From assembly GCF_023276355.1 (NCBI RefSeq), contig NZ_JALLPL010000001.1:682001-746000 (forward strand): DNA of 64,000 bases, read 5' to 3'. The DNA comes from Haloplanus sp. XH21 (GTDB lineage Archaea; Halobacteriota; Halobacteria; Halobacteriales; Haloferacaceae). Under the pieces are notes generated by a model that had not been told where the DNA came from, made no database searches, and saw only the letters and a list, made by a program, of their open reading frames with translations. Positions within the stretch are counted from its first letter, which is position 1; every line of letters starts with the position of its first letter. Positions 1 through 64,000 of the stretch are shown here, piece after piece. The position numbers were made by a program, and so were the translations under genes.

Positions 1-1
1 C

Positions 2-1267
2 AAGGGCAACGACCTCTACGCCAACCTGCCCCGCAAGTGGAAAGTCGCCATGACCGGCGACCGCCGTGGCTCCGGCCAGGGCGACATCAACGACCTCGCC
101 TTCGAACCGGCGACCAAGGAGATCGACGGTGAGGAAGTCGAGGGGTTCAACGTCCACGTCGGCGGCGGTCTCGCCCGCAAGGAACCCCGTTTCGCCCGCG
201 ATATCGATGTCTTCTGCCGCCCCGAGAACGCCACCGACGTCGCCGCCGGGCTCTCTGCGCTCTTCCGCGACTACGGCGACCGCGAGGATCGCTTCAACGC
301 CCGCATCAAGTTCCTCGTCGACGAGTGGGGTCCCGAGAAGGTTCGGTCCGTCCTCCAGGAGGAGTACGTCGACTACGAACTCCCCACCGCGGGTGAGGAC
401 CTCCGCGACGAGTACGACTACAACGCCGGCCGCTCCGACGCCCCCGGCGACTACGTGGGCGTCCACGACCAGAGCGATGGACAGAACTTCGTCGGCCTCT
501 CCGTCCTCGTCGGCCGCATGAGCGCGGACGATGTCATCGACCTCGCCGACCTCGCCGAGGAGTACGGCTCCGAGATGATCGGCCTCACGCAGCGCCAGAA
601 CGTCATCGTCGGCGACATCGCCGACGAGGATCTGGACGACTTCCTCGCCGAGCCGCTGCTGGACGAACATTCGCCCGACCCCAACCCGTTCATGCGCGGC
701 TCCATCGCGTGTACGGGCACCGAATACTGCTCGCTCTCCATCGTCGAGACGAAAAACCGGATGGTCCGGTACGGCCGCTGGCTCCGGGACAACGTGGAGA
801 TCCCCGAGGGCGTCTCGGACTTCCACATCCACCTCTCGGGCTGTACCGCCTCGTGTGCCCAGCCACAGATCGCCGACATCAGCCTCCGGGGCATGAAGAC
901 CCGGAAGGACGGCGATCCCGTCGAGGCGTTCGACGTTGGCCTGGGCGGCGGCCTCGGCGAGAACCCGCAGTTCGCCGACTGGGTGAAGATGCGCATCCCC
1001 GCCGACGAGATTCCGGGCTACATCGCCAACCTGCTGGAGACCTACGAGCAGGAACGCGAGAGCCCCGAGGAGTCCTTCCGTGACTTCGTCGCCGACCGCG
1101 ACGAGGACGAACTCGCCGCCCTCGCCGAACCGGCGGAGACGAGTTACGAGGACCCTTATCTCAACAACACGAAGATGACGTGGTACCCCTACGCCGAGGA
1201 CACCGACATGGGCGCGTCGCCGGCACCGACCGACCGCAACGACCAGCCGCTCCCCTCGGACGACTAA
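2..1267 (+). CDS. nirA: Ferredoxin-type nitrite/sulfite reductase, C-terminal part (5' truncated by window edge)
   Basis: Reduces nitrite to ammonia (or sulfite to sulfide) with six electrons at a siroheme coupled to a 4Fe-4S cluster; assimilatory and cytoplasmic. The reading frame is open to the first base of the window, so the internal ATG at 50 is not the start. The siroheme/4Fe-4S signature is complete: C-x5-C with codons at 710 and 728, then C-x3-C at 842 and 854 inside HLSGCTASCAQ. The stop is followed after one base by the next gene, which begins an operon of overlapping genes for siroheme supply. That context favours nitrite assimilation, but nitrite and sulfite reductases cannot be told apart by these motifs. 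Confidence 0.93.
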   Translation, partial: KGNDLYANLPRKWKVAMTGDRRGSGQGDINDLAFEPATKEIDGEEVEGFNVHVGGGLARKEPRFARDIDVFCRPENATDVAAGLSALFRDYGDREDRFNARIKFLVDEWGPEKVRSVLQEEYVDYELPTAGEDLRDEYDYNAGRSDAPGDYVGVHDQSDGQNFVGLSVLVGRMSADDVIDLADLAEEYGSEMIGLTQRQNVIVGDIADEDLDDFLAEPLLDEHSPDPNPFMRGSIACTGTEYCSLSIVETKNRMVRYGRWLRDNVEIPEGVSDFHIHLSGCTASCAQPQIADISLRGMKTRKDGDPVEAFDVGLGGGLGENPQFADWVKMRIPADEIPGYIANLLETYEQERESPEESFRDFVADRDEDELAALAEPAETSYEDPYLNNTKMTWYPYAEDTDMGASPAPTDRNDQPLPSDD

Positions 1268-1268
1268 C

Positions 1269-1556
1269 ATGGCCGACCGCGTGATGAAGGTCAACGCCTT
1301 CACGACGTTCGACCTCCTCGACGCCAGCGTCGAGGGCCACGGCTTCGAGGAGGAGGCCTTCGCCACGCTCAACGTGCGCACCCCGCGTGAGGACCCCGAC
1401 GAAATCACGCTCGAACTCGAACTCGACAACACGCAGCTCGACAACGTGGAGCCACACGCGGACCGCGTCACCCTCTCGGCCGACGAGGCGCGCACCCTCG
1501 CGACCGAACTACAAAAGGCGGCGGAGCGTCTGGACGCAAACGAGACGGACGCATGA
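1269..1556 (+). CDS. Small acidic haloarchaeal protein of unknown function in the nitrite reductase operon
   Basis: A 95-residue soluble protein, strongly acidic, without cysteines or membrane segments. Its N-terminal half reads like mixed beta strands and its C-terminal third like one helix (about residues 68-90). It starts one base after the reductase stop and overlaps the next gene by 4 bases, so it is almost certainly co-translated with the siroheme genes. From memory it resembles the haloarchaeal family DUF6360, but I could not verify this. A role with the reductase or in siroheme handling is inferred from position only. Confidence 0.8.
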   Translation: MADRVMKVNAFTTFDLLDASVEGHGFEEEAFATLNVRTPREDPDEITLELELDNTQLDNVEPHADRVTLSADEARTLATELQKAAERLDANETDA

Positions 1557-3076
1557 CCTCCCAGGCCCTCATCGTCGCGGCCCACGGCTCCCACCGCAAC
1601 CCCGACTCCGCGACGCCGACGTACGCCCACACCGACGCCATCCGCGAGCGCGGCTGCTTCGATCAGGTGCGCGAGGCGTTCTGGAAGGAGTCACCCTCCT
1701 TTCGCTCGGTCCTCCGCACCGTCGACGCCGACGAAGCGTACATCGTCCCGCTGTTCGTGAGTCAGGGCTACTTCGTCGATCGGGTGCTCCCCCGGGAGTT
1801 CGGCCTCGGCGTCGCCGACGTGACGGGCACGCCGGTCGAATCCGACGTGATCTACACCGACCCCGTCGGCACCCATCCCGCGATGACCGAGGTGGTCGCG
1901 GAACGCGCCCGTCGATATCTCGACGAGGGCGTCGCCGAGGAAGACACCGCGCTCGCGGTCATCGGCCACGGCACCGAGCGCAACCCGAACAGCGCCGACG
2001 CCATCTACGACCACGTCGACGCCCTGCGCGAGACGACCGACTTCGCGGAGGTCGGCGCGCTCTTCATGGACGAGGCGCCCTACGTCGACGACGTGCTGGA
2101 GGCGTTCGACGCCGACGACATCGCGGTCGTCCCCCTCTTCATCGCCGACGGCTTTCATACGCAAGACGAGATCCCCGAACTGCTGGGGATCACCGACGAC
2201 CCGCGCTCGGGCTACCCCGTCCCCGGCGAGGTCGCCGGCCGCCGCATCTGGTACACGTCGGCCGTGGGCACCGACCCGCTCATGCCCGACGTGCTCTTGG
2301 AGCGGGCCGCCGACGCGGGCGCCGACATCGACCGCGACGCCGACGACGAGACGCCCGTCCGGCCCGACGCCGCCGACGCCTTCCTGTCGTGGCTCGATTC
2401 CGCTCCCGGCGAGGGCGGCCATCGGGTGCGCGAGTGGGGCGACCTCGTCGTCGCCGCGACCGAGACGGGCTACGAACTCCGTCATCGCGCCGACCGGGGC
2501 GTTCCTCGCACGGCGCTTGCCGACCGCGATCCCGACGACTTCCGCGCGTTCGTGCGCGCGGACGACGACGGGCGCTACCGACCCTTCGCCGGCGAGCAGT
2601 CGCTGCCGACGGGGTGGGTGTTGTCCGGTCTCGACCGGACCGCCCTGCTCCGGGCGCTCGCCACTGTCTATCCCGCGTCCGTCGAGACGTGGGCCGACGA
2701 CCCCAACCCCGTCTCCTACCGCGAGGTGGCGACGCGACAGACCGGTATCTACGAGCGCGTCGCGAACCTCTCCCGCGAGGAACTGGTCGACGTGACCGAG
2801 GCGGTGTGTGGCAACTGCGCCAAGCGCCGCGACTGGGACGAACACGCCGACGACCGGCTTCCGGTCGACCGGGGCGACGGTGCGCTCCCCTGCCGGGAGC
2901 CGTGTTCGTTCCTCGTTGCCGCCGCGCGCGAGGTCCTCGTCGACGAACCGCCGGACGAACAGGCACCTGACTATCCCGACGCCGACGTGCCGCCGGGCGA
3001 TCTGACCGATCCGGGCAACCGATACCGGGTCCGCTACCGGCGCGCACGTGGCGTCCCCGACACTCCCCAACGATGA
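1553..3076 (+). CDS. cbiX: CbiX/SirB-type chelatase fused to a C-terminal DR2241-like Fe-S domain
   Basis: 507 residues. The N-terminal half is a class II chelatase with two repeats, each opening with a metal-binding HG motif: HGSHRNP near residue 11 and GHGTERNP near residue 140. Such enzymes insert Fe or Co into sirohydrochlorin. The C-terminal half carries four cysteines, C419-x2-C422 and C447-x3-C451, consistent with the 4Fe-4S site of the DR2241-like domain that accompanies CbiX in some prokaryotes. It overlaps both neighbours by 4 bases and sits between nitrite reductase and SUMT, so ferrochelation for siroheme is the likely job. Cobalt insertion for cobalamin is the alternative. Confidence 0.85.
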   Translation: MTSQALIVAAHGSHRNPDSATPTYAHTDAIRERGCFDQVREAFWKESPSFRSVLRTVDADEAYIVPLFVSQGYFVDRVLPREFGLGVADVTGTPVESDVIYTDPVGTHPAMTEVVAERARRYLDEGVAEEDTALAVIGHGTERNPNSADAIYDHVDALRETTDFAEVGALFMDEAPYVDDVLEAFDADDIAVVPLFIADGFHTQDEIPELLGITDDPRSGYPVPGEVAGRRIWYTSAVGTDPLMPDVLLERAADAGADIDRDADDETPVRPDAADAFLSWLDSAPGEGGHRVREWGDLVVAATETGYELRHRADRGVPRTALADRDPDDFRAFVRADDDGRYRPFAGEQSLPTGWVLSGLDRTALLRALATVYPASVETWADDPNPVSYREVATRQTGIYERVANLSREELVDVTEAVCGNCAKRRDWDEHADDRLPVDRGDGALPCREPCSFLVAAAREVLVDEPPDEQAPDYPDADVPPGDLTDPGNRYRVRYRRARGVPDTPQR

Positions 3077-3906
3077 GCACGACAACCACCGGAACGGTGT
3101 TCCTCGTCGGTGCCGGTCCGGGCGATCCGGAACTCATGACGGTGAAGGCCCGGCGACTGCTCGACGAGGCCGATGTCGTCCTCCACGACTCGCTCGTGGG
3201 CGACGGCGTGATCGAATCGATTCCCGACGGCACGCGCGTCGAGAACGTGGGCAAGCGTGCCGACGGCGAACGAACCCCGCAGGCGGAGATCAACGACCGT
3301 CTCGTCCGCGAGGCCAAGGCCGGCCGCGACGTGGTCCGTCTCAAGGGCGGCGATCCGACCATCTTCGCCCGCGGCGGCGAGGAGGCGGAGCATCTCGCCC
3401 GCCACGGCGTCCCCTTCGAGGTGGTGCCGGGCATCACGAGCGCCATCGCCGCGCCGGGCGTCGCCGGTATCCCCCCGACCCACCGCGACCACGCCTCGAC
3501 GCTCGCCGTCGTGACGGGTCACGAGGACCCCAGCAAGCCCGACAGCGCCCTCGACTGGGACGCCCTCTCGTCGCTCGTCGACGCGGGCGGCACGCTGGTG
3601 ATCCTGATGGGCGTGGGTCGACTGCCGGACAACGTGGCCGCGCTCCGGGAGGGCGGCGTCGCCCCCGACACGCCCGTGGCGATGGTCGAACGCGCCACTC
3701 TCCCCGACGAACGCACCGTCACGGGGACGCTCGACACCATCGTCGACCGCGCCGAAGAAGCCAGCATCGACCCGCCCGCCGTCACCGTCGTCGGGCAGGT
3801 CGTCGGCGTCCGCGAGACGGTCGCACACTGTCTCGGCGACACCGATGCGGTGGTCGACGGCCCTTCTGCGAACGGGTCGGAGGTCGTGGAGGTGAACCGC
3901 CAATGA
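3073..3906 (+). CDS. cobA: Uroporphyrinogen-III C-methyltransferase (SUMT)
   Basis: Transfers two methyl groups from S-adenosylmethionine to uroporphyrinogen III, giving precorrin-2, the branch point to siroheme and cobalamin. The 277-residue protein has the SUMT hallmarks: VGAGPGDPELMT near residues 12-23, the VRLKGGDPTIFARGGEEAE block, and a PGITSAIAAPGVAGIP segment for SAM and substrate binding. Length is normal for a stand-alone SUMT. It overlaps the chelatase gene upstream and the TrpD-like gene downstream by 4 bases each. With the precorrin-2 dehydrogenase at 5352-5999 and the chelatase it completes the siroheme route. Confidence 0.95.
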   Translation: MSTTTTGTVFLVGAGPGDPELMTVKARRLLDEADVVLHDSLVGDGVIESIPDGTRVENVGKRADGERTPQAEINDRLVREAKAGRDVVRLKGGDPTIFARGGEEAEHLARHGVPFEVVPGITSAIAAPGVAGIPPTHRDHASTLAVVTGHEDPSKPDSALDWDALSSLVDAGGTLVILMGVGRLPDNVAALREGGVAPDTPVAMVERATLPDERTVTGTLDTIVDRAEEASIDPPAVTVVGQVVGVRETVAHCLGDTDAVVDGPSANGSEVVEVNRQ

Positions 3907-4973
3907 GCGACGCCGACGATGCTGCCGACTTCGGCGACTGGCCCCTCAAGCGCCTGATGACCGAGGTGGTCGGCTCCGGCACCAAATCCGCCGAGGACAT
4001 GACCTCCGAGCAGGCCGCCGAGGCGATGCGCCGCATCTTCGCCGGCGAACCGCATCCGACGACCCTCGGCGCCTTCTGGCTGGCCAACCGCTGGAAGCAC
4101 AACACGAGCGAGGAACTCGCGGCCTACACCGACGAGATGTGCGACCGCGTGGAGTACGCCACGCCCGACGCCGACCCCGTCGACTGCGGCGCCAACTACG
4201 ACGGCAAGGGCCGCACCGCGATTCTGGGCGTCGCCGCCGGCGTCGTCGCCGCCGGTGCCGGAACCCCCGTCGTGGCCCACTCCGGCGACCGCGTCCCCAC
4301 GCAGAAACAGGACGCGTACAAGCACGTCCTCGACGAACTCGGCGTCGCGACGGAGCTGACGCCCCGCGACTCGGCCGACATGGTCGACGAGACGGGCTTT
4401 GGCTTCTACTACCAGCCCGCGTTCAACCCCGCCGTCGCCGACCTGTTCGAGCACCGCGACCGGATGGGCGTGCGCACGTTCGTCAACACCGTCGAGACGC
4501 TCGCCAACCCCGCCGGCGCGAGCGTCCATCTCGGCTCCTTCTATCACCTCGCCTTCGCGAAGAAAGTGGTCGACACGTTCGAGCGGAGCGAGACCCACGA
4601 CCTGGACCGCGTCATCATGTTCCAGGGGATGGAGGGGTACGACGACATCCGCCCCGGCTACACCAAGGTCGCCGACTGGTCGGCCGACGGCGACTTCGAC
4701 GACTACGAGATCGAGACGGCCGAATACGGCATGGACTTCGAGGAAGCGGATCTCGAAGTCGACGACGTGGCCGTAGACAGCGCTCGCCTCACCCGCGAGG
4801 TGGTGACTGGCGAACGCGACGACCACTGGTACGACGCCGTCGCGCTCAACGCCGCGTTCCGCATCTACGCCGGCGGCGACGCCGACTCCCTCGGTGCGGG
4901 CCTCGACGCCGCTCGCGCCGCCATCGACGACGGGTCGGCGGCGGCCGTCCTCGACGACCTGCGGGCGTTCTGA
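3903..4973 (+). CDS. Anthranilate phosphoribosyltransferase-like protein (TrpD-like), probably not tryptophan-specific
   Basis: A 356-residue protein with the TrpD fold order: helical N-terminus with an EQAAEAMRRIFAGE segment, then the nucleoside-phosphoribosyltransferase core. The usual PRPP motifs are altered: the GTGGD loop reads GANYD, and the KHGNRSVSS block reads AHSGDRVPTQ. Anthranilate activity is therefore doubtful, and it resembles the TrpD2 side branch of the family. The start is the ATG overlapping the SUMT stop by 4 bases; a longer in-frame reading upstream is only a shadow of the SUMT gene. Placement in a siroheme/nitrite operon suggests a link to that pathway (inference). Confidence 0.8.
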   Translation: MSDADDAADFGDWPLKRLMTEVVGSGTKSAEDMTSEQAAEAMRRIFAGEPHPTTLGAFWLANRWKHNTSEELAAYTDEMCDRVEYATPDADPVDCGANYDGKGRTAILGVAAGVVAAGAGTPVVAHSGDRVPTQKQDAYKHVLDELGVATELTPRDSADMVDETGFGFYYQPAFNPAVADLFEHRDRMGVRTFVNTVETLANPAGASVHLGSFYHLAFAKKVVDTFERSETHDLDRVIMFQGMEGYDDIRPGYTKVADWSADGDFDDYEIETAEYGMDFEEADLEVDDVAVDSARLTREVVTGERDDHWYDAVALNAAFRIYAGGDADSLGAGLDAARAAIDDGSAAAVLDDLRAF

Positions 4974-5011
4974 ACCGCCCGCTTAACACTGTTCCCCGAC
5001 TACGCCACCCC

Positions 5012-5350
5012 ATGAGCGACGAGGATGTCATCCGCCCGAGCGACATCGGCGACAGCGACGCGCCGCCCGTCGAGGCAAAGCCGTACAAAATCGTCTTCGA
5101 GGCGAACAAATGCATCGGCACCGGGAAATGCGCGGAGGTGTCGTCGAACTGGGATCTCGACCTCGAAACGGGACTGGCTCGGCCCAAAACATACTACGTC
5201 GGCGAGGAGGACCTGGACCACAACGTCCGCGCCGCCGAGGTCTGTCCCGCGAAGAAAGGCAACGGCGTCATCCACGTCGTCGACCGCCGGACCGACGAGG
5301 AGATTGCTCCCGACCCCGAAGGCGACGGCACGCTGAGCGTCGACTGGTAG
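5012..5350 (+). CDS. Small ferredoxin, 3Fe-4S/4Fe-4S type
   Basis: 112 residues with one cluster motif: C34-IGTGK-C40 and C78-P. The spacing C-x5-C followed by a distant CP is that of 3Fe-4S ferredoxins of the P450 or actinobacterial type rather than classical CxxCxxC 4Fe-4S proteins. The N-terminal 25 residues are an acidic extension. A TATA-like CTTAAC near 4983-4988 lies about 27 bp before the ATG, so it may have its own leaderless promoter although it follows the siroheme operon. It is a plausible electron donor to the nitrite reductase (inference). A shorter relative is at 37085-37327. Confidence 0.88.
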   Translation: MSDEDVIRPSDIGDSDAPPVEAKPYKIVFEANKCIGTGKCAEVSSNWDLDLETGLARPKTYYVGEEDLDHNVRAAEVCPAKKGNGVIHVVDRRTDEEIAPDPEGDGTLSVDW

Positions 5351-5351
5351 G

Positions 5352-5999
5352 TCACTCGTCGAGGACCGCCGCCAGTGCCCGCTCCGCGGCCGCCCGAACC
5401 GCCGATTCGGTCCCCACGTCTCTGGCCGCCTCCCACACGGCGTCGTCTTGGGCGACGGCGCCGATAGCCGCGTGGCGCGTCTCGGCCGACAGGTCGCGCG
5501 TTTTCAGATCCGCCCGCAGGTCGCTGACGACGGTCGCTACCAGACCCGCTCCTTCGACGACGGGCGCGAGTTCGTCGCGCAGGCGACGGCTCACCGCCGG
5601 ACTCGTCCCGCTCGTCGTGACGGCGATGCCGACGGGACCGTCTCGGAGCGTCGCCGGCACGACGACGCTCCGGGGATCACGGTCGCCGCTCCGGTCGGCC
5701 CGGTTGACGAGGACCCCCGCGTCGTGGGCGTGGCGTTCGATGGCGGCGTTGAGCGCCGCGTCGTCCGTCGCGGCGACGACCAAGGCGGGGGACGTGCGGT
5801 CGAGCCATCCCGTCACGTCGTCGTGGTCGGGCGCCGCTCTGACGCACTCGCTGTCGCCGAAATCGGCGTCGACGAAGGTTGGACTGACGACGATGACGTG
5901 GGCCTCCGCGGCGAACCGCCGGGCTTTCCGCGCGCCGACGGCGCCGCCGCCGAACACGAGCACGGTTTCGTCGTCGAAGTCGTGGATCAGGGGGATCAC
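5352..5999 (-). CDS. Precorrin-2 dehydrogenase / sirohydrochlorin ferrochelatase, Met8/CysG-N type
   Basis: 215 residues. The N-terminal NAD-binding fold shows VLVFGGGAVGARKARRF (about residues 13-29), followed by VVSPTF, VVAATDD and VLVNRADR, the normal order in siroheme synthase N-domains. The PVGIAVTTSGTSPAVSRRLR block near 120-140 is the substrate-site signature. It oxidises precorrin-2 to sirohydrochlorin with NAD+ and may also insert iron. It is convergent with the ferredoxin gene one base away, facing the SUMT and chelatase operon. A separate CbiX-like chelatase nearby suggests this protein may act mainly as the dehydrogenase. Confidence 0.9.
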   Translation of the reverse strand: MIPLIHDFDDETVLVFGGGAVGARKARRFAAEAHVIVVSPTFVDADFGDSECVRAAPDHDDVTGWLDRTSPALVVAATDDAALNAAIERHAHDAGVLVNRADRSGDRDPRSVVVPATLRDGPVGIAVTTSGTSPAVSRRLRDELAPVVEGAGLVATVVSDLRADLKTRDLSAETRHAAIGAVAQDDAVWEAARDVGTESAVRAAAERALAAVLDE

Positions 6000-6014
6000 G
6001 GTCGGTCCCGGTGG

Positions 6015-6371
6015 TCACTCCGCGCCTTCGATCAGCGTCGTCTCGTCTTCCTCCGCGTGGTGGAGGGTTACGTCGTGCCGGGTGTGGCGGGCATGGGTCT
6101 GCGCCCAGCGACGGGCAGCGGTCTCCGCCAGGCGTTCGACGCCGTCGGGGCAGTGGCGACAGGTCGCTCGCCACGTCGTGACGCCGTCGGGGTAGTGGCC
6201 GGTGTGGCGTTCGTGATCGAGCGCGAACTGCTCGACAGCGCGGTTGCCCGCCAGCAACTCGTCGAGTTCGTATGACAGATCCCACTCGCGACCACAGCGT
6301 TCACACGAGACGGTCGGAACGTCGTCGATCCGGTCTGACACGTCGTCGAGTACGGACGCGATGCCCTTCAA
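6015..6371 (-). CDS. Small putative zinc-binding protein, unknown function
   Basis: 118 residues with two pairs of cysteines, CERC near residue 23 and CRHC near residue 71, plus several histidines in a HERHTGHYPDG segment, suggesting a split zinc-binding fold. I do not recognise the family. The longest frame begins at a TTG codon (6371), and a T-rich CCCTTTC lies about 24 bp upstream. No better ATG precedes the first cysteine pair, so the start is uncertain. It lies 15 bases downstream of the start of the precorrin-2 dehydrogenase gene, so the two are probably co-transcribed. Confidence 0.7.
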   Translation of the reverse strand: MKGIASVLDDVSDRIDDVPTVSCERCGREWDLSYELDELLAGNRAVEQFALDHERHTGHYPDGVTTWRATCRHCPDGVERLAETAARRWAQTHARHTRHDVTLHHAEEDETTLIEGAE

Positions 6372-6532
6372 CGTAGCACATCTACTGCGAAAGGGGATGG
6401 CCGCGACAAGGGGGACGCCGCGACCATATCGGCGATCGATCGTCCACCGGCACGACGATCGGATGATCGGCGTGTGGGGTGCCTCTGCAGACCGGTGGAC
6501 GTTCCCACACTACAACCGGACTGTTCTAATCT

Positions 6533-6581
6533 TTTCCCTTTACTAAGGGGAACTGCTCTACCCGATTTCCCTTTCGTAGGG
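6533..6581. repeat. Pair of palindrome-like direct repeats, possible operator
   Basis: Two similar motifs, TTTCCCTTTACTAAGGGG (6533-6550) and TTTCCCTTTCGTAGGG (6566-6581), occur in the same orientation with starts 33 bp apart, about three helical turns. Each is an imperfect palindrome CCCTT(N)AAGGG. They lie in the 259-bp gap between the end of fhs and the promoter side of the small zinc-protein gene. The rest of this gap shows nothing recognisable. A binding site for a dimeric regulator is possible; a short terminator hairpin downstream of fhs is the alternative. Confidence 0.4.
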
Positions 6582-6630
6582 TGCTGAAACGCGGCGGTCC
6601 AGCGGCGAACGGCGCGTACGGCCGCCCGTC

Positions 6631-8343
6631 TCAGAACAGGCCGCTGATGTTGCCGTCCTCGTCGACGTCCATCCCCTCAGCCGCGGGTTCGGCGGGGAGA
6701 CCGGGCATCGTGAGCACGTCGCCCGTCAGCACGACGACGAATCCGGCGCCTGCGTCGGGGTAACACTCGCGGACGGTGAGCGTCCAGTCGTCCGTGGGTG
6801 CCCCCTTCCGCGTCGGATCGTCCGTCGTCGAGTGCTGGGTCTTCGAGAGACAGACGGGCATGTCGCCGTATCCCTGGTCCTCGAGGCGGGCGATGTCGTC
6901 GCTCGCGTCCTCGGTGAAGTGGACGTCTTCGGCGCCGTACACGTCGGTCGCGACGGTGCGGATCTTCTCTTTGAGGCCGAGATCCAGCTCGTACAGCGGT
7001 TCGAACGCGCCCTGGTCGCTGTCCGCCAGCTCCTTGGCCGTCGTGGCGAGTTCCTCCGCGCCTTCGCCGCCCTCGGCGAACGCCTCCGAGATCACCACGG
7101 GGTAGCCCTGCTCCTCGCAGTGGTCGATGATGGCCTGAATCTCGGCGTCGGTGTCCGTCGGGAAGCGGTTGATGGCGACGACGAAGGGGACGCCGAACTG
7201 CTCGATGATGCCGGCGTGGTGATCGAGGTTCGACAGGCCGTCACGCACCGCCTCGGCGTCGGGTTCCTTCAGCAGGTCGTAGTCGGTCGGCCACATATCT
7301 AGCCCGTGATACTTCATCGACCGGACGGCGGTCGTCAGCACCGCCGCGTCCGGCGCGACGCCGCGTCGCGAGACGATGTTGCCGAACTTCTCGAAGCCGA
7401 GGTCGGCGGCGAAGCCGGCCTCCGTGACGAGGTAGTCGCCCAGCGCGAGGCCGAGTTTGTCGGCCAGCAGCGAGTTGGTCCCGTGGGCGATGTTGGCGAA
7501 GGGGCCGCCGTGGACGAACGCGGGCGAGCCCTCGATGGTCTGGACGAGGTTCGGGCGCAGCGCGTCTTTCAGCAGCATCGCCATCGCGCCCTCGATGCCC
7601 AGGTCGCCGACGGTGATCGGATCGCCGCCCATGTCGTAGGCGACGATCATCCGTGCGAGGCGTTCTTTCAGGTCCGACAGCGAGTCGGCCAGACAGAGCA
7701 CGGCCATCACTTCGGAGGCGGCCGTGATCTGGAAGCCGTCCTCGCGCGGCGGGCCGTTGGTCTCCCCGCCGAGGCCGACGACGATGTCGCGGAGCGCGCG
7801 GTCGTTCATGTCCAGCGCGCGCTTCCAGCTCACGTTGTCGACGTCGATGTCGAGTTCGTCGTAGTGGGTCTTGGTGTCGAGCGTCGCCGAGACGAGGTTG
7901 TGCGCCGTCGTCAGCGCGTGGAGGTCACCCGTGAAATGCAGGTTGATGTCCTCCATCGGGAGCACCTGCGAGTGGCCGCCGCCCGCGGCACCGCCCTTGA
8001 TGCCGAAGACGGGGCCGAGCGAGGGTTCACGGACCGCGACGACGCTCCGGTCGCCCAGGCGGTTCAGTCCCTGGCCGAGGCCGACGGTCGTTACCGTCTT
8101 GCCCGCGCCCTTCGGGGTCGCCGTCGTCCCCGTGACCAGGATGAGTTTGCCCTCGTCGGCGTCGCCCAGCGTCCGTCGGATGGCGTCCTGTTCGATCTTC
8201 GCGATCCCGTTGCCCTGGGGATCGAGGTCGTCGGGTCCGAGGCCGAGGTCACCGGCTACGTCCTCGATCGGCCGCGTCTCCGCCGCCCGTGCGATCTCCA
8301 TGTCCGTCGGTGCGTCGCCGCCGTCGGTGTCGTCCGAAGTCAT
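6631..8343 (-). CDS. fhs: Formate--tetrahydrofolate ligase
   Basis: ATP-dependent formation of 10-formyltetrahydrofolate from formate, feeding purine and one-carbon pools. The 570-residue protein is the normal length and shows the family P-loop TTATPKGAGKTVTTVGLGQG, the REPSLGPVFGIKGGAAGGG block, GFQITAASEVMAVLCLA and the folate-site FGVPFVVAINRFPTDT. The start at 8343 is favoured over an in-frame ATG five codons upstream because a TATA-like ATACATATG near 8367-8375 is about 27 bp before it. It works with serine hydroxymethyltransferase and the glycine decarboxylase subunits encoded at 55.8-59.9 kb. Confidence 0.96.
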   Translation of the reverse strand: MTSDDTDGGDAPTDMEIARAAETRPIEDVAGDLGLGPDDLDPQGNGIAKIEQDAIRRTLGDADEGKLILVTGTTATPKGAGKTVTTVGLGQGLNRLGDRSVVAVREPSLGPVFGIKGGAAGGGHSQVLPMEDINLHFTGDLHALTTAHNLVSATLDTKTHYDELDIDVDNVSWKRALDMNDRALRDIVVGLGGETNGPPREDGFQITAASEVMAVLCLADSLSDLKERLARMIVAYDMGGDPITVGDLGIEGAMAMLLKDALRPNLVQTIEGSPAFVHGGPFANIAHGTNSLLADKLGLALGDYLVTEAGFAADLGFEKFGNIVSRRGVAPDAAVLTTAVRSMKYHGLDMWPTDYDLLKEPDAEAVRDGLSNLDHHAGIIEQFGVPFVVAINRFPTDTDAEIQAIIDHCEEQGYPVVISEAFAEGGEGAEELATTAKELADSDQGAFEPLYELDLGLKEKIRTVATDVYGAEDVHFTEDASDDIARLEDQGYGDMPVCLSKTQHSTTDDPTRKGAPTDDWTLTVRECYPDAGAGFVVVLTGDVLTMPGLPAEPAAEGMDVDEDGNISGLF

Positions 8344-8400
8344 CGTCGGGAGATACACAACCCCTCCATATGTATGCCGCGACGTTGGCGAGTTTCACGA

Positions 8401-8904
8401 TTATTTCCCGACGTCGAGGAGTGCGACGCGTTCACACACCAGCGCCAGGAGGTCGCCGTCGACGGCGTCGAGTTCCGCCGCCGTCACGTCGAAAAACGCC
8501 CGCACGCGGTCGGCGTCGACGGTGTCGAGCGTCGGTTCGAGGGCGAGTTCGTCGCGAACGGCGTCGGCGGCCGCCGTCTCTCGCTCCGCGTCGCCGTCCG
8601 CGGCCGAGACGACCACCACTGCCGGCGTCCGCCCCCCGCTGACGCCCATCTCCAGGGCGTCGTCGATCTGTCGGCGGCCGGCCGCGTAGAGCAGAATCTC
8701 CACGCTTCGCTCGCGCGCGACGTTCTCGTCGCGGGCGAACGCCCGATCCGCGAGTTCGACCGCCCGCGCCAACTGCTGTCGGCCGACGACGTAGCGCGCG
8801 TCGAACGCCTGCACCGACACGCCGTGGGTCGTGGCGATGTCGTCGAGGCGGCCCAGAAAGATATCGAGGTCGGCGATGTCGGCGATTCCTTCGACGACCT
8901 TCAT
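8401..8904 (-). CDS. cgi121: KEOPS complex subunit Cgi121
   Basis: 167 residues. KEOPS makes the universal t6A37 modification of ANN-decoding tRNAs; Cgi121 binds the tRNA 3' end and contacts Bud32. Recognisable features are the [26 protein letters not shown] region (residues about 31-57), the [21 protein letters not shown] block typical of Cgi121, and an ADGDAE-type acidic stretch. It overlaps the end of hel308 by 4 bases. The hel308-cgi121 pairing is common in haloarchaea and supports the call even though the family is weakly conserved. Confidence 0.88.
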
Positions 8905-11162
8905 CCGAAATCACCCAGGCTGGCCTGCTGGTCGGCGTCGGCCGTCTCCGTTTCCTCCGTTGCCACCGCGCCGTCGGCGTCGCTCGCCGCCTCGTCGTCC
9001 GCGCTCACGGCGTCCATCGACGGATCGCGCCGCCCGGCGTTCTCCAGGATGCGCTCGGCCGTCCGTTCGCGCCCGCGGAGCGCGCCGAGCACCACCGACT
9101 TCTCCGCCTCCCGGAGGTCGGCCCGCGACTCGACGCCCGCCTCGTACAGGCGGCGGGCGCGCTTGCGACCGATGCCCCGGACGCCCGCCAGGTCCAGCAA
9201 CTCCTCGCGGACGCCGTATTCGACTCGCTTTTTCGCCTCGCGGACGGCGACGACACAGTCGAGTTCGAGTTCGGTCGCGAGGCGTTCGGCCGCGCCCAGC
9301 AACCACTCCGCGGTGTCGACTTTGCCCCGGATGTCGCCCGGGCCGACGCCGTAGCGCTCCGCGATGCGGTCCTCGTCGAGTTCGCTCGCCCAGTCCTCCA
9401 GCAGTTTCGCCGTCTTCAGTGCCGAGAGCCACTCCTCGAAGCGCACGTCCTCGAACTCCGAGGGGACGCGACCCAGGAACGCCGACTCGCGCTCGTAACA
9501 GAGTTCGGTGTACGTCTCCCGATCCCCCGATTTCAGGTAGAGCTCGTACATGTCGGGCGTCCGCGAGACGAGGTGATAGAGGCCGAGTGGCGTGGGGTCG
9601 TCGGCCGCGCGCAGGCCGTCGACGATTTCGGCCGCGCTCATCGGGTCGAGATAGAGGCGGGAGACGGTGTGGCCTAAGTTCGTCGCGGTGAGTTCCTCGC
9701 CGTCCCGGTCGACGAACCCGTTGGCGTCGAGATACGCCAGCACGTCGTCGACGACGGACTCCAGGCGCTCGGTGTCGTCGGCCTGCGTGGCGTAGAGCGT
9801 CCGGTCGAGGAAATCGAGGAGGCCGGACCGCGTGCGGGCGAAGCCGGAGGCGACGGTGGCCAGCAGATGGGTGCGCATCGCGGGTTCCCGGGCGAGTTTC
9901 GACTGCACCGGCTCCGGGTCGGCCCACACGTACCGCTCGAACAACTCGTCCATCGTGTCGTGGTCCTTCGCGAGCAACACGGCCTCGCCGTAGGGGTCAC
10001 GGCCCGGCCGCCCGGCGCGGCCGAACATCTGGTGGACCTCCAGCGTTTCGAGTGGCTTCATGCCCCCGAACTCGCCGTCGTAGCGTCGCCAGTCGCGGAC
10101 GATGACCCGCCGGCTGGGGGTGTTGACGCCCGCCGCGAGCGTCGGCGTCGCGCAGATGGCCTTGATCGTCCGGTCGCGGAAGGCGTCCTCGACGAGCGAT
10201 CGGTGGTCGGCCGAGAGGCCGGCGTGGTGGAACGCGGCACCCTTTCGGACGACAGCGGCTAGGTCGTCGCTCGTCTCGGTGTCGGACACGTCGGCTATCT
10301 CCTCGGCCAGCGTCGCGAGTTCGTCGCGTTCGTCGTCGGTCAGGTGGTCGGCGGTCACGTCGGCCAGTCGGCGGGCCGCCGCCTCCGCGTTCCGACGGGA
10401 GTTGACGAAGACGAGCGACGACCCCTCCTCGTCGAGGGCGTCGTCGACGAGCGCGGCGGTCGGGCGCTCGCCTTTCTCCACCGGCACTTCGCGTTGCTCG
10501 CCGTCGTCGAACGTGATGGCGTCGCCGAAGTGGACGCCGGTTCGCAGGTCGACCGGCCGCCAGTCGGATTTGACGAGTTCGGCGTCCAGCCAGTCGGCCA
10601 CCGCGTCGGCGTTGTCGACGGTCGCCGAGAGCGCGACCACCTGCAGGTCGGGGGTAATGCGCCGGAGTTTCGCCAGCGTCACCTCAAGCGTCGGGCCTCG
10701 GTTCGGGTCGTCGACGAGATGCACCTCGTCGGCGACGACGCAGGTGAGATCCTCCAGCCACGGAGCGCCGTTGCGCACGAGCGAGTCCACCTTCTCGCTC
10801 GTCGCGACGACGATATCCCGCGAGGCGAGCCACTCCTCGCTCGACTCGTAGTTTCCCGTGGAGATGCCGACGTCGATGTCGAAGTCGGCCCAGCGCTCGA
10901 ACTCGGCCTTTTTCTCGCTGGCGAGCGCACGCAGCGGGACGATGTACAGCGCCGTTCCGCCGCGGTGAACGCTCGACAGCATGGCGAGTTCCGCCACGAG
11001 GGTCTTGCCACTCGCCGTGGGAACACTGGCGACGAGGCTCTCCCCTTCGGTGATGCCCTTCTCGACCGTCTCGGCCTGGGGCGGGTAGAGTTCCTCGATG
11101 CCCGACTCGACGAGGAAGTCGGGGACGCCCGGCGGGAGGCCGGGGATGTCCGCGGGGTTCAT
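8901..11162 (-). CDS. hel308: ATP-dependent DNA helicase Hel308
   Basis: 753 residues, a Ski2-like superfamily 2 helicase that unwinds lagging strands at stalled forks. Visible motifs: Walker A VPTASGKT (47-54), DEVH box (145-148), SAT motif LSATV, motif [14 protein letters not shown], a winged-helix and ratchet region, and a C-terminal helix-hairpin-helix [17 protein letters not shown]. The last residues read Q746-ASLGD-F752, a QxxLxxF pattern at the extreme C-terminus that looks like a PCNA-interacting peptide, preceded by a disordered acidic linker. A minus-strand GTTAAAC about 27-30 bp upstream of the ATG fits leaderless transcription. It is followed by cgi121 with a 4-base overlap. Confidence 0.97.
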
Positions 11163-11259
11163 CGCTTGGGCAAGCCTTGGCGCGTCCCCGCGTTTAACCT
11201 GTCGGGTCGCCCTGCCCGCCGCGGTGGGTCTTTAGGACTGTCCCGCCCATCTCCGCCCG

Positions 11260-11493
11260 ATGACGCTGACGATCGACGCGGGTGAGCGGACCGTTGAGGA
11301 GATTCTCGACGCCCTCGAGGCGGGCCAGCGGGTCGTGGTGCGCACCGAGCTGTTCGGCGGCGTCCACGAAGTGACGCTCCGTCACGATGGGACGACGTAC
11401 TACTGTGATACGCCGACGACGCTGCACAAACACGGCTCCGTTGACGGGATGCGCACGTGCATCGAGCGGATGGGGTACGCGAGCGACGCCTAA
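11260..11493 (+). CDS. Small haloarchaeal protein of unknown function
   Basis: 77 residues, soluble, with alternating strands in the middle (about 30-55: VVVRTELFGGVHEVTLRHDG) and two cysteines. I do not recognise it. A TTTAGG box centred near 11233 is 27 bp before the ATG, so the gene is probably expressed from its own leaderless promoter, divergent from hel308. Its TAA stop at 11491-11493 abuts and shares one base with the left terminal repeat of the palindromic element at 11493-11572, so the C-terminus may have been fixed or shortened when that element arrived. Confidence 0.72.
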   Translation: MTLTIDAGERTVEEILDALEAGQRVVVRTELFGGVHEVTLRHDGTTYYCDTPTTLHKHGSVDGMRTCIERMGYASDA

Positions 11494-11572
11494 TACTGTC
11501 GGCTGTAACTGTTTCAAGATGTCCGTCGTCCCGGAGTGACGGACATCTTGATTGACTTACAGCCGACAGTAT
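11493..11572. mobile_element. MITE-like 80-bp palindromic element
   Basis: Perfect 16-bp terminal inverted repeats, ATACTGTCGGCTGTAA at 11493-11508 and its complement at 11557-11572, enclose a second perfect 13-bp inverted repeat, CAAGATGTCCGTC (11515-11527) and its complement (11538-11550), around a 10-base loop. Six-base internal segments do not pair. There is no coding capacity. Long precise terminal repeats point to a non-autonomous miniature transposable element. A strong bidirectional terminator is the alternative, but it would not need such ends. No transposase gene lies in this window, so any driving element is elsewhere. Confidence 0.65.
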
Positions 11573-11584
11573 AACGGCCGCAGG

Positions 11585-11590
11585 TTTAAC
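11585..11590 (+). promoter_or_regulatory. TATA-like box of the winged-helix gene
   Basis: TTTAAC centred 27-28 bp upstream of the ATG at 11615. This spacing decides that start over an ATG two codons earlier. It lies only 13 bp outside the palindromic element. Confidence 0.55.
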
Positions 11591-11614
11591 GCCGCGCGCG
11601 GGCGTACAATGGGT

Positions 11615-11989
11615 ATGGCCGAATCCGACGCCCCGGAAATCGAGGACCTCGTCGGCGTCGACGAGCCGAACTTTCGACATGTGCTCTCCTGTGTGTTCGG
11701 CATTCAGGACCACGAGAGCCGAACGTATCTGACGCTCCTCGACAACCCCGGCTCCACCGTCGCGGAACTCGCGGACGAACTCGACCGCGACCGGAGCAAC
11801 GTCAACCGCTCGCTGACGACGCTGCTGGAGAAGGGCCTGGTCGACCGGGAGCGCCGGTTGCTCGATCCCGGCGGCTACGTCTACCAGTACACCGCGACGC
11901 CGCTCCCGGAGGCAAAGGAGATGCTCCACCGCACTCTCGACGAGTGGGTCGACCGCGTCCACGACGCTATCGACGACTTCGGGACCTGA
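11615..11989 (+). CDS. Winged-helix transcriptional regulator, TrmB/MarR-like
   Basis: 124 residues. The segment from STVAELADELDRDRSNVNRSL (about 47-67) to LLEKGLVDRERRLL is a classical helix-turn-helix with recognition helix and wing; the C-terminus (EAKEMLHRTLDEWVDRVHDAI) is a long helix for dimerisation. No ligand-binding domain follows, so it is a stand-alone DNA-binding protein. The promoter is immediately downstream of the palindromic element. The target is unknown; the neighbour thrC has its own promoter. Confidence 0.82.
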   Translation: MAESDAPEIEDLVGVDEPNFRHVLSCVFGIQDHESRTYLTLLDNPGSTVAELADELDRDRSNVNRSLTTLLEKGLVDRERRLLDPGGYVYQYTATPLPEAKEMLHRTLDEWVDRVHDAIDDFGT

Positions 11990-12050
11990 TCGTGGTGAGC
12001 CGCAACGTGAACCCGTCCCGTTTTTTGCCTCGCAACCCATCTCCCCGGTA

Positions 12051-13313
12051 ATGAGTTTCGACCTGACTGCGGCCACGCCGGCGGCGCCCGCCGTCGCCGA
12101 CGACGGCGTCTGGCTCGCGTGCATCGAGTGTGGCGAGCAGTTCGCTCCGTTCTCGGCGATCCGCTACACCTGCGACCACTGCGACGGCCTGCTCGAAGTC
12201 CGCTACGCCGACCCGCCGACCTTCGACGACTTCGAGGGGCGCGGCGTCTGGCGCTACGCCGCCGGCCTCCCTTTCGCGGAGGGCGTCACCCTCCCGGAAG
12301 GCGACACGCCGCTTCACCGGGTCCCCCGTCTGGAGGAGTCGGTCGGCGTCGACACCCTCCGGATCAAACACGAGGGGATGAACCCGACGGGGAGTTTCAA
12401 AGACCGGGGCATGACCGTCGGCGTTCGCGTCGCGCGAGAGCTCGGCGTCGACCGCCTGGCGTGTGCCTCGACGGGCAACACGAGCGCCGCGCTCGCCGCC
12501 TACGGCGGCCGTGCCGGGATGGCGACGCTCGTTCTCCTGCCCGCCGGCAAGGTCGCGGCCGGCAAAATCGCACAGGCCGCGCTCCACGACGCCCGCATCC
12601 TCGAGGTCGACGGCAACTTCGACGACTGTCTCGACATCGTCCAGAACCTCGCCGCCCGCGGCGAAGTGTACCTGCTCAACTCGCTGAACCCCTTCCGCCT
12701 GGAGGGACAGAAGACGATCGGGTTCGAGATTCTGGAGGCGTTCCGCGACGACTACGGCCGGTTCCCGGATCGGATCGTGCTCCCGGTGGGCAACGCCGGC
12801 AACACGGCCGCGCTCTACAAATGCTTCCGCGAACTCGTCCAGAGCGGAGCGCTCGACCCCGAGCAGGTGCCGAAACTCACGGGCGTCCAGGCCGAGGGCG
12901 CGGCGCCGATGGTCGAAGCCGTTCAGGAGGGCAATGACACAGTGCGTCGGTGGGACGACGTCGAAACCATCGCCACCGCCATCCGCATCGGCAACCCGGT
13001 GAACGCGCCGAAGGCGCTACCGGGCATTCGCAACACGGGCGGCACCGCCGTCGCCGTGAGCGACGAGGAAATCACCGACGCCCAGCGCACCCTCGCCCGC
13101 GAGGGCGTCGGCGTCGAACCCGCGTCGGCCGCGTCCGTCGCCGGTCTCCGGAAACTCCGCGACTCCGGCGTCGTCGACGCCGACGAGGACGTGGTCTGTC
13201 TCACCACCGGCCACCTCCTGAAAGATCCAGACGCCGCCTTTGCGGCCGGGAACAAGCCCGAATCCGTGCCGAACGACACTGACGAGATCCTGACGTATCT
13301 CGCCGAGAACTAG
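12051..13313 (+). CDS. thrC: Threonine synthase
   Basis: PLP enzyme converting O-phosphohomoserine to threonine. The 420-residue protein begins with a zinc-ribbon-like pair, C24-x2-C27 and C41-x2-C44, common in archaeal threonine synthases. The PLP lysine is K117 in NPTGSFKDRGM; ASTGNTSAALAAYGGRAG follows, and VLPVGNAGN forms the phosphate loop. A T-rich GTTTTTTG centred about 27 bp upstream of the ATG supports this start. The stop overlaps the convergent gene by 4 bases. It belongs to an amino-acid gene region with serA, serB and metY. Confidence 0.96.
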   Translation: MSFDLTAATPAAPAVADDGVWLACIECGEQFAPFSAIRYTCDHCDGLLEVRYADPPTFDDFEGRGVWRYAAGLPFAEGVTLPEGDTPLHRVPRLEESVGVDTLRIKHEGMNPTGSFKDRGMTVGVRVARELGVDRLACASTGNTSAALAAYGGRAGMATLVLLPAGKVAAGKIAQAALHDARILEVDGNFDDCLDIVQNLAARGEVYLLNSLNPFRLEGQKTIGFEILEAFRDDYGRFPDRIVLPVGNAGNTAALYKCFRELVQSGALDPEQVPKLTGVQAEGAAPMVEAVQEGNDTVRRWDDVETIATAIRIGNPVNAPKALPGIRNTGGTAVAVSDEEITDAQRTLAREGVGVEPASAASVAGLRKLRDSGVVDADEDVVCLTTGHLLKDPDAAFAAGNKPESVPNDTDEILTYLAEN

Positions 13314-13621
13314 GCCCCGATGTCGGGGTCGGCCGCCAGGTCGTCGAACCCGGCCAGGCGGTACGTTCGCGAGTCGGTGCAGTCCTCGTCGGCCGCGGCG
13401 AGTTCGCCGATAGCCAGATCGTATCGGTGGGCGAACCCGTCGTAGTCGTCAGCCGCCTCGACGGCGTCGATGAGTTCCTCGGCGGTCAGTTCCTCGTCGA
13501 CGTCGTCCCGGAACGCGGCGGCCCGTTCGGCGGCGGCGGCCGCCTCGTCCGGATCGGCGTCGAATCGCTCCTCGAACGCTTCGGCCACCGTCTGCTCGAA
13601 CGCGGTCTCGTCTTGGCTCAT
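13310..13621 (-). CDS. Small acidic haloarchaeal protein, unknown function
   Basis: 103 residues, very acidic, predicted mostly helical, with an alanine-rich segment (27-36) and a TAEELIDAVEAADDYDGFAHRYD centre. One cysteine only. I do not recognise the family. The ATG at 13621 is preceded by a TATA-like TATA(C) sequence around 13647-13650 on this strand. It converges on thrC, the two stops overlapping, and is divergent from the coiled-coil gene at 13722. Confidence 0.7.
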   Translation of the reverse strand: MSQDETAFEQTVAEAFEERFDADPDEAAAAAERAAAFRDDVDEELTAEELIDAVEAADDYDGFAHRYDLAIGELAAADEDCTDSRTYRLAGFDDLAADPDIGA

Positions 13622-13721
13622 ACGCGACGATTCGGTCGGTTTCCACGTATAGCTTGCGAGACGGAGCCGTCGGACGGCCGTCTGACGGGGGTTTTTGCTC
13701 GCGTGGCAACGTGTCACACGC

Positions 13722-14036
13722 ATGGCTCCCAGCGGCTTTCCGACCGGCACGGTCAGTAGCGGGCGCGACGAGCCGTCGGACGCGCACCGATCCGCGCGCA
13801 CCGACGACACCGACGCCCGCGCTCGCATCGCCGAACTGGAGCGGGAAAACGAGGCGCTCCGCGCCGCGGTGGAGAAACAGCGTCGGGAGAACGAACGCAT
13901 CGTCGAGCGATACGAGCGGTTACTGGAACAAGAGCGCGCGGAGGCCGACGCCGAGACGGCAGACCGCGAGACGACTACCGCCTCGGTGCCCGAGGCGGGC
14001 ACGCTGACCCGCATCGCCCGCGCCTTTCGTCGCTAG
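13722..14036 (+). CDS. Short coiled-coil protein, unknown function
   Basis: 104 residues. Residues about 30-75 form a strong coiled coil (ARIAELERENEALRAAVEKQ followed by RRENERIVERYERLLEQERAE). The first 28 residues look disordered and the last ten (LTRIARAFRR) form a basic amphipathic tail that could touch membrane or nucleic acid. Similar leucine-zipper proteins are common in haloarchaea without known function. The stop overlaps the convergent serA end by 4 bases. A T-rich GTTTTTGC about 27 bp upstream of the ATG supports this start. Confidence 0.72.
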   Translation: MAPSGFPTGTVSSGRDEPSDAHRSARTDDTDARARIAELERENEALRAAVEKQRRENERIVERYERLLEQERAEADAETADRETTTASVPEAGTLTRIARAFRR

Positions 14037-15628
14037 TCCTCGCCCTCGCCGTTCCCGAGCGTGATCTGTTTCACGTCGATGATGCGCTCGTCGGCCTTGA
14101 TCGTCTCGACGGCGTCTGCTGGCACCGGCGAGTCGAGGTTGTACACCGTCATCGCCTCGCCGCCCACCGTCTCGCGGCCGTTGAACATGCCTGCGATGTT
14201 GACGTCGTTGTCGCCGAGGACGGTGCCGATGAGGCCCAACACGCCCGGCCGGTCGTAGTTGCGCACGACCAGCATCTGGCCGTGGGGGACGGCGTCGACG
14301 CGGTAGCCGTCGATGCGGACGATGCGTGGGTCGTCACCGGTGAAGAGGGTGCCACAGACGCCGACTTCGTCGTCGCCGTCGCCGACGGTGACGGTGACGA
14401 GGCTCTGGAAGTCCTCGCTCTGGCGAGTCTTCTCCTCGGTCACTTCGATGCCGCGCTCCTCGGCGATTTTCGGCGCGTTGACCGCGTTCACCTGCCACTC
14501 TAGCGGTTCGAACACGCCCTTGAGCCCGCTCGCGGTGACGAACTCGACGTCCTCGTCGGCGATGTCGCCCTCGTAGCGCACTCGGACTTCCGAGATGCGG
14601 CCGTCGAACATCTGGGCGGCGACTTTGCCGGCCGTCTCCGCGAGGTCGATGTAGGGGCTGACGCGGGGGAACGCGCTCTCGTCGATGGACGGCGCGTTCA
14701 GCGCGTTCGCGACGGGTTCGTCGCGGAAGGCCGCGACGATCTGGTCGGCGATGCTCGTGGCGACGTACTCCTGGGCGGCCTCCGTCGCCGCGCCCAGGTG
14801 GGGCGTCACGACCACGTCGTCGACGTCGAGCAGGGGGTTGTCGGGGCCGACCGGTTCGTCGGCGAAGACGTCGACGGCGGCGCCGGCGAGAGTACCGTCC
14901 TCGACGGCCGCGGCGAGCGCCGTCTCGTCCACGACGCCGCCGCGGGCGCAGTTGACGAGATAGCCGCCCTCCAGCCGGGCGAGTTCGTCGCCCGCGATCA
15001 TCCCCTCCGTCTCCGGGGTTAGCGGCGTGTGCACCGTCAGGAAGTCGGCGCGGTCGAGACACGCCTCGAACCCGACGAGTTCGGCGCCCAGCTGGTCGGC
15101 CCGCTCCTCGCCGATGTAGGGGTCGTACGCCACGAGTTCCATCCCGAGCGAGCCGAGGCGGCGGGCCACCTCCTGGCCGACGCGGCCCAGGCCGACGATG
15201 CCGAGGGTCTTGCCGTTGAGCTCCGTCCCGAGGTAGTCGCCTTTCGCCCACTCGCCGGCCCGCAGGCGAGCGTGCGCCTGGGGGATGGAGCGCGCGGTGG
15301 CGAAGGCCATCGCGACGGTGTGTTCGGCAGCCGCGCGGACGTTGCCCTCGGGCGCGTTGGCGACGATGACGCCGTGGTCGGTCGCAGCGTCGATGTCGAT
15401 GTTGTCGACGCCGATGCCCGCCCGGCCGACGATGACGAGGTCGGGCGCCGCCTCGAACACCGATTCGGTCACGTCCGTCCCGGATCGCACGACGAGCGCG
15501 TTGGCGTCCGCGACGGCGTCGAGGAGCGCCTCCCCCTCGACGCCGTAGGCGGTCTCCACCTCGTAGCCCGCGTCGCGGAGGCGGTCGAGCCCCGCGTCAG
15601 CGATCGGATCCGTGACGAGTACCTTCAT
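14033..15628 (-). CDS. serA: D-3-phosphoglycerate dehydrogenase
   Basis: First step of serine synthesis: NAD-dependent oxidation of 3-phosphoglycerate. The 531-residue protein is the long form: N-terminal substrate and NAD domains (GIVGLGRVGQEVARRLG around 145-161), catalytic NCARGGVVDE and PHLGAATEAAQ with the active-site histidine, an allosteric substrate-binding domain, and a C-terminal ACT domain (RNYDRPGVLGLIGTVLGDNDVNIAGM) for serine feedback. A GCTTAACA box centred 27 bp before the ATG fits a leaderless start. It is divergent from serB, which forms the last step of the same route. Confidence 0.97.
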   Translation of the reverse strand: MKVLVTDPIADAGLDRLRDAGYEVETAYGVEGEALLDAVADANALVVRSGTDVTESVFEAAPDLVIVGRAGIGVDNIDIDAATDHGVIVANAPEGNVRAAAEHTVAMAFATARSIPQAHARLRAGEWAKGDYLGTELNGKTLGIVGLGRVGQEVARRLGSLGMELVAYDPYIGEERADQLGAELVGFEACLDRADFLTVHTPLTPETEGMIAGDELARLEGGYLVNCARGGVVDETALAAAVEDGTLAGAAVDVFADEPVGPDNPLLDVDDVVVTPHLGAATEAAQEYVATSIADQIVAAFRDEPVANALNAPSIDESAFPRVSPYIDLAETAGKVAAQMFDGRISEVRVRYEGDIADEDVEFVTASGLKGVFEPLEWQVNAVNAPKIAEERGIEVTEEKTRQSEDFQSLVTVTVGDGDDEVGVCGTLFTGDDPRIVRIDGYRVDAVPHGQMLVVRNYDRPGVLGLIGTVLGDNDVNIAGMFNGRETVGGEAMTVYNLDSPVPADAVETIKADERIIDVKQITLGNGEGED

Positions 15629-15728
15629 ACTCGAACCGACCCGAGGGCGGCTGTTAAGCGTTTCCAAACGCAAATATTGCCAGACGACCGGGCGGGAGAT
15701 TCAAATCCTCGGCCGGCGACGACCCGAT

Positions 15729-16376
15729 ATGCGACTCGTCGCGTTCGATTTCGACGGCACGCTCTCGGACTCCGAGATGACGGTCCTTCTGGGCGATCAG
15801 TGTGGCGTCGCCGGCCGCATGGCAACGATCACCGAACGGGCGATGAACGACGAGATCAGCTACGCCGAGAGCCTGCGCGAACGGGCGGCGCTCCTGGAGG
15901 GGCTATCGATGGACCGCGCCGACGACGCCTTCGCCCAGGTGCGGTTGCGCCCCGGCTCGGCCGCCCTGATCGATCGCCTGAACGACGCCGGGCACCACAC
16001 GGCGATCCTCACCGGCGGCTTCGAGCGCGGCGTCGAACGCGCGCTCGACCGGGCGGGCGTCACCGTCGACACCCTCGTCGCCAACCGCCTCCCCGCGAGC
16101 GGCGGCCATCTGACGGGGGACGTGACGGGCCCGCTGATCGAGGGCACCAAAGACGAAGCGCTGGAGTCGCTGGCGGCCGACCTCGATATCCCACAGTCCC
16201 GGACCGTCGCCGTCGGCGACGGCGCCAACGACCTGCCGATGCTGGAGGTGGCCGGTCTCTCCATCGGCTTTCTCCCCAAATCCGCGGTGCGGCCCGCCTG
16301 CGACGTGGTGGTGGCCTCGATGGACCGCCTCGGGCGCGTGTTCGCGGAGCACGGTCTGCTCGGCGCCGAACGATAA
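15729..16376 (+). CDS. serB: Phosphoserine phosphatase
   Basis: HAD-family phosphatase, last step of serine synthesis. The 215-residue protein opens with the catalytic FDFDGTLSDSE motif (nucleophile Asp at about residue 7), has the ILTGGFERGVERAL motif II region with Ser/Thr, and the metal-binding VGDGANDLPML motif III-IV. The cap segment covers about residues 15-70. It shares a 100-bp divergent promoter region with serA. A AAATATT box near 15672-15678 would place the transcript start about 27 bases before the ATG, giving a short leader. Confidence 0.92.
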   Translation: MRLVAFDFDGTLSDSEMTVLLGDQCGVAGRMATITERAMNDEISYAESLRERAALLEGLSMDRADDAFAQVRLRPGSAALIDRLNDAGHHTAILTGGFERGVERALDRAGVTVDTLVANRLPASGGHLTGDVTGPLIEGTKDEALESLAADLDIPQSRTVAVGDGANDLPMLEVAGLSIGFLPKSAVRPACDVVVASMDRLGRVFAEHGLLGAER

Positions 16377-16466
16377 CAGCGCAGCCGTCCTACAGGACTG
16401 CGGGCGACCAGCACCGAACGCGACGACAGCAGGTGGCTTTTTCGCCTCCGCCGACGCTCGTCGTGT

Positions 16467-17426
16467 ATGACTGTTGCCGTCGTCTCGACCGGGGGGACGA
16501 TCGCCTCCACCGAGGAACAGGGCGGAGACGCAGCGCCGGACCTTTCGGGTGCCGAACTGGTCGCCGCCGTCCCGTCTCTGGACGACGTAGCCCTACGGAC
16601 GGTCGAGTTCTCGACCATCCCCAGTCCCCACTTCACTGTCGAGCAGATGGTCGACCTCGCGACGCTCGTCGGCGACCTCGACGCCGACCCCGAGGTGGAC
16701 GGCATCGTCGTGACACAGGGGACGGATGTCCTCGAAGAGACGGCCTACTTCCTCGACCTGTGTTACGACGGGACGACGCCGGTGGCCGTCACCGGCGCGA
16801 TGCGGAACCCGTCGCTCCCCAGTCCCGACGGGCCCGCGAATCTGCTGGCGTCCGTCCGAACCGTGCTGGACGCCGACGCCACTGGGAGAGGCGTTCTGGT
16901 CGTGTTCGCCGGGCGCGTGTTGCCCGCCAGGGAGGCGACGAAGACCCACTCGCAGATGGTGGACACGTTCGCCTGTCCCGAGTTCGGTCCGCTCGGCATC
17001 GTCGAGGAAGAGGCCGTCACGTGGCGGCGACGCGCCGAGAATCCCGATCCGACGTTCGACCCGGATCCCCGTCGTATCACGAACGACGTGGCCGCCGTGT
17101 ACGTCACCGTCGACGCGTCCGCTTCGCACCTGTCGGCACACGCCGACGCCTCGGCCGTCTGTCTCGCCGTCACCGGTGCCGGCCACGTGAACGAACCGAT
17201 CGCCGACGCCCTGGCGGACCTCAGATCGGCGGGCGTTCCCGTGGTCGTGACCTCGCGGTGCCCTCAGGGGAGACTCGCCCGGTCGACCTACGACTTCCGA
17301 GGCAGCGAGCGGACGCTTCAGCGCCTCGGCTGTCGCTTCTCCGATCTGAACCTCCAGAAAACGCGGATTCGAACCATCGTCGCCCAGGCGGCAGACCGCC
17401 TCGACGACGCCTTCGACTACGCGTAG
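16467..17426 (+). CDS. ansA: L-asparaginase
   Basis: 319 residues. Hydrolyses L-asparagine to aspartate and ammonia, cytoplasmic as no signal peptide is present. Both catalytic threonine motifs are seen: STGGTIAS at residues 7-14 and VVTQGTDVLEETAY near 83-96, followed by TGAMR and the THSQM segment. GHVNEP and VVVTSRCPQG complete the C-terminal domain. The amidase subunit GatD of the archaeal tRNA amidotransferase is related, but that protein has an extra N-terminal domain absent here. A GCTTTTTC box about 27 bp upstream supports the start. Confidence 0.93.
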   Translation: MTVAVVSTGGTIASTEEQGGDAAPDLSGAELVAAVPSLDDVALRTVEFSTIPSPHFTVEQMVDLATLVGDLDADPEVDGIVVTQGTDVLEETAYFLDLCYDGTTPVAVTGAMRNPSLPSPDGPANLLASVRTVLDADATGRGVLVVFAGRVLPAREATKTHSQMVDTFACPEFGPLGIVEEEAVTWRRRAENPDPTFDPDPRRITNDVAAVYVTVDASASHLSAHADASAVCLAVTGAGHVNEPIADALADLRSAGVPVVVTSRCPQGRLARSTYDFRGSERTLQRLGCRFSDLNLQKTRIRTIVAQAADRLDDAFDYA

Positions 17427-17442
17427 GGCGGCGCGCCGACGG

Positions 17443-18735
17443 TTACGTCGCGGCGTCGATGGCCTGGTCCAGGTCGGCGATGATGTCCTCGACATCCTCT
17501 AAGCCGACCGAGAGGCGAACCATATCGGGGGTGACGCCCGCCGCTTGCTGTTCTTCCTCCGTCAACTGCTGGTGCGTGGTCGACGCCGGATGGATGACGA
17601 GCGTCTTCGCGTCGCCGACGTTGGCGAGTAGGGAGGCGAGTTCGACGTTGTTCACCGTCTCGCGGGCAGCCTCGTAGCCTTCGCTGAGGCCGAAGGTGAT
17701 CATGCCGCCGTAGCCGCCGTCGAGATACTCGCTCGCGTTGCCGTGGGTCTCGTGGGACTCCAGGCCGGGGTAGTTCACCCACTCGATGTCGGGGTGGTCT
17801 TCCAGATGCTCGGCGACGGCCATCGCGTTCGCGCAGTGGCGGTCCATGCGCATCGGGAACGACTCCAGTTTCTGGAGGGTGACCCAGGCGTCGAACGGCG
17901 ACTGGGTGTTACCCAGGTCGCGCAGGCCGCGGGCGATGGCGGCGTAGGTGAAGCCCGCGGGCGCGAACGTCTCGTGGAAGTTGACGCCGTGATAGGCCGG
18001 GTTCGCCTGCCCGATTTCGGGGTAGTCCTCGGCGTACTCGCCCCAATCGAAAGTGCCGCCGTCGACGAGGACGCCGCCGACGGTCGATCCCGAGCCGTGG
18101 AGCCACTTCGTCGTCGAGTTCCAGACCAGATCCGCGCCGTGTTCGACGGGGCGACAGAGGTAGGGCGTCGCGAACGTGTTGTCGATGAACAACGGCACGC
18201 CGTGGTCGTGGGCGATGTCGGCGATGCGCTCGATGTCGGGAGTTACCAGCGCCGGGTTGCCGATGGTTTCGAGATGCACGTACGCGGTGTCGTCGTCGAT
18301 GGCCTCGGCGTACGCCTCGTAATCCAGCGTGTCGACGAAGCGGGTCGTGATCCCGCGGCGTTCGACGGAGTGAGTGAAATACGTGTACGTCCCGCCGTAC
18401 AGCGCCGAGGCCGTGACGATGTTGTCGCCGGCCTCCGCGAGCAGGAAGGTCGCGAGGTCGAGGGAGGCCATCCCGGACGCGGTGGCCGCGGCGCCGACGC
18501 CGCCCTCGAGCGACGCCAGTCGTTCCTGCAGCATCCCCACGGTCGGGTTCATCAGCCGCGAGTAGATGTGCCCCTCCTTTTCGAGGGCGAACTGCTGGGC
18601 GGCGTCCTCGGCGTCGTCGAAGACGTACGAGGTGGTCTGATAGATCGGTGGTGCCCGTGCGCCCGTCGCGGGGTCGGGTTCCTGTCCGGCGTGGAGGCTT
18701 CGCGTGTGGAATCCGCGCGTGTCTTCGTCTGCCAT
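17443..18735 (-). CDS. metY: O-acetylhomoserine sulfhydrylase, copy 1
   Basis: PLP enzyme that makes homocysteine from O-acetylhomoserine and sulfide (Cys/Met metabolism family, 430 residues). Landmarks: [20 protein letters not shown] at the N-terminus, TASGMASLDL, the PLP-binding STTKWLHGSGSTVGG lysine motif, and a C-terminal [15 protein letters not shown] block. The start at 18735 (MADEDTRGF) aligns with the second copy at 26327-27595, with which it shares long near-identical N- and C-terminal stretches. Unlike that copy it stands alone, next to the divergent CBS-domain gene. A cystathionine gamma-synthase or -lyase role is less likely given its length and the metX gene nearby. Confidence 0.93.
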   Translation of the reverse strand: MADEDTRGFHTRSLHAGQEPDPATGARAPPIYQTTSYVFDDAEDAAQQFALEKEGHIYSRLMNPTVGMLQERLASLEGGVGAAATASGMASLDLATFLLAEAGDNIVTASALYGGTYTYFTHSVERRGITTRFVDTLDYEAYAEAIDDDTAYVHLETIGNPALVTPDIERIADIAHDHGVPLFIDNTFATPYLCRPVEHGADLVWNSTTKWLHGSGSTVGGVLVDGGTFDWGEYAEDYPEIGQANPAYHGVNFHETFAPAGFTYAAIARGLRDLGNTQSPFDAWVTLQKLESFPMRMDRHCANAMAVAEHLEDHPDIEWVNYPGLESHETHGNASEYLDGGYGGMITFGLSEGYEAARETVNNVELASLLANVGDAKTLVIHPASTTHQQLTEEEQQAAGVTPDMVRLSVGLEDVEDIIADLDQAIDAAT

Positions 18736-18863
18736 GGATCCGCCTTCGACGGCGACTCCCCTAAAACCGCCGCCGAACGCGTCGATTCGACGATCGGGCA
18801 CTCGATTAGGAATAATATTGATGTTCGCGGTGTTATACTCAGATAAATTCTAAAGCGAGCTAG

Positions 18864-18899
18864 GAATATTAGGATTAACGAGCCATACATACAGAGATT
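18864..18899 (+). promoter_or_regulatory. Promoter block of first CBS-domain gene (copy A)
   Basis: GAATATTAGGA at 18864-18874 and ATACAGAGATT at 18889-18899, starts 25 bp apart. The same two elements with the same spacing precede the second CBS gene. The ATACA part probably contains the TATA box. The surrounding 197-bp gap to metY is AT-rich and holds no gene. Confidence 0.6.
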
Positions 18900-18932
18900 G
18901 AAGTGGTAAGCACACGCACACCAAACCGTATC

Positions 18933-19460
18933 ATGATGGAACCCGCCGTCGAAGCCGCGTTGACTGGCTACGGACGCACCGTCGCTCCCGAGACGCCCGC
19001 ATCCGAGGCCGCACAGACGCTCCGCGAACCGGATGTTCCGCTCCTCGTCGTCGAGGACGAAGGCGTCGAAGGTGTCGTGACCGAATCCGATTTCGTCGCG
19101 ATGGTCGCGGAAACGGCCGAACCGGTTCCCGTCTCGGCCATCATGTCCGATTCGCCCGTAACCGTCTCGCCGCTGACGCCGGTATCGACCGTCGTCGAGA
19201 AGATGCATCGCCACGGTGTCAAGCAGGTGCTCGTCGTCGACAACGGGGCGTCGAAGACGCCAACCGGCGAAGCCGGTGACAGCGAGACACACTCCTCGAG
19301 CAGTCGGCCGGAGGCCGACACCGACGGCACCTACTGGGGGTTCGTCTCCATCGACTCGGTCGAGCCTCATCTCACTGACTCGTGCATCGAGGTCGAGTGG
19401 AACGGCCCACAAACGACCGTGGAGGCGACGGACTCTCCGATCCGTGCGGCCGGCGACTAG
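18933..19460 (+). CDS. CBS-domain pair protein, tandem copy A
   Basis: 175 residues forming a stand-alone CBS pair; such modules bind adenosyl ligands (AMP, ATP, SAM) and regulate partners. CBS1 covers about 12-70 (DVPLLVVEDEGVEGVVTESDF) and CBS2 begins near 73 (SAIMSDSPVTVSPLTPVSTV). An acidic Ser-rich insert of about 30 residues (ending EADTDGTYWG) interrupts CBS2 before its last strand, shared with copy B. The start at 18933 is chosen because it aligns residue for residue with copy B. It is divergent from metY; a role in methionine or SAM sensing is possible but only inferred from position. Confidence 0.85.
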   Translation: MMEPAVEAALTGYGRTVAPETPASEAAQTLREPDVPLLVVEDEGVEGVVTESDFVAMVAETAEPVPVSAIMSDSPVTVSPLTPVSTVVEKMHRHGVKQVLVVDNGASKTPTGEAGDSETHSSSSRPEADTDGTYWGFVSIDSVEPHLTDSCIEVEWNGPQTTVEATDSPIRAAGD

Positions 19461-19575
19461 GTCCCGCGTCGCGTCGTCGCGCCCCGACTCACTACTCCTG
19501 CGACCCGTCGTCGCCACCGCCCGCGACGCTGAACCTTCCTTGGACCTGTGTGAACGCCCTCCATGTTATAGGTAT

Positions 19576-19611
19576 GAATATTAGGAGGATGCATACGGTT
19601 ATACAGAGATT
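19576..19611 (+). promoter_or_regulatory. Promoter block of second CBS-domain gene (copy B)
   Basis: GAATATTAGGA at 19576-19586 and ATACAGAGATT at 19601-19611, matching copy A exactly in sequence and spacing while the bases between differ. GTTATACA at 19599-19606 is the likely TATA box. Confidence 0.6.
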
Positions 19612-19642
19612 AAAATGCGTCGAGGCCCTCCGTTCGGACACA

Positions 19643-20167
19643 ATGTCGAACACGCCAGTCGAAGCGGCGCTGACGGGATACGGGCGCACTGTATCCCCCG
19701 ACGCGTCGGCCACGGAAGCGGCACGGAAACTACGCGACGCCGATGTCCCCATCCTCGTCGTCGAGGACGAGGGCATCGAGGGCGTCGTGACCGAATCGGA
19801 CTTCGTCGAGATGGTCGCCGAGACCACCGACGAGGTGTCGGTGACCGAACTCATGTCGAGTCCGCCGATCACGGCGTCGCCCCTGACGCCGCTGTCGACC
19901 GTCGCCGACCGGATGCGCCGCCACGGCGTCGAACGGGTCCTCGTCGTCGACGGCGGGGCGTCGGAGACGCCTCGGGGCACCGGTGACAGCGGGGCGCCAC
20001 ACTCCTCGGGCAGTCGGCCAGACGCCGACACCGACGGCACCTACTGGGGTTGTGTCTCCATTCGATCCGTCGCCATGCATTTCGCCGACCACCGACTCGA
20101 CGTGCCACAGAATGCCTCGGCGACGACTGCCGACGCCGCGGCGCCGACGGCGGTCACCAGCGACTGA
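19643..20167 (+). CDS. CBS-domain pair protein, tandem copy B
   Basis: 174 residues, a clear paralogue of the preceding gene: the same VEAALTGYGRTV start, DVPILVVEDEGIEGVVTESDF, SPLTPLSTVADRMRRHGV and the same acidic insert ending DADTDGTYWG. The last 20 residues are Ala/Thr-rich and differ. Duplicated along with its promoter block, so both copies are probably still regulated alike. The ligand is unknown; two copies could form a heterodimer (inference). It is convergent with the amino-acid ABC transporter operon. Confidence 0.85.
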   Translation: MSNTPVEAALTGYGRTVSPDASATEAARKLRDADVPILVVEDEGIEGVVTESDFVEMVAETTDEVSVTELMSSPPITASPLTPLSTVADRMRRHGVERVLVVDGGASETPRGTGDSGAPHSSGSRPDADTDGTYWGCVSIRSVAMHFADHRLDVPQNASATTADAAAPTAVTSD

Positions 20168-20201
20168 CGCATCGGCCACACGAGACGAGTAGTCTATTGG
20201 C

Positions 20202-20236
20202 CCCTCGTTTCGAGGGAGTCGTCACCTCGCGGTGAC
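20202..20236. terminator. Two adjacent hairpins between convergent genes
   Basis: CCCTCG-TTT-CGAGGG at 20202-20216 and GTCACC-TCGC-GGTGAC at 20221-20236 are two perfect six-base-pair stems in the 89-bp gap between the second CBS gene and livF. They may serve as a bidirectional transcription end. No U-tract follows, so this is tentative. Confidence 0.4.
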
Positions 20237-20256
20237 GAACACCGACGACCGGCGGA

Positions 20257-20973
20257 TCAGTCGGTTCCCAGGTAGAGCTCGGCCACTTCCTCGCTACCGA
20301 GCAGTTCTTCGCCGGTGCCTTCGAACCGGTTTTCGCCCATGTCGAGGACGATGCCGCGATCGGACCGCTTGAGCGCTGCCCGAGCGTTCTGCTCGACCAT
20401 CAGCACGGTCGTTCCGGCGTCGTTGATGTCGACGATCTTCTCGAACACCTCCTCGACGAGCTGTGGGGCCAGTCCCGCCGACGGCTCGTCGAGGACGAGC
20501 AGATCCGGATCGAGGATCATCGCGGTCCCCATCGCGACCATCTGCTGTTGGCCGCCACTGAGGGAGCCCGCTTGTTGGTCGGCGCGGTCCTCGAGGACCG
20601 GGAACTGCTCGTACACTTCCTCGAGGCGCTCGTCGAAGTCGAACCAGTCCTCACCCTCGGCCGGCCACGCCCCCATCTTCAGGTTCTCCATGACCGAGAG
20701 GTTCGGGAAGATGTTGTCGTCCTGCCGGACGTAGCAGATGCCGTGTTCGACGACTTCCTCCGGGGGTTTGCCGGCGATGTCGTCGCCGTCGAACGTGATC
20801 GTTCCCTCCCGAGCCTCGACGACGCCGACGATGGTCTTCAGGAGCGTGGACTTGCCGGCGCCGTTCGGGCCGATGACCGTGACCATCTCGCCGTCGTCGA
20901 CGCCCATGTCGACGCCGTGGACGATGATCGCGTCGCCGTAGCCGCTGACGACATCCTCCAGTTCGAGCAACAT
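20257..20973 (-). CDS. livF: Branched-chain amino acid ABC transporter, ATP-binding protein LivF
   Basis: 238 residues, one of two ATPases of a HAAT-type importer. Walker A GPNGAGKST (about 35-43), Q-loop YVRQDDNIFPNLSV, signature LSGGQQQMVAMGTAMI and Walker B LLVLDEPSAGLAP are all intact. The short C-terminus and FEGTGEEL segment fit LivF. Last gene of the five-gene minus-strand operon, overlapping livG by one base at the start. The substrate cannot be read from the ATPase. Confidence 0.93.
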   Translation of the reverse strand: MLLELEDVVSGYGDAIIVHGVDMGVDDGEMVTVIGPNGAGKSTLLKTIVGVVEAREGTITFDGDDIAGKPPEEVVEHGICYVRQDDNIFPNLSVMENLKMGAWPAEGEDWFDFDERLEEVYEQFPVLEDRADQQAGSLSGGQQQMVAMGTAMILDPDLLVLDEPSAGLAPQLVEEVFEKIVDINDAGTTVLMVEQNARAALKRSDRGIVLDMGENRFEGTGEELLGSEEVAELYLGTD

Positions 20974-21737
20974 TAGACATCACCTCCGAGATACGCTTCG
21001 AGCATCCGTTCGTCGGACTGGACCTCCTCCGGCGTCCCTTTCGAGAGCACCTTGCCGTCGTGCATCCCGATAACCGTGTCGGATATTCGCATGATCGCTT
21101 CGATGTCGTGTTCCACGACGAGGAACGTCATGTCGCGCTCGTCGCGTAGCTCCATGATGCGCTGGAGGAGCCGGTCGGTCAGGTCGGGGTTCACCCCGGC
21201 CATCGGCTCGTCGAGCAACAGGAGATCCGGCTCCGCCATCAGCGCCCGCCCCAGCTCCAGCAGCTTCCGCTGGCCGCCGGAAAGGTTCCCCGCGTACTCG
21301 TCGCGCAGATCCCAGAGCTCGAGGAACTTCAACAGCTCCTCGGCCCGGTCGCGGGCGTCTTCCTCGTGGTCGCGGACGCTGCCCGTGTTGGCCGCTGCCG
21401 CGAGCACCTTCTCGCCGGGGTGGTTCTGTGATGCGAGTAGCATGTTCTCCATCACGCGCATCCCGGTGAGTTCCTGGGCGATCTGGAAGGTTCGGACCAT
21501 GCCGCGCTGGGCACGCTCGTTGGGTTCGAGGTCCGTCACGTTCTCGCCGTCGAACTCCACCGTCCCGTCGTCGGGCTGGTGGAACCCGGTCAGCAGCTTG
21601 AACGTGGTGGATTTGCCGGCGCCGTTCGGACCGATGACGCCGACGATCTCCTTGCGATCGACCTCGAAGGAGACGTCGTCGACGGCGACGATACCGCCGA
21701 ACGTCTTCCGGAGGTTGCGAGCTTCCAGGAGTGTCAT
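20973..21737 (-). CDS. livG: Branched-chain amino acid ABC transporter, ATP-binding protein LivG
   Basis: 254 residues. Walker A GPNGAGKSTTFKLLTG, signature LSGGQRKLLELGRALMAEPD, Walker B LLLLDEPMAGVNP and H-loop VVEHDIEAIM are present. The long helical insert after RTFQIAQELTGMRVMENMLL (about 95-130) is typical of LivG rather than LivF. It overlaps livH by 4 bases and livF by one, so the ATPase and permease genes are translationally coupled. Confidence 0.93.
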   Translation of the reverse strand: MTLLEARNLRKTFGGIVAVDDVSFEVDRKEIVGVIGPNGAGKSTTFKLLTGFHQPDDGTVEFDGENVTDLEPNERAQRGMVRTFQIAQELTGMRVMENMLLASQNHPGEKVLAAAANTGSVRDHEEDARDRAEELLKFLELWDLRDEYAGNLSGGQRKLLELGRALMAEPDLLLLDEPMAGVNPDLTDRLLQRIMELRDERDMTFLVVEHDIEAIMRISDTVIGMHDGKVLSKGTPEEVQSDERMLEAYLGGDV

Positions 21738-22597
21738 CGTGTTGCCTCCCCGAACAGGCCGTCCGGACGGGTGATCAGTCCGACGATGAGCGCCAGGAGC
21801 CCGACACCGAACTTGTATTCGGACGGGATGACGGCCACGCTCACCTCCTGTGCGACGCCGATGGTGTATCCGCCGGCGACGGCGCCTTTGGGATCACCGA
21901 TGCCGCCCAGGATGACCGCCGCAAAGATCGGGATCAGGGCGGTAAAGCCCATGTTCGGCCGAATCTGCGCATCCAGGCCGAGCATGATGCCGCCCAGTCC
22001 AGCGATGGCGCCGCCGATCAGCCAGACGTACAACACGATCCTTTCGGTGTCGACACCGCGGATGCGCGAGAGCATCCGGTCGTCGGACGCCGCTCGCATC
22101 GCGATGCCGATGCGGGTCCGCCGAAGCAGGACGTACACGCCGAGCAGCAACAGGATACTCACGACCATGATCGCCACCTGCTCGACGCTGAACCTGACGC
22201 CCGCGAACGACGGATTGGCCTCCATCGGGAGTTCGTAGAAGTGGCCGCTCGGCCCCCAAATCGCGCGGATGAAGTTCCGGATGATGAAGGCCAGTCCGAT
22301 GGAGACGATGAGCAGCGTGATCGGGCTCCGTGTGCGGAAATGCTGGAACACGAGCTTGTCGAGGGCAACCGCACCGACCGACATGGTGAGGATGCCGACG
22401 ACGATGGCCACGCCGAGCGGGAGCCCCACCTGTGCGTTGACCGCCCAGGCGACGTACGCGCCGGCGGCCATGTAGTCACCGTACGCGATGTTGATGAAGT
22501 TGAGGATCCCGAAGATGAGCGTCAGTCCGAGCGCCGAGACGGCGATGATGCTTCCGACGACCAGTCCGTTCCAGATGAGTTGTGGATCGAGTACCAT
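21734..22597 (-). CDS. livH: Branched-chain amino acid ABC transporter permease LivH
   Basis: 287 residues with about eight membrane segments. The N-terminal ALGLTLIFGILNFINIAYGDY motif and the cytoplasmic coupling segment around RIGIAMRAASDD (EAA-like loop contacting LivG/LivF) identify LivH. It lies 6 bases after livM and overlaps livG by 4. Integral cytoplasmic-membrane half of the import channel. Confidence 0.92.
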   Translation of the reverse strand: MVLDPQLIWNGLVVGSIIAVSALGLTLIFGILNFINIAYGDYMAAGAYVAWAVNAQVGLPLGVAIVVGILTMSVGAVALDKLVFQHFRTRSPITLLIVSIGLAFIIRNFIRAIWGPSGHFYELPMEANPSFAGVRFSVEQVAIMVVSILLLLGVYVLLRRTRIGIAMRAASDDRMLSRIRGVDTERIVLYVWLIGGAIAGLGGIMLGLDAQIRPNMGFTALIPIFAAVILGGIGDPKGAVAGGYTIGVAQEVSVAVIPSEYKFGVGLLALIVGLITRPDGLFGEATR

Positions 22598-22603
22598 CAG
22601 TGA

Positions 22604-23545
22604 TCACTCCGAAGTACCAGCCTGCAGTCGTTCGGCATCGCCGAGCAGTCCCTCCGGCCGGTAGTAGAGGACGAGAATCAACACCACGCCCACGATCATC
22701 AGGCGGATGTATGCGAGCTGGTCGCCGAACGGTACGTCACCGGGGATGAACCGCGTGATCTGACGAAGGAACACGATGACGGTAGCGCCCAGGATCGCGC
22801 CACCGTAGCTCCCGGCCCCGCCGATGATGACCGCCGCCCAGATCAGGAACGTGATGCTGGGCAGGAACATGATCGACGAGATGGCGTAGACGTAGTGTGC
22901 CCAGAGCCCGCCCGCGAGTCCGGCGACCGCGGCGCCGATGCCGAACGATTTCAGCTTGAAGATGGTGATGTTCTTGCCGAGGGCGAGCGGGACGTCGTCG
23001 TTCTCGCGGATGGCGTGGAGCACCCGGCCGAACGGGCTGTGTGAGAGCCGCGTGAACAGCAGGTAACACACGCCGACGATGGCCCACACGAGGACGAAGT
23101 AGAAGAGGTCGTAGCTGACCGGAACCGCGCCATCGAGCGGTCGTGGGATGTTCTTCAACGTCTGTGCGCCGGTCGTCAGCCACGCCTCGTTGTGGATCAT
23201 CAATCGGATGAGTTCCGCGGAACTCAGCGTCACCATCGCCAGGTAATCCCCTTCCAGGCGGACGCTCGTCGTGGCGATCAGCAGGCCGGTGACTCCCGCG
23301 AGGGCAGTGCCGGCGATCAGGCCAACGACGATGGGGAAGTTGAACCCCACGACCCGTGTCGCCAGATCGCCCGTCGCCGGCGGTGTCGTGAGGATCGCGG
23401 ACGTGTACGCACCGACCGCGAAGAAGGCCGCGTGCGCGAAGTTCAACAGCCCGGTGTCGCCCCAGTGCATATTCATCCCGATCGCTAACAACGAGTAGAT
23501 GCCGGCGATGATGCCGACGACCAACAGGAGGTCTACGAGTGCCAT
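22604..23545 (-). CDS. livM: Branched-chain amino acid ABC transporter permease LivM
   Basis: 313 residues, eight to nine membrane segments. The MNMHWGDTGLLNFAHAAFFAVGAYTSAI opening, the RLEGDYLAMVTLSSAELIRLM region and the coupling helix SPFGRVLHAIRENDDVPLALGKN are LivM hallmarks. It follows the binding-protein gene by 58 bases and precedes livH by 6. Forms the heterodimeric channel with LivH. Confidence 0.92.
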   Translation of the reverse strand: MALVDLLLVVGIIAGIYSLLAIGMNMHWGDTGLLNFAHAAFFAVGAYTSAILTTPPATGDLATRVVGFNFPIVVGLIAGTALAGVTGLLIATTSVRLEGDYLAMVTLSSAELIRLMIHNEAWLTTGAQTLKNIPRPLDGAVPVSYDLFYFVLVWAIVGVCYLLFTRLSHSPFGRVLHAIRENDDVPLALGKNITIFKLKSFGIGAAVAGLAGGLWAHYVYAISSIMFLPSITFLIWAAVIIGGAGSYGGAILGATVIVFLRQITRFIPGDVPFGDQLAYIRLMIVGVVLILVLYYRPEGLLGDAERLQAGTSE

Positions 23546-23603
23546 GATTTGATATGTTGTGTATGGTTGATATTCCGGTGAAAAACGGTCGGCGATGACC
23601 GTC

Positions 23604-24845
23604 TCAAGCGGTGAGCTCTTCGGCCGAGAACGTCGTCACTGCGGTCCACTCGCCGTCCTCGACTTCGAGGACGGAGAACGGCCCGACCGGATCGCCGTCC
23701 TCGTCGAAGTCCTGCGGGTTCGAGGCGCCCTGGTAGTTGATTTCGTTGCCGGCCTCGAGTTCTTCCTTCCCCTCCGAGAACGTCGTCACCTCGGTTCCCT
23801 CGGGACGAGCGACCGGATTGATGTTGTTCGTGATCGCCTCGCGGGTCGCTTCGCCGCCCCGCTGGGCTGCCAGCGCGATGAGGTTCATCGCGTCGTAACC
23901 GGCCGCGGTGAAGGTGCCGGGGGCCTGCCCGTGCATCTCCTGATGGCGCTCCGCGAACGAGTCGTACGACGGACCGGGAGCGGGCGCCTGGCCGAAGATG
24001 GGCGCCTCCGCCATCACGTCGGGACCGATGCGCTCGATGAAGTCCGCCGTGACCACGTCGTTGCCGATGAAAATCGGGATGTCTAGGCCAGCCTCTATGT
24101 AGTTGCGCATGAACAGCGCGGACACCTCCGTCCCGGCGGTCATGGAAATGACGTCAGGCTCGGCGTCGGCGATCTCCTGGATCTCGCTCCGGTAGGAGTC
24201 GGCGTTGATCCCGAGCGCCACGTCGGCCACCTGCTCGCCGCCCTGCGAGGTGAAGTAGTCGGCGACGGCCGTCGAGAAACTCTGTGATCCCTTGTCGTCC
24301 TTGTACGTGACCGCCATCGTGTTGTAGTCGTTCGTGAGCGCGTACTGCCCCTGTGCCCGTCCGGCGATGGCGTCGCTCGGCACCGTCCGCCACAGGTATT
24401 CGTCGGGACCCCCCACGTCGTCCATCTGCGTCGTCCCCGCGGAGACCGAAAGCGTCGGCAGCCCCGCGTCCCGGATCGGCTGGAAAAGGTTCGGCATCAC
24501 GCTGCTCGACGGGCCGAGCGTGGCCACCACGCCGGCCTCGTCGAGCGTGTTGAACCCCGAAATCGCTGCCTGTGGGGTCGTCTCCGTGTCTTGCTCGTTG
24601 ATCTCCACTTCCTGTCCCAGAAGGCCGGCGTCGTTGATGTCTGCGAGCGCAACGTCGCGGCCACGTGCGGCGTTCGGCCCGACCCAGCCGAGACCCTGGC
24701 TGAACGGAGCGAGGGTTCCGACGAGGATCGAGTCGCCGCTTCCACCGCCACTGCCGCCACCGCCGGAACATCCGGCGAGGCCAACGATTCCCGCTGCACC
24801 CGCTGCCTTGACGAACTGACGCCGTCGAACGCTTCTATCGGACAT
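23604..24845 (-). CDS. livK: ABC transporter substrate-binding lipoprotein (branched-chain amino acid type)
   Basis: 413 residues, first gene of the importer operon. The N-terminus carries a twin-arginine motif (R7-R9, then FVK) and a lipobox L23-A-G-C26, so it is likely exported folded by Tat and anchored by a lipid on C26; a glycine/serine-rich linker follows. The mature part is a periplasmic-binding fold type I (ANF/Leu-Ile-Val family): ILVGTLAPFSQG, GPSSSVMPNLFQPIRDAGLP, and IPIFIGNDVVTADFIERIG. The ligand is an amino acid or amide; nearby serine, methionine and asparagine genes suggest candidates but do not decide. Confidence 0.92.
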   Translation of the reverse strand: MSDRSVRRRQFVKAAGAAGIVGLAGCSGGGGSGGGSGDSILVGTLAPFSQGLGWVGPNAARGRDVALADINDAGLLGQEVEINEQDTETTPQAAISGFNTLDEAGVVATLGPSSSVMPNLFQPIRDAGLPTLSVSAGTTQMDDVGGPDEYLWRTVPSDAIAGRAQGQYALTNDYNTMAVTYKDDKGSQSFSTAVADYFTSQGGEQVADVALGINADSYRSEIQEIADAEPDVISMTAGTEVSALFMRNYIEAGLDIPIFIGNDVVTADFIERIGPDVMAEAPIFGQAPAPGPSYDSFAERHQEMHGQAPGTFTAAGYDAMNLIALAAQRGGEATREAITNNINPVARPEGTEVTTFSEGKEELEAGNEINYQGASNPQDFDEDGDPVGPFSVLEVEDGEWTAVTTFSAEELTA

Positions 24846-25010
24846 TTCGGTCCAAACTCCCCCGGCTCTTTCCCATTAATTATTGTGGTATTGTTGCTTG
24901 ATACCGCTTAACGTTCGCGATTAATTAAATAAAGTTGGTTATTAGTTATCTCGATATATCACAAATATCCATCCACGAGAGATTTCGCGCGCTATCGCGT
25001 CGGAGGCGGC

Positions 25011-25069
25011 AAAAAACGCCGATCCACTCGCTCGCACGCGGTCCGATCCCTCGGCGCGTGCGGATTGGC
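25011..25069 (-). terminator. Stem-loop with T6 tract downstream of metX
   Basis: On the minus strand, GCCAATCC (25069-25062) and GCACGCG (25061-25055 region complement) pair with CGCGTGC (25040-25034) and GGATCGGC (25025-25018); the stem is followed by TTTTTT at 25016-25011. It begins about 35 bases after the metX stop. This looks like an intrinsic-type terminator for the metY-metX transcript, before the liv operon promoter. It lies inside a larger imperfect inverted repeat (24973-24987 with 25074-25087). The rest of the 258-bp gap is AT-rich promoter sequence for livK. Confidence 0.55.
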
Positions 25070-25103
25070 GTATCGAAATCCTCGTGGCTACCGATACTCT
25101 CTC

Positions 25104-26330
25104 TTAGCCGCTGAACAGCGAGTTGTGAACCGGGGCGAAGTCGTCCGTCTCGACCGGCTCCTCCTCTTCGGCCGTGTCGTGGATCGCCCGGCCCTCTAGC
25201 CCCTCGCCGAGGAAGTCCCGGAGCGGCGGGCCGACCTTCTCGGGTTCGACGAGGAAGGCGTCGTGGCCGTGGTCGGATTCGACCACGTGGTGGGCAACCG
25301 GGACGCCCGCCGTGCGACACGCCTCAGCCAGCGACTCTGACTGCCCGACGGTGAAATGCCAGTCGCCGGTGAACGACATGATCAACGCTTCGCCCTCGAA
25401 GGCCGCGAGGGCGTCGGCGTCGTTCTCGTACCCCTCGCTGAGGTCGTAGTCGTCCATCGCGCGGGTGAGATAGAGGTAGGCGTTGGGGTCGAACCGGTCG
25501 ACGAACTTCTCGGCCTGGTAGTCGAGATAGGACTCCACCTCGCGGTAGGGGAAATAGCCCGCGGCGCGGTCCGCGGGGAACGAGCGGACGGCGTCGCGAC
25601 CCGCGGCCCGGCGGCCGAACCGCTCCTCCATCGACTGCTTCGAGAGGTACATCACGTGACCGATCTGTCGGGCGAGCGCCAGGCCGTCGGTCGGCGCTTC
25701 GCCGCCGTAGTAGTCGCCGCCCTGCCAGTCGTCGTCGCTCGTGATGGCGCGGCGGGCGATGGCGTCGAGGGCGAGACACTGCGAGTCGAGGCGAGCCGCG
25801 GCCGCGACCGGAATGATGCGCTTGACATCGTCGGGGTACTGCACCGCCCAGTCGAGGACGTTCATTCCGCCGGCGCTCCCGCCGACGACGGCGTGCAGAC
25901 GGCCGACGCCGAGGTCGTCGAGCAGTCGTCGCTGCGCACGCGTCCAGTCGCCGATCGTCACGGGCGGGAAGTCGGTCCCCCAGGGGTCGCCGGTTTCGGG
26001 GTTCTCCGCCGGCGGCCCTGACGACCCGTAACACGACCCGGGCACGTTCGCACAGACGACGTAATACTCGGTGGTGTCGATGGCCTTGCCCGCGCCGACG
26101 ATGTCGTTCCACCACGCCCGCGCCTGGCCGGCCGTGCTCGCGACGCCCTCGCTGGCGACGTTCTGACTGCCGGTGAGGGCGTGACAGACCAGCACCGCGT
26201 TGCTGCCGCCCTCCGGATCGGCCTCGAACTCGCCGTAGGCTTCGTACGCCACCTGCAGGTCGTCGATCGACTCCCCGCATTCGAACTCGAACTCGCCGAG
26301 GTGGCGCGTGCCGCTTTCGACCGAGGTCAT
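25104..26330 (-). CDS. metX: Homoserine O-acetyltransferase (MetX)
   Basis: Alpha/beta-hydrolase that activates homoserine by acylation for methionine synthesis. The 408-residue protein has the nucleophile elbow [12 protein letters not shown] (Ser152), the [12 protein letters not shown] oxyanion region near 95-107, and a C-terminal [12 protein letters not shown] motif with catalytic His. The C-terminus carries an acidic tail of about 30 residues. Acetyl versus succinyl preference cannot be settled by eye; acetyl is assumed from the adjacent O-acetylhomoserine sulfhydrylase, whose stop overlaps this start by 4 bases. Confidence 0.94.
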
Positions 26331-27595
26331 CGTAACCCTCGTTCGAGGTCGGACGTAATGTCTTCCACGTCTTCGAGACCGACCGAGAGGCGAACCATGT
26401 CGGGGGTGACGCCCGCCGCTTGCTGTTCTTCCTCCGTCAACTGCGAGTGCGTGGTCGACGCCGGATGGATGACGAGCGTCTTCGCGTCGCCGATGTTGGC
26501 GAGGAAACTCGCCATCTCGACGGTCTCACACAGGTCTTTCGCGGCCTCGTACCCTCCGGCGGGGCCGAAGGTGATCATGCCGCCATAGCCGCCATCGAGG
26601 TATTCGTTCGCGTTGTCGTGGGTCTCGTGGGACTCCAGGCCGGGGTAGGTCACCCAGTCGACGGCCGGATGGTCGGCCAGGAACTCCGCGACGGCCATCG
26701 CGTTCGCGCAGTGGCGGTCCATCCGCAAGGGGAGCGTTTCGGAGCCCTGCAGCGTCACCCAGGCGTCGAACGGCGACTGGCCGTTGCCGAGGCTGCGAAG
26801 CGAGCGGTAGCGGGCGACCGCCGCCAGCGCCCGGTCGCCGAATCGCTCGGTGAAATCGAAGCCGTAAGCCGGATTTTCGCCCGCGAGTTCGGGGTAGTCG
26901 GCGTCGGGGTGGTCCCACGGAAAGGTACCGCCGTCGACGAGGACGCCGCCGACGGTCGTGCCCGACCCGTGGATCCACTTCGTCGTCGACTCCCAGACCG
27001 CGTCGGCGCCGTGTTCGATCGGCCGACAGAGGTAGGGCGTCGCGAACGTGTTGTCGACGAGTAGCGGCGCCGCGTTGTCGTGAGCGATGTCGGCGATGCG
27101 CTCGAAATCCGGCGTCACCAGCGACGGGTTGGCGAGGGTCTCGACGTGGACGAACGCGGTGTTTTCGTCGATGGCCTCGGCGTAGGCGTCGTAGTCCAGC
27201 GTGTCGACGGTGCGGACCTCGACACCGCGTCGCGAGGCCATCTTCGAGAAGTAGGTGCTCGTCCCGCCGTACATATCCGCGGAGGCGACGATGTTGTCGC
27301 CGGCGGACGCGAGGACGCTCGTTCCGGCGTCGAGGGCGGCCATCCCCGCCGCGGTGGCGACGGCGTCGGTCCCGCCCGACAGCGAGGCGAGGCGCCGTTC
27401 GAGGGTCCGCGTCGTCGGATTCGAGAACCGCGCGTAGATGTTGTCTTCGACGTCGAGGCGGAACCGCTCGGCGGCGTCCTCGGCGTCGTCGAAGACGTAC
27501 GAGGTGGTCTGATAGATCGGAGGCGCCCGTGCGCCCGTCGCCGGGTCCGGCTCCTGCCCGGCGTGGAGGCTTCGGGTATGAAAGCCGTCGGTCAT
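26327..27595 (-). CDS. metY: O-acetylhomoserine sulfhydrylase, copy 2
   Basis: 422 residues; PLP-dependent homocysteine synthesis from the product of MetX, with which it forms an operon (4-base overlap). It has the same landmarks as copy 1: [50 protein letters not shown] with the PLP lysine and the [15 protein letters not shown] block. The ATG at 27595 is preferred over one three codons upstream because a TTATAA box is centred 30 bp upstream of it and copy 1 has a similarly short N-terminus. The middle of the protein differs more from copy 1 than the ends do. Confidence 0.93.
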
Positions 27596-27620
27596 GTGTA
27601 TCATGCATATTCCTGGAGAA

Positions 27621-27630
27621 ACTTATAACC
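27621..27630 (-). promoter_or_regulatory. TATA box of the metY-metX operon
   Basis: GGTTATAAGT on the minus strand, centred about 30 bp upstream of the ATG at 27595. It is nearly symmetrical, so it could also serve the divergent aminotransferase gene, giving that transcript a leader of about 60 bases. Confidence 0.6.
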
Positions 27631-27715
27631 GGTAGTTACGCGACGAGCGCCCGCGGCCGGCACCAAAAGCTCCATGCCATCTCGCGCCCCCGTCTTTCAC
27701 ATCGAGGTGGCTCGA

Positions 27716-28828
27716 ATGCCCGAAACACGCGAATACAGGGACGACTATCCCGACAAGACGCTGTACATCCCGGGGCCGACCGAGGTGCGCGCAGACGTCA
27801 TCGAGGCCATGTGCGAACCCATGTTCGGTCACCGCATGGACCGGATGACGGATCTCTATACGACCATCGTCGAGGACACGAAGACGTTCCTCGGCACCGA
27901 CAACGATGTCATCATCCTCACCGCATCGGGGACGGAGTTCTGGGAAGCCTCCACGCTCAACCTCGTCGACGACCGGATGCTCGTGCCGACCTGTGGCAGT
28001 TTCAGCGAGCGCCACGCCAACGTCGCCGAGCGGTTGGGAAAGACCGTCGACCGACTCGAATACGCGTGGGGCGAGGCGGTCAAACCCGACGATATCCGGG
28101 CGGAACTCGAACGTAACGACGCCGACTACGACGTCGTCACCTGCGTCATGAACGAGAGTTCGACCGGCGTTCGGAACCCGATCGAGGAGATTGGCGATGT
28201 TGTCGCGGAGTATCCCGGCACCTACTTCGTCGTCGACGCGGTGTCGGCGCTGGGCGGCGACTACGTCGACATCGACGCCCACGACATCGATGTCATCTTC
28301 GCGTCGACTCAGAAGGCCTTCGCCATGCCGCCGGGCCTCGCCGTCTGTGTCGTCAGCGACGACGCCTACGAGCGCGAACTCGAGACGGACTCCGCGTCGT
28401 GGTACGGCGGCTTCCAGCGCACCCTCGACTACTACGATCGGAAGGGACAGACCCACTCCACGCCGGCGATTCCGATCATGCTGGCCTACCGCGCGCAGAT
28501 GAAACGGATGCTCGACGAGGGCCACGAGGCCCGCGCCCGGCGCCACCGGGAGATGGCCGAATACACCCGCGAGTGGGCCCGCGAGCATTTCGATCTCTTC
28601 CCCGAGGCGGGCTACGAGTCCCAGACGGTGAGTTGCATCGCGAACACGCGCGGTATCGACATCGCCGCGACCATCGACGCCGTCTCCGAGCAGTACGATA
28701 TGGTCTTCTCCAACGGCTACGGCTCCACACTCGGCGAGAAGACGTTTCGCATCGGCCACATGGGCGAACACACCGTCGAGAGCATCGAAGCCCTGACCGA
28801 CGCCATCGAGGACGTGGCGGACCTGTGA
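27716..28828 (+). CDS. Class V PLP aminotransferase (alanine--glyoxylate / serine--pyruvate type)
   Basis: 370 residues. Features: LYIPGPTEVRADVIEAMCEP opening typical of this group, ILTASGTEFWEAS for PLP phosphate binding, VVDAVSALGGDYVDI with the PLP aspartate, and ASTQKAFAMPPG with the Schiff-base lysine. The ATG at 27716 is preferred over one 14 codons upstream because GAGGTGG, a Shine-Dalgarno match, precedes it by about 6 bases and the family begins there. It is divergent from metY. Because serA and serB are in this window without a recognisable serC, this enzyme is a candidate phosphoserine aminotransferase substitute (inference). Confidence 0.88.
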   Translation: MPETREYRDDYPDKTLYIPGPTEVRADVIEAMCEPMFGHRMDRMTDLYTTIVEDTKTFLGTDNDVIILTASGTEFWEASTLNLVDDRMLVPTCGSFSERHANVAERLGKTVDRLEYAWGEAVKPDDIRAELERNDADYDVVTCVMNESSTGVRNPIEEIGDVVAEYPGTYFVVDAVSALGGDYVDIDAHDIDVIFASTQKAFAMPPGLAVCVVSDDAYERELETDSASWYGGFQRTLDYYDRKGQTHSTPAIPIMLAYRAQMKRMLDEGHEARARRHREMAEYTREWAREHFDLFPEAGYESQTVSCIANTRGIDIAATIDAVSEQYDMVFSNGYGSTLGEKTFRIGHMGEHTVESIEALTDAIEDVADL

Positions 28829-28832
28829 CGGC

Positions 28833-29738
28833 CTAGAGGTCGGTGCTCTGGAAGACGAAGGCGCCGACGGCGATGGGCACCACCAGCCAGAGGAGCATGT
28901 ACACGACGGTGGCGACGTCGCCGTAGATAACCGACAGCGACGAGCCGAGCGCCTCTCGGGCCCGCGGGTCGATGCCGAGGAAGAACCCGAACATCTGCAA
29001 ACGCGCATTGAGTGCCGACATGAACAGGGCGTCGACGAGCGTCTTGTACGCCTGAATCGGGTTGAGCAGTTTCAGCAACAGCACTATCTCATAGCGCGTC
29101 GCCGTCGCCACGTCGACGCCGACGTCGCCGAGGAGGGCGATGGCCCCGTCGACCAGGCGGTTCGACAGGAAGTCCCAACCGAACCAGAACAGCGCGAACG
29201 CGCCCCCGCTCCCCAGGATGGCCTGTCGATTGCCGTTCGCCGCCGCCGAGATGCCGACCGAGATGCCGACGAACACCACGCCCAGGAACGCGGTCAACAA
29301 CGCGAACTGCACGTACGTCAGCCAGTCGAGCGCCGACGACCCCGGAATCAGCAGGAGGATGGACACGAGGAAGCCGAGCAACACCGGCACGACGATGACG
29401 GCGCTCCGGCCCACCAACTTGCCGATGACGACGTCCGTCCGCGAGTGGGGCATCGACAGCAGGAGCTTCATCGTTCCCGAGTCGCGCTCGCGGGTTATCG
29501 ACGCGTAGGCGACCACCACCGCGGTCAGGGGAACGACGATGGCCGTCGCCTCCTTCATGAAGAAGATGACGAGTTGGACGATGCCGGAACTGTTCTGTGG
29601 CCCGCCGAGGTCGCCGGAGTACAGGCGGACGACCGCCGGGAACGAGAAGACGAGTACGAACACGACCGACAGCCCCCACAGCCACCGCGACCGGATGGCG
29701 TCCTCGAAGTCCTTCCGGGCCACGGCGCTCCACGTCAT
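28833..29738 (-). CDS. ABC-2 type transporter permease
   Basis: 301 residues with about six membrane segments. The N-terminal ARKDFEDAIRSRWLW, the RERDSGTMKLLLSMPHSR motif near 80-100 and the GISAAANGNRQAI segment are those of NosY/ABC-2 permeases, which form export or membrane-remodelling complexes with a separate ATPase. It overlaps that ATPase gene by 4 bases. The cargo is unknown; no NosD or copper genes are near, so a nitrous-oxide reductase role is unlikely. Confidence 0.9.
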   Translation of the reverse strand: MTWSAVARKDFEDAIRSRWLWGLSVVFVLVFSFPAVVRLYSGDLGGPQNSSGIVQLVIFFMKEATAIVVPLTAVVVAYASITRERDSGTMKLLLSMPHSRTDVVIGKLVGRSAVIVVPVLLGFLVSILLLIPGSSALDWLTYVQFALLTAFLGVVFVGISVGISAAANGNRQAILGSGGAFALFWFGWDFLSNRLVDGAIALLGDVGVDVATATRYEIVLLLKLLNPIQAYKTLVDALFMSALNARLQMFGFFLGIDPRAREALGSSLSVIYGDVATVVYMLLWLVVPIAVGAFVFQSTDL

Positions 29739-30652
29739 GCCGACACCGCCTCCCCTTCGGTGTACGCGAGAAATAGATCTTCCAGCGAGGTTTCCTCTGT
29801 CTGGAAGTCCTCGACCGTCACGCCGGCGTCCTCCAGTGCGCCGATGACGGCGGTCTTCGAGGCCGGATCACAGGAGACGGTGACCGTCGTCCCGTCGGTC
29901 GTGGCCGCGCTCACGCCGTCGAGGGCGCGAACGGCGTCGAGGTCGCTCTCGCTCGCTGCGTCGACGGTGACGACCAGGGTCGCGTCCTCGCCCACCGCTT
30001 CCCGGAGTCCCTCGATGCTGTCCTCGGCGACGAGTTCGCCGCCCCGGAGGATGCCGACCCGGTCACAGACGGCTTCGACCTGTCCCAGCACGTGGCTCGA
30101 GAAGAAGACGGTCGCGCCGCGGTCGGCTTCCGCGCGTACGATGTCGCGCATCTCGCGTGCGCCGCCCGGATCGAGTCCCGACGACGGTTCGTCGAGAATG
30201 AGCAGATCCGGTTCTCCCACGAGCGCCATCCCGAGGACGAGTCGCTGGCGCATCCCCTTGGAGTAGCCCCCGGCCTTGCGGTCGGCGGCGTCCGCGATTC
30301 CCACGCGTTCCAGCACTGCGTCGGGATCGCCATCGACCTCCTTCGACCGCATGGCGAATTCGACGTGTTTGCGTCCGGTGAGGCGGTGATACACGTCGTA
30401 CCCCTCCGGCAGCACGCCCGTGCGCCGGCGGACGGCGACGCTGTTGCGGCCCGCGTCCAGTCCGAGCACGCGAACCTGCCCTTCCGTCGGCCGGACGAAA
30501 TCGAGCAACATGTTGATCGTCGTCGACTTCCCCGCGCCGTTCGGCCCGAGGAAGCCGAACACCTCGCCCTCGGGGACCGTGAGGTCGAGGTTCGAGACGG
30601 CGGTGACATCGCCGAACCGTTTGGTCACGCCGTCGAGTTCGATTGCGGACAT
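29735..30652 (-). CDS. ABC transporter ATP-binding protein (export type)
   Basis: 305 residues, partner of the permease that follows with a 4-base overlap. Walker A FGFLGPNGAGKSTTINML, Q-loop LPEGYDVYHRLT, signature YSKGMRQRLVLGMALVGEPD, Walker B LLILDEPSSGLDP and the switch histidine SSHVLGQVEAV are intact. The C-terminal 80 residues form the extra domain found in CcmA/NatA-like ATPases. CTCTTTAACC on the minus strand, centred near 30680, is about 28 bp before the start. Confidence 0.93.
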   Translation of the reverse strand: MSAIELDGVTKRFGDVTAVSNLDLTVPEGEVFGFLGPNGAGKSTTINMLLDFVRPTEGQVRVLGLDAGRNSVAVRRRTGVLPEGYDVYHRLTGRKHVEFAMRSKEVDGDPDAVLERVGIADAADRKAGGYSKGMRQRLVLGMALVGEPDLLILDEPSSGLDPGGAREMRDIVRAEADRGATVFFSSHVLGQVEAVCDRVGILRGGELVAEDSIEGLREAVGEDATLVVTVDAASESDLDAVRALDGVSAATTDGTTVTVSCDPASKTAVIGALEDAGVTVEDFQTEETSLEDLFLAYTEGEAVSA

Positions 30653-30699
30653 GGGAAGCCGTTGGGCCAGTCCCGGTTAAAGAGTTTAGGTTGGCTCGC

Positions 30700-30960
30700 C
30701 TACACGGTCTCCTCGGGGTCGTGACGCTCGGCCATTCGCGTCGCCTCTGCCGCGTACCGCTCCTGCAGGGCTTTGTCCTCGACCGGCGTGAGCACGTCGG
30801 GATCGGCCTCGACAGCCGCGGTTACCCCGCCTGATCGCTCGACGGCGATGGGTGCTCGCTCGATACGGCGCACCGCGGTGCCGTCGGTCGTCGCGTACAC
30901 CAGCGAGATGAGTCCCTTGTCGTCGTACGTCCGCTCGACCAGCCACAGGCGCCCGTCCAT
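30700..30960 (-). CDS. Small conserved-looking haloarchaeal protein, unknown function
   Basis: 86 residues beginning [27 protein letters not shown]: a strand-rich N-terminal half followed by an acidic helix ([21 protein letters not shown]). Not recognised. A TATA box (GTATAAC on the minus strand, 30985-30991) is 27 bp upstream of this ATG, so I prefer it to an in-frame ATG 21 codons earlier that would overlap the uvrC promoter. Confidence 0.65.
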
Positions 30961-30984
30961 GCGTCGACACACGGCCGTGACGGT

Positions 30985-30991
30985 GTTATAC
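30985..30991 (-). promoter_or_regulatory. TATA box deciding the start at 30960
   Basis: GTATAAC on the minus strand centred 27-28 bp upstream of the ATG at 30960. It lies in the 90-bp divergent region shared with uvrC. Confidence 0.55.
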
Positions 30992-31050
30992 TCTCGCCTG
31001 TGAGTCCGACGCGTCAGGCTCATTTGCGCTCGGCCGCTACGTTCTCAGTG

Positions 31051-32784
31051 ATGGACGCGACCGCGGTTCGCGAGCGCGCGAATGATCTTCCTCGCGACCC
31101 CGGCGTCTACCTCTTCTACGAGGGCGAGACGGTCCAGTACGTGGGGAAGGCGGTCGATCTCCGGGACCGCGTGCGGTCCTACACTGACCCCCGAAGCGAC
31201 CGCATTCGCCGGATGGTTGAGCGAGCCGACCGGATCGATATCGCGGTCACCGACACCGAGACGCAGGCGCTCTTGCTGGAGGCGAACCTCATCAAACGCC
31301 ACCAGCCACGGTACAACGTCCGGCTCAAGGACGACAAATCCTATCCGCTGGTCCAACTCACCGACCACCCGGCCCCTCGAATCGAAGTGACGCGCGACCC
31401 GGACGAAAGCGCACGGGTGTTCGGTCCCTACACCGACAAGGGACGCGTCGAGACGGTGGTGAAGGCGCTCCGCGAGACGTACGGCCTCCGTGGCTGTTCG
31501 GATCACAAGTATCGCGACCGTGATCGTCCCTGTCTCGATTACGAGATGGGTCTGTGTAGCGCCCCTTGCACCGGCGAAATCGACGAGGCGGCGTACGCCG
31601 AAGACGTGCGGGCAGCCGTCCGGTTTTTCGAGGGCGAGACAGGTGCGCTGGCCGATCCGCTCCGCCGGGAGATGGAGGCGGCGGCGCAGGCACAGTCGTT
31701 CGAACGCGCCGCCAACCTTCGTGACCGGCTCGAGACCGTCGAATCGTTCCACGGCGACGGCGGCGACGCGGTGTCGACGCCGAGCGACGAGCGCACGGTC
31801 GACGTCCTTGGCGCCGTCGTCGAGGGAGATCGAGCGACGGTGGCCCGTCTCCACAGCGAACGCGGCCAACTCGTCGACCGGTCGCGGCACCGACTCGACG
31901 CCCCGGAGGAGGAGGAGCGAATCGGGGCACTCCTCGATGCCTTCATTCCCCAGTACTACGCCGACCGTGAGTTACCCGACGCCGTCATCTGCTCGGAACG
32001 TCCGACCGATCCGGACGTCGTCTCGTGGCTCGAAACCGAGGGCGTCGCCGTGCGCGTGCCTGGCGCCGGCCGCGAGGCGAAACTGGTCGACCTCGCGCTG
32101 AAGAACGCCCGCCGCCGGACGGGCGACGACGACGGTGCCGCCCGTCTCGCCGCTGCTCTCGGACTCGACAGCGCCGAACGCATCGAGGGGTTCGACGTGA
32201 GCCACACCGGCGGCAAGGCCGTCGTCGGCAGCAACGTCTGTTTCGCCGACGGCAGCGCCGAGAAGTCAGCGTATCGCCGGAAGAAACTCACCGACCGCAA
32301 CGACGACTACGCGAACATGCGCGAACTCGTGCGCTGGCGGGCCGTCAGGGCCGTCGACGGCGCGGACGATCGCCCCGATCCGGACCTCCTTCTCATCGAC
32401 GGTGGCGACGGGCAACTCGCCGCTGCGCGCGACGCCCTCGCGGAGACGGGCTGGGACGTGCCGGCAGTGGCCCTGGCCAAAGCCGAAGAACGGGTCGTGA
32501 CGCCCGACGGCGTCCACGACTGGGATGACGACGCGCCACACCTCCGCCTCCTCCAGCGGGTTCGCGACGAGGCCCACCGCTTTGCCGTCCAGTACCACGG
32601 GACGGTCCGTGACGACGTGTCGACGGCGCTCGACGACGTGCCGGGCGTCGGTCCGGAGACCCGGCGTCGTCTCCTCCGACGGTTCGGCAGCGTCGAGAAC
32701 GTTCGAGACGCGTCGGCGGCGGACCTGGAGGATGTCGCGGGCGTCGGCGAGAAAACCGCCGAGTCGCTAGCGCGGCGGTTGTGA
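31051..32784 (+). CDS. uvrC: Excinuclease ABC subunit C
   Basis: Makes both incisions around UvrB-bound lesions in nucleotide excision repair. The 577-residue protein has an N-terminal GIY-YIG nuclease (GVYLFYEG at 18-25, [11 protein letters not shown] at 30-40), a cysteine-rich segment around C-SAPCTGEI, a UVR helix pair ([20 protein letters not shown]), the RNase H-like nuclease ([17 protein letters not shown] and [11 protein letters not shown]) and a C-terminal tandem helix-hairpin-helix. The ATG at 31051 is chosen because the family begins there; longer readings run into the divergent gene. UvrA and UvrB are not in this window. Confidence 0.97.
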
Positions 32785-32974
32785 GTCGGCCGATCGTCCG
32801 TCAGTTCCGACGGTCGGTGACCGCCGGGAAACAGGCATGACGATCCGTCCGTGTCGAGGAGCGAGCAGGCGGCGCCAACCGCGAGTTCGTGGGACGTGGC
32901 GCCGCACACCCGCGACCGCCCCACGACTGGGCGTCAGGTCACGGGGCGGTTGGTCGCCTCATCCGGCATAAACG

Positions 32975-33889
32975 TCAGGCGATTTCGTCGTACTGCTCGG
33001 AGAGTTTCTCGGCGGCCTCGTCCATCAGGTCGGCCTCGTAGTCGCCGAGGTCCCACTCGACGACTTCCTCAACGCCGTTCGCCCCGAGTCTGACGGGAAC
33101 GCCGAACGCGGTGTCCTCGTACCCGTACTCCCCGTCGAGGACGACACTGCCGGGCAGCACCTCGCCCGTATCGCGGAGCACGGCCTCGACCATGTGGGCG
33201 ACCCCCGTTGCCGGTCCCCACTCGGTCGCGCCCTTGCGCTCGATGACATCCATCGCGGACTCCTGCAGGTTGCCGAGGATTTCCTCGCGCTCGGCCGCGG
33301 TGAACTCGGGGTCGCGGCCGTCGACACGGACCTTCGAGAAGACGGGCACCTGCGCGTCGCCGTGTTCGCCCAGGATCGCCGCCTCGACGTTCTTGACCGG
33401 CACGTCGAAGCGCTGAGAGAGCACGTAGCGAAAGCGCGCGGAGTCGAGTCGGCCGCCGAAGCCGACGACGCTGTGCCGGTCGCGGTCGCCCGTCTCGTAG
33501 AGGTGACGGTTCAGCAGGTCGACGGGGTTCGAGGTGGTGATGGTGACGAAGTCGTCGTTGTGTTCCGCGAGCGAGGAGCCGATGTCCTCCATGATGGGCG
33601 CGTTGTCGCCCGCGAGGTCGATGCGGGTCTGCCCGGGCTTGCGGGGGATGCCCGCCGTGATAACCACCACGTCGGACCCCGCCGTCGCCTCGTAGTCGCC
33701 CTGCCGGACGTCCGTGTTGGAATCGTAGGCGATGCCGTGGTTCGTGTCGGCCGCCTGCCCGACGGTCTCCGCTTCCATGTCTGGAATGTCGACGAAGACG
33801 AGTTCGTCCGCGATGTCGCGGAGCGCGATGTTGTACCCCGTCGCGGCACCGACCGTCCCGGCGGCGCCGATGATGCTCACTTTCGTCAT
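32975..33889 (-). CDS. mdh: Malate dehydrogenase (LDH-like type)
   Basis: 304 residues, matching the length of the well-studied haloarchaeal tetrameric enzyme. NAD-binding [18 protein letters not shown] at the N-terminus, substrate-arginine motif [25 protein letters not shown] and the catalytic histidine in [12 protein letters not shown] are present; the loop arginines favour malate over lactate. GTTTAATC on the minus strand centred near 33919 is about 28 bp before the ATG. The 190-bp gap to the convergent uvrC shows only minor inverted repeats. Confidence 0.95.
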
Positions 33890-34034
33890 TTCACGTACCA
33901 ATGGCCGGGGATTCCGATTAAACGCTTCGGAACACCGAATTTCGACCGTCGCCAGCGTTTCGGCACCGGAGGACCGCCGACACTCCTCACCCGACCCCGT
34001 GGGCTTTTTCGACCTCGGCCGCCTTCGCTGAGAC

Positions 34035-34622
34035 ATGAGTGAGTTCGATAAGGAGGCCGAGCGCGAGCGTCTCCGGGAGAAATACGAGGCAGACCAGGAG
34101 AGCCGGGAAGCCACCCAGCGCATGAGCGAACTGCTGTTGCAGGGCGCGACCATGACCAACAGCCACTGCGACACCTGCGGCGATCCCATCTTCCGGTACG
34201 ACGGCAACGAGTTCTGTCCGACGTGCCAGGCCGCTGGCGAGGCGGCGACCGCTGACGCGGAGGGCGAGGAGTCGACGGCCGACGCTGCCGCCGACGCGGA
34301 CACACCGGTTAAGCCGTCTGAACCATCTCCGCAGGCGGACGCCCAAGGGGTCGAACAGCCATCGCAACCCGAACCGACCCAGCGCCGGACCGCCGGCGAG
34401 CAACGATCCGATGTCGACGAACGGGTATCTGGCGGCGCTGCGAGCGACCGGACGGCGACGCCCGATCAGGACTCGCCGCTCGCCACGGCCGAGGCGTCGC
34501 TCTCGCGGACACTCGTTCGATACGCGCAGGCGGCAGAGGAAACGGACGATCCGCGCCGGGCCAAGGAACTGCTCGCCGCCGCGCGCGAGGCTGCCGAGAC
34601 CATCGCGGCCCTCCGTCAGTAG
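34035..34622 (+). CDS. Sjogren/scleroderma autoantigen 1 (ZNRD2/UPF0148) family zinc protein
   Basis: 195 residues. The N-terminal helix ([20 protein letters not shown]) with [16 protein letters not shown], then a zinc ribbon [20 protein letters not shown] around 45-64, defines this archaeal/eukaryal family. A long disordered acidic and Pro/Gln-rich linker (about 70-150) leads to a C-terminal helix pair. Function is unclear in archaea. The stop overlaps the convergent hef gene end by 7 bases. CTTTTTC centred 28 bp upstream fits a leaderless start. Confidence 0.87.
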
Positions 34623-37027
34623 TCGCTACCGACGACGTCTCGGATGCGCTCGGCGGTGACTTCTCCCACGCCGTCGACGTTCTTGAGATTGTCTTGGTTC
34701 GCGGTCATCACAGCCTCGACGCTGCCGAAATGTTCCAGCAGCGACCGCGCCGTCACTGGCCCGATGTCCGCGATGGCGCCGACGACGTACTCCTGTTGTT
34801 CGGCCAGCGTCTTCGCGCTTTTCTCGCCATGGACGCTGACGGCCCGGTCGCGCGTGGTCTGTTCGCGGCCGGCGAGGACGGCCAGCAGGTCCGCGGTGTC
34901 GCCCTCGTCGTCGGTTCGGAGCACGCTCACGTCGAAATCGACCGTGAGCGACGCGAGCGCGCCGCGGATGGCGTCGGGGTGGACGTTGCGCTCCTCGTAG
35001 AGTCCGTCGCCCTCGATCAGGACGACCGGACGGGCGTAATGCCGTGCGAGGTCGCCCACCTGATCGAACAGCGACCGGTCGCCGCCGGTGAGCGTGTCCA
35101 GGAAGTCGGAGACGCTCTTGCGCTCGACCGCCACGCGGTCCGACACGACGTAGTCGCCGACCGCCAGCGTCTCCAGCCGCGTCTCGATCCCCTCGCGCGT
35201 CGAGAGGTCGCGCGCGATGGCCGAATCGAGCTCTCGCTGATCGACGACGATTTCGACCGCGTCGTCGTCGGCGTCCGCGGTGGCGACGACGCCGTCGTCG
35301 GTGTCGGCGGCAGCGCCGTCCCCGCTCGCCTCGTCTCCCGCGTCGAACTCAGTGAGACCGGGCTGGGTCGCGGGGTCGTCCGTGGTGGCGCTTCTGGTAT
35401 CGGCGTCGCCGTCCGCGCTATCGGCTGCCGCGTCGCCATCGAACGAATCGAGCGCCGTCTGGGAGTCGACGAGTTCCTCCTCCACCTCGTCGGCGACGCC
35501 TTTCAGCTTCTCCAGTTCGGACTCCATCTCCTTCTCGCGGCGCCGCGAAATCCAGAAGAAGGCCTCGTCGCGCGTGTCCTCGGCCATGAGAACGACGACA
35601 CGACCCTCCTCCTGTCGCCCCGTCCGGCCCTTTCGCTGGATCGACCGGATGGCCGTCGGCACGGGTTCGTAGAAGAGCACGAGGTCGACCTCCGGCACGT
35701 CCAGCCCTTCCTCGGCGACGGAGGTGGAGACGAGCACTTCGAACTCGCCCGCCCGGAAGGCGTCGAGGGTCTCCCCTTGCTCTTTCTGGGTCATGCCGTC
35801 CGAGCCCTCCTTGTCGCCCTGGCCGACGAACCGCCGCACGTCGAAACTCTCCGAGAGGAAGTCGGTGAGCGCTTCGGCCGTGTCCCGGGATTCGGTGAAG
35901 ACGATGACGCGCTCGCCGCCGCCGATGCCGAGGGTCTGGGCCAGCAACACGCGCGTCTGGCGGAACTTGGGATGCAGATCGTCGAACGCCTCGGCTTTCC
36001 GCATCGCCTCCCGGACCTTGGGTTCGGAGACCAGTCGCTGACTCGCCTTCGACGCTCCGGAGGACCGGGCGGCGTTGCGCTGGCGCTCGAAATACCGCCG
36101 TAGCGACTCCACCGACTGCGTCTCCGCGAGTTCGACCGCCCGCCGGAGCTTCATCACCTCCGCGTGGACCGACATCCCCTCGTACCCCTCCGACTGGTCG
36201 GCGTCGATGAGCTGCTGTAGCTCCCCGCGCATCTGATTCAGGTCGCGCTGCGAGAGGTCCGGACTCGTCGTGTTCGTCACGCCGAGCTCTTTCAACTGCT
36301 CCAGACGATCGGTGATGACCTCGTTTATCGCGTCACGAATCTCGATCACCGAGTCGGGGAGGGTCACCCGCTCCCACTCGACGTCGGTGTCGTGGGTGTA
36401 GGCCGCCACGTCGGCGTCGTCTTCGGTCATCACCGCCACCTCGGTCAGGCCGAGGTTCTCACAGACGGTCAGGATGGCCTCCTCGTCGCCGCCGGGCGAG
36501 GCGCTCATCCCGGTCACGAGCGGGTTCTCAGCGTCGGCGTGGTAGCGCTCCGCGATGTAGACGTAGGCGTAGTCGCCGGTCGCGCGGTGACACTCGTCGA
36601 AGGTGAGGTGTGTCACGTCGGCCAGCGAGATTCGCCCGCCGATGAGGTCGTTCTCGACGACCTGTGGCGTCGCGATGACGATGCGGCTGTCATCCCACAG
36701 CGCGGCCCGGTCGTCCGGGCGCACGTCGCCCGTGAAGACCGTGATCTCGTCGTCGGGGATGGTGAGTGCCTCGCGGTAGAAGGTCGCGTGCTGCTGAACG
36801 AGCGGCTTCGTCGGGGCGAGAAAGAGCGCCGTTCCTCCGACTGTGTGGAGGCGGTCGGCGGTCACGAGCAGACTGACCGTCGTCTTGCCCAGACCGGTCG
36901 GGAGACAGACCAGCGTGTTGTCGTCGCCCGCGGTGTCGGCAAGCTGGCGCTGGTAGCGACGCTGCTCGATGAACCCCGGCGCGAGCAGCGGATGTTCGAC
37001 GTATTCGCCCTCGTCGGTGGCCGCCAT
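34616..37027 (-). CDS. hef: Hef helicase-nuclease (FANCM/XPF family)
   Basis: 803 residues processing stalled forks and branched DNA. Helicase part: PTGLGKTT (43-50), DECH (144-147), SASPGG, and motif VI QRKGRTGRQ (464-472), with a helical insert at about 230-340. A disordered acidic linker (about 525-590) contains Q555-PGLTE-F561, a QxxLxxF candidate PCNA-binding motif. The C-terminal XPF nuclease is complete: VDQREL (595-600) and VERKS (634-638), followed by two helix-hairpin-helix motifs (IGPVTARSLLEHFGSVEAVM, VDGVGEVTAERIRDVV). CCTTAAC about 27 bp upstream supports the ATG. Confidence 0.96.
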   Translation of the reverse strand: MAATDEGEYVEHPLLAPGFIEQRRYQRQLADTAGDDNTLVCLPTGLGKTTVSLLVTADRLHTVGGTALFLAPTKPLVQQHATFYREALTIPDDEITVFTGDVRPDDRAALWDDSRIVIATPQVVENDLIGGRISLADVTHLTFDECHRATGDYAYVYIAERYHADAENPLVTGMSASPGGDEEAILTVCENLGLTEVAVMTEDDADVAAYTHDTDVEWERVTLPDSVIEIRDAINEVITDRLEQLKELGVTNTTSPDLSQRDLNQMRGELQQLIDADQSEGYEGMSVHAEVMKLRRAVELAETQSVESLRRYFERQRNAARSSGASKASQRLVSEPKVREAMRKAEAFDDLHPKFRQTRVLLAQTLGIGGGERVIVFTESRDTAEALTDFLSESFDVRRFVGQGDKEGSDGMTQKEQGETLDAFRAGEFEVLVSTSVAEEGLDVPEVDLVLFYEPVPTAIRSIQRKGRTGRQEEGRVVVLMAEDTRDEAFFWISRRREKEMESELEKLKGVADEVEEELVDSQTALDSFDGDAAADSADGDADTRSATTDDPATQPGLTEFDAGDEASGDGAAADTDDGVVATADADDDAVEIVVDQRELDSAIARDLSTREGIETRLETLAVGDYVVSDRVAVERKSVSDFLDTLTGGDRSLFDQVGDLARHYARPVVLIEGDGLYEERNVHPDAIRGALASLTVDFDVSVLRTDDEGDTADLLAVLAGREQTTRDRAVSVHGEKSAKTLAEQQEYVVGAIADIGPVTARSLLEHFGSVEAVMTANQDNLKNVDGVGEVTAERIRDVVGSDY

Positions 37028-37084
37028 CGGCCGTTGTTCGGCGTCGTCGCGGTTAAGGGTTGGCGAACCGCAGTGGAAGTGAAA

Positions 37085-37327
37085 TCAGACGATCCGCTCG
37101 CCGTCGTCGTCGTACAGCCGGATGGCGTCGACCGGGCAGGTGCGCGCGGCGAACTCCGCGTCGAGTTCCGCGCCGTCCGGCACCTCTCGCACGAACAGAT
37201 CCGGCTCCGTCTCGGTCGCGTCCTGCAGGTCGGCCTTGCCGTCGTCGCGGTTCTCCTCGAACGCCGCCCACTCGTCGACACACTGGAACATCCCGATACA
37301 CGTATCGCGGTCGAATTCGACGCGCAT
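37085..37327 (-). CDS. Short ferredoxin, single-cluster type
   Basis: 80 residues with C10-IGMFQ-C16 near the N-terminus and a C-P pair (RTCPVDAIRLYDDDG) near the C-terminus. As in the protein at 5012, the C-x5-C spacing without the middle cysteine suggests a 3Fe-4S cluster or a 4Fe-4S with a non-cysteine ligand. The central acidic stretch is disordered-looking. The redox partner is not evident from neighbours, a helicase gene and a gene of unknown function. Confidence 0.87.
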   Translation of the reverse strand: MRVEFDRDTCIGMFQCVDEWAAFEENRDDGKADLQDATETEPDLFVREVPDGAELDAEFAARTCPVDAIRLYDDDGERIV

Positions 37328-37368
37328 ACGCTTCTTTCGTGGATGACGGGGATAGATGTGGTGTTCGG

Positions 37369-38055
37369 TTAGTTGGTCGTCGACTTCGACTCGCCGTCGG
37401 TGCGCGGCGGTTCGACGCCCTCGGCCGCCTCGGCGACGGCCGTCTCCTTCTCGGTGGCGACGTGCCAGCGGTCGACCGCGCTCTCATAGTCGGCGAGGCG
37501 CTCGCTCACCGCTTCCTTCAACTCGTCGTCGTTGATGTTCACTTCGAAGATGAACTGGTCCTCGTCGCCGCCGCGGGCCGTCTTCTGGACGTTCGCGCTC
37601 ACGAGTTCGTTGTCGAAGTAGTAGGGCGCGAGCTGGGTCATCACCTTCTGGTAGACGGTGTCCTCGACGGCGCGGAGCGCCTTCCGCCCCGCCGAGTCGG
37701 CGGCGCGCGCGACGTAGTTGATGGAGTCCTGCCAGCGCTCGACGGCGCTCCCGGTCTCGCCGCTCTCGACGCGCTCGTATGACTCGGAGAGCTTCTCGCC
37801 CGCCGTTCGCAGGTCCTCTTCGGGCTCCTTGCCGGCTTTTTCGCCTTCGCCCTCGCCGACGCTCGCCTTTTCGGCGGTCTTTTCGCTCACGTCCTCGCCG
37901 AGGCGTTCGTGGGACTTCGGCCGCCACTCGTCCCACTCCTCGAAGGCGTCGCTGTCGGCACCGGCTTCACGGAGCGCCTGCGTGATCCGCTCGCCGTGTT
38001 CGACGATTTCCGCCCACGTCCCCCGGCGTTTGAATCCGGACACGCTCTCTTCCAT
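37369..38055 (-). CDS. Haloarchaeal protein of unknown function (possibly DUF5828)
   Basis: 228 residues, no membrane segment. A conserved-looking N-terminus (GFKRRGTWAEIVEHGERI), a charged Lys/Glu-rich linker (about 50-95), and a C-terminal domain with strands around FIFEVNINDDELKEAVSERL. From memory it fits the haloarchaeal family DUF5828, unverified. TTTTGT on the minus strand about 27 bp upstream supports the ATG at 38055. No functional hint from neighbours. Confidence 0.78.
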   Translation of the reverse strand: MEESVSGFKRRGTWAEIVEHGERITQALREAGADSDAFEEWDEWRPKSHERLGEDVSEKTAEKASVGEGEGEKAGKEPEEDLRTAGEKLSESYERVESGETGSAVERWQDSINYVARAADSAGRKALRAVEDTVYQKVMTQLAPYYFDNELVSANVQKTARGGDEDQFIFEVNINDDELKEAVSERLADYESAVDRWHVATEKETAVAEAAEGVEPPRTDGESKSTTN

Positions 38056-38100
38056 CGCTCGTCAGACTCCCACGGTGTCTGCGTACAAAACGGTTCCGTG

Positions 38101-38274
38101 CTACCGGCCGTACGTCAGACGGGTCGCGAACGCGTCGAGGCGCCGCTTGACCCGGCCCAGCCACGCCGCCGGCGAGACGGTCCGGAGGTCGCGCTCTGCG
38201 ACCTCGATGCGGTCGCCAGCGAACGGGTCGCGGTCCCCACCGTCTTCCGTCGCGGCGTCGACGACCGAACTCAT
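38101..38274 (-). CDS. Very small haloarchaeal protein, unknown function
   Basis: 57 residues: an acidic N-terminal half and a basic helical C-terminus (AWLGRVKRRLDAFATRLTYGR). An in-frame ATG 13 codons upstream (38313) would add a CGRC segment, but a TATA-like CTATATG on the minus strand at 38322-38328 sits too close to that ATG and at a usable distance from 38274. Both start and reality of the gene are uncertain. Confidence 0.5.
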   Translation of the reverse strand: MSSVVDAATEDGGDRDPFAGDRIEVAERDLRTVSPAAWLGRVKRRLDAFATRLTYGR

Positions 38275-38403
38275 CGCACACCGGCCACACGCTTCGGTTC
38301 CTTTTCCGCCCATCGTGCTCGCATATAGGGCCACGACTCGATTAAACCTTCCCGTGCCCCCCGTGACGACGAGCTTTTTGCGCTGCCACGACTCTCGGCG
38401 CGT

Positions 38404-38775
38404 ATGGGTTACACCGTCGTCGACACGGACGAAGTCGCTCCCGAACCGGACCGCCCCTGCACGCTCCGCCGTCTCGCCGACGCCGCCGGCCTCTCGCAGA
38501 TGGCGCTCAACCGCTTCACCGCGGACCCGGGCGAACAGCTTCCCCTCGCCTATCACTACCACGACGAACAGGAGGAGGCGTTCTACGTCCTCTCGGGCAC
38601 GCTCCATGTCGAGACGCCCGAGGGACCCTTCGAAATCGCCGAGGACGGCCTCTTCGCCGTCGACCCCGACAGCCCACAGCGGGCGTACAACCCCGCCGAC
38701 GCCGACGAGACGGTCGATGTCATCGCCATCGGCGCACCGCCCGCGAGCGACGACGCCCACGCCTACGAGCCCTGA
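38404..38775 (+). CDS. Cupin-domain protein
   Basis: 123 residues forming one double-stranded beta-helix. Metal-binding motif 1 is HYHDEQEEAFYVLSGTLHVE (about 55-74; two His and a Glu), motif 2 is weak (DPDSPQRAYN, no clear His), so the metal site may be incomplete. GCTTTTTGC about 27-30 bp upstream suggests leaderless transcription. The ligand or reaction is unknown; small cupins of this kind are often mannose-6-phosphate-isomerase-like. Confidence 0.85.
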   Translation: MGYTVVDTDEVAPEPDRPCTLRRLADAAGLSQMALNRFTADPGEQLPLAYHYHDEQEEAFYVLSGTLHVETPEGPFEIAEDGLFAVDPDSPQRAYNPADADETVDVIAIGAPPASDDAHAYEP

Positions 38776-38845
38776 GAATGACCGCTTCCGTCGCATCCGG
38801 AACGGGGTCCGCCTCGCCGACCGCCAAGCGCCACCGGCGGCGACC

Positions 38846-39475
38846 ATGAGCGACGACGCTGGCGCCGACGGCGCGGTTCCGAAGGACGACCTCCCCGCGG
38901 AAATCGTCGAGAACGTCCCCTACTGGGAGTCGGACCCGTATCTCGACCGCGTGAGCGACCGCCTGATGTACAACTACGATCTGGAGAAAGACCACGCGGC
39001 CGCCGGCGAGCGGTGGGACCTCTACGGCGAGATGCGCGTGCTCAGCCAGAAGCAGTTCTTCCACCCCGCGCTTTCGTACGCCGACCACGAGGCCGAGGAG
39101 TATCTCTTCGTGAAACGCGTCGCCGAGCCGACGGTCGCCGAACTCGAGCGTCTTGTCGAGGTGGGCCATGACGTGGCCGACGAGCGCGTCACGCCCGACG
39201 AGGAGCATTATCGGACCGACGTTACGTTCGTCGCCGTCAGCGAGACGGTTCCCGACGCGGTGGCCGACTACGTCGACGGGTTCCGGGACCGCACGCTCCT
39301 CACGTTCGGCTACCACGGCCACTACGAACTCAATCTCGTCGTCGTCGCCCCCGAGGCGGAGACGCTGATCGCCAGCGAGGCGGCCGATATCGCCGACGCG
39401 TTCGCCCTCTGGGCGGCCGTGGAGCGGGAGTCACCGGGACTGCTCTCCCGCATCGCCCGCCGGTTCTGGCGCTAG
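38846..39475 (+). CDS. Haloarchaeal protein of unknown function
   Basis: 209 residues, soluble and acidic. The region YWESDPYLDRVSDRLMYNYD and ERWDLYGEMRVLSQKQFFHP (about 27-75) looks like a folded alpha/beta domain, with strands around TLLTFGYHGHYELNLVVV; the last residues (LLSRIARRFWR) form a basic amphipathic tail resembling that of the coiled-coil protein at 13722. I do not recognise the family. The frame is open upstream, so the ATG at 38846 is a choice based on the acidic MSDD start. The stop overlaps the convergent cstA end by 4 bases. Confidence 0.75.
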   Translation: MSDDAGADGAVPKDDLPAEIVENVPYWESDPYLDRVSDRLMYNYDLEKDHAAAGERWDLYGEMRVLSQKQFFHPALSYADHEAEEYLFVKRVAEPTVAELERLVEVGHDVADERVTPDEEHYRTDVTFVAVSETVPDAVADYVDGFRDRTLLTFGYHGHYELNLVVVAPEAETLIASEAADIADAFALWAAVERESPGLLSRIARRFWR

Positions 39476-41319
39476 TCGTCGCCGGGTTCGGTGCCGACGC
39501 CGCTCTCGGGGCGTCTGACCGCCTTGATGTTCCGATAGCCCATTCGGACGAGCGACAGCGCAAGCACGATGAGCACCACCGCGAGCACCATCTGGACCGC
39601 GGCGGACACCTGTGCACTGAGCGACCCGGCACCCCCTTGGATGAGGTTGAGATACAGGTTCTCGTAGAACGCCAGCCAGGCGAGCGCGAGCACGGTGATA
39701 CTCACCATCACCGCCATCGGCACGCCGGTGCTGATGAGCTGCTTGGACGCGTCCCAGTTGGCTAGCCACACCGTCGCCGTCAGGAGCGCGAGCGCGGCGA
39801 GCAGCTGGTTCGCGCCGCCGAACAGCGCCCACAGCGTGGCCCACTCGCCCGAGACGACCATCAGGTACGCCGGCACGATCTGCAGGATGGGGTTGGTGTA
39901 GCGCCCCCGGACGAACGACCCGAAGCCACCCGACAGCCCCGTGTCGGTCCGGTTGTCGGGCAAGCCGACGATTTCCTCCATCATGTAACGCCCGAGCCGC
40001 GCCGCGGTGTCGGTCGAGGTGAGGAGGAAACTCACGAGCACCAGGGCCATGAACGGCGCCCCGTACTCGGCCGGGATGCCGAAACTGGTGAGGATCGTCC
40101 CACCACCGGTCGCGAAGTTCGGGAGCGCGGCGCCGATGCCACCCGAGGTGTCGGGGAGGCCGGCCACCGCGAGCGTCGAGAGCGCGACGGCGGCGAGCAG
40201 GCCCTCGCCGAGCATCCCGCCGTAGCCGATGAGGCGAGCGTCGCTCTCCTTGTCCAACTGTTTGGCCGTCGTCCCCGAGGACACCAACGAGTGGAAGCCG
40301 CTGATGGTCCCACAGGCGATGGTGACGAACAGCAGCGGGAACAGCGGATACGGCGAGACATCGGGGTGACCGAGGAAGCCCTGGTACGCGCTGAGCGAGT
40401 CGGCGACCACCAGCGGTTCGGCGGCCGTCCCCAGCAGCGTTCCGACGATGATAGCCAGGACAGATCCGCCGACCCCCGCGTACAGCAGGAACGACGAGAG
40501 GTAGTCACGGGGCTGGAGCAACACCCACACGGGGAGCGCGCTCGCGACAGCGGCGTACACCAGGATGACGGGAATCCACGCCGCGGTGTTCCCGCCGAGT
40601 GCGCCCGCGCCGGGCACCCACGACCCCGCGCCGTTGAACAGGACGATGGTTCCCGCGGGGTGGCTTCCCTCGGCGAGTTCGAACAGCGCGAGCGGATACT
40701 GGATGCCGACCCAGACGCCGGCGAACACGCCGGCGACGAACAGGATGGTGCCGGGGATGAACGGCCCGTTCAACTGGTAGAGATACACCCCGAACACGAA
40801 CGCGAGCGCGATGTAGACGAGGCTCGCGGTCGCCGTCTGGGGGTACGCGTTCAGCACGATGCCGACCACGAGGGCGAACACCGCGACCACGAGGATGATG
40901 GTCAGGAAGGCGAACCACAGGAGCATGTTCTTGCCCCGTTCGCCGATGTACTGCCCGATGATGTAGCCGATGGACCGCCCCTCGTGTCGCATCGAACTGC
41001 TGAGCGAGACGAAGTCGTGGACCGCCCCCAGCAGCGGGTTGCCGATGGCGACCCACAGCAGCGCCGGCAGCCATCCCCAGATGGCGCCCGCGGTTATCGG
41101 GCCAACGATGGGCGCCCCGCCGGCGATACTCGAGAAGTGGTGCCCCAGCAACACCGGTTTCTTCGACGGGACGTACTCCTGTCCGTCCTCGTACTTGTGC
41201 GCCGGCGTCTCCCGCGAGTCGTCGATTTCGACGAAGCGGCTGAGATACCGGGAGTACCCAACGTACCCCAGTGTGAACGTTACCAGTACGGCGGCCACGA
41301 GCCAGATTACTTGTGTCAT
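39472..41319 (-). CDS. cstA: CstA-family carbon starvation / peptide transporter
   Basis: 615 residues with about 15-16 membrane segments. The family core is clear: SKKPVLLGHHFSSIAGGAPI and VGPITAGAIWGWLPALLWV near 50-90, and the STDTAARLGRYMMEEI segment in the later part. CstA proteins import pyruvate or peptides in bacteria. Two in-frame ATGs exist; a GTTTAAG box at 41357-41363 (minus strand) is too close to the one at 41343, so 41319 is chosen. The substrate in haloarchaea is not known. Confidence 0.93.
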   Translation of the reverse strand: MTQVIWLVAAVLVTFTLGYVGYSRYLSRFVEIDDSRETPAHKYEDGQEYVPSKKPVLLGHHFSSIAGGAPIVGPITAGAIWGWLPALLWVAIGNPLLGAVHDFVSLSSSMRHEGRSIGYIIGQYIGERGKNMLLWFAFLTIILVVAVFALVVGIVLNAYPQTATASLVYIALAFVFGVYLYQLNGPFIPGTILFVAGVFAGVWVGIQYPLALFELAEGSHPAGTIVLFNGAGSWVPGAGALGGNTAAWIPVILVYAAVASALPVWVLLQPRDYLSSFLLYAGVGGSVLAIIVGTLLGTAAEPLVVADSLSAYQGFLGHPDVSPYPLFPLLFVTIACGTISGFHSLVSSGTTAKQLDKESDARLIGYGGMLGEGLLAAVALSTLAVAGLPDTSGGIGAALPNFATGGGTILTSFGIPAEYGAPFMALVLVSFLLTSTDTAARLGRYMMEEIVGLPDNRTDTGLSGGFGSFVRGRYTNPILQIVPAYLMVVSGEWATLWALFGGANQLLAALALLTATVWLANWDASKQLISTGVPMAVMVSITVLALAWLAFYENLYLNLIQGGAGSLSAQVSAAVQMVLAVVLIVLALSLVRMGYRNIKAVRRPESGVGTEPGDD

Positions 41320-41356
41320 CAGTTGCTCCTCACCGTAGAGCATAACGAAAAATCGC

Positions 41357-41363
41357 CTTAAAC
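41357..41363 (-). promoter_or_regulatory. TATA-like box upstream of cstA
   Basis: GTTTAAG on the minus strand. Its position predicts a transcript start near 41333, between the two possible ATGs, which favours the ATG at 41319. Confidence 0.45.
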
Positions 41364-41395
41364 ATTGGGCTTACGGGCCAGTACCGTTGATTCCG

Positions 41396-42379
41396 TCACT
41401 CAGATCCCACGAACGTCGGCGACTCGACGCCGACACCGAGGTCGAGTTCTTCGGCCACGTCGACAAGGAGGTCCCCCCGCACTTCCTCGGAGCGGAACGC
41501 GATCTCGGCGAGCAGCGGCGGCGCCAGCGACTCGCGCACCTGGTCGAGCCGGTCCCGTTCGGTCGCCACGCGCTCTCGGAGATACCGGGCGCCGCGGCCG
41601 TCCTCGTCGGCGTCGGGTTCGGGCGTGAGTTTGTTGGCGATGAGCCCCTTGACCGTGAGGTCGCTGGTCCGGAGGCTGTCGAGGGTTCGCGCCGTCTCGT
41701 TGACCGAGAGCTGGTCGGGGTTCAACACCAGCAGGAAGGCGGCGTCGTGCTGTAACGCGCCACCCGCGAACTCGAAAAACTCCTTGCGGGTCTGGAGATG
41801 CTCGAGGATGGGGTCGCCCGCCATCGTCTTGCTCGGCGCATGGTCGCCGACCGCCGCCTTCTCGAAGAGGTCGAGGCTCTTCCGGCGCTTGGTGAGCAGG
41901 CGGTCGATCCACCCCTCGAGAAACGCGGGCAGTTCCAGCAGGCGTAGCGTCGCCCCCGTCGGTGCGGTGTCGAACACCACCCGGTCGTAGGGGTCGTGGT
42001 TCCGCATCACCTCGACGAAGCGGTCGAACAGCGCCGCCTCGTACGCTCCGGGGGTCCGGTGGGCCATCTCCAGTTGCTGCTCGATTTCGTGTATCATGCC
42101 CACCGACACCTGCTCGGAGAGTTGACTCCGCACGTCTTCAAGGTGGGCGGTCACTTCCTCGTCGGGGTCGATTTCCATCGCCGAGAGGCCGTCGACGCCG
42201 TCGACCGACTGCGGAGTGTCGTCGAACGCCTGGTCGAACACGTCGGAGACGGAGTGAGCGGGGTCGGTCGAGACCACCAGCGTCTCGACGCCCGCCGTCG
42301 CGCATTTGTGGGCGTACGCACACGAGACGGTCGTCTTGCCGACGCCGCCCTTGCCGCCGAAGAAGACGAACGGCTCCAT
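41396..42379 (-). CDS. ArsA/Get3-family ATPase
   Basis: 327 residues, a deviant-Walker P-loop ATPase. P-loop GGKGGVGKTTVS (8-19), switch I STDPAHSVSDVF, switch II VFDTAPTGATLRLLELP and the A-loop-like VLNPDQLSVNETART are present. Archaeal Get3-like proteins target tail-anchored proteins; arsenical pumps have two fused copies, and this has one. A GTG three codons upstream is possible. No arsenic genes are near, so protein targeting is the better guess. Confidence 0.9.
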   Translation of the reverse strand: MEPFVFFGGKGGVGKTTVSCAYAHKCATAGVETLVVSTDPAHSVSDVFDQAFDDTPQSVDGVDGLSAMEIDPDEEVTAHLEDVRSQLSEQVSVGMIHEIEQQLEMAHRTPGAYEAALFDRFVEVMRNHDPYDRVVFDTAPTGATLRLLELPAFLEGWIDRLLTKRRKSLDLFEKAAVGDHAPSKTMAGDPILEHLQTRKEFFEFAGGALQHDAAFLLVLNPDQLSVNETARTLDSLRTSDLTVKGLIANKLTPEPDADEDGRGARYLRERVATERDRLDQVRESLAPPLLAEIAFRSEEVRGDLLVDVAEELDLGVGVESPTFVGSE

Positions 42380-42428
42380 CAGCGACACTCCGCTGTCCGT
42401 GCCGGGTCCTGCGTGTCGTGCCCGTCCA

Positions 42429-42725
42429 TCAGAAGTGGTACTGTTGTCCCTTGCGCTCGATGTAGCTCTCGCGGTCCCACAGGCGCCGCTCCCACGCGTC
42501 GAACTCGTCTTCGAGGTGGGGGAGTAGCTCCGCGGTGTAGTACGAGACGGGCGAGGGGATGCCGAACGCGTCGGGGAAACACGCGAGCATGAACGCGTCC
42601 GCCACGTCCTCGGCCTCCTTCTCGATCTTCTCGTAGGCGGGGTGCTCTATCATCCCGTGGTACAGGCCGTGGATCCACTCCTCGGCGATCCGCCGGTAGG
42701 TAGCGATACGTTCCGCGAGATCCAT
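42429..42725 (-). CDS. Small haloarchaeal protein of unknown function
   Basis: 98 residues, mainly helical, aromatic-rich: IATYRRIAEEWIHGLYHGMIEHP and a VSYYTAELLPHLEDEFDAWERRLWDRE segment. Not recognised. The start MDLAERIATY at 42725 is preferred to an ATG 11 codons upstream, whose extra residues (MFFSPPLRDED) look unrelated. It lies 49 bases upstream of the ArsA-like ATPase gene and may be co-transcribed with it. Confidence 0.7.
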   Translation of the reverse strand: MDLAERIATYRRIAEEWIHGLYHGMIEHPAYEKIEKEAEDVADAFMLACFPDAFGIPSPVSYYTAELLPHLEDEFDAWERRLWDRESYIERKGQQYHF

Positions 42726-42788
42726 GTCTTCGTCTCTCAGCGGCGGCGAGAAAAACATGTCGTCGTGCGTCGGGGCGCATGCGTACTG

Positions 42789-42971
42789 CTAGCAGGCATA
42801 CCCCGTCGCCCCGGGCGAGCGCTCGAACGGCATCGTCGCGCCACAGGACCGACAGTTCGGCACGTCGTCGCCCGCTACGTCGCCAGCGGGGACGCGCTCG
42901 CGACAGCCGTGACACCAGTACGCCCCCGTCGACTCGCCGCCCCCCTCGCCGCGGTTCGCCGTCGAGGACAC
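42789..42971 (-). CDS. Small zinc-ribbon protein, GTG start uncertain
   Basis: 60 residues with two cysteine pairs, CHGC near residue 20 and CRSC near 40, plus a C-terminal Cys, consistent with one zinc ribbon. The reading begins at GTG 42971, but the frame continues upstream for nine more sense codons (LDTLTAALEA) to a TGA, so a non-ATG start or a decayed longer gene is possible. Not recognised; gene reality rests on the paired cysteines. Confidence 0.6.
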   Translation of the reverse strand: MSSTANRGEGGGESTGAYWCHGCRERVPAGDVAGDDVPNCRSCGATMPFERSPGATGYAC

Positions 42972-43098
42972 CGCTTCGAGCGCCGCGGTGAGCGTGTCGA
43001 GTCACCCCCTAGTTGGGGTTCGCGCGCCGGTGCCTAAAGGCTCGGTCGATGTCCGCGACCGACGCACCCCGCACGCAGTCGACAGCTTTCGCGCCCGC

Positions 43099-43509
43099 TC
43101 AGACCGCCGTCTCCGCCAGCGCGTCGAGCAGGCGCGTCAGTTCGCCGCGGCGCTTCCACGCCGCGACCCGGTCCGTCACCGTCGGGAGCGGGAGGCCGAG
43201 ACTCACCGCCGACCGCGCGGTCACCCGCGACCCCTCGTCCTCGGCGGCGACCCTCAGATCCGTCGTCATGGCGTCGAACGGCCCCGCCTCGCCCGCCTGC
43301 GCGTAGTGCAGACCGTCGTCGCGCGCCTCGAAGCGGAGCGTGAACGTGAGGCCGCGCCCGCCCACGGTGACCAGCGTCGCGTCGGCCGTCTCCCGCACCT
43401 CGCGCACCGTAAAACTACCTTCGCTCTCGACGACGGTGGCGGGCGTCAGAACTCGCTCGACGACAGGGGACGGCGCGGCAACGAACCGCGAGACTTCGAC
43501 CGTTCGCAT
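43099..43509 (-). CDS. SRPBCC/START-like domain protein
   Basis: 136 residues. The layout fits the helix-grip fold of the polyketide-cyclase/START superfamily: VEVSRFVAAPSPVVERVLTPATVVE opening (family signature: strand, helix, bulky start), central strands (GLTFTLRFEARDDGLHYAQ), VAAEDEGSRVTARSAVSLGLPLP and a long C-terminal helix. These proteins bind hydrophobic ligands or lipids. Divergent from the small membrane protein at 43591. The ligand is unknown. Confidence 0.82.
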   Translation of the reverse strand: MRTVEVSRFVAAPSPVVERVLTPATVVESEGSFTVREVRETADATLVTVGGRGLTFTLRFEARDDGLHYAQAGEAGPFDAMTTDLRVAAEDEGSRVTARSAVSLGLPLPTVTDRVAAWKRRGELTRLLDALAETAV

Positions 43510-43590
43510 CGTCACAGCTTCGCAGTCCCGCGGTAAAAGCGGTTGGCCCACATCCGACGGTTTAAGTCGTCGCCGACGGCATCCCGACGT

Positions 43591-43767
43591 ATGGCCTCCG
43601 AGGGCGACCCGCGCGTGCTCTTCGTGATGAACGCCGTGCTGTCGTCGCTGTTCGCCGCCACCGTCGTCTGGGGGCTCTCGTTTCTCGATGTCGTGGCGTT
43701 CTCCCCGTGGACCGTCGCGTCGCTTGCGCTCCTCCTGATGGCGATCACGCACCTGGTGACGCGGTGA
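43591..43767 (+). CDS. Small two-helix membrane protein, unknown function
   Basis: 58 residues with two membrane helices, about 9-30 (VLFVMNAVLSSLFAATVVWG) and 36-55 (SPWTVASLALLLMAITHLV), and short polar ends. Such mini-proteins precede upp in a plausible shared orientation. A TTTAAG box near 43561-43566 is 27 bp upstream, supporting a leaderless start and a real gene. Confidence 0.7.
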   Translation: MASEGDPRVLFVMNAVLSSLFAATVVWGLSFLDVVAFSPWTVASLALLLMAITHLVTR

Positions 43768-43810
43768 GGGCGAACGCGCCGTAGGGGCTCTGCGACCGCC
43801 GATGTCGTCC

Positions 43811-43818
43811 ATTTATGG
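43811..43818 (+). promoter_or_regulatory. TATA-like box of upp
   Basis: ATTTATGG centred 27-28 bp upstream of the ATG at 43842, which decides that start over one nine codons upstream. Confidence 0.55.
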
Positions 43819-43841
43819 TTCTCGGTCGTTCGGGTGAGAGT

Positions 43842-44516
43842 ATGCCCATCGAAGACCGCGACGACGCACACCTCATCACTCACGCCCTCGCCAAGGACAC
43901 CCTGTCGAAGATCCGCGACGCCGACACCGAACAGGTCGCGTTCCGGAAGGGCCTGGTGAAGCTCGGCCGCATCTGCGGCTACGAGATCATCGACGGCGCG
44001 ATGGAGACGGAGTACGTTTCAATCGAGACGCCGATGGCGGAGACGACCGGCGAGCGCGTCAAAGGCCTCGACGATGTCGTCATCATCAACGTCCTCCGCG
44101 CGGCGACGCCGTTCGTCGAGGGCCTGCTGAAGGCGTTCCCCCGGGCCAAACAGGGCGTCATCAGCGCCGGCCGCGACGAGGAGGCCGGCATGGACGAGTC
44201 GGGTACTTTCCCCATCACCATCGACTACGTGAAACTCCCCGAGATCCACGAGGAAGACACCGTCATCGTCGCGGATCCGATGCTCGCCACGGGGTCGACG
44301 ATGTGTGCCGTCCTCGAGTACGTCCTCGACGACGCCGCCCCCGAGAACGTCTTCGTCCTCTCGGCAGTCAGCGCGCCGGACGGTCTGCTCCGCGTGCAGG
44401 AGGCCGTCCCCGAGGCCGACCTCCTCACCGTTGCCATCGACGACCACCTCGACGACGACGGCTTCATCGTTCCCGGGCTGGGCGACGCCGGCGACCGCGC
44501 CTTCCGGACGAAGTGA
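43842..44516 (+). CDS. upp: Uracil phosphoribosyltransferase
   Basis: Salvages uracil to UMP with PRPP. The 224-residue protein has the family loops: [15 protein letters not shown] with the flexible-loop region, [11 protein letters not shown], and the PRPP-binding [14 protein letters not shown] motif (about 145-158), ending in a [17 protein letters not shown] uracil-binding tail. Length and motifs are complete. The downstream 196-bp gap contains a perfect 16-bp palindrome and no gene. Confidence 0.96.
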
Positions 44517-44611
44517 CTCGTTCACAACCCCTTCGCTTCACGTCGAAAACAGACTGACTGCGGCGCGTTTTCACCCGATAGCATCTCGACCGAAGCCGAC
44601 CCCCGGAGTGA

Positions 44612-44627
44612 TCCGGAGCGCTCCGGA
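44612..44627. repeat. Perfect 16-bp palindrome downstream of upp
   Basis: TCCGGAGCGCTCCGGA reads identically on both strands, preceded by another CCGGAG. It lies between the convergent upp and IMPACT genes. It could be a transcription-end hairpin, a protein site, or a chance feature of GC-rich DNA. No gene is supported in 44517-44712. Confidence 0.4.
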
Positions 44628-44712
44628 GTTATCCCATAGTAGCCTTCGCAAGTCAGTGCATACCAGATCGCAGTACGCGTGCGATCAGGTGTGCAACCAG
44701 TTCCAAACGCAA

Positions 44713-45321
44713 CTACAACTCCACTCGTCCACTCGTCGCACTCCGCAGGCGGTCCCGGAGGGCGTCGGCGTCGTCGACGGGCACCCGCACTTCGAAGGTC
44801 ACCTGCGCCTCGTAGGCCGCGTCGAAATCGACGCCCTCGCTCTCCAGGATGCCGCGAACGGTGCCCGAGTCGTCGTACTCGACGGTGACCGTGAGCCGTT
44901 CGTGGGGGCGCTCCTCGACGACGCCCGCGGCGTCGACGGCGTCGCTCACGCCGCGAGCGTACGCCCGCGCGAGGCCGCCGACGCCGAGGTTGACGCCGCC
45001 GTAGTAGCGGGTCACCACGGCGACGACGTTTCGCACGTCGCGCTGGACGAGGACGTTCAGCGCGGGCTTGCCCGCCGATCCCGAGGGCTCGCCGTCGTCG
45101 CTCGCCCACTCGCGGAGCATCTCCCCGCCGCCCTCCTCCGCCGGCACCCGGTAGGACGGGACGTTGTGAGTCGCGTCGGCGTACGCCTCGCGCACCTCGC
45201 TGACGAACGCCTCGGCGGCGTCGACGGACTCCGCGGGCGCGACGTGGCCGATGAACTCCGAGCCCTTCACCTCGAAGTCGGCCTGGGCGTGCGCCGCGAC
45301 CGTGCGGTACGCGTCGGCCAT
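44713..45321 (-). CDS. IMPACT/YigZ family protein (UPF0029)
   Basis: 202 residues. The N-terminal domain has the family block VVAVVTRYYGGVNLGVGGLARAYARG (about 98-122) and a preceding GEPSGSAGKPALNVL; the C-terminal DUF1949-like domain covers about 130-200. Eukaryotic IMPACT modulates Gcn2 activation; the prokaryotic role is unclear, possibly translation-related. Its start overlaps the ACT-domain gene by one base (stop and start share it), so the two are translationally coupled. Confidence 0.9.
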   Translation of the reverse strand: MADAYRTVAAHAQADFEVKGSEFIGHVAPAESVDAAEAFVSEVREAYADATHNVPSYRVPAEEGGGEMLREWASDDGEPSGSAGKPALNVLVQRDVRNVVAVVTRYYGGVNLGVGGLARAYARGVSDAVDAAGVVEERPHERLTVTVEYDDSGTVRGILESEGVDFDAAYEAQVTFEVRVPVDDADALRDRLRSATSGRVEL

Positions 45322-45821
45322 CAGAACTCGACCCGGCGAACGTACGGCAGTTCGCGGATCTCGACGAGCAGGTCACCCGGCAGCGTGGTGTCGGTGATGA
45401 TGTAGAGTTTCGGATCGTCGACGAACTCCGGGTCCTCGCTGATGACCTGCCGGATCGAGATGTCGCGGTCGGCGATGGCCGCGGTCACCTCCGCGACGAT
45501 ACCGGATTCGGTCTCGTCGTCGACCCAGACGGTCAGGACGGTCAGATCGAGGACAGGAGCCAGGTCCATCAGGCTCGGGATGGCGGTGATGTTCTGGAAG
45601 ATGCGGCGGAGTTCGGGGTCGTCGAGGATGGCGTCGGTCGTCGAGTCGATCACCCGGCGGTCGACGCCGATCTCACGGGCGATCCCCGTGTTGGGAATCT
45701 CGATGCCGCCGGAGACGACCCGCCCCTCGTCGTTGACGGAAAAGCCCCGTTCGAGCAGGAGGCGGATCACCTCCTGCTGGCTGGGACTCCCCTCGAACTT
45801 CTCCATGATCTCGTCGAACAT
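45321..45821 (-). CDS. ACT-domain protein with N-terminal HTH-like region (amino-acid metabolism regulator)
   Basis: 166 residues. The N-terminal part (QQEVIRLLLERGFSVNDEGRV and IPNTGIAREIGVDRRVIDSTTDAIL) resembles a helix-turn-helix; the C-terminal half (LTVLTVWVDDETESGIVAEV) is an ACT domain, the ligand-binding module for amino acids. Such proteins are annotated as amino-acid-responsive regulators in euryarchaea. GAGTATATG on the minus strand is about 28 bp before the ATG. The amino acid sensed and the targets are unknown; the surrounding serine, glycine, threonine and histidine genes are candidates. Confidence 0.83.
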   Translation of the reverse strand: MFDEIMEKFEGSPSQQEVIRLLLERGFSVNDEGRVVSGGIEIPNTGIAREIGVDRRVIDSTTDAILDDPELRRIFQNITAIPSLMDLAPVLDLTVLTVWVDDETESGIVAEVTAAIADRDISIRQVISEDPEFVDDPKLYIITDTTLPGDLLVEIRELPYVRRVEF

Positions 45822-45918
45822 TCGTTGCTGGCCGTTGGCCGGCGCGCCTCATATACTCTCGGCCACGGGGCCGTCCGTCGGCCAAACGCTTACGGCGATG
45901 TCACGCGTCCGGGCCACC

Positions 45919-46881
45919 ATGCCCGACACCGTCGTCTTCATCGACCACACGTTCGACGACCTCGACATCGAACGGGAGATCCTCTCAGACGTCGACCTGA
46001 TCGACGGCGAGGCGACCGACGAACCCCTCACGGACCTCGTCGCCGGCGCCGACGCCGTCATCGTGATGTACGAGACGGTCGACGGCGACCTCCTCGACGC
46101 CATGCCCGACTGCCAGATCGTCTCGCGAACGGGCATCGGCATCGACAACGTCGACCTCGACGCGGCGACCGAGCGCGGCGTCTACGTCGCGAACGTGCCC
46201 GACTACTGCATCCCGGAGGTGTCGGACCACACCATCGCGCTCATGCTCGCGCTGGAGCGCAAAATCGTCGATTACAACGACCGGGTGCGGAACCGCGAGT
46301 GGGACGTCTTCGCCGGACGAACGATGCACCGCCTGTCCGACCAGACGCTCGGCCTGGTCGCGTTCGGCGACATCGCCCGCGCCGTCTGTGAGAAGGCGAC
46401 GGTGCTCGGAATGGACGTGTTGGCCCACGACCCCTATCTCGATCCGGCCGAGGTGGGTGACACCGACGCCACGCTGGTCGACGACCTCTCGACGCTCCTC
46501 GCCGAGTCCGACGTCGTCTCGGTCCACAGCCCGCTCACTCCCCAGACCGAGGGACTGATCGGTGCCGACGAACTGGCGACGATGAAGGAGTCGGCGTTCC
46601 TCGTCAACACCGCCCGCGGCGGCATCGTCGACGAGGACGCTCTAGCCGCAGCGGTCGAGTCGGGCTCTATCGCCGGCGCCGGCTTGGACGTTCTCGCGTC
46701 CGAGCCACCGGCCGACGACTCGCCGCTGCTCGACCTGGACGGGGTGATTCTGACGCCTCACGCCGCCTTCAACTCCGCCGAGAGCGTCGTCGAACTGCGA
46801 GAGAAAGCCGCCCGTAACGTCAAGCAGGTCCTCGACGGCGACGTGCCGGAGTATCTGGTGAACGAACGCGTCCTCGACTAG
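45919..46881 (+). CDS. D-2-hydroxyacid dehydrogenase-family protein (CtBP-like)
   Basis: 320 residues. Catalytic residues are placed as in the family: Arg in VNTARGGIVDE, Glu in LDVLASEPP and His in ILTPHAAFNS. The nucleotide loop is unusual: the first and third glycines of GxGxxG are alanines (LVAFGDIARAV), so cofactor binding may differ. It ends in a CtBP-like tail (VPEYLVNERVLD). The physiological 2-hydroxyacid is unknown. A CGCTTACG box about 27 bp upstream supports the start; it converges on a small HTH gene with a 4-base overlap. Confidence 0.88.
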   Translation: MPDTVVFIDHTFDDLDIEREILSDVDLIDGEATDEPLTDLVAGADAVIVMYETVDGDLLDAMPDCQIVSRTGIGIDNVDLDAATERGVYVANVPDYCIPEVSDHTIALMLALERKIVDYNDRVRNREWDVFAGRTMHRLSDQTLGLVAFGDIARAVCEKATVLGMDVLAHDPYLDPAEVGDTDATLVDDLSTLLAESDVVSVHSPLTPQTEGLIGADELATMKESAFLVNTARGGIVDEDALAAAVESGSIAGAGLDVLASEPPADDSPLLDLDGVILTPHAAFNSAESVVELREKAARNVKQVLDGDVPEYLVNERVLD

Positions 46882-47117
46882 GCGGCGTCGAGCAGCCGTC
46901 CGCGTGCGCGGCCCTCGTCGGCCAGCACGACCCGGTCGGAGCCCTCCAGGCGGCGGACGATGCCCTTCTCGTCCAGATACCGCACTGTCGTCAACACGGT
47001 CAACAGCGGCAGTCGGAGTCGCTCGGCGATGTGGTCCGGCGTGTCGTCCCCGACGCGCTGGAGGTACAACACGACCAGTTTCGACGTATCGCTTTCGAGC
47101 GTGTCGAACGCCTGCAT
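46878..47117 (-). CDS. Small winged-helix DNA-binding protein
   Basis: 79 residues, essentially one winged helix: DTSKLVVLYLQRVGDDTPDHIAERLRLPLLTVLTTVRYLDEKG (about 10-52) followed by a short wing RLEGSDRVVLADEG. TTATTTG on the minus strand about 27 bp upstream supports the ATG at 47117. Likely a transcriptional regulator, target unknown. No sensor domain. Confidence 0.75.
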   Translation of the reverse strand: MQAFDTLESDTSKLVVLYLQRVGDDTPDHIAERLRLPLLTVLTTVRYLDEKGIVRRLEGSDRVVLADEGRARGRLLDAA

Positions 47118-47199
47118 ACGTGTGCTCTCTCCGGGCGTGCTCAAATAAGTAACGACGGGTGTCGAAAGAGAGTACGACAGCAGTTGTGACGAACACCTG

Positions 47200-47784
47200 T
47201 CACAGCTCGCCTTTCGTGCTCGGCGTGTCGGACCGCCGGTCGTCGATGCGCGTGGCGTCGTCGAGCGTCCGCGCGAGCGCCTTGAACAGCGCCTCCACCT
47301 CGTGGTGGGCGTTCTCGCCCGCGATCTCCGCGTGGAGCGTGAGGCCGCCCGCTGTCGCCAGCGACCGGGCGAAATGTCGCGCCATGACGCTCGTGAACTC
47401 GCCGACGCGCTCCTCGGAGAACTCGCCCTCGAACCGGAAGAGCGGGCGCCCGCTCACGTCGACCACGACGCTCGCCACGGCCTCGTCCAGCGGCACCCGG
47501 CGGTCGGCGAACCGGCGGATGCCCCGCTTGTCGCCCAGGGCGTCGTCGAACGCCGCGCCGAGGACGAGCGCCACGTCCTCGACGGTGTGGTGGTCGTCGA
47601 TGTTCAGGTCGCCGTCACACTCCACCGTGAGGTCGAACAGGCCGTGTTTGGCGAACGATTCGAGCATGTGGTCGAAAAAGCCGATGCCGGTGTCGACGCG
47701 GGCGTCGCCGTCGCCGTCCACGTCGAGCGTCAGGTCGATGGTCGTCTCCGCGGTTTCGCGGGTTCGGGCGGCCGTGCGGTCCAT
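47200..47784 (-). CDS. hisB: Imidazoleglycerol-phosphate dehydratase
   Basis: Histidine biosynthesis, dehydration to imidazole-acetol phosphate. The 194-residue protein has the duplicated fold and the manganese-binding histidine motifs: [16 protein letters not shown] (about 34-49), [13 protein letters not shown] (about 63-75) and [14 protein letters not shown] (about 155-168). It lacks a fused phosphatase, as in archaea generally. It lies downstream of hisA on the same strand with a 37-base gap, probably one transcript. Confidence 0.95.
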
Positions 47785-47821
47785 ACGCGACCCTCTCGCG
47801 GCGTGCGTAAGTCGGTTGCGT

Positions 47822-48544
47822 CTAGGCGTCCAGCGCGTCTTCGAGCGTGAACGCCCCCTCGTACAGCGCGGTGCCGACGACCACCGCCGCGGCGCCCGCC
47901 TCGCGGCACGCTCGCACGTCGTCCAGCGAGGCGACGCCCCCGCTGGCGACCACGGGGATGTCCACCGCTCCCGCGAGACGTTCGATGCGGTCGGTGCGCA
48001 CGCCTTCCAGGCGACCCTCCACGTCGACATCGGTAAAGAGGATGGCGCCCGCACCCAGGTCCGCGTACCGTTCGGCGGCGTCGATGGGATCCAGTCCCGT
48101 CCCTTCGGTCCACCCCGAGACGACCACCTCGCCGCCTTTCGCGTCGAGACTCACCATCACGCTCTCCGGATACTGCTCGCTGATCTCGGCGACGATGTCG
48201 GGGTCCTCGACGGCGGCCGTTCCGAGGATCACGCGGTCGACGCCGCGGTCAAGCAGGGACGCCGCGTCGTCGACGGTGCGGATACCGCCCCCGAGTTGGA
48301 TCGGCACGTCCACCGCGTCGACGATGGCCTCGACGGCCGCGGCGTTCGCCCGTTCGCCCTCGAAGGCGCCGTCCAGGTCGACCAGATGCAGGGTGCGCGC
48401 GCCGGCGTCGACCCACCGCTCGGCGGCCTCGACGGGGTCGCCGTAGCGTTTCTCGGTGCCGCGCTCGCCCTGAACCAGTTGCACGACCTCGCCGTCCTGC
48501 ATGTCGACCGCCGGGATGACCTCGAACGTCGAAAACTGCGTCAT
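47822..48544 (-). CDS. hisA: ProFAR isomerase (HisA)
   Basis: 240 residues, a half-symmetric (beta/alpha)8 barrel. The two catalytic aspartates lie in [15 protein letters not shown] (about 14-28) and [13 protein letters not shown], and phosphate loops in [15 protein letters not shown] and [15 protein letters not shown]. Converts ProFAR to PRFAR in histidine synthesis. Divergent from the glmM-type gene 100 bases away. HisF and HisH are not in this window. Confidence 0.95.
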
Positions 48545-48644
48545 ACGGGCTCTGGACGGGGCGGCGGCCTAAACCCACCGTTCCGACCGATTGGCGGCGC
48601 GCGGTCGGAACGGATTTGTGGCCCGCGCGCCGACCACTGCTCGA

Positions 48645-50021
48645 ATGCAACTGTTCGGCTCGAGTGGCACCCGTGGTGTCGTCGGCGAGGAGTTCACGCC
48701 CGACCTCGTCCGACGGGTCGCGAGCGCCGCGGCCACCGTCTGGGACGCCGACCGCGTCGCCGTCGCCCGCGACACCCGCCTCTCGGGTGAACCCCTCGCT
48801 GACGTGGCCGCTGGCACCCTCGCCAGCGCCGGCGTCGACGTGGACCGGCTGGGCGTGGTGCCCACGCCAGGCGTCGCCCACTACTGCGAGACGGCGGGCG
48901 TCCCTGCCGTTCTCCTCACCGCCTCGCACAACCCACCGGCGTACAACGGCGTCAAACTCGTCGGCGCCGACGGGACGGAACTCTCGGTCGATGGCTACGA
49001 ACGCGTCGAGGAACACGTCCTCGCCGACACCGACACCCTCGCGCCGTGGGATGGTGTGGGGACGACCCGCCTCGTTGATGGCGTCAACGACGACTATCGC
49101 GCGGCCCTCTGCGCTGGCGTCGACCGGGACGCTATCGCGGCCGCCGACCTCACCGTCGCCCTCGACCCCGGCCACGGCGCGGGCGCACTCGTCTCGCCCG
49201 AATTCTTCCGCGAACTCGGCTGCGCCGTCCGCACGGTCAACGCCGATCCGGACGGTCACTTCCCGGGCCGCGACCCCGAACCCGTCGCCGAGAACTTGAC
49301 CGCGCTCCGGCGTCTCGTCCGCTCGACCGACGCCGACGTGGGCATCGCGCACGACGGCGACGCCGATCGCGCGATCTTCGTCGACGAGCGCGGCGCGTTC
49401 ATCGACGGCGACACCTCCTTCGCGGCGCTCGCGGCCGGCGAACTCGACGCTGGCGATGTCGTCGTCACCGCGGTCAACGTCTCCCAGCGACTCGTGGACG
49501 TCGTCGCCGACGCGGGCGCGGACCTCGACCTCACGCCCATCGGCTCGACGCACATCATCACGCGCGTCGGCGAGCGACAGCGCGCGGGCGAGACGGTCCC
49601 CATCGCCGGCGAGGGCAACGGCGGGGTGTTCTTCCCCGACTACCGCCTCACTCGCGACGGCGCGTACACCGCCGCGAAGTTCCTCGAACGCCTCGCCCGC
49701 GTCGACGCACCCGCCAGCGAGGTGGTCGCACCCTACACCGACTACCACTTCGTCCGCGAGAACGTCGGCTACGACACCGACGCCGAGCGTGATCGGTTAC
49801 TCGGCGCTGCCGAGGCCTACGCCCGCGACGCCGACGCCGACCTCGACACCACCGACGGCTACCGCCTCGATTTCGGCGACGCGTGGCTCCTCGTCCGTCC
49901 CAGCGGCACCGAACCGAAGATCCGCATCTACGCGGAGGCCCGTGACGCCGACCGCGCGGCCGACCTCGCCGGCGACCTCCGCCGCCACCTCGACGACGCG
50001 CGCCTAACCGATGTCTTCTAG
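48645..50021 (+). CDS. glmM: Phosphoglucosamine/phosphohexose mutase
   Basis: 458 residues, alpha-D-phosphohexomutase family. The phosphoserine loop is TASHNPPAYNGVKL (about 90-103), the metal loop DGDADRAIFVDERG (about 239-252), sugar-binding AGEGNGGVFFPDYR and the phosphate-binding RPSGTEPKIRIYAEA near the C-terminus are all present. The NGGVFFP segment fits the GlmM/archaeal phosphomannomutase group; exact sugar specificity is open. The ATG at 48645 has a GGATTTGT box about 28 bp upstream. The end overlaps the convergent coiled-coil gene by 18 bases. Confidence 0.92.
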   Translation: MQLFGSSGTRGVVGEEFTPDLVRRVASAAATVWDADRVAVARDTRLSGEPLADVAAGTLASAGVDVDRLGVVPTPGVAHYCETAGVPAVLLTASHNPPAYNGVKLVGADGTELSVDGYERVEEHVLADTDTLAPWDGVGTTRLVDGVNDDYRAALCAGVDRDAIAAADLTVALDPGHGAGALVSPEFFRELGCAVRTVNADPDGHFPGRDPEPVAENLTALRRLVRSTDADVGIAHDGDADRAIFVDERGAFIDGDTSFAALAAGELDAGDVVVTAVNVSQRLVDVVADAGADLDLTPIGSTHIITRVGERQRAGETVPIAGEGNGGVFFPDYRLTRDGAYTAAKFLERLARVDAPASEVVAPYTDYHFVRENVGYDTDAERDRLLGAAEAYARDADADLDTTDGYRLDFGDAWLLVRPSGTEPKIRIYAEARDADRAADLAGDLRRHLDDARLTDVF

Positions 50022-51134
50022 CGCCGCTTGCAACCGCTCCCGCTCGTCGCGGGCGGCCGTCAGTTCTTCCTCGACCGCGCCCCGCTCCAGACGGTCGCGT
50101 TCGTCCGCCATCAACTCGTCGCGGGCGAGCGCCGTCTCGCGCAGGCGACCGTAGTCCACGCGGTCGGGTAACGTGCGCAGCGTCCGTGCCCGCGAAACCA
50201 CGGAATCGGGCGCGAACCGGGCGACGACGGAGACGAGTTCCGCGGCGCGGTGTCGGAGCGTGCCCGCCTCCGGCGGCGGCCACGACACGATCAGTGGCTC
50301 GGCGTCGAGTCGCTCCAGGTAGGTCCGGTGGGTCGCGACGCGCGTCCGGAGCGCGGTCGGATCGTCGACGTAGTGCGAGCGCTTCGAGTCGGAGTAGTCG
50401 GCGTACTCGAGCAGCGTCGGGATCGGTTCCTCGCCGGCCGGCTTCGACTCGACGTACTCCCGCAGCGCCGACGGCGGTGGACGGAAGGCGGCGAGCGGAT
50501 ACGCCTCACTCGCGTCGACGACGCGGAACACCTCGCGAGCGCTCGCCTCGCCTTTGAACGTCGTCCACGACTCTTCGACCGCTTCGTTGTACGCCTCGAT
50601 CGGCTCTCGCAGGCGCTCGACGGGGGCGTCCAGATCCGCTTCGCCGAGCCGTTGCAGACGCTCTAACGTCTCGATGCGCTCGTCCAACTCCTGGAGTCGG
50701 CGGCGGGCGTCGCGCTTTGCGGCCTCGTAGCGCTCGACTGCGGCCTCGCGGTCGTCGAGGAGGGACACGAGGTCCGCGGCGGGGTCGAGTGCGTCACGCG
50801 CCCGGTCGAAATCCGATTCGCTGAGCCGGCGCTGATCCAGGATGTCGTTGGCTTCCTCGAACGCGTTCCGTGCCGGGAGGTCATCGTCGAGTCCGTCGAC
50901 GAGTTCCACGAACTGCTCCTGGAACTCGACGAAGGCGGCGAAGTCGCCCGTGCCGGTCGCGCGCTCCTCGTAGCGTTCGAGGAGGTCCGTCGCCTCGCGG
51001 TAGGCCGTCGCGACCGCTTGAAGGCGCTCCTCGCCGTGGTCCTCGACGGCCGCGCGGGCCGACTCCAGGCGTTCGCGGGCCGTCCGCAGCGCCGCGGCGT
51101 CGTCCCCGTCCGATTGGAGGTCTTCGACGCTCAT
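50004..51134 (-). CDS. Long coiled-coil haloarchaeal protein, unknown function (possibly DUF7118)
   Basis: 376 residues, highly charged. Residues about 15-200 are predicted nearly continuous helix or coiled coil ([20 protein letters not shown] and onwards); a more compact part follows ([40 protein letters not shown]), and the C-terminus is again coiled coil. From memory it fits the haloarchaeal DUF7118 family, unverified. Its start overlaps the end of hisI by 4 bases, so it is in an operon with hisI; a structural or DNA-associated role is only a guess. Confidence 0.78.
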
Positions 51135-51496
51135 TCGTCGTACACGTCGTCGGGGTCGAAGACGCGTTCGCCGACGGTCTCCCCCTCGACGGTCCGGTGG
51201 AAACACGAGCGGTAGCCGGTGTGGCAGGCGCCGCCCCTCTGGTCGATCAGATACAGGAGGGCGTCGGCGTCACAGTCGACCCGTATCTCCTCGATTTCTT
51301 GCGTGTGGCCGCTCGTCGCGCCCTTTTCCCAGAGTTCGTCACGGCTCCGAGAGTAGTAGTGGGCACGCCCCGTCTCGCGGGTGCGTTCGAGCGCCTCGGG
51401 CGAGACGTACGCCAGCATCAACACCTCGCCGGAGTCGGCGTCCTGTGCGACGGCGGGGACGAGGCCGTCGGAACCGAAATCAACGTCGACGGTCAT
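51131..51496 (-). CDS. hisI: Phosphoribosyl-AMP cyclohydrolase
   Basis: 121 residues, third step of histidine synthesis, opening the adenine ring. Metal ligands: the [26 protein letters not shown] block (about 79-104) has the magnesium-binding D-x-D-x-D and zinc-binding Cys residues. [28 protein letters not shown] is typical. It is the stand-alone archaeal form without HisE. The following gene overlaps by 4 bases. Confidence 0.95.
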
Positions 51497-51543
51497 GCCC
51501 GATGCTGGGCGTCTCCCCCGATAGGTCTTGTGTCGGAGCGGCG

Positions 51544-52494
51544 TCACACCGCACCGATGGCGCGCAACAGGGCAAACAACAGGTCGCCGTACGTCAGCGC
51601 GACACACAGGCCGACGAAGAGCGGGACGATGAACGGGATGCCCGGCGATATCCACACCGTCTCCCGCTCGGTCACGACGCGCAACCCCTCGCGGAGCGTC
51701 TCCGGCGTCGTGCCGTAGGCGCTCCCTTCGATTTCGTCGAGGAAGCGTGCGGCCGCCCAGGGGTCGTCGACAGCGCGCTCTTCGCCACCGTCGGTCGCCA
51801 CCGCCCCGTCGGTCGGCTCGTGCGTCTCGCCGACGCTCTCTGGGTCGCGGAACCGTTCCGGGTCGTCACGCAGTTCCGCGAGCGTGACCCCACGCCAGCG
51901 CAGGTACATCCGGAGCGCGTCGATGTCGAGCCCCTGGCGCGTGACTCCTTCCGTCGTCTCGAACAGGCGGCCGTGTTCGGCCGGGAGCGCCGCCACGTCC
52001 ACCCGGCGCCCCAGGAACATGATCGGTGCCCAGTCGCCACGGAGGGCGTTGCGAACGGTGAGATAGACGGGGTAGGTCATGCCGACGAGGACGGCGTTCG
52101 TCAGGATGGTCAGCGAGAACACGCCGAGCGTGGTCACCACCGCGGGGTAGGCGCCGGTGGAGAGGTAGAACACCGGAGAGGTGGGAAAGAGGACGGCCAG
52201 CGCCATCAGCGCCTTGGCGTCGGCGCCGCCGACCCCGCCGAACCACCAGAGGCCGTAGGCGAGCGGGACGATGACGAGGATGCTGATCCCCACGCGGATG
52301 AGAAAGAGGCGATCACCGATTCCCGCGACGGGGAGGTGGGCGCGGGCGTCCCAGAGGAGCGTGAGCAGGCCGATGGCGAACAGCGGATACCAGAGCCGAT
52401 TCGGCAGGCGACGGGTGCGCACGTCGCGCCAGGCCGCCCAGCCGAAGGCCGGCACGGCGAGCAGGCGCAACAGGTCGGTCGGCTCCGCGATCAT
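51544..52494 (-). CDS. pibD: Prepilin/prearchaellin peptidase (PibD/FlaK-type, A24)
   Basis: 316 residues, aspartic membrane protease that removes leader peptides from archaellins and pilins. Catalytic aspartates are D24 in [11 protein letters not shown] and D92 in the GGADAK motif. About five membrane segments in the first 150 residues and one at the end; a soluble cytoplasmic stretch of about 120 residues (160-280), acidic and partly disordered, separates them. CCTAATT about 28 bp upstream supports the ATG at 52494. No archaellin genes are near. Confidence 0.9.
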
Positions 52495-52598
52495 GGTCCG
52501 GTAGGCGCGGGGCACGGAATTAGGGTTTCCGGCTCGGCGGTGCGGTCGCTACGTGGGTGGCGTCGAAAAAATGGGGGTCGAATGGCTGCGTGTCCGCG

Positions 52599-52988
52599 TT
52601 AGATAACGCGGTTCTGCAGGTAGTCGAGGTGTTTCGCGTTGTAGACGAGCTTGATCTCGTCGGCGGCGGGGCTGCCGATGCAGGTCAGCCGCACGTCCTT
52701 CTCCTCGACTTCCTCGTCCGAGAGGATCTGCTGCATGTCCATGTCGAGGTCGCCCTCCTGAACGATGGCAGCACAGTTCGCACACGCGCCAGCGCGGCAC
52801 GAGAAGGGCCAGTCATAGCCCTGGGCCTCGGCCGCTTCGAGGACGTACTCGCCCTCGTTGACCTCGAGACTGCCGTAGTCCACGTCTTCGAGACCGGCGT
52901 CAGCAGCCTTCTCGAAGAGGTCGTCATCGTCCATTTCCCAGCCGTGATCGTCCAGCACTTCGTAGTTGAGGTATTCTACCGTGGGCAT
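52599..52988 (-). CDS. fer: 2Fe-2S ferredoxin, halobacterial type
   Basis: 129 residues. The plant-type cluster motif is complete: C64-x4-C69-x2-C72 and C103. The N-terminal 45-residue acidic helical insert is the haloarchaeal signature. It is the general electron carrier for 2-oxoacid:ferredoxin oxidoreductases and other enzymes, and could serve nitrite reductase. A GTCTAATG box centred 27 bp upstream fits leaderless expression. Confidence 0.96.
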
Positions 52989-53157
52989 CAGGCGAATTGT
53001 TGCGTGGCCACCCCATTAGACTTTGCTGTTCGGCGAAGCCTTGTCGACGGATCGGCCGCCGAACGTGTTCGATTCGACTGGCGTCGCTCCGATCCGTGCA
53101 CCTTTTGACGGGAAACGAGCGTGATATCGACACCAACACAACGACCGCGGCGTCGCG

Positions 53158-54582
<1,425 letters not shown>

Positions 54583-54610
54583 CGTTGGTACACGTCGGGT
54601 GGCCCCTGGT

Positions 54611-54618
54611 TATAAAAA
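54611..54618 (-). promoter_or_regulatory. TATA box of lpdA
   Basis: TTTTTATA on the minus strand, centred about 31 bp upstream of the lpdA ATG; one of the clearest TATA boxes here. Confidence 0.6.
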
Positions 54619-54685
54619 CTGGCAGGATTGGGGGGATACTTCTAGCGGCAGCAGTTTGAAACCATCCGCGTCGCCCCTAGGTTCT

Positions 54686-55752
54686 GTGTCGGAAACAGTC
54701 GAGGGGACGGACCCACTTCTCGTCGAATGGCTTGCCAAGTGGCTCGGAGTTGAGTCTCTTTCCCGACGGCTCCCCGGAGAGCGCCTGTACCCACCGTATC
54801 TCCTTCTCGGGCTCGTCCTCTTCGTCGATTTCGGGATTGGAAACACCCTTCGACAGCTGCTCACCGGGTCACCGCTCTGGTTCCTGCAAAACCCATTTTC
54901 GGTGCTGATTCCCGTCGGACTCGTCCTCGCTGTCGTCGGGATTCGATATATGCGCGACGGGCTGCGCGGGAGCGTCCGCCATCTCACGGAACGCAGCGAA
55001 ACGACAGCGAATTCCCTGCCCGCCCGATATCGTTCAAAACCACCGTCGCTGTCTATCTCGTCTGTTTGGCCGCCGTCTACGGCCACGTCGTCTTCGTCGT
55101 TGGCCTCGAATCGCTCTTTCGAGTCAGAGGCGTCATCTGGACGGTCATCACCACGTTTGTTATCGGGCCGCTCTATATCTCCGTCGCCGTCGAAGCCGTG
55201 CTAATCTATCTCTCGATACATCTCCTGCTCCCGAGACGGTTGGCGAACTCGGACCTCGGGGTTCACTTCTTCGACCCGCGACAGATGGGCGGCTTCCGAC
55301 CGTTCGGCGCACTCCTCAAGCGATCTTACTATCTCTATACGACGGGCCTGCTGCTGTATCTCACGTGGATCTACGGCCCGATTCTGGTGCCCTATGAGTT
55401 CGTGGTCGTCTCGGAGCCAGGAACTGTCGCCGCCGTGTTTTTCACGCTCCTGTGGCTCGTCGGGCTGGCGACGCTCTCCTATTCTATCTACAAAGTACAC
55501 CAGCTCATGGCGCGCGAGAAGGAGGCGAAAATCCAGGAGATCGAGGCAGAACTTCACGACACCGTCGACGACCCCTACGACATCGGCTCGGCGAAAATCA
55601 GCGACCGAGAGAAGTTTGACGAGGTGCAACAACGGCTGGATTTCGTTCGGTCGACCAGCACGTATCCGACGACGTTCACGATGTGGACGCAGATTCTCAT
55701 CAGCGTCATTCTCCCACAGATCGTGCAACTCTCCGTGCAGACGACTCTGTGA
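54686..55752 (+). pseudogene. Multi-pass membrane protein gene broken by a frameshift
   Basis: A GTG at 54686 opens a frame with two membrane segments (PPYLLLGLVLFVDFGIG and FSVLIPVGLVLAVVGIR). After about 54970-55030 this frame turns into low-complexity Ser-rich sequence, while the frame one base away carries membrane segments onward (TTVAVYLVCLAAVYGHVVFVVGLESLF) to the stop at 55752. The length, 1067 bases, is one short of a multiple of three, consistent with a single-base deletion; restored, it would encode about 355 residues. The C-terminal half alone could start at TTG 55066. The family is not recognised. Sequencing error and true decay cannot be told apart. Confidence 0.65.
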
Positions 55753-55775
55753 CGGCGAAACGCCAGAAGGGGAGC

Positions 55776-57029
55776 TTACTCGTAGACCGGGTTCTTCGCA
55801 CAGAGGTGGTCGACTTCGTCCTGCACTGACGCTGCCACGTCGGGGTCGTCGGGGTTGTTCAGGCGCTCGACGATGAGTTCGCCGACCGTCGCCATGTCGT
55901 CGTCATCGAAGCCGCGCGTGGTGAGCGCCGGCGTGCCGACGCGGATGCCACTGGTGACGAACGGCGAGCGCGTCTCGCCGGGCACCGTGTTCTTGTTGAC
56001 GGTGATGCCCACATCGTCGAGGGCGTCCTCGGCTTCCTCGCCCGTGAGGTCCGGATGGGACTCGCGCAGGTCGAGCAGGAGGAGGTGTTTGTCGGTGCCG
56101 CCGGAGACGGGCGCCATGCCCGCGTCGGTGAACACGTCGGCGAGCGTCTTGGCGTTCGCGACCACCTGCTCGGCGTAGTCGACGAACTCGGGTTCGAGCG
56201 CCTCGCCGAAGCCCACCGCTTTCCCCGCGATGTTGTGCATCAGGGGACCGCCCTGGCCGCCGGGGAAGATGGCCTTATCCACCGCTTCGGCGTGCTCGTC
56301 GGTCGTCATGATCATGCCGCCGCGCCCGGCGCGGATGGTCTTGTGCGTACTCCCCGTCACGAAGTCGGCGTCGCCGACCGGGTTGACGTGGACGCCCGCG
56401 GCGACCAGGCCGGTGACGTGGGCGATGTCCGCGAGGTGGTAGGCGCCCACCTCGTCGGCGATCTCCGAGAGACGCTCGAAGTCGAACTCGCGGGGGTACG
56501 CCGAGGACCCGCTGACGATCATGTCGGGGTCGAACTCGACGGCCTGGGCGGCGACGGCGTCGTAGTCGATGTAGCCCGTGTCGGGGTCGACGCCGTACTG
56601 CTCGACGTCGTAGAGCTGGCCGGAGAAGTTGACGTGGTGGCCGTGGCTCAGGTGGCCGCCGTGGTTCAGGTCGAGCGAGAGGATGCGGTCGCCCGGCTCC
56701 AGGACGGAGAAGTAGACGCCCATGTTGGCCTGCGTCCCGCTGTGGGGCTGGACGTTGACGTGTTCGGCGCCGTAGAGCTGTTTCGCCCGGTCGATGGCGA
56801 GGTTCTCGACGGTGTCCATATGCTCACAGCCGCCGTAGTAGCGCTCGCCCGGATACCCCTCGGCGTACTTGTTCGTCATGACGCTGCCCTGGGCCTCCAG
56901 TACCGCCTCGGAGACGTGATTCTCCGACGCGATCATCTCCAGGTTGTTCTCCTGTCGGCGCTCCTCGCCCGCGATAGCCTCGGCGACCGCTGGATCGGTC
57001 TCCTGCAGGTGCGAATGGCTCGTTGTCAC
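55776..57029 (-). CDS. glyA: Serine hydroxymethyltransferase
   Basis: PLP enzyme interconverting serine and glycine with transfer of the one-carbon unit to (tetrahydro)pterin. Start at GTG 57029, 417 residues; a GTG seven codons upstream is less likely because CTACTTATC is centred about 27 bp before 57029. [46 protein letters not shown] and the PLP lysine in [14 protein letters not shown] are intact. With serA/serB, gcvP and fhs it forms the window's serine-glycine-C1 network. Confidence 0.95.
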
Positions 57030-57052
57030 GGTACAGTGCAGGACGAACACCC

Positions 57053-57062
57053 AGATAAGTAG
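57053..57062 (-). promoter_or_regulatory. TATA box of glyA
   Basis: CTACTTATCT on the minus strand, centred about 28 bp before GTG 57029; decides the start between two GTG codons. Confidence 0.5.
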
Positions 57063-57107
57063 CAGGGTCCGTCACAAACTTTCCCGCGATTCGTGACGGC
57101 TTGCCCC

Positions 57108-58562
57108 CTACTCGTCGAGCGCGTGCCAGGAGAGGCGGGGGGTGCGGGCCGCCGCCGCCTGATCGATGCGTCGCGCGGTCGTCTGGGCCGGCGTCTCGGC
57201 CAGTTCCTCGGGATCCATCTCGGCGACGGCGTTGAACGCCGCCGCGAGGTCGTCGAGTCGCGCCTTCGACTCCGTCTCCGTCGGCTCCGTCATCAGCGCC
57301 TCGTCGACGATTTCGGGCCACTTCGTCGTCGGCGGATGGACGCCGTGATCGAGCATCCCCTTCGCTACGTCGGCCGCATCCGCGTCCGCGCTCGCGACGA
57401 ACTCGTGGTGGAAGGGGCCGTACGGCACCTCGTAGTCGATCTGTGAGGCGAGATAGTTGGCGTTCAACACCGCTCGCTCGCTGATGCGCTCCAGCCCCTC
57501 GTCGCCGTGGCGCAGGATGTAAGCGTAGGCTTTCACCAGCACCAGCCAGTTGCCCATGAACTCGTGGACGCGGCCGATGCTGCGTGCGGGTTCGTACGTC
57601 TCGTAGTCGCCGTCGACTTCGCGGACCTGCGGCGTCGGCAGGAAGGGTGCGAGGTCAGCGCCGACGCCGATGGGACCCTGTCCCGGCCCGCCACCCCCGT
57701 GGGGCGTCGCGAACGTCTTGTGCAGGTTGAAATGCATGATGTCGAATCCCATATCGCCCGGCCGGGCCTTGCCGAGCAGGGAGTTGAGGTTCGCGCCGTC
57801 GTAGTAGAGCAGGCCGCCGGCGCCGTGGACGATTTCGGCGATGTCCTCGATCGACCGCTCGAACAGGCCCAGAGTGTTGGGGTTGGTGAGCATCAGCAGC
57901 GCCGTCTCGTCGCCCACGGCCGCCCGCAGCGCCTCGACTTCCACCCGGCCCTCGTCGTTCGACGGCAGTTCGACCACGTCGTAGCCCGCCATCGCGGCGC
58001 TCGCGAAGTTGGTCCCGTGGGCCGATTCCGGGACGATGACCTCGTTTCGCTCTCCCTCGTCGTTTGCCTCGTGATACGCCTTCGCCACCTGGATGCCGGT
58101 GAACTCGCCGGCGGCGCCGGCGGGCGGTTGGAGCGTCACCGCGTCCATCCCGCCGATGGCTGCCAGCGTCTCCTGTAGCTCGTACAACAGGCCGAGGATG
58201 CCCTGTTTGTCGTCGTCGCTCCGGAGCGGATGGATCCGGTTGCCGCGGTGGGCCGCCACGTCCTCCGTGAACTTCGGGTTGTACTTCATCGTGCACGACC
58301 CCAGCGGGATGGGACCGGAGTCGATGCCGTAGTTCATCTGCGAGAGGCGGGTGTAGTGGCGCGCCACCTCCGGTTCCGCCAGCGCGGGTAGTTCGAGTTC
58401 GTCGCGCGTCAGGTCGTCCGGCAGCGACGACTCCACGTCGACGCTCGTCGAATCCTTCTCGATCAGCAGCGGTTCGTACTTGCCGCCGGCGTACCACCGT
58501 GCCTGTTCGTGCGGGGCGCTCTCGGCCGATTCCTCGCTGGCCTCCCGCTGCTCTTGGCTCAT
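57108..58562 (-). CDS. gcvPB: Glycine dehydrogenase (decarboxylating) subunit 2
   Basis: 484 residues, the PLP-carrying subunit of the split P-protein. Features: [13 protein letters not shown]-type motif ([16 protein letters not shown]), [14 protein letters not shown], and the PLP lysine in [19 protein letters not shown]. Catalyses decarboxylation of glycine and transfer of aminomethyl to the lipoyl H protein. Overlaps gcvPA by 4 bases. Genes for T and H proteins are not in this window. Confidence 0.95.
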
Positions 58563-59887
58563 ACGCTACCTCCGTAGCCCGCGAGCGCGTCGACCAGGTC
58601 GTCCACCTGGTCGCGGTTGGTGTCGGTCACGCAGACGGCCAGGCGGTTCTCGCCCGCGTCCGCGACGGTCCGGAGGGCGAGGCCGGCGTGTCGGCAGTGA
58701 TCCACCACGTCCGCCGCCGGCGCGTCACAGTCCACGAGCGCCTCGCGGAAGTGGTGGCCGTCGTAGACGGGCGCGGTGAAGCCGTCGAGTTCGCCGATGC
58801 GTTCGCAGGCCTCCCTGATGCCCGTCACGCACTCCTCGGCCAGGTCGACCAGGCCCTGCGGGCCGAGCCACGCCGCGTGGATGGCTGCCCGAAGCGCCAG
58901 CCACGCCTGATTCGTGCAGATGTTCGACGTCGCTCGCTCCCGGCGAATGTGTTGCTCGCGCGTCTGCAGTGTCAGGGTGTACGCCCGGTTGCCCGCGCCG
59001 TCTTCGCCCGCGCCGACGAGACGTCCCGGCACCTGTCGCAGGAACTCCTCGCGACACGCGAACAGGCCCAGGCCCATGCCGTACGTCGTCGGCAGGCCGA
59101 GCACGCTTGCGTCGCCGACCACCACGTCGGCACCGACGGCGGCAGGCGGTTCGAGCAGCGCCAGCGCGACGGCGTCCGAGCCGACACAGAACAGGGCGTC
59201 GTTGTCGTCGGCCAGGTCGCCGATGGCGTCGAGGTCGGGTTCGAGGAGACCCCGCGCGTTCGGCGTCGCGGCGTAGACGAACAGCGTGTCGTCGCCGATG
59301 CGTTCCGCGAGGCCGTCCACGTCCGCCGTGCCACCCGTCGTCGGGTAGGTGTCGACGCCGATGTCCGGACCGTCGGTGTAGTTGTCGAGCACCGACCGCA
59401 CGCGCTCGGGCAGGCTCTCGGGCACCAGCACCGTATCGCCGTCGGTCGCCCGCACTCGGTCGGCGAGCAGTGCCGCCTCGCCCAGCGCGGTCGACCGGTC
59501 GTACATCGAGCAGTTGGCGACGTCCAGCCCCGTCAACTCGCGAACGAGCGACTGGAACTCGAACAGTGCCTGGAGGAAGCCCTGCGTGATCTCCGGTTGG
59601 TACTGCGTGTAACTCGTGAGAAACTCCGAGCGCGAGGAGAGATGATCGACCACCGAGGGGACGTAGTGGTCGTAGTGGCCGCCGCCGAGGAACTCGGTCA
59701 GGTCGGGCGAGCCGTCGAGGATGCCCTCGACCGCCGCCCGCGCTGCCCGTTCCGAGTGGGACTCGATCCCGTAGTCGCCGTCGAATCGGACCGATTCGGG
59801 AATGTCGAACAGTTCGTCGGGATCCGTTACCCCGACGGCGTCGAGCATCGCCGACCGTTCCGCGCCGGTGTGAGTCGCGTACGGCAT
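58559..59887 (-). CDS. gcvPA: Glycine dehydrogenase (decarboxylating) subunit 1
   Basis: 442 residues, the N-terminal half of the P-protein. [20 protein letters not shown] and [20 protein letters not shown] near 65-115 and the later FTREQHIRR-like [21 protein letters not shown] segment are characteristic. Forms an alpha2beta2 complex with GcvPB. GAATATATACG on the minus strand is centred about 29 bp before the ATG, so the gcvPA-gcvPB pair has its own promoter. Confidence 0.95.
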
Positions 59888-59910
59888 ACTAGTCGCCCTC
59901 CGGTCGCTCG

Positions 59911-59923
59911 ACGTATATATTCG
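59911..59923 (-). promoter_or_regulatory. TATA box of gcvPA-gcvPB
   Basis: CGAATATATACGT on the minus strand; the TATATA is centred about 29 bp before the gcvPA ATG. Confidence 0.6.
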
Positions 59924-59944
59924 ACGCCGCGGCCGGCGTCGCCG

Positions 59945-61162
59945 TCAGTTGACGCGCTCGACCTCGTAGCCCACGTCTTCGATGGCCTCGATGACGTTTT
60001 TCGCGTGGCCCTCGCCGCTCGTGACCACCTGGAAGACCAGGTACGCGTCGCCGACGTGGAGGTCGCCGACGGCTCGGTCGTGGCGCACCGTCCGGATGTT
60101 CGCGCCCTCGTCGCCGATGATGCCCGAAATCCGGCCCATCTCGCCCGGTTCGTCACGGATGCGGATGCGCAGGCGGAGCAGCTGGCTCCGGTCGGTCAGG
60201 GCGTGGGTCAACACCGTCTGGAGCATCGACATGTCGATGTTCCCGCCGCAGAGCAGCGGGACGACGGTCTCGTCCTCGACGTCGACCGCGTCGCTAAGCA
60301 GGGCGGCGATGGAGGCCGCGCCCGCCCCCTCGACCAGTTGCTTCGCGCGTTCCAGCACCACGAGGATGCTCCGCGCGATCTGGTCGTCGCTCACCGTCAC
60401 CACTTCGTCGACGTGGTCCTCGATCAGCCCCAGCGTCAGCGACGAGATGCTCCCCGTGGCGATGCCGTCGGCGATGGTCTTCGGCGACTCCTCGTCGACC
60501 GGGATGCCCTTCTGGAGGCTGTCCGGCACGGTCGACGCCATCTCGGCCTGGACGCCGATGACGCGGATGGAGTCGTCGAGTGATTTCAGTGCCGTGCTGA
60601 TGCCGCCGATCAGTCCCCCGCCGCCGATGGGGACGATGACGGTGTCGACGTCCGGCACCTGTTCGTGGATCTCCAGGCCGAGCGTCCCCTGACCCGCCAC
60701 GATGTCGGGGTCGTCGTACGCGTGGACGAACAGCATCCCGGGCTCCTCGGCTTTCGCCTGGGCGTACGACATCGCCTCGCCGAACGTCGACCCGTGGAGT
60801 TCGACCGACGCGCCGTAGCTCCGCGTCGCGTCGACTTTCGCCTGCGGCGCGTTCTCCGGCATGACGATGGTCGACTCCAGTCCGACCGTCGTCGCCGCCA
60901 GCGCGACGCCCTGGGCGTGGTTGCCCGCGCTCGCGGCGACGACGTGTTTGTCGCTGCCCGCCTCGGCCTCCTGTTTCAGCTTGTTGTACGCCCCTCGCGT
61001 CTTGAACGACCCCGTCCGCTGGAGATGCTCCATCTTCAGGTGGACGTCGCCGCCCGACATCTTGCTGAGCGACCGGTTCGTCTCGATGGGCGTCTGCCGG
61101 ACGATGTCCGGGTCGTCGAACCGTTCGCGCGCCGCCTCGATATCCGCGAGGGTAACTGTCAT
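59945..61162 (-). CDS. ilvA: Threonine ammonia-lyase (threonine dehydratase)
   Basis: 405 residues, deaminates threonine to 2-oxobutyrate, either for isoleucine synthesis or catabolism. PLP lysine in LQRTGSFKTRGAYNKL (about 48-63), ASAGNHAQGVALAA, and the glycine loop VPIGGGGLIGGIS are present. The C-terminal 75 residues form a single ACT domain (RIRDEPGEMGRISGIIGDEGANIRTV), pointing to amino-acid control. A GATTTAAC box is centred 27 bp upstream. Confidence 0.94.
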   Translation of the reverse strand: MTVTLADIEAARERFDDPDIVRQTPIETNRSLSKMSGGDVHLKMEHLQRTGSFKTRGAYNKLKQEAEAGSDKHVVAASAGNHAQGVALAATTVGLESTIVMPENAPQAKVDATRSYGASVELHGSTFGEAMSYAQAKAEEPGMLFVHAYDDPDIVAGQGTLGLEIHEQVPDVDTVIVPIGGGGLIGGISTALKSLDDSIRVIGVQAEMASTVPDSLQKGIPVDEESPKTIADGIATGSISSLTLGLIEDHVDEVVTVSDDQIARSILVVLERAKQLVEGAGAASIAALLSDAVDVEDETVVPLLCGGNIDMSMLQTVLTHALTDRSQLLRLRIRIRDEPGEMGRISGIIGDEGANIRTVRHDRAVGDLHVGDAYLVFQVVTSGEGHAKNVIEAIEDVGYEVERVN

Positions 61163-61268
61163 GACCTATCCTCTCGCGAAGCGGCGGGTTAAATCACCTG
61201 CTTACCGCAACGTTCCCGCGCCGTCACTCGACCGTCGTCGCGTCCGGAACTGTTCGCACTGACTGCGA

Positions 61269-62717
61269 CTACAGGAGGCGGGTGGGCGTCGCGAGCAGTC
61301 TCGCCACCCGGTCGAGAAACCGCGCGGCGACGGCGCCGTCGACGACGCGCGGATCCACCGACAGCGACAGCGGGAGCGTCTGGCGGGCGACCACCTCACC
61401 GTCGACGACACGCGGACGGGACTCGATTCGCCCCAGCGCGAGCGTCGCTACCGTCGGACGGACGACGGGTGGCGTGGCGTACGTTCCGGCCACGGCGCCG
61501 ATGTCCGTGACGGTGAATGTGCAGTCCGGCGACTCCTCGTCGGCGACGTGCCCCTCGCGGGCCCGCGACAGTTTCGTCGCCGTCTCCGACGCGAGATCCA
61601 GCAATCCCCGTCCGTCGACGGCGTCGATGACCGGTAGCGACAGCCCCGCATCCGTCGCCGTCGCCACGCCGAGGTCGTACGTGTCGTGACAGACGATCTC
61701 CCCCTGAGACTCGTCTATCGAGGCGTTGAGTCGCGGGAACTCCCGTAGCGCCAGCGTCACCGCGCGCAGCACGAAGGGGAGTTCGGTGAGGTCGATCCCC
61801 TCGACCTCGGCGTACGGTTCGAGGTCCGCTCTGACATCCACCAGCGTGGTCACGTCCACCTCGTCCGCGTGGGTGGTGTGCGGCACTGCGAACGCGGATG
61901 CGGACGCAGACGCACCCGACCGACCGCCGGCGGCCGGTACGTCTTCGACGGGGAGCCGATCGCCGGGCGCGATCCCGCTCTCCTGTGCCGTCTCCGGCAC
62001 TTCACTCTCGGGTTCTGCCGTCTCCGCCCCTCCGCTCACCGTCTCCTCCTCTGTCGTCGGTGCGCCGTTCCCGGTCACGTCGGCGGCGGCCGCCGACGCG
62101 CGGTCGACGGTCGTCGCCGACTCCCGATGGGTCGGCTCCGCGCGCTCGTCCCGTTCTCGCAGAACGGGCGTCGCCGTCGCCGAGAGCGCCCGCGGCGTCG
62201 GCCGGCGATCCTGCGGCGACTTCTCGCTCGCCCGTCGTACGTCCGCGTCGGTGACGCGGTCCCGTTCGCCGGTGCCCGCCACGCGACTGGGGTCGACGCC
62301 GAGTTCGCGCGCCAGGCGGCGGGTTCGCGGCGGGGCGAACGCGCGGGAGCGTTCGGCCGCCGTCGCGACCGACGCACTGCCGCTCGGTTCGCCGCCCTCG
62401 ATCGGTCGTTCGGCCGCCTCGGTCGCCGGTGTCTCCTCCGGTTCGTCGCTAGTTCCGTCTGCCTCGTCGCCCTCATCCCCCACGTCGAGCGCGACGAGCG
62501 GCGTCCCGACGGGCACCATGTTGCCGGCTTCGGCGTGGCGCTCTTGGACCGTCCCCGCCATCGGTGCCGGGACTTCGATCACGGCCTTGTCGGTCTCGAC
62601 CTCGGCGAGTGGCTGGTCTTCGGTCACGTCGTCGCCCGGGTCGACCAGCCACTGGAGCAGTTCCGCCTCGACGACGCCCTCGCCTAAGTCCGGCAGGACG
62701 ACGGTTTCGACGGTCAT
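61269..62717 (-). CDS. 2-oxoacid dehydrogenase E2-like acyltransferase with altered active site
   Basis: 482 residues. Domain order is normal: an N-terminal lipoyl domain with lipoyl lysine K44 in VETDKAVIE, an E3/E1-binding domain (RTRRLARELGVDPSRVAGTGERDRVTDADV, about 131-160), acidic disordered linkers, and a C-terminal catalytic domain. In that domain the family motif DHRxxDG reads D455-P456-RVVD460-G: the catalytic-position His is Pro. No E1 alpha/beta genes are adjacent. It is followed upstream by a short ORF and lipA. Activity as an acyltransferase is doubtful; a lipoyl-carrier role is possible. Confidence 0.88.
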   Translation of the reverse strand: MTVETVVLPDLGEGVVEAELLQWLVDPGDDVTEDQPLAEVETDKAVIEVPAPMAGTVQERHAEAGNMVPVGTPLVALDVGDEGDEADGTSDEPEETPATEAAERPIEGGEPSGSASVATAAERSRAFAPPRTRRLARELGVDPSRVAGTGERDRVTDADVRRASEKSPQDRRPTPRALSATATPVLRERDERAEPTHRESATTVDRASAAAADVTGNGAPTTEEETVSGGAETAEPESEVPETAQESGIAPGDRLPVEDVPAAGGRSGASASASAFAVPHTTHADEVDVTTLVDVRADLEPYAEVEGIDLTELPFVLRAVTLALREFPRLNASIDESQGEIVCHDTYDLGVATATDAGLSLPVIDAVDGRGLLDLASETATKLSRAREGHVADEESPDCTFTVTDIGAVAGTYATPPVVRPTVATLALGRIESRPRVVDGEVVARQTLPLSLSVDPRVVDGAVAARFLDRVARLLATPTRLL

Positions 62718-62827
62718 GGTGTCGCCCCCTCCGCGCCGTCGACGTGCGTCGCGTCGATGTCGCTCCGTGAATCGGGGTCGGTCGGCTGTTCCTGCGGTGG
62801 GTTCGTCGCCCGTGTGTTCGTGCTCAT
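62714..62827 (-). CDS. Possible 37-residue ORF preceding the E2 gene
   Basis: An ATG at 62827 opens 37 hydrophilic, acidic, Pro-rich codons (MSTNTRATNPPQEQP) whose stop overlaps the E2 ATG by 4 bases, as in coupled translation. No family is recognisable; it could be a leader peptide, a remnant of a lost upstream gene, or not translated. Confidence 0.3.
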   Translation of the reverse strand: MSTNTRATNPPQEQPTDPDSRSDIDATHVDGAEGATP

Positions 62828-62873
62828 GTCGAGGGTTCGTCGTGGTGGTCGTGCGGTCGGTTCGGTGTCCGCA

Positions 62874-63803
62874 TCACGTCGCGGCGTGTGCCTCGCGGCG
62901 CGCCTCGTCGACGCTCCGGCCCTCCCGGAGCACCGCGTCGACGAACAGTTCGCCCGCCCGGTACGACGACCGGACCATCGGCCCGCTGGCACAGTAGAGG
63001 AAGCCGAGTTCCTCCTCCGCGACCCGGCGCCACGTCTCGAAGGCGTCGGGATGGACGTATTCGTACACGTCGAGATGTGAACGTGAGGGCTGGAGATACT
63101 GGCCGAGCGTCACCACGTCGACGCCGGCCTCGCGGCAGTCCGACAGCGTCCGGTAGCGTTCGTGGTCGTACTCGCCCACCCCGAGCATGAGGCTCGTTTT
63201 GGTGTACACGTCCGCCGTGTCGCTGGCGCGTTCGAGCACCGAGAGCGACTGCTCGTAGCCGGCCCGGCGGTCACGCACCGGCCACTGCAGGCGCTCGACG
63301 GTCTCGACGTTGTGCGCGAGGACGTCGGGACCGGCGTCGACGATGCGGTCGACGAGCGCCGGATCGCCCTGGAAGTCGGGGATGAGCACCTCCACCAGAA
63401 TCCCCGGATCCCGTGCTTTGATCGCCTCGATGGTCCGGGCGAAGTGGCCCGCGCCCTGGTCGGGCAGGTCGTCGCGGTCGACGCTCGTCAGGACGACGTA
63501 GTCCAGGCCGATTTCCGCGACGGCGTCGGCCACCTTCGCCGGCTCCTCGGGGTCGAGTGCGTCCATCCCGCCCGTCTCCACGTCACAGAAGTTACAGCCG
63601 CGGGAACAGCGGTCGCCCATCAGCATGAACGTGGCCGTCCCGGGGCCGTTGCGGCCGCTCCAGCACTCGCCCATGTTGGGACAGTTCGCCTCCTCGCACA
63701 CGGTGTGGAGGTCGCGGTCCCGGAGCGTCTCCTTGATCTCCGCGAACCGCTGGCCCGACGGTGGCTGGATCTTCAGCCAGTCGGGCTTGCGCCTGCGTGC
63801 CAT
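62874..63803 (-). CDS. lipA: Lipoyl synthase
   Basis: Radical SAM enzyme inserting sulfur into octanoyl groups on E2 and H proteins. The 309-residue protein has both clusters: auxiliary cysteines C36, C41 and C47 (CEEANCPNMGEC) and the radical-SAM C66-x3-C70-x2-C73 (CSRGCNFC). MLMGDRC, VVLTSVDRDDLPDQGA, and TKTSLMLGVGE follow as expected. The family's C-terminal RSSY reads RSSYRAGE. A CGTTTTTGC box is about 27 bp upstream. It is divergent from the MATE transporter gene. Confidence 0.96.
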   Translation of the reverse strand: MARRRKPDWLKIQPPSGQRFAEIKETLRDRDLHTVCEEANCPNMGECWSGRNGPGTATFMLMGDRCSRGCNFCDVETGGMDALDPEEPAKVADAVAEIGLDYVVLTSVDRDDLPDQGAGHFARTIEAIKARDPGILVEVLIPDFQGDPALVDRIVDAGPDVLAHNVETVERLQWPVRDRRAGYEQSLSVLERASDTADVYTKTSLMLGVGEYDHERYRTLSDCREAGVDVVTLGQYLQPSRSHLDVYEYVHPDAFETWRRVAEEELGFLYCASGPMVRSSYRAGELFVDAVLREGRSVDEARREAHAAT

Positions 63804-63914
63804 ACCCCATCCTTCGGCCTAGCGGGCAAAAACGTGTGGGGCAGATCTGTTCGATCATCGAACCGTCGCCGCGACCGACACGTCTATGGTCGTCGTTCGT
63901 GAACCCACGCCGGT

Positions 63915-64000
63915 ATGGCCGACAGGCGGGCGGACATCGTCGACGGATCGATCCCCCGGACGCTGGTCGGTCTCGCCCTGCCCCTCGTCGCCCAGAACGT
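63915..64000 (+). CDS. MATE-family efflux transporter, first 28 codons (truncated by window edge)
   Basis: Only the N-terminus is visible: MADRRADIVDGSIPRTLVGL followed by ALPLVAQNV. The DGSIPRTLVxLALPL start, a short cytoplasmic lead into the first membrane helix, is typical of MATE multidrug/Na+ antiporters in haloarchaea. The gene is divergent from lipA with a 111-bp gap. The call rests on this short stretch. Confidence 0.7.
   Translation, partial: MADRRADIVDGSIPRTLVGLALPLVAQN

Follow-up and report, generated by a model that had tools for sequence, protein, structure and literature searches.

The palindrome that follows a 77-aa open reading frame in Haloplanus sp. XH21 is very probably a copy of a palindromic, non-autonomous MITE from a superfamily that spans the class Halobacteria and is served by a transposase supplied in trans. 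It was identified in a 64,000-nucleotide stretch of the genome (hereafter the window; NZ_JALLPL010000001.1, positions 682,001 to 746,000). The original prediction of a palindromic MITE-like insertion is upheld by four observations: dispersed sister copies, a 3-bp target duplication, empty sites in relatives, and 14 identical copies in another genome.

The palindrome was present as reported, with arms perfect over 16 bp (11493-11508 and 11557-11572). However, the first and last bases of this 80-bp span are part of the target duplication; the mobile unit itself is accordingly 78 bp long and its perfect terminal inverted repeats (TIRs) are 15/15 bp (TACTGTCGGCTGTAA), rather than 80 and 16 bp as first proposed. 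The element lies between two TAA triplets that constitute the 3-bp duplication (Table 1). The predicted inner repeat was also found, but it extends beyond the suggested 13 bp to 15 pairs, 14 of which are Watson-Crick. As previously stated, there is no gene inside, and as a non-coding element of this size it falls within the definition of a short MITE (less than approximately 500 bp, without coding capacity). Predicted RNA folding of positions 11480-11590 gave -59.7 kcal/mol, compared with -28.4 ± 3.4 kcal/mol for 200 shuffled sequences (z -9.2). DNA folding of the 78-mer gave a z of approximately -10 relative to shuffles. The CAG/GTC asymmetry of the internal loop was kept in most copies within the same genome. 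No other hairpin in the window was near-complete: the remaining five inverted repeats of at least 25 nt were 70-73% complementary. Weak hairpin-model matches at window positions 38099-38174 and 20207-20248 (E 0.011 and 0.016, respectively) were judged to be due to chance.

Table 1. Coordinates of the element, its parts, and the neighboring features within the window.
Feature	Position	Strand	Basis or remark
77-aa ORF upstream of the element	11260..11493	+	neighbor in most relatives of the genus
Left target-site duplication, TAA; stop codon of the 77-aa ORF	11491..11493	+	TNA rule, empty sites
Palindromic non-coding element (family-1 MITE), 78 bp	11494..11571	.	repeats, fold, copies
TIR TACTGTCGGCTGTAA; counted as the right end when oriented as in the family model	11494..11508	+	
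Internal loop between outer and inner stems, first side, CTGTT	11509..11513	.	fold
Inner stem, 5' arm, covaries between copies	11514..11528	.	fold and covariation
Hairpin tip, 8 nt	11529..11536	.	fold
Inner stem, 3' arm, covaries between copies	11537..11551	.	fold and covariation
Internal loop, second side	11552..11556	.	fold
TIR, perfect inverse copy	11557..11571	-	
Right target-site duplication TAA	11572..11574	+	
TATA-like TTTAA of the downstream gene	11585..11589	+	conserved in element-free relatives
Downstream winged-helix regulator, TrmB PF01978, E 3.6e-15	11615..11989	+	alternative start 11609

Further copies, for which a genome search had been proposed, were found. A 111-bp query against the 2.94-Mb host genome returned 35 matches (E <= 0.001) at 23 places, with both strands of one palindrome counted once, and 24 sister-copy sites could be delimited. 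A second palindrome family, with ends TACGGTTTATTGTAA or TACGGATTATTGTAA, occupied at least 40 places in the same genome, a lower bound for which 40 of 99 candidates were scored. Its layout is the same, consisting of an outer stem, a GTAAGTCA/AACAGTTAC internal loop, and an inner stem, while the stem sequence is unrelated. Copies of this more numerous family (TIR TACGGTTTATTGTAA; e.g. L061:3054-3136) were also flanked by TNA duplications. Nearby end types of other sequence followed the same rule, TA(C/G)NGNNNNNTGTAA.

Across a 257-Gb sequence collection, in which a 15-mer is often expected by chance, the exact terminal 15-mer occurred in at least 120 stretches. The element analysis was drawn from the 56 that were haloarchaeal by title (six of them titled only 'Euryarchaeota archaeon') and not from the other 64. 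The terminal repeat was paired in 42 of 45 scanned loci (38 of the 56, and seven from the genus), and these paired loci fell into two main lengths of approximately 78 and 108 bp. A covariance model of the 78-bp class, built on copies from the Haloplanus genome and run with search filters that lose weak matches, had matches in 44 of the 116 genomes sampled from the class, representing 21 of 45 genera (E <= 1e-6). G114, a complete genome from the same order, contained 14 copies identical to their consensus at different places, which reflects recent spread.

Several structural variants were observed among the loci. Members of the longer class (107-109 bp; L126, L129, L135, L137, L148, L157, L161, and L174) carried identical TIRs and TNA duplications, had no inner palindrome, and were hosted by Halorussus, Halostella, Salinibaculum, Natronomonas, and others. 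One family-1 copy contained a nested hairpin of a third family (L064:1555-1714; TIR TAGTGGCCTTTGTAA), and another was internally deleted to 42 bp with perfect TGA duplications retained (L030:1508-1549). Two near-identical G114 copies (L387:977-1048 and 8282-8353) differed by short tip deletions, as expected from palindrome slippage. A small contig held two family-1 copies 1.2 kb apart (G009:C3:186769-188151).

A viral origin of the element was considered and rejected. None of the 34 viral stretches containing the exact 15-mer showed a paired hairpin of the family-1 kind, and phage records gave no match to the element. Rfam returned only a sub-threshold match to a plant microRNA, judged to be chance. 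No description of the hairpin family turned up in the literature, whether searched by words or by the terminal sequence.

The flanks of 110 distinct elements defined the insertion site. Both flanks were TNA in 81 elements, and the middle base agreed in 95. Exact duplications comprised TCA (35), TGA (29), TTA (4), TAA (3), and ACT (1). The fourth flank position was G at 130 of 220 ends, a preference that points to a CTSAG-like target. Together, these flanks show that insertion occurs at TNA, mostly TSA, in the context CTSAG, and duplicates those 3 bp. Identical duplications were likewise present in 39 of the 41 copies examined in G114. When the flanks of a copy from Haloarcula amylolytica (L190) were joined with a single TCA, they aligned across the junction in relatives; the best empty site (L352) matched at 97% over 368 bp, ungapped. 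One TCA in the empty site became two in the filled site, making the duplication exactly 3 bp. A transposase acting in trans would recognize the terminal repeats and cut with a 3-bp stagger and, most simply, would probably be a DDE enzyme.

This duplication also bears on a different class of repeat. The element is short, palindromic, high-copy, and mostly intergenic, as would be a REP/BIME-like or PATE-like repeat moved by an IS200/IS605-type (Y1 HUH) transposase or a RAYT acting on hairpins, and PATEs are known in Haloquadratum according to the relevant sections of PMC3119063. However, those sections state that neither haloarchaeal IS605 types nor PATEs duplicate their target (PMC3119063), and such repeats are recognized by having neither TIRs nor a duplication, while the element here has true TIRs and a 3-bp duplication. 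We regard this origin as highly improbable.

An empty site in relatives, which the original prediction had proposed as a check, was found in every genus genome compared. In 11 of 11 other genus genomes, the downstream gene was present at the window locus, the element was absent, and a short spacer stood in its place. This distribution is relevant to the view that the hairpin serves the 77-aa gene as a conserved terminator of transcription or in regulation, which its strong fold and its position directly after the stop codon would suit. The original prediction had named the signs of a terminator as a hairpin conserved in place without other genomic copies, and the opposite was observed: sister copies lie elsewhere in the genome, and the orthologous place is vacant in all 11 relatives. 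In addition, no T-run followed the hairpin, and no terminator-like site was found at the locus. A terminator or regulatory role as the explanation of the hairpin is therefore barely credible, and an ancestral terminator is refuted, although this host could since have adopted the hairpin as a signal for 3' ends.

We then compared the neighboring genes with those of the relatives. The 77-aa product, which had no Pfam or NCBIfam match, ends in GYASDA before its stop, and the proteins of relatives with the gene in this position end in, for example, GYGRD, GYSRDA, or GYGRGE, at the same place or within approximately one residue. Because these C-termini match and the duplicated TAA is itself the stop, the insertion did not set the C-terminus, contrary to the earlier suggestion. 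The TATA-like box does lie 13 bp from the right end of the palindrome (base 11572), as had been described. It is conserved in relatives as TTTTAA or TTTAA and is intact here, so a change to the promoter, also suggested earlier, would be limited to the replacement of sequence lying upstream of its core. Both neighboring proteins and the TATA-like box are left unchanged by the element in this window.

On one of the two strands, any TNA triplet reads as a stop codon, and insertion at a stop consequently rebuilds a stop on both sides. Among the 46 sites in gaps of at most 250 bp (from 123 elements, with 77 outside such gaps), 26 were on stop codons, compared with 8.4 expected (p 8e-9). An identical gene-calling procedure was applied to elements and background, on sequences from which the element had been removed, and the background frequency was 142 of 852 (30 of 207 in an annotated Haloarcula plasmid stretch). 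Grouping sites by gap type gave 17 of 30 on stops in tandem gaps (against 82 of 499), 9 of 11 in convergent gaps (against 60 of 144), and 0 of 5 in divergent gaps. A looser criterion gave 55 of 123, a value inflated by the stop-like triplet that the boundary always contains. Against 47 annotated stops, the gene caller made 37 calls and recovered 32.

Independent RefSeq annotation provided an example from a Haloarcula hispanica plasmid, where the stop of a CPBP protease gene falls exactly on the duplicated TCA. In three further plasmid records (Haloplanus, Haloarcula CBA1115, and Halomicrobium), the copy was not on an annotated stop. For recent copies in G114, 8 of 35 were on stops and 7 of 35 within called genes by the shared criterion, and 4 of 25 near-identical copies were on stops by another criterion. 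These data support an excess of insertions at stop codons over chance, which may arise from target preference or from survival.

The inner stem showed clear signs of covariation. Across 28 pairs in 23 copies from the Haloplanus genome, 53 cells were changed on both sides, compared with 23.8 ± 3.9 after shuffling (0 of 500 as high) and 7-18 when the partner register was slid, counts to which relatedness among copies contributes. Left arms paired with their own right arms at 0.776 and with those of other copies at 0.656 (n = 53; 0 of 2000 permutations), a difference to which relatedness again contributes, and left arms were only 52% alike between copies. Pairing of the inner stem is thus shown to be kept through changes on both sides. 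In the 108-bp class, which has the TIRs and target duplication in common, the inner arms did not pair. The inner hairpin is therefore a feature of the 78-80-bp classes and is not generally needed for movement. Where present, it may be kept for a role in mobility or tolerated as a compact 3'-UTR hairpin; alternatively, template switching could keep the palindromes matched.

Such covariation raises the question of whether an enzyme acts on the hairpin in its entirety, be it RNA or DNA in extruded or single-stranded form, with the inner stem selected for that reason. This structure-dependent movement would account for the compensatory changes, seen both within one genome and across genomes, for the second family with its unrelated stem sequence and identical layout, and for the lack of a linked transposase in the genomes scanned. 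However, the 108-bp class has the same TIRs and duplication without an inner palindrome, and the 42-bp deletion derivative retains its perfect duplications. Subfamily ancestry or arm-to-arm template switching could also match the arms. We consider structure-dependent movement quite unlikely. In a broader form, these would be orphan, class-wide mobile hairpins whose working part is the fold itself: an enzyme, perhaps other than a classical linked-IS DDE transposase, would recognize the structured end, insert at CTSAG, and re-create stops harmlessly. This form, too, is unlikely.

Under the preferred reading of a MITE moved in trans, a partner might share its ends, and the original prediction had proposed looking for a transposase with the same terminal repeats. 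None was found: at the places listed in 12 genus genomes, six further genomes, and G114, no terminal-repeat pair enclosing its own transposase was seen. Among those places in the 12 genus and six further genomes, every pair at transposon spacing could be put down to short copies lying separately. None of 60 PF01609 loci (30 from the genus and 30 from three high-copy genomes) had matching ends of its own; the elements examined had other ends or none that could be delimited, and longer duplications where they could. At 11 PF13358 loci (high-copy genomes and the Haloplanus genome), ends were unmatched except for an IS inside a copy. Numbers of PF01609 matches also did not track copy number, as one genome (G007) had 45 matches and almost no copies and another (G011) had one match and many copies.

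Individual candidates were rejected on inspection. A 1.59-kb TIR pair in the Haloplanus genome (L061) encloses ordinary genes and consists of separate and solo ends. The single long pair in G114 (1,491 bp; L386:1058-2548) is a family-1 copy split by an IS, which we take to be ISH8-like, with a 10-bp duplication (CTTTACGAAC); this IS was inside a hairpin copy in both L386 and L444. A G114 IS encoding a 403-aa transposase has other ends. Finally, a 1,113-bp IS630-like IS of G114 (L469:1393-2505), flanked by TAGTG ends with a TGA duplication, proved to have landed in the tip of a TAGTG-type hairpin from another family, and is assigned as nested because near-identical copies of the IS end at its borders. 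The same arrangement was seen in L466, L471, L473, and L457, and this IS may prefer hairpin loops. For Haloquadratum MITEs, a partner with only a few terminal bases in common is reported in the pertinent section of PMC3119063. The elements described here may likewise have a partner with few terminal bases shared, or one from another transposase family.

Comparison with known systems placed the family among several types of small mobile element. Duplications of 3 bp, TNA or TWA, are made by PIF/Harbinger elements, the IS5 group, and Tourist-like MITEs. Going by their familiar descriptions, PIF/Harbinger and IS5-group elements resemble the present family in using a 3-bp palindromic-type target with a TNA core. 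However, to our knowledge their terminal repeats do not begin with TAC, and the loci examined yielded none whose ends matched. The bacterial Correia, RUP, and NEMIS repeats make TA duplications. By general description they are likewise compact, high-copy, hairpin-forming, and moved in trans, whereas the duplication here is 3 bp and the host is archaeal. Prokaryotic MITEs, as characterized in parts of PMC10969869, are also short, non-coding, dispersed stem-loops with TIRs, a target duplication, and no transposase of their own. The present family differs from that description in that no parent IS was identified, the inner stem covaries, and copies are enriched on gene stops.

The nearest parallel is with the 'small mobile repeats' (SMRs) SMR-A and SMR-B of Haloquadratum walsbyi. 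As described in the sections of PMC3119063 devoted to them, these are approximately 80-110 bp long and high-copy, with prominent TIRs and no known transposase or recognized transposon partner, all of which would suit membership of our element in that group. However, SMRs reportedly target other mobile elements (PATE/IS605) and make no duplication according to the same sections (PMC3119063), while the family here is mostly intergenic and makes a 3-bp TNA duplication. Comparing SMRs by description, we consider actual membership decidedly unlikely. The element is instead a recently mobile, non-autonomous MITE by anatomy, close in kind to the SMRs and distinct by its duplication. Their mode of movement in haloarchaea is called enigmatic in that account (PMC3119063).

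With exact ends, an exact 3-bp target rule, and pairs of filled and empty sites, the family described here provides a tractable handle on such movement. Given the 14 identical copies in G114, an active enzyme may still be present in that genome. Copies also occur in Haloarcula hispanica, a genetically workable species. As the duplication restores the stop codon, the host gene is left unharmed, and the habit of inserting at stops would offer an example of how numerous insertions are tolerated in a compact genome.

Follow-up and report, generated by a model that had tools for sequence, protein, structure and literature searches.

Archaea that have lipoate and a dihydrolipoyl dehydrogenase but no working 2-oxoacid dehydrogenase complex are an old puzzle. 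The mitochondrial E3BP (protein X) of the PDH complex is an E2-derived protein with lipoyl and E3-binding domains; it is catalytically inactive, recruits E3, and shares its complex with an active E2 and E1. Absence of the catalytic His distinguishes E3BP from E2 in animals (PMC10156792). The operonic haloarchaeal 2-oxoacid dehydrogenase complex (OADHC) is exemplified by the OadhAB1 type of Haloferax volcanii, which is linked to Ile catabolism (Sisignano 2010, cited in PMC8305020). Lipoylated E2 with Lpd is also established as an electron donor to AhpD and Ohr/OsmC peroxidases, a role that uses only the lipoyl domain and E3 and no acyl transfer, and the E2 of these bacterial systems keeps its dehydrogenase job (PMC8945050). 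LbpA, from sulfur oxidation (PMC6067878), and GcvH-L, encoded in SirTM operons (PMC4518038), are lipoyl carriers that belong to neither 2-oxoacid dehydrogenases nor glycine cleavage. A literature search of incomplete coverage found no description of archaeal E2s lacking both an E1 and the catalytic His.

The E2-like gene analyzed here lies in a 64,000-nucleotide stretch of Haloplanus sp. XH21 DNA (the window; Table 1), which belongs to a genome of 2.94 Mb in 3 contigs that is 95.8% complete (G000). The original prediction that the protein retains its lipoyl and binding domains was confirmed by Pfam. By repeat count, its E3-binding domain is the first of the two present in canonical haloarchaeal E2s. 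The 482-aa translation ends in LPLSLSVDPRVVDGAVAARF. AlphaFold predicted the lipoyl, E3-binding, and acyltransferase domains to be folded, and Foldseek matched the acyltransferase fold to the E2 cores 1b5s, 1eaa, and 1dpc (1b5s TMt 0.78, rmsd 2.1). The 2-oxoacid_dh profile match began at position 22 of 232.

Table 1 Features of the E2 locus and neighboring genes, in window positions.
Feature	Coordinates	Strand	Basis
lipA, lipoyl synthase, upstream gene of same operon	62874..63803	-	NCBIfam lipA; operon order in congeners
37-codon mini-ORF, E1-beta scar	62714..62827	-	Start match to congeners, ATGA overlap
E2-like protein, 482 aa	61269..62717	-	Sole PF00198 protein of genome
Lipoyl domain, aa 5-77	62487..62705	-	Pfam PF00364
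Lipoyl lysine K44, kept (ETDKA)	62586-62588	-	Conservation
Peripheral-subunit/E3-binding domain, single, aa 127-161	62235..62339	-	Pfam PF02817
Acyltransferase (catalytic) fold, aa 273-482, without N-terminal arm	61272..61901	-	Pfam PF00198, Foldseek
Pro456 codon CCG, catalytic His position of DHRxxDG	61350..61352	-	Translation, alignment
ilvA, threonine ammonia-lyase, downstream gene in ancestral lipA-E1-E2-ilvA order	59945..61162	-	
gcvPA, glycine decarboxylase subunit 1	58559..59887	-	
gcvPB, glycine decarboxylase subunit 2	57108..58562	-	
glyA, serine hydroxymethyltransferase	55776..57050	-	
lpd (E3), dihydrolipoyl dehydrogenase, presumed partner of E3-binding domain	53158..54582	-	

Pro occupies the catalytic His position, as predicted: the translated motif region reads LPLSLSVD-P-RVVDGAVAARF. 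The alignment with haloarchaeal E2s that the prediction had called for found His in 96/96 E2s sampled from E1-containing genomes. The codon of this His was read in 80 canonical haloarchaeal E2s and was CAC in 77 and CAT in 3; the CCG of Pro456 is two bases away from either. The same DPR occurred in G096, an independent genome of another genus. Given the two base changes, the invariant His of relatives, and the DPR of G096, Pro456 is not a product of chance or of a single miscall.

We searched the genome with Pfam profiles for E2 (PF00198), E1-alpha (PF00676), and the E1-beta marker Transket_pyr (PF02779), all of which matched Haloferax volcanii among the controls. Genome-wide, the E2-like protein was the one PF00198 match in G000, and there was no PF00676 match and no PF02779 match. 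The reported lack of adjacent E1 genes therefore extends to the whole genome. The protein had also been suggested to be a paralogue, but the genome has no other E2, and by gene position this one is orthologous to the operonic OADHC E2 of congeners. Among 12 genomes of the genus, PF02779 was absent only from G000 and G011, the same two that lacked PF00676.

The neighborhood recorded how E1 was lost. lipA adjoins the E2 gene as noted from the sequence, and its assignment scored above the NCBIfam cut-off. Congeners G002, G006, and G009 had the order lipA-E1alpha-E1beta-E2-ilvA, while G004, G007, and G010 had lipA-E1beta-E2-ilvA and a distal E1-alpha. E1alpha-E1beta-E2 also followed lipA in 12/15 named haloarchaeal lipA loci examined. 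These named loci were reached with lipA as query; an E2-query search for related loci gave no confirmed relative. The G000 protein shares this lipA/E1a/E1b/E2 neighborhood and domain order with the operonic OADHC E2, but lacks E1, the catalytic His, and the N-terminal arm, and has one E3-binding repeat instead of two. In G000, lipA and E2 are separated by 156 bases that hold a 37-codon frame. The first 18 nt of this frame (ATGAGCACGAACACACGG, MSTNTR) match the E1-beta start of congeners, its 57-column alignment with G007 outscored all 500 shuffles, and its end keeps the congeners’ ATGA overlap with the E2 start. We conclude that an in-frame internal deletion took out E1-beta. In G011, lipA runs straight into E2, with the two genes overlapping.

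Other features of the genus and window were recorded alongside. The distal E1-alpha genes (G004:C1:1192777-1193634, G007:C1:411309-412166, G010:C1:1043869-1044741) have open frames of 366–394 aa and are the only E1-alpha of their genomes, the operonic copy being absent. They are perhaps of the OadhA4 type (HVO_2209), which has not yet been analyzed experimentally (PMC8305020), and are apparently paired with the operonic E1-beta. The E2 catalytic domains of G002 and G007 (L040, L036) had a synonymous divergence of 0.17 vs ~0.4 elsewhere in the genus, which suggests that the domain was recently exchanged or underwent gene conversion. Within the window, lpd encodes the one dihydrolipoyl dehydrogenase, and a 2Fe-2S ferredoxin gene (PF00111; 52599-52988, minus strand) lies directly downstream of it. 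A formate-tetrahydrofolate ligase (PF01268; 6631-8358, minus strand) shares the window with gcvPA/gcvPB and glyA, which suggests folate-based C1 metabolism.

E2s without E1 recurred elsewhere in haloarchaea. Across the GTDB family, 154/170 genomes had an E2 match and 151/170 an E1-alpha match. Near-complete genomes with E2 and no E1-alpha were G000, G011, G096, and G097; a fifth, G043, belongs to another family and is 92% complete. We refer to the E2s of these five as orphans. The low-completeness genomes G061, G162, G014, and G098 were left out of claims on E1 absence. E1-beta was searched genome-wide in the window’s genus, and in G096 and G097 its absence is at the level of the locus. These two genomes are from a genus other than that of G000 and have E2-lpd where their congener G032 has E1a-E1b-E2-lpd. 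The motif read DPRAVDS in G096, DSRVVDP in G097, DGRVADT in G043, and DHRVVDG in G011. The catalytic His was thus gone in 4/5 E1-less genomes (Pro, Pro, Ser, Gly) vs 0/96 E2s from E1-containing genomes (Fisher p ~1e-6, uncorrected for relatedness). Trees placed the orphans in at least three lineages, with G000 and G011 inside their genus clade, G096 and G097 together, and G043 separate. A single E1 loss shared by G000 and G011 would fit their grouping in E2 trees (0.96–0.999), which long branches could also cause and which lipA did not reproduce. The His loss belongs to a set of changes that recurs among haloarchaea lacking E1.

Two kinds of E2 gene stood out in this survey. The orphan E2 of G043 (L042:9306-11087) has Gly for the catalytic His and Arg for the lipoyl Lys, although its E3-binding domain is retained and its frame is open over 593 aa. 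Lone E2 genes of ~273–370 aa that encode an acyltransferase domain and no lipoyl domain were present at L145 and L146 (G126, G124) and in congeners G002, G008, and G009. Those of G124 and G126 scored low but keep DHR (two read) and adjoin E1 genes; they were set aside as a different, split-E2 arrangement.

Losses in the orphans extended beyond the His. Of the 55 columns with conservation of 97% or more across 96 canonical E2s, 14–25 were changed in orphans, repeatedly at the same sites. These were the N-terminal arm (RRxIGExM), the Tyr of LTY, the Asn, Glu, and Ile of the ATPIVNxPEVAI loop, and the His. The arm and the invariant Asn were gone in 5/5 orphans, and the Arg and Asp of DxRxxD were kept. 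G011 retains its His yet shares the losses of arm, Tyr, Asn, Glu, and Ile, so its E2 is probably inactive too. Low AlphaFold confidence in the active-site loop was rejected as evidence, since orphan block means fell to 67 and the canonical control was alike at 65–72. At least two E3-binding-type repeats were present in 33/35 canonical haloarchaeal E2s read (Pfam finds two in G002), and 5/5 orphans had the first only. That first repeat kept 9–10 of its 10 conserved columns and the lipoyl domain 24–28 of 33. The lipoyl lysine was kept in 4/5 orphans; because it is Arg in G043, not every orphan has retained the carrier function.

The G000 protein matches neither of the two described classes. It has the lipoyl domain of an E2, with a lysine of the modifiable type that is probably lipoylated, one E3-binding domain that would bind E3, and the CAT-like acyltransferase fold, but it has no catalytic His and no cognate E1. 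Like mitochondrial E3BP, it combines E2 topology and an E3-binding domain with absence of the catalytic His, and it would likewise be inactive and recruit E3. E3BP, however, sits on an active E2 core beside E1, and G000 encodes neither an E1 nor another PF00198 protein; the two are of independent origin. We regard it as an E1-independent, probably catalytically dead E2, outside the definitions of both E2 (His, E1) and E3BP (active core). LbpA and GcvH-L, in turn, are small, GcvH-like, and not E2-derived, and unlike the G000 protein they have no E3-binding domain or acyltransferase fold.

We propose with moderate confidence that this protein no longer transfers acyl groups and is retained as a lipoylated dithiol/disulfide carrier that docks E3 and has an inert core of the trimer type. 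It is what remains of an operonic haloarchaeal OADHC that lost E1-alpha first and E1-beta next, and with them oxidative decarboxylation. With acyl transfer no longer required, its acyltransferase domain shed the catalytic His, the N-terminal arm, and conserved residues of the ATP(I)VNxPEVAI loop. Of the E3-binding-type repeats, the second, probably the E1 dock, disappeared, and the first, probably the E3 dock, stayed under selection together with the lipoyl domain. The parts lost are those for acyl transfer and, we infer, for E1 docking. Because the maintained parts carry the dithiol and dock E3, an E3-docked lipoyl carrier is the simplest function. Both Lpd and the lipoyl-domain protein are encoded in the window, and lpd, lipA, and E2 belong to the same gene cluster. 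Electrons may pass from NADH through Lpd and lipoyl-E2 to a thiol protein, with an Ohr/OsmC- or AhpD-type peroxidase as the best precedent. The E2s of the bacterial peroxidase systems differ in keeping their dehydrogenase role; the G000 E2 has no E1, and its peroxidase partner is putative. The idea of a neofunctionalised or inactive paralogue acting as lipoyl carrier or scaffold thus survives in its second half, as an inactive carrier or scaffold is the best-supported function, and not as a paralogue.

The main rival, which we think unlikely, is slow decay: E1 loss would have left the E2 gene without function, its degeneration held back only by chance and by translational coupling within the lipA operon. 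It accommodates the missing His, arm, second repeat, and invariant Asn, and the lost lipoyl Lys of G043. It also accommodates a fused scar in E1-less G014 (L041:9200-9997), which joins an E1-alpha N-terminus to an E2 C-terminus, lies immediately ahead of an intact lpd, and is a decay end point. With nothing but this pseudogene remnant in G014, and with E2 missing altogether from several E1-less genomes, the protein is dispensable in some lineages. Between G000 and G011, dN/dS was ~0.29 in the lipoyl, 0.30 in the E3-binding, and 0.39 in the catalytic domain, and 0.82 in linkers; between G096 and G097 the respective values were 0.43, 0.17, 0.55, and 0.36. Canonical catalytic domains had 0.22–0.25. 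These values put the orphan catalytic domain under relaxed constraint, short of neutrality; it evolves ~2x as fast as that of canonical E2s, which suits decay and counts against a carrier. The lipoyl and E3-binding domains, at 0.17–0.43, do not fit decay, and the E3-binding domain, near unchanged in 5/5 orphans, is the most constrained part overall. Open frames of 415–593 aa persist in all five orphan genomes, and a neutral simulation at the observed divergence left the frame intact in 1/1000 runs (~0.1%). The deletion that made the E1-beta scar also kept frame and ATGA coupling. Values of dN/dS well below 1 in folded domains, together with intact frames, argue against simple decay. The decaying gene of the original prediction is thus disfavored by dN/dS, simulation, and retained domain columns, and stays as a rival.

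A role in lipoate assembly or storage is improbable. Here the E2 lipoyl domain would be an octanoyl/lipoyl acceptor for LipA and a reservoir for the GcvH of the neighboring glycine cleavage system, in keeping with the retained lipoyl domain and with the lipA-E2 operon upstream of ilvA-gcvPA-gcvPB-glyA and lpd in G000. This leaves the E3-binding domain, the best conserved part, unexplained, and in G096 and G097 E2 pairs with lpd rather than lipA. An acyltransferase still active through another base or substrate-assisted catalysis, with some other E1 or acyl donor, is very improbable: Arg457, Asp460, and the fold are retained and G011 has the His, but G000 has no E1, the arm and the loop Asn, Glu, and Ile were lost in parallel even in G011, and His610, studied with Ser558 and Asn614 for the mechanism of A. 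vinelandii E2p (PDB 1dpc title), is among the residues to which its catalysis is assigned. A sequencing or assembly artefact behind the Pro codon or the E1 absence is scarcely credible even for a 95.8% complete assembly, given the two-base difference, loss of the same residue in independently sequenced genomes, contiguous synteny over the deletion, and the matching E1 absence in G011 (99% complete).

The separate His losses in other haloarchaea suggest a role for the retained carrier that needs neither partner nor acyl transfer. Tentatively, haloarchaea may have repeatedly turned the E2 of a dismantled complex into a dedicated dead lipoyl/E3 scaffold, a stand-alone NADH-to-dithiol relay without a 2-oxoacid dehydrogenase. 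If so, this parallel remodeling would tell which tandem binding domain docks E1 and which E3. Loss of the second repeat alongside E1 predicts that repeat 1 binds E3 and repeat 2 binds E1. G000 offers a clean way to learn what a lipoyl-E3 module does by itself, and the automatic labels “PDH/OADHC E2” and “2-oxoacid dehydrogenase-positive genome” would be wrong for such proteins and genomes.
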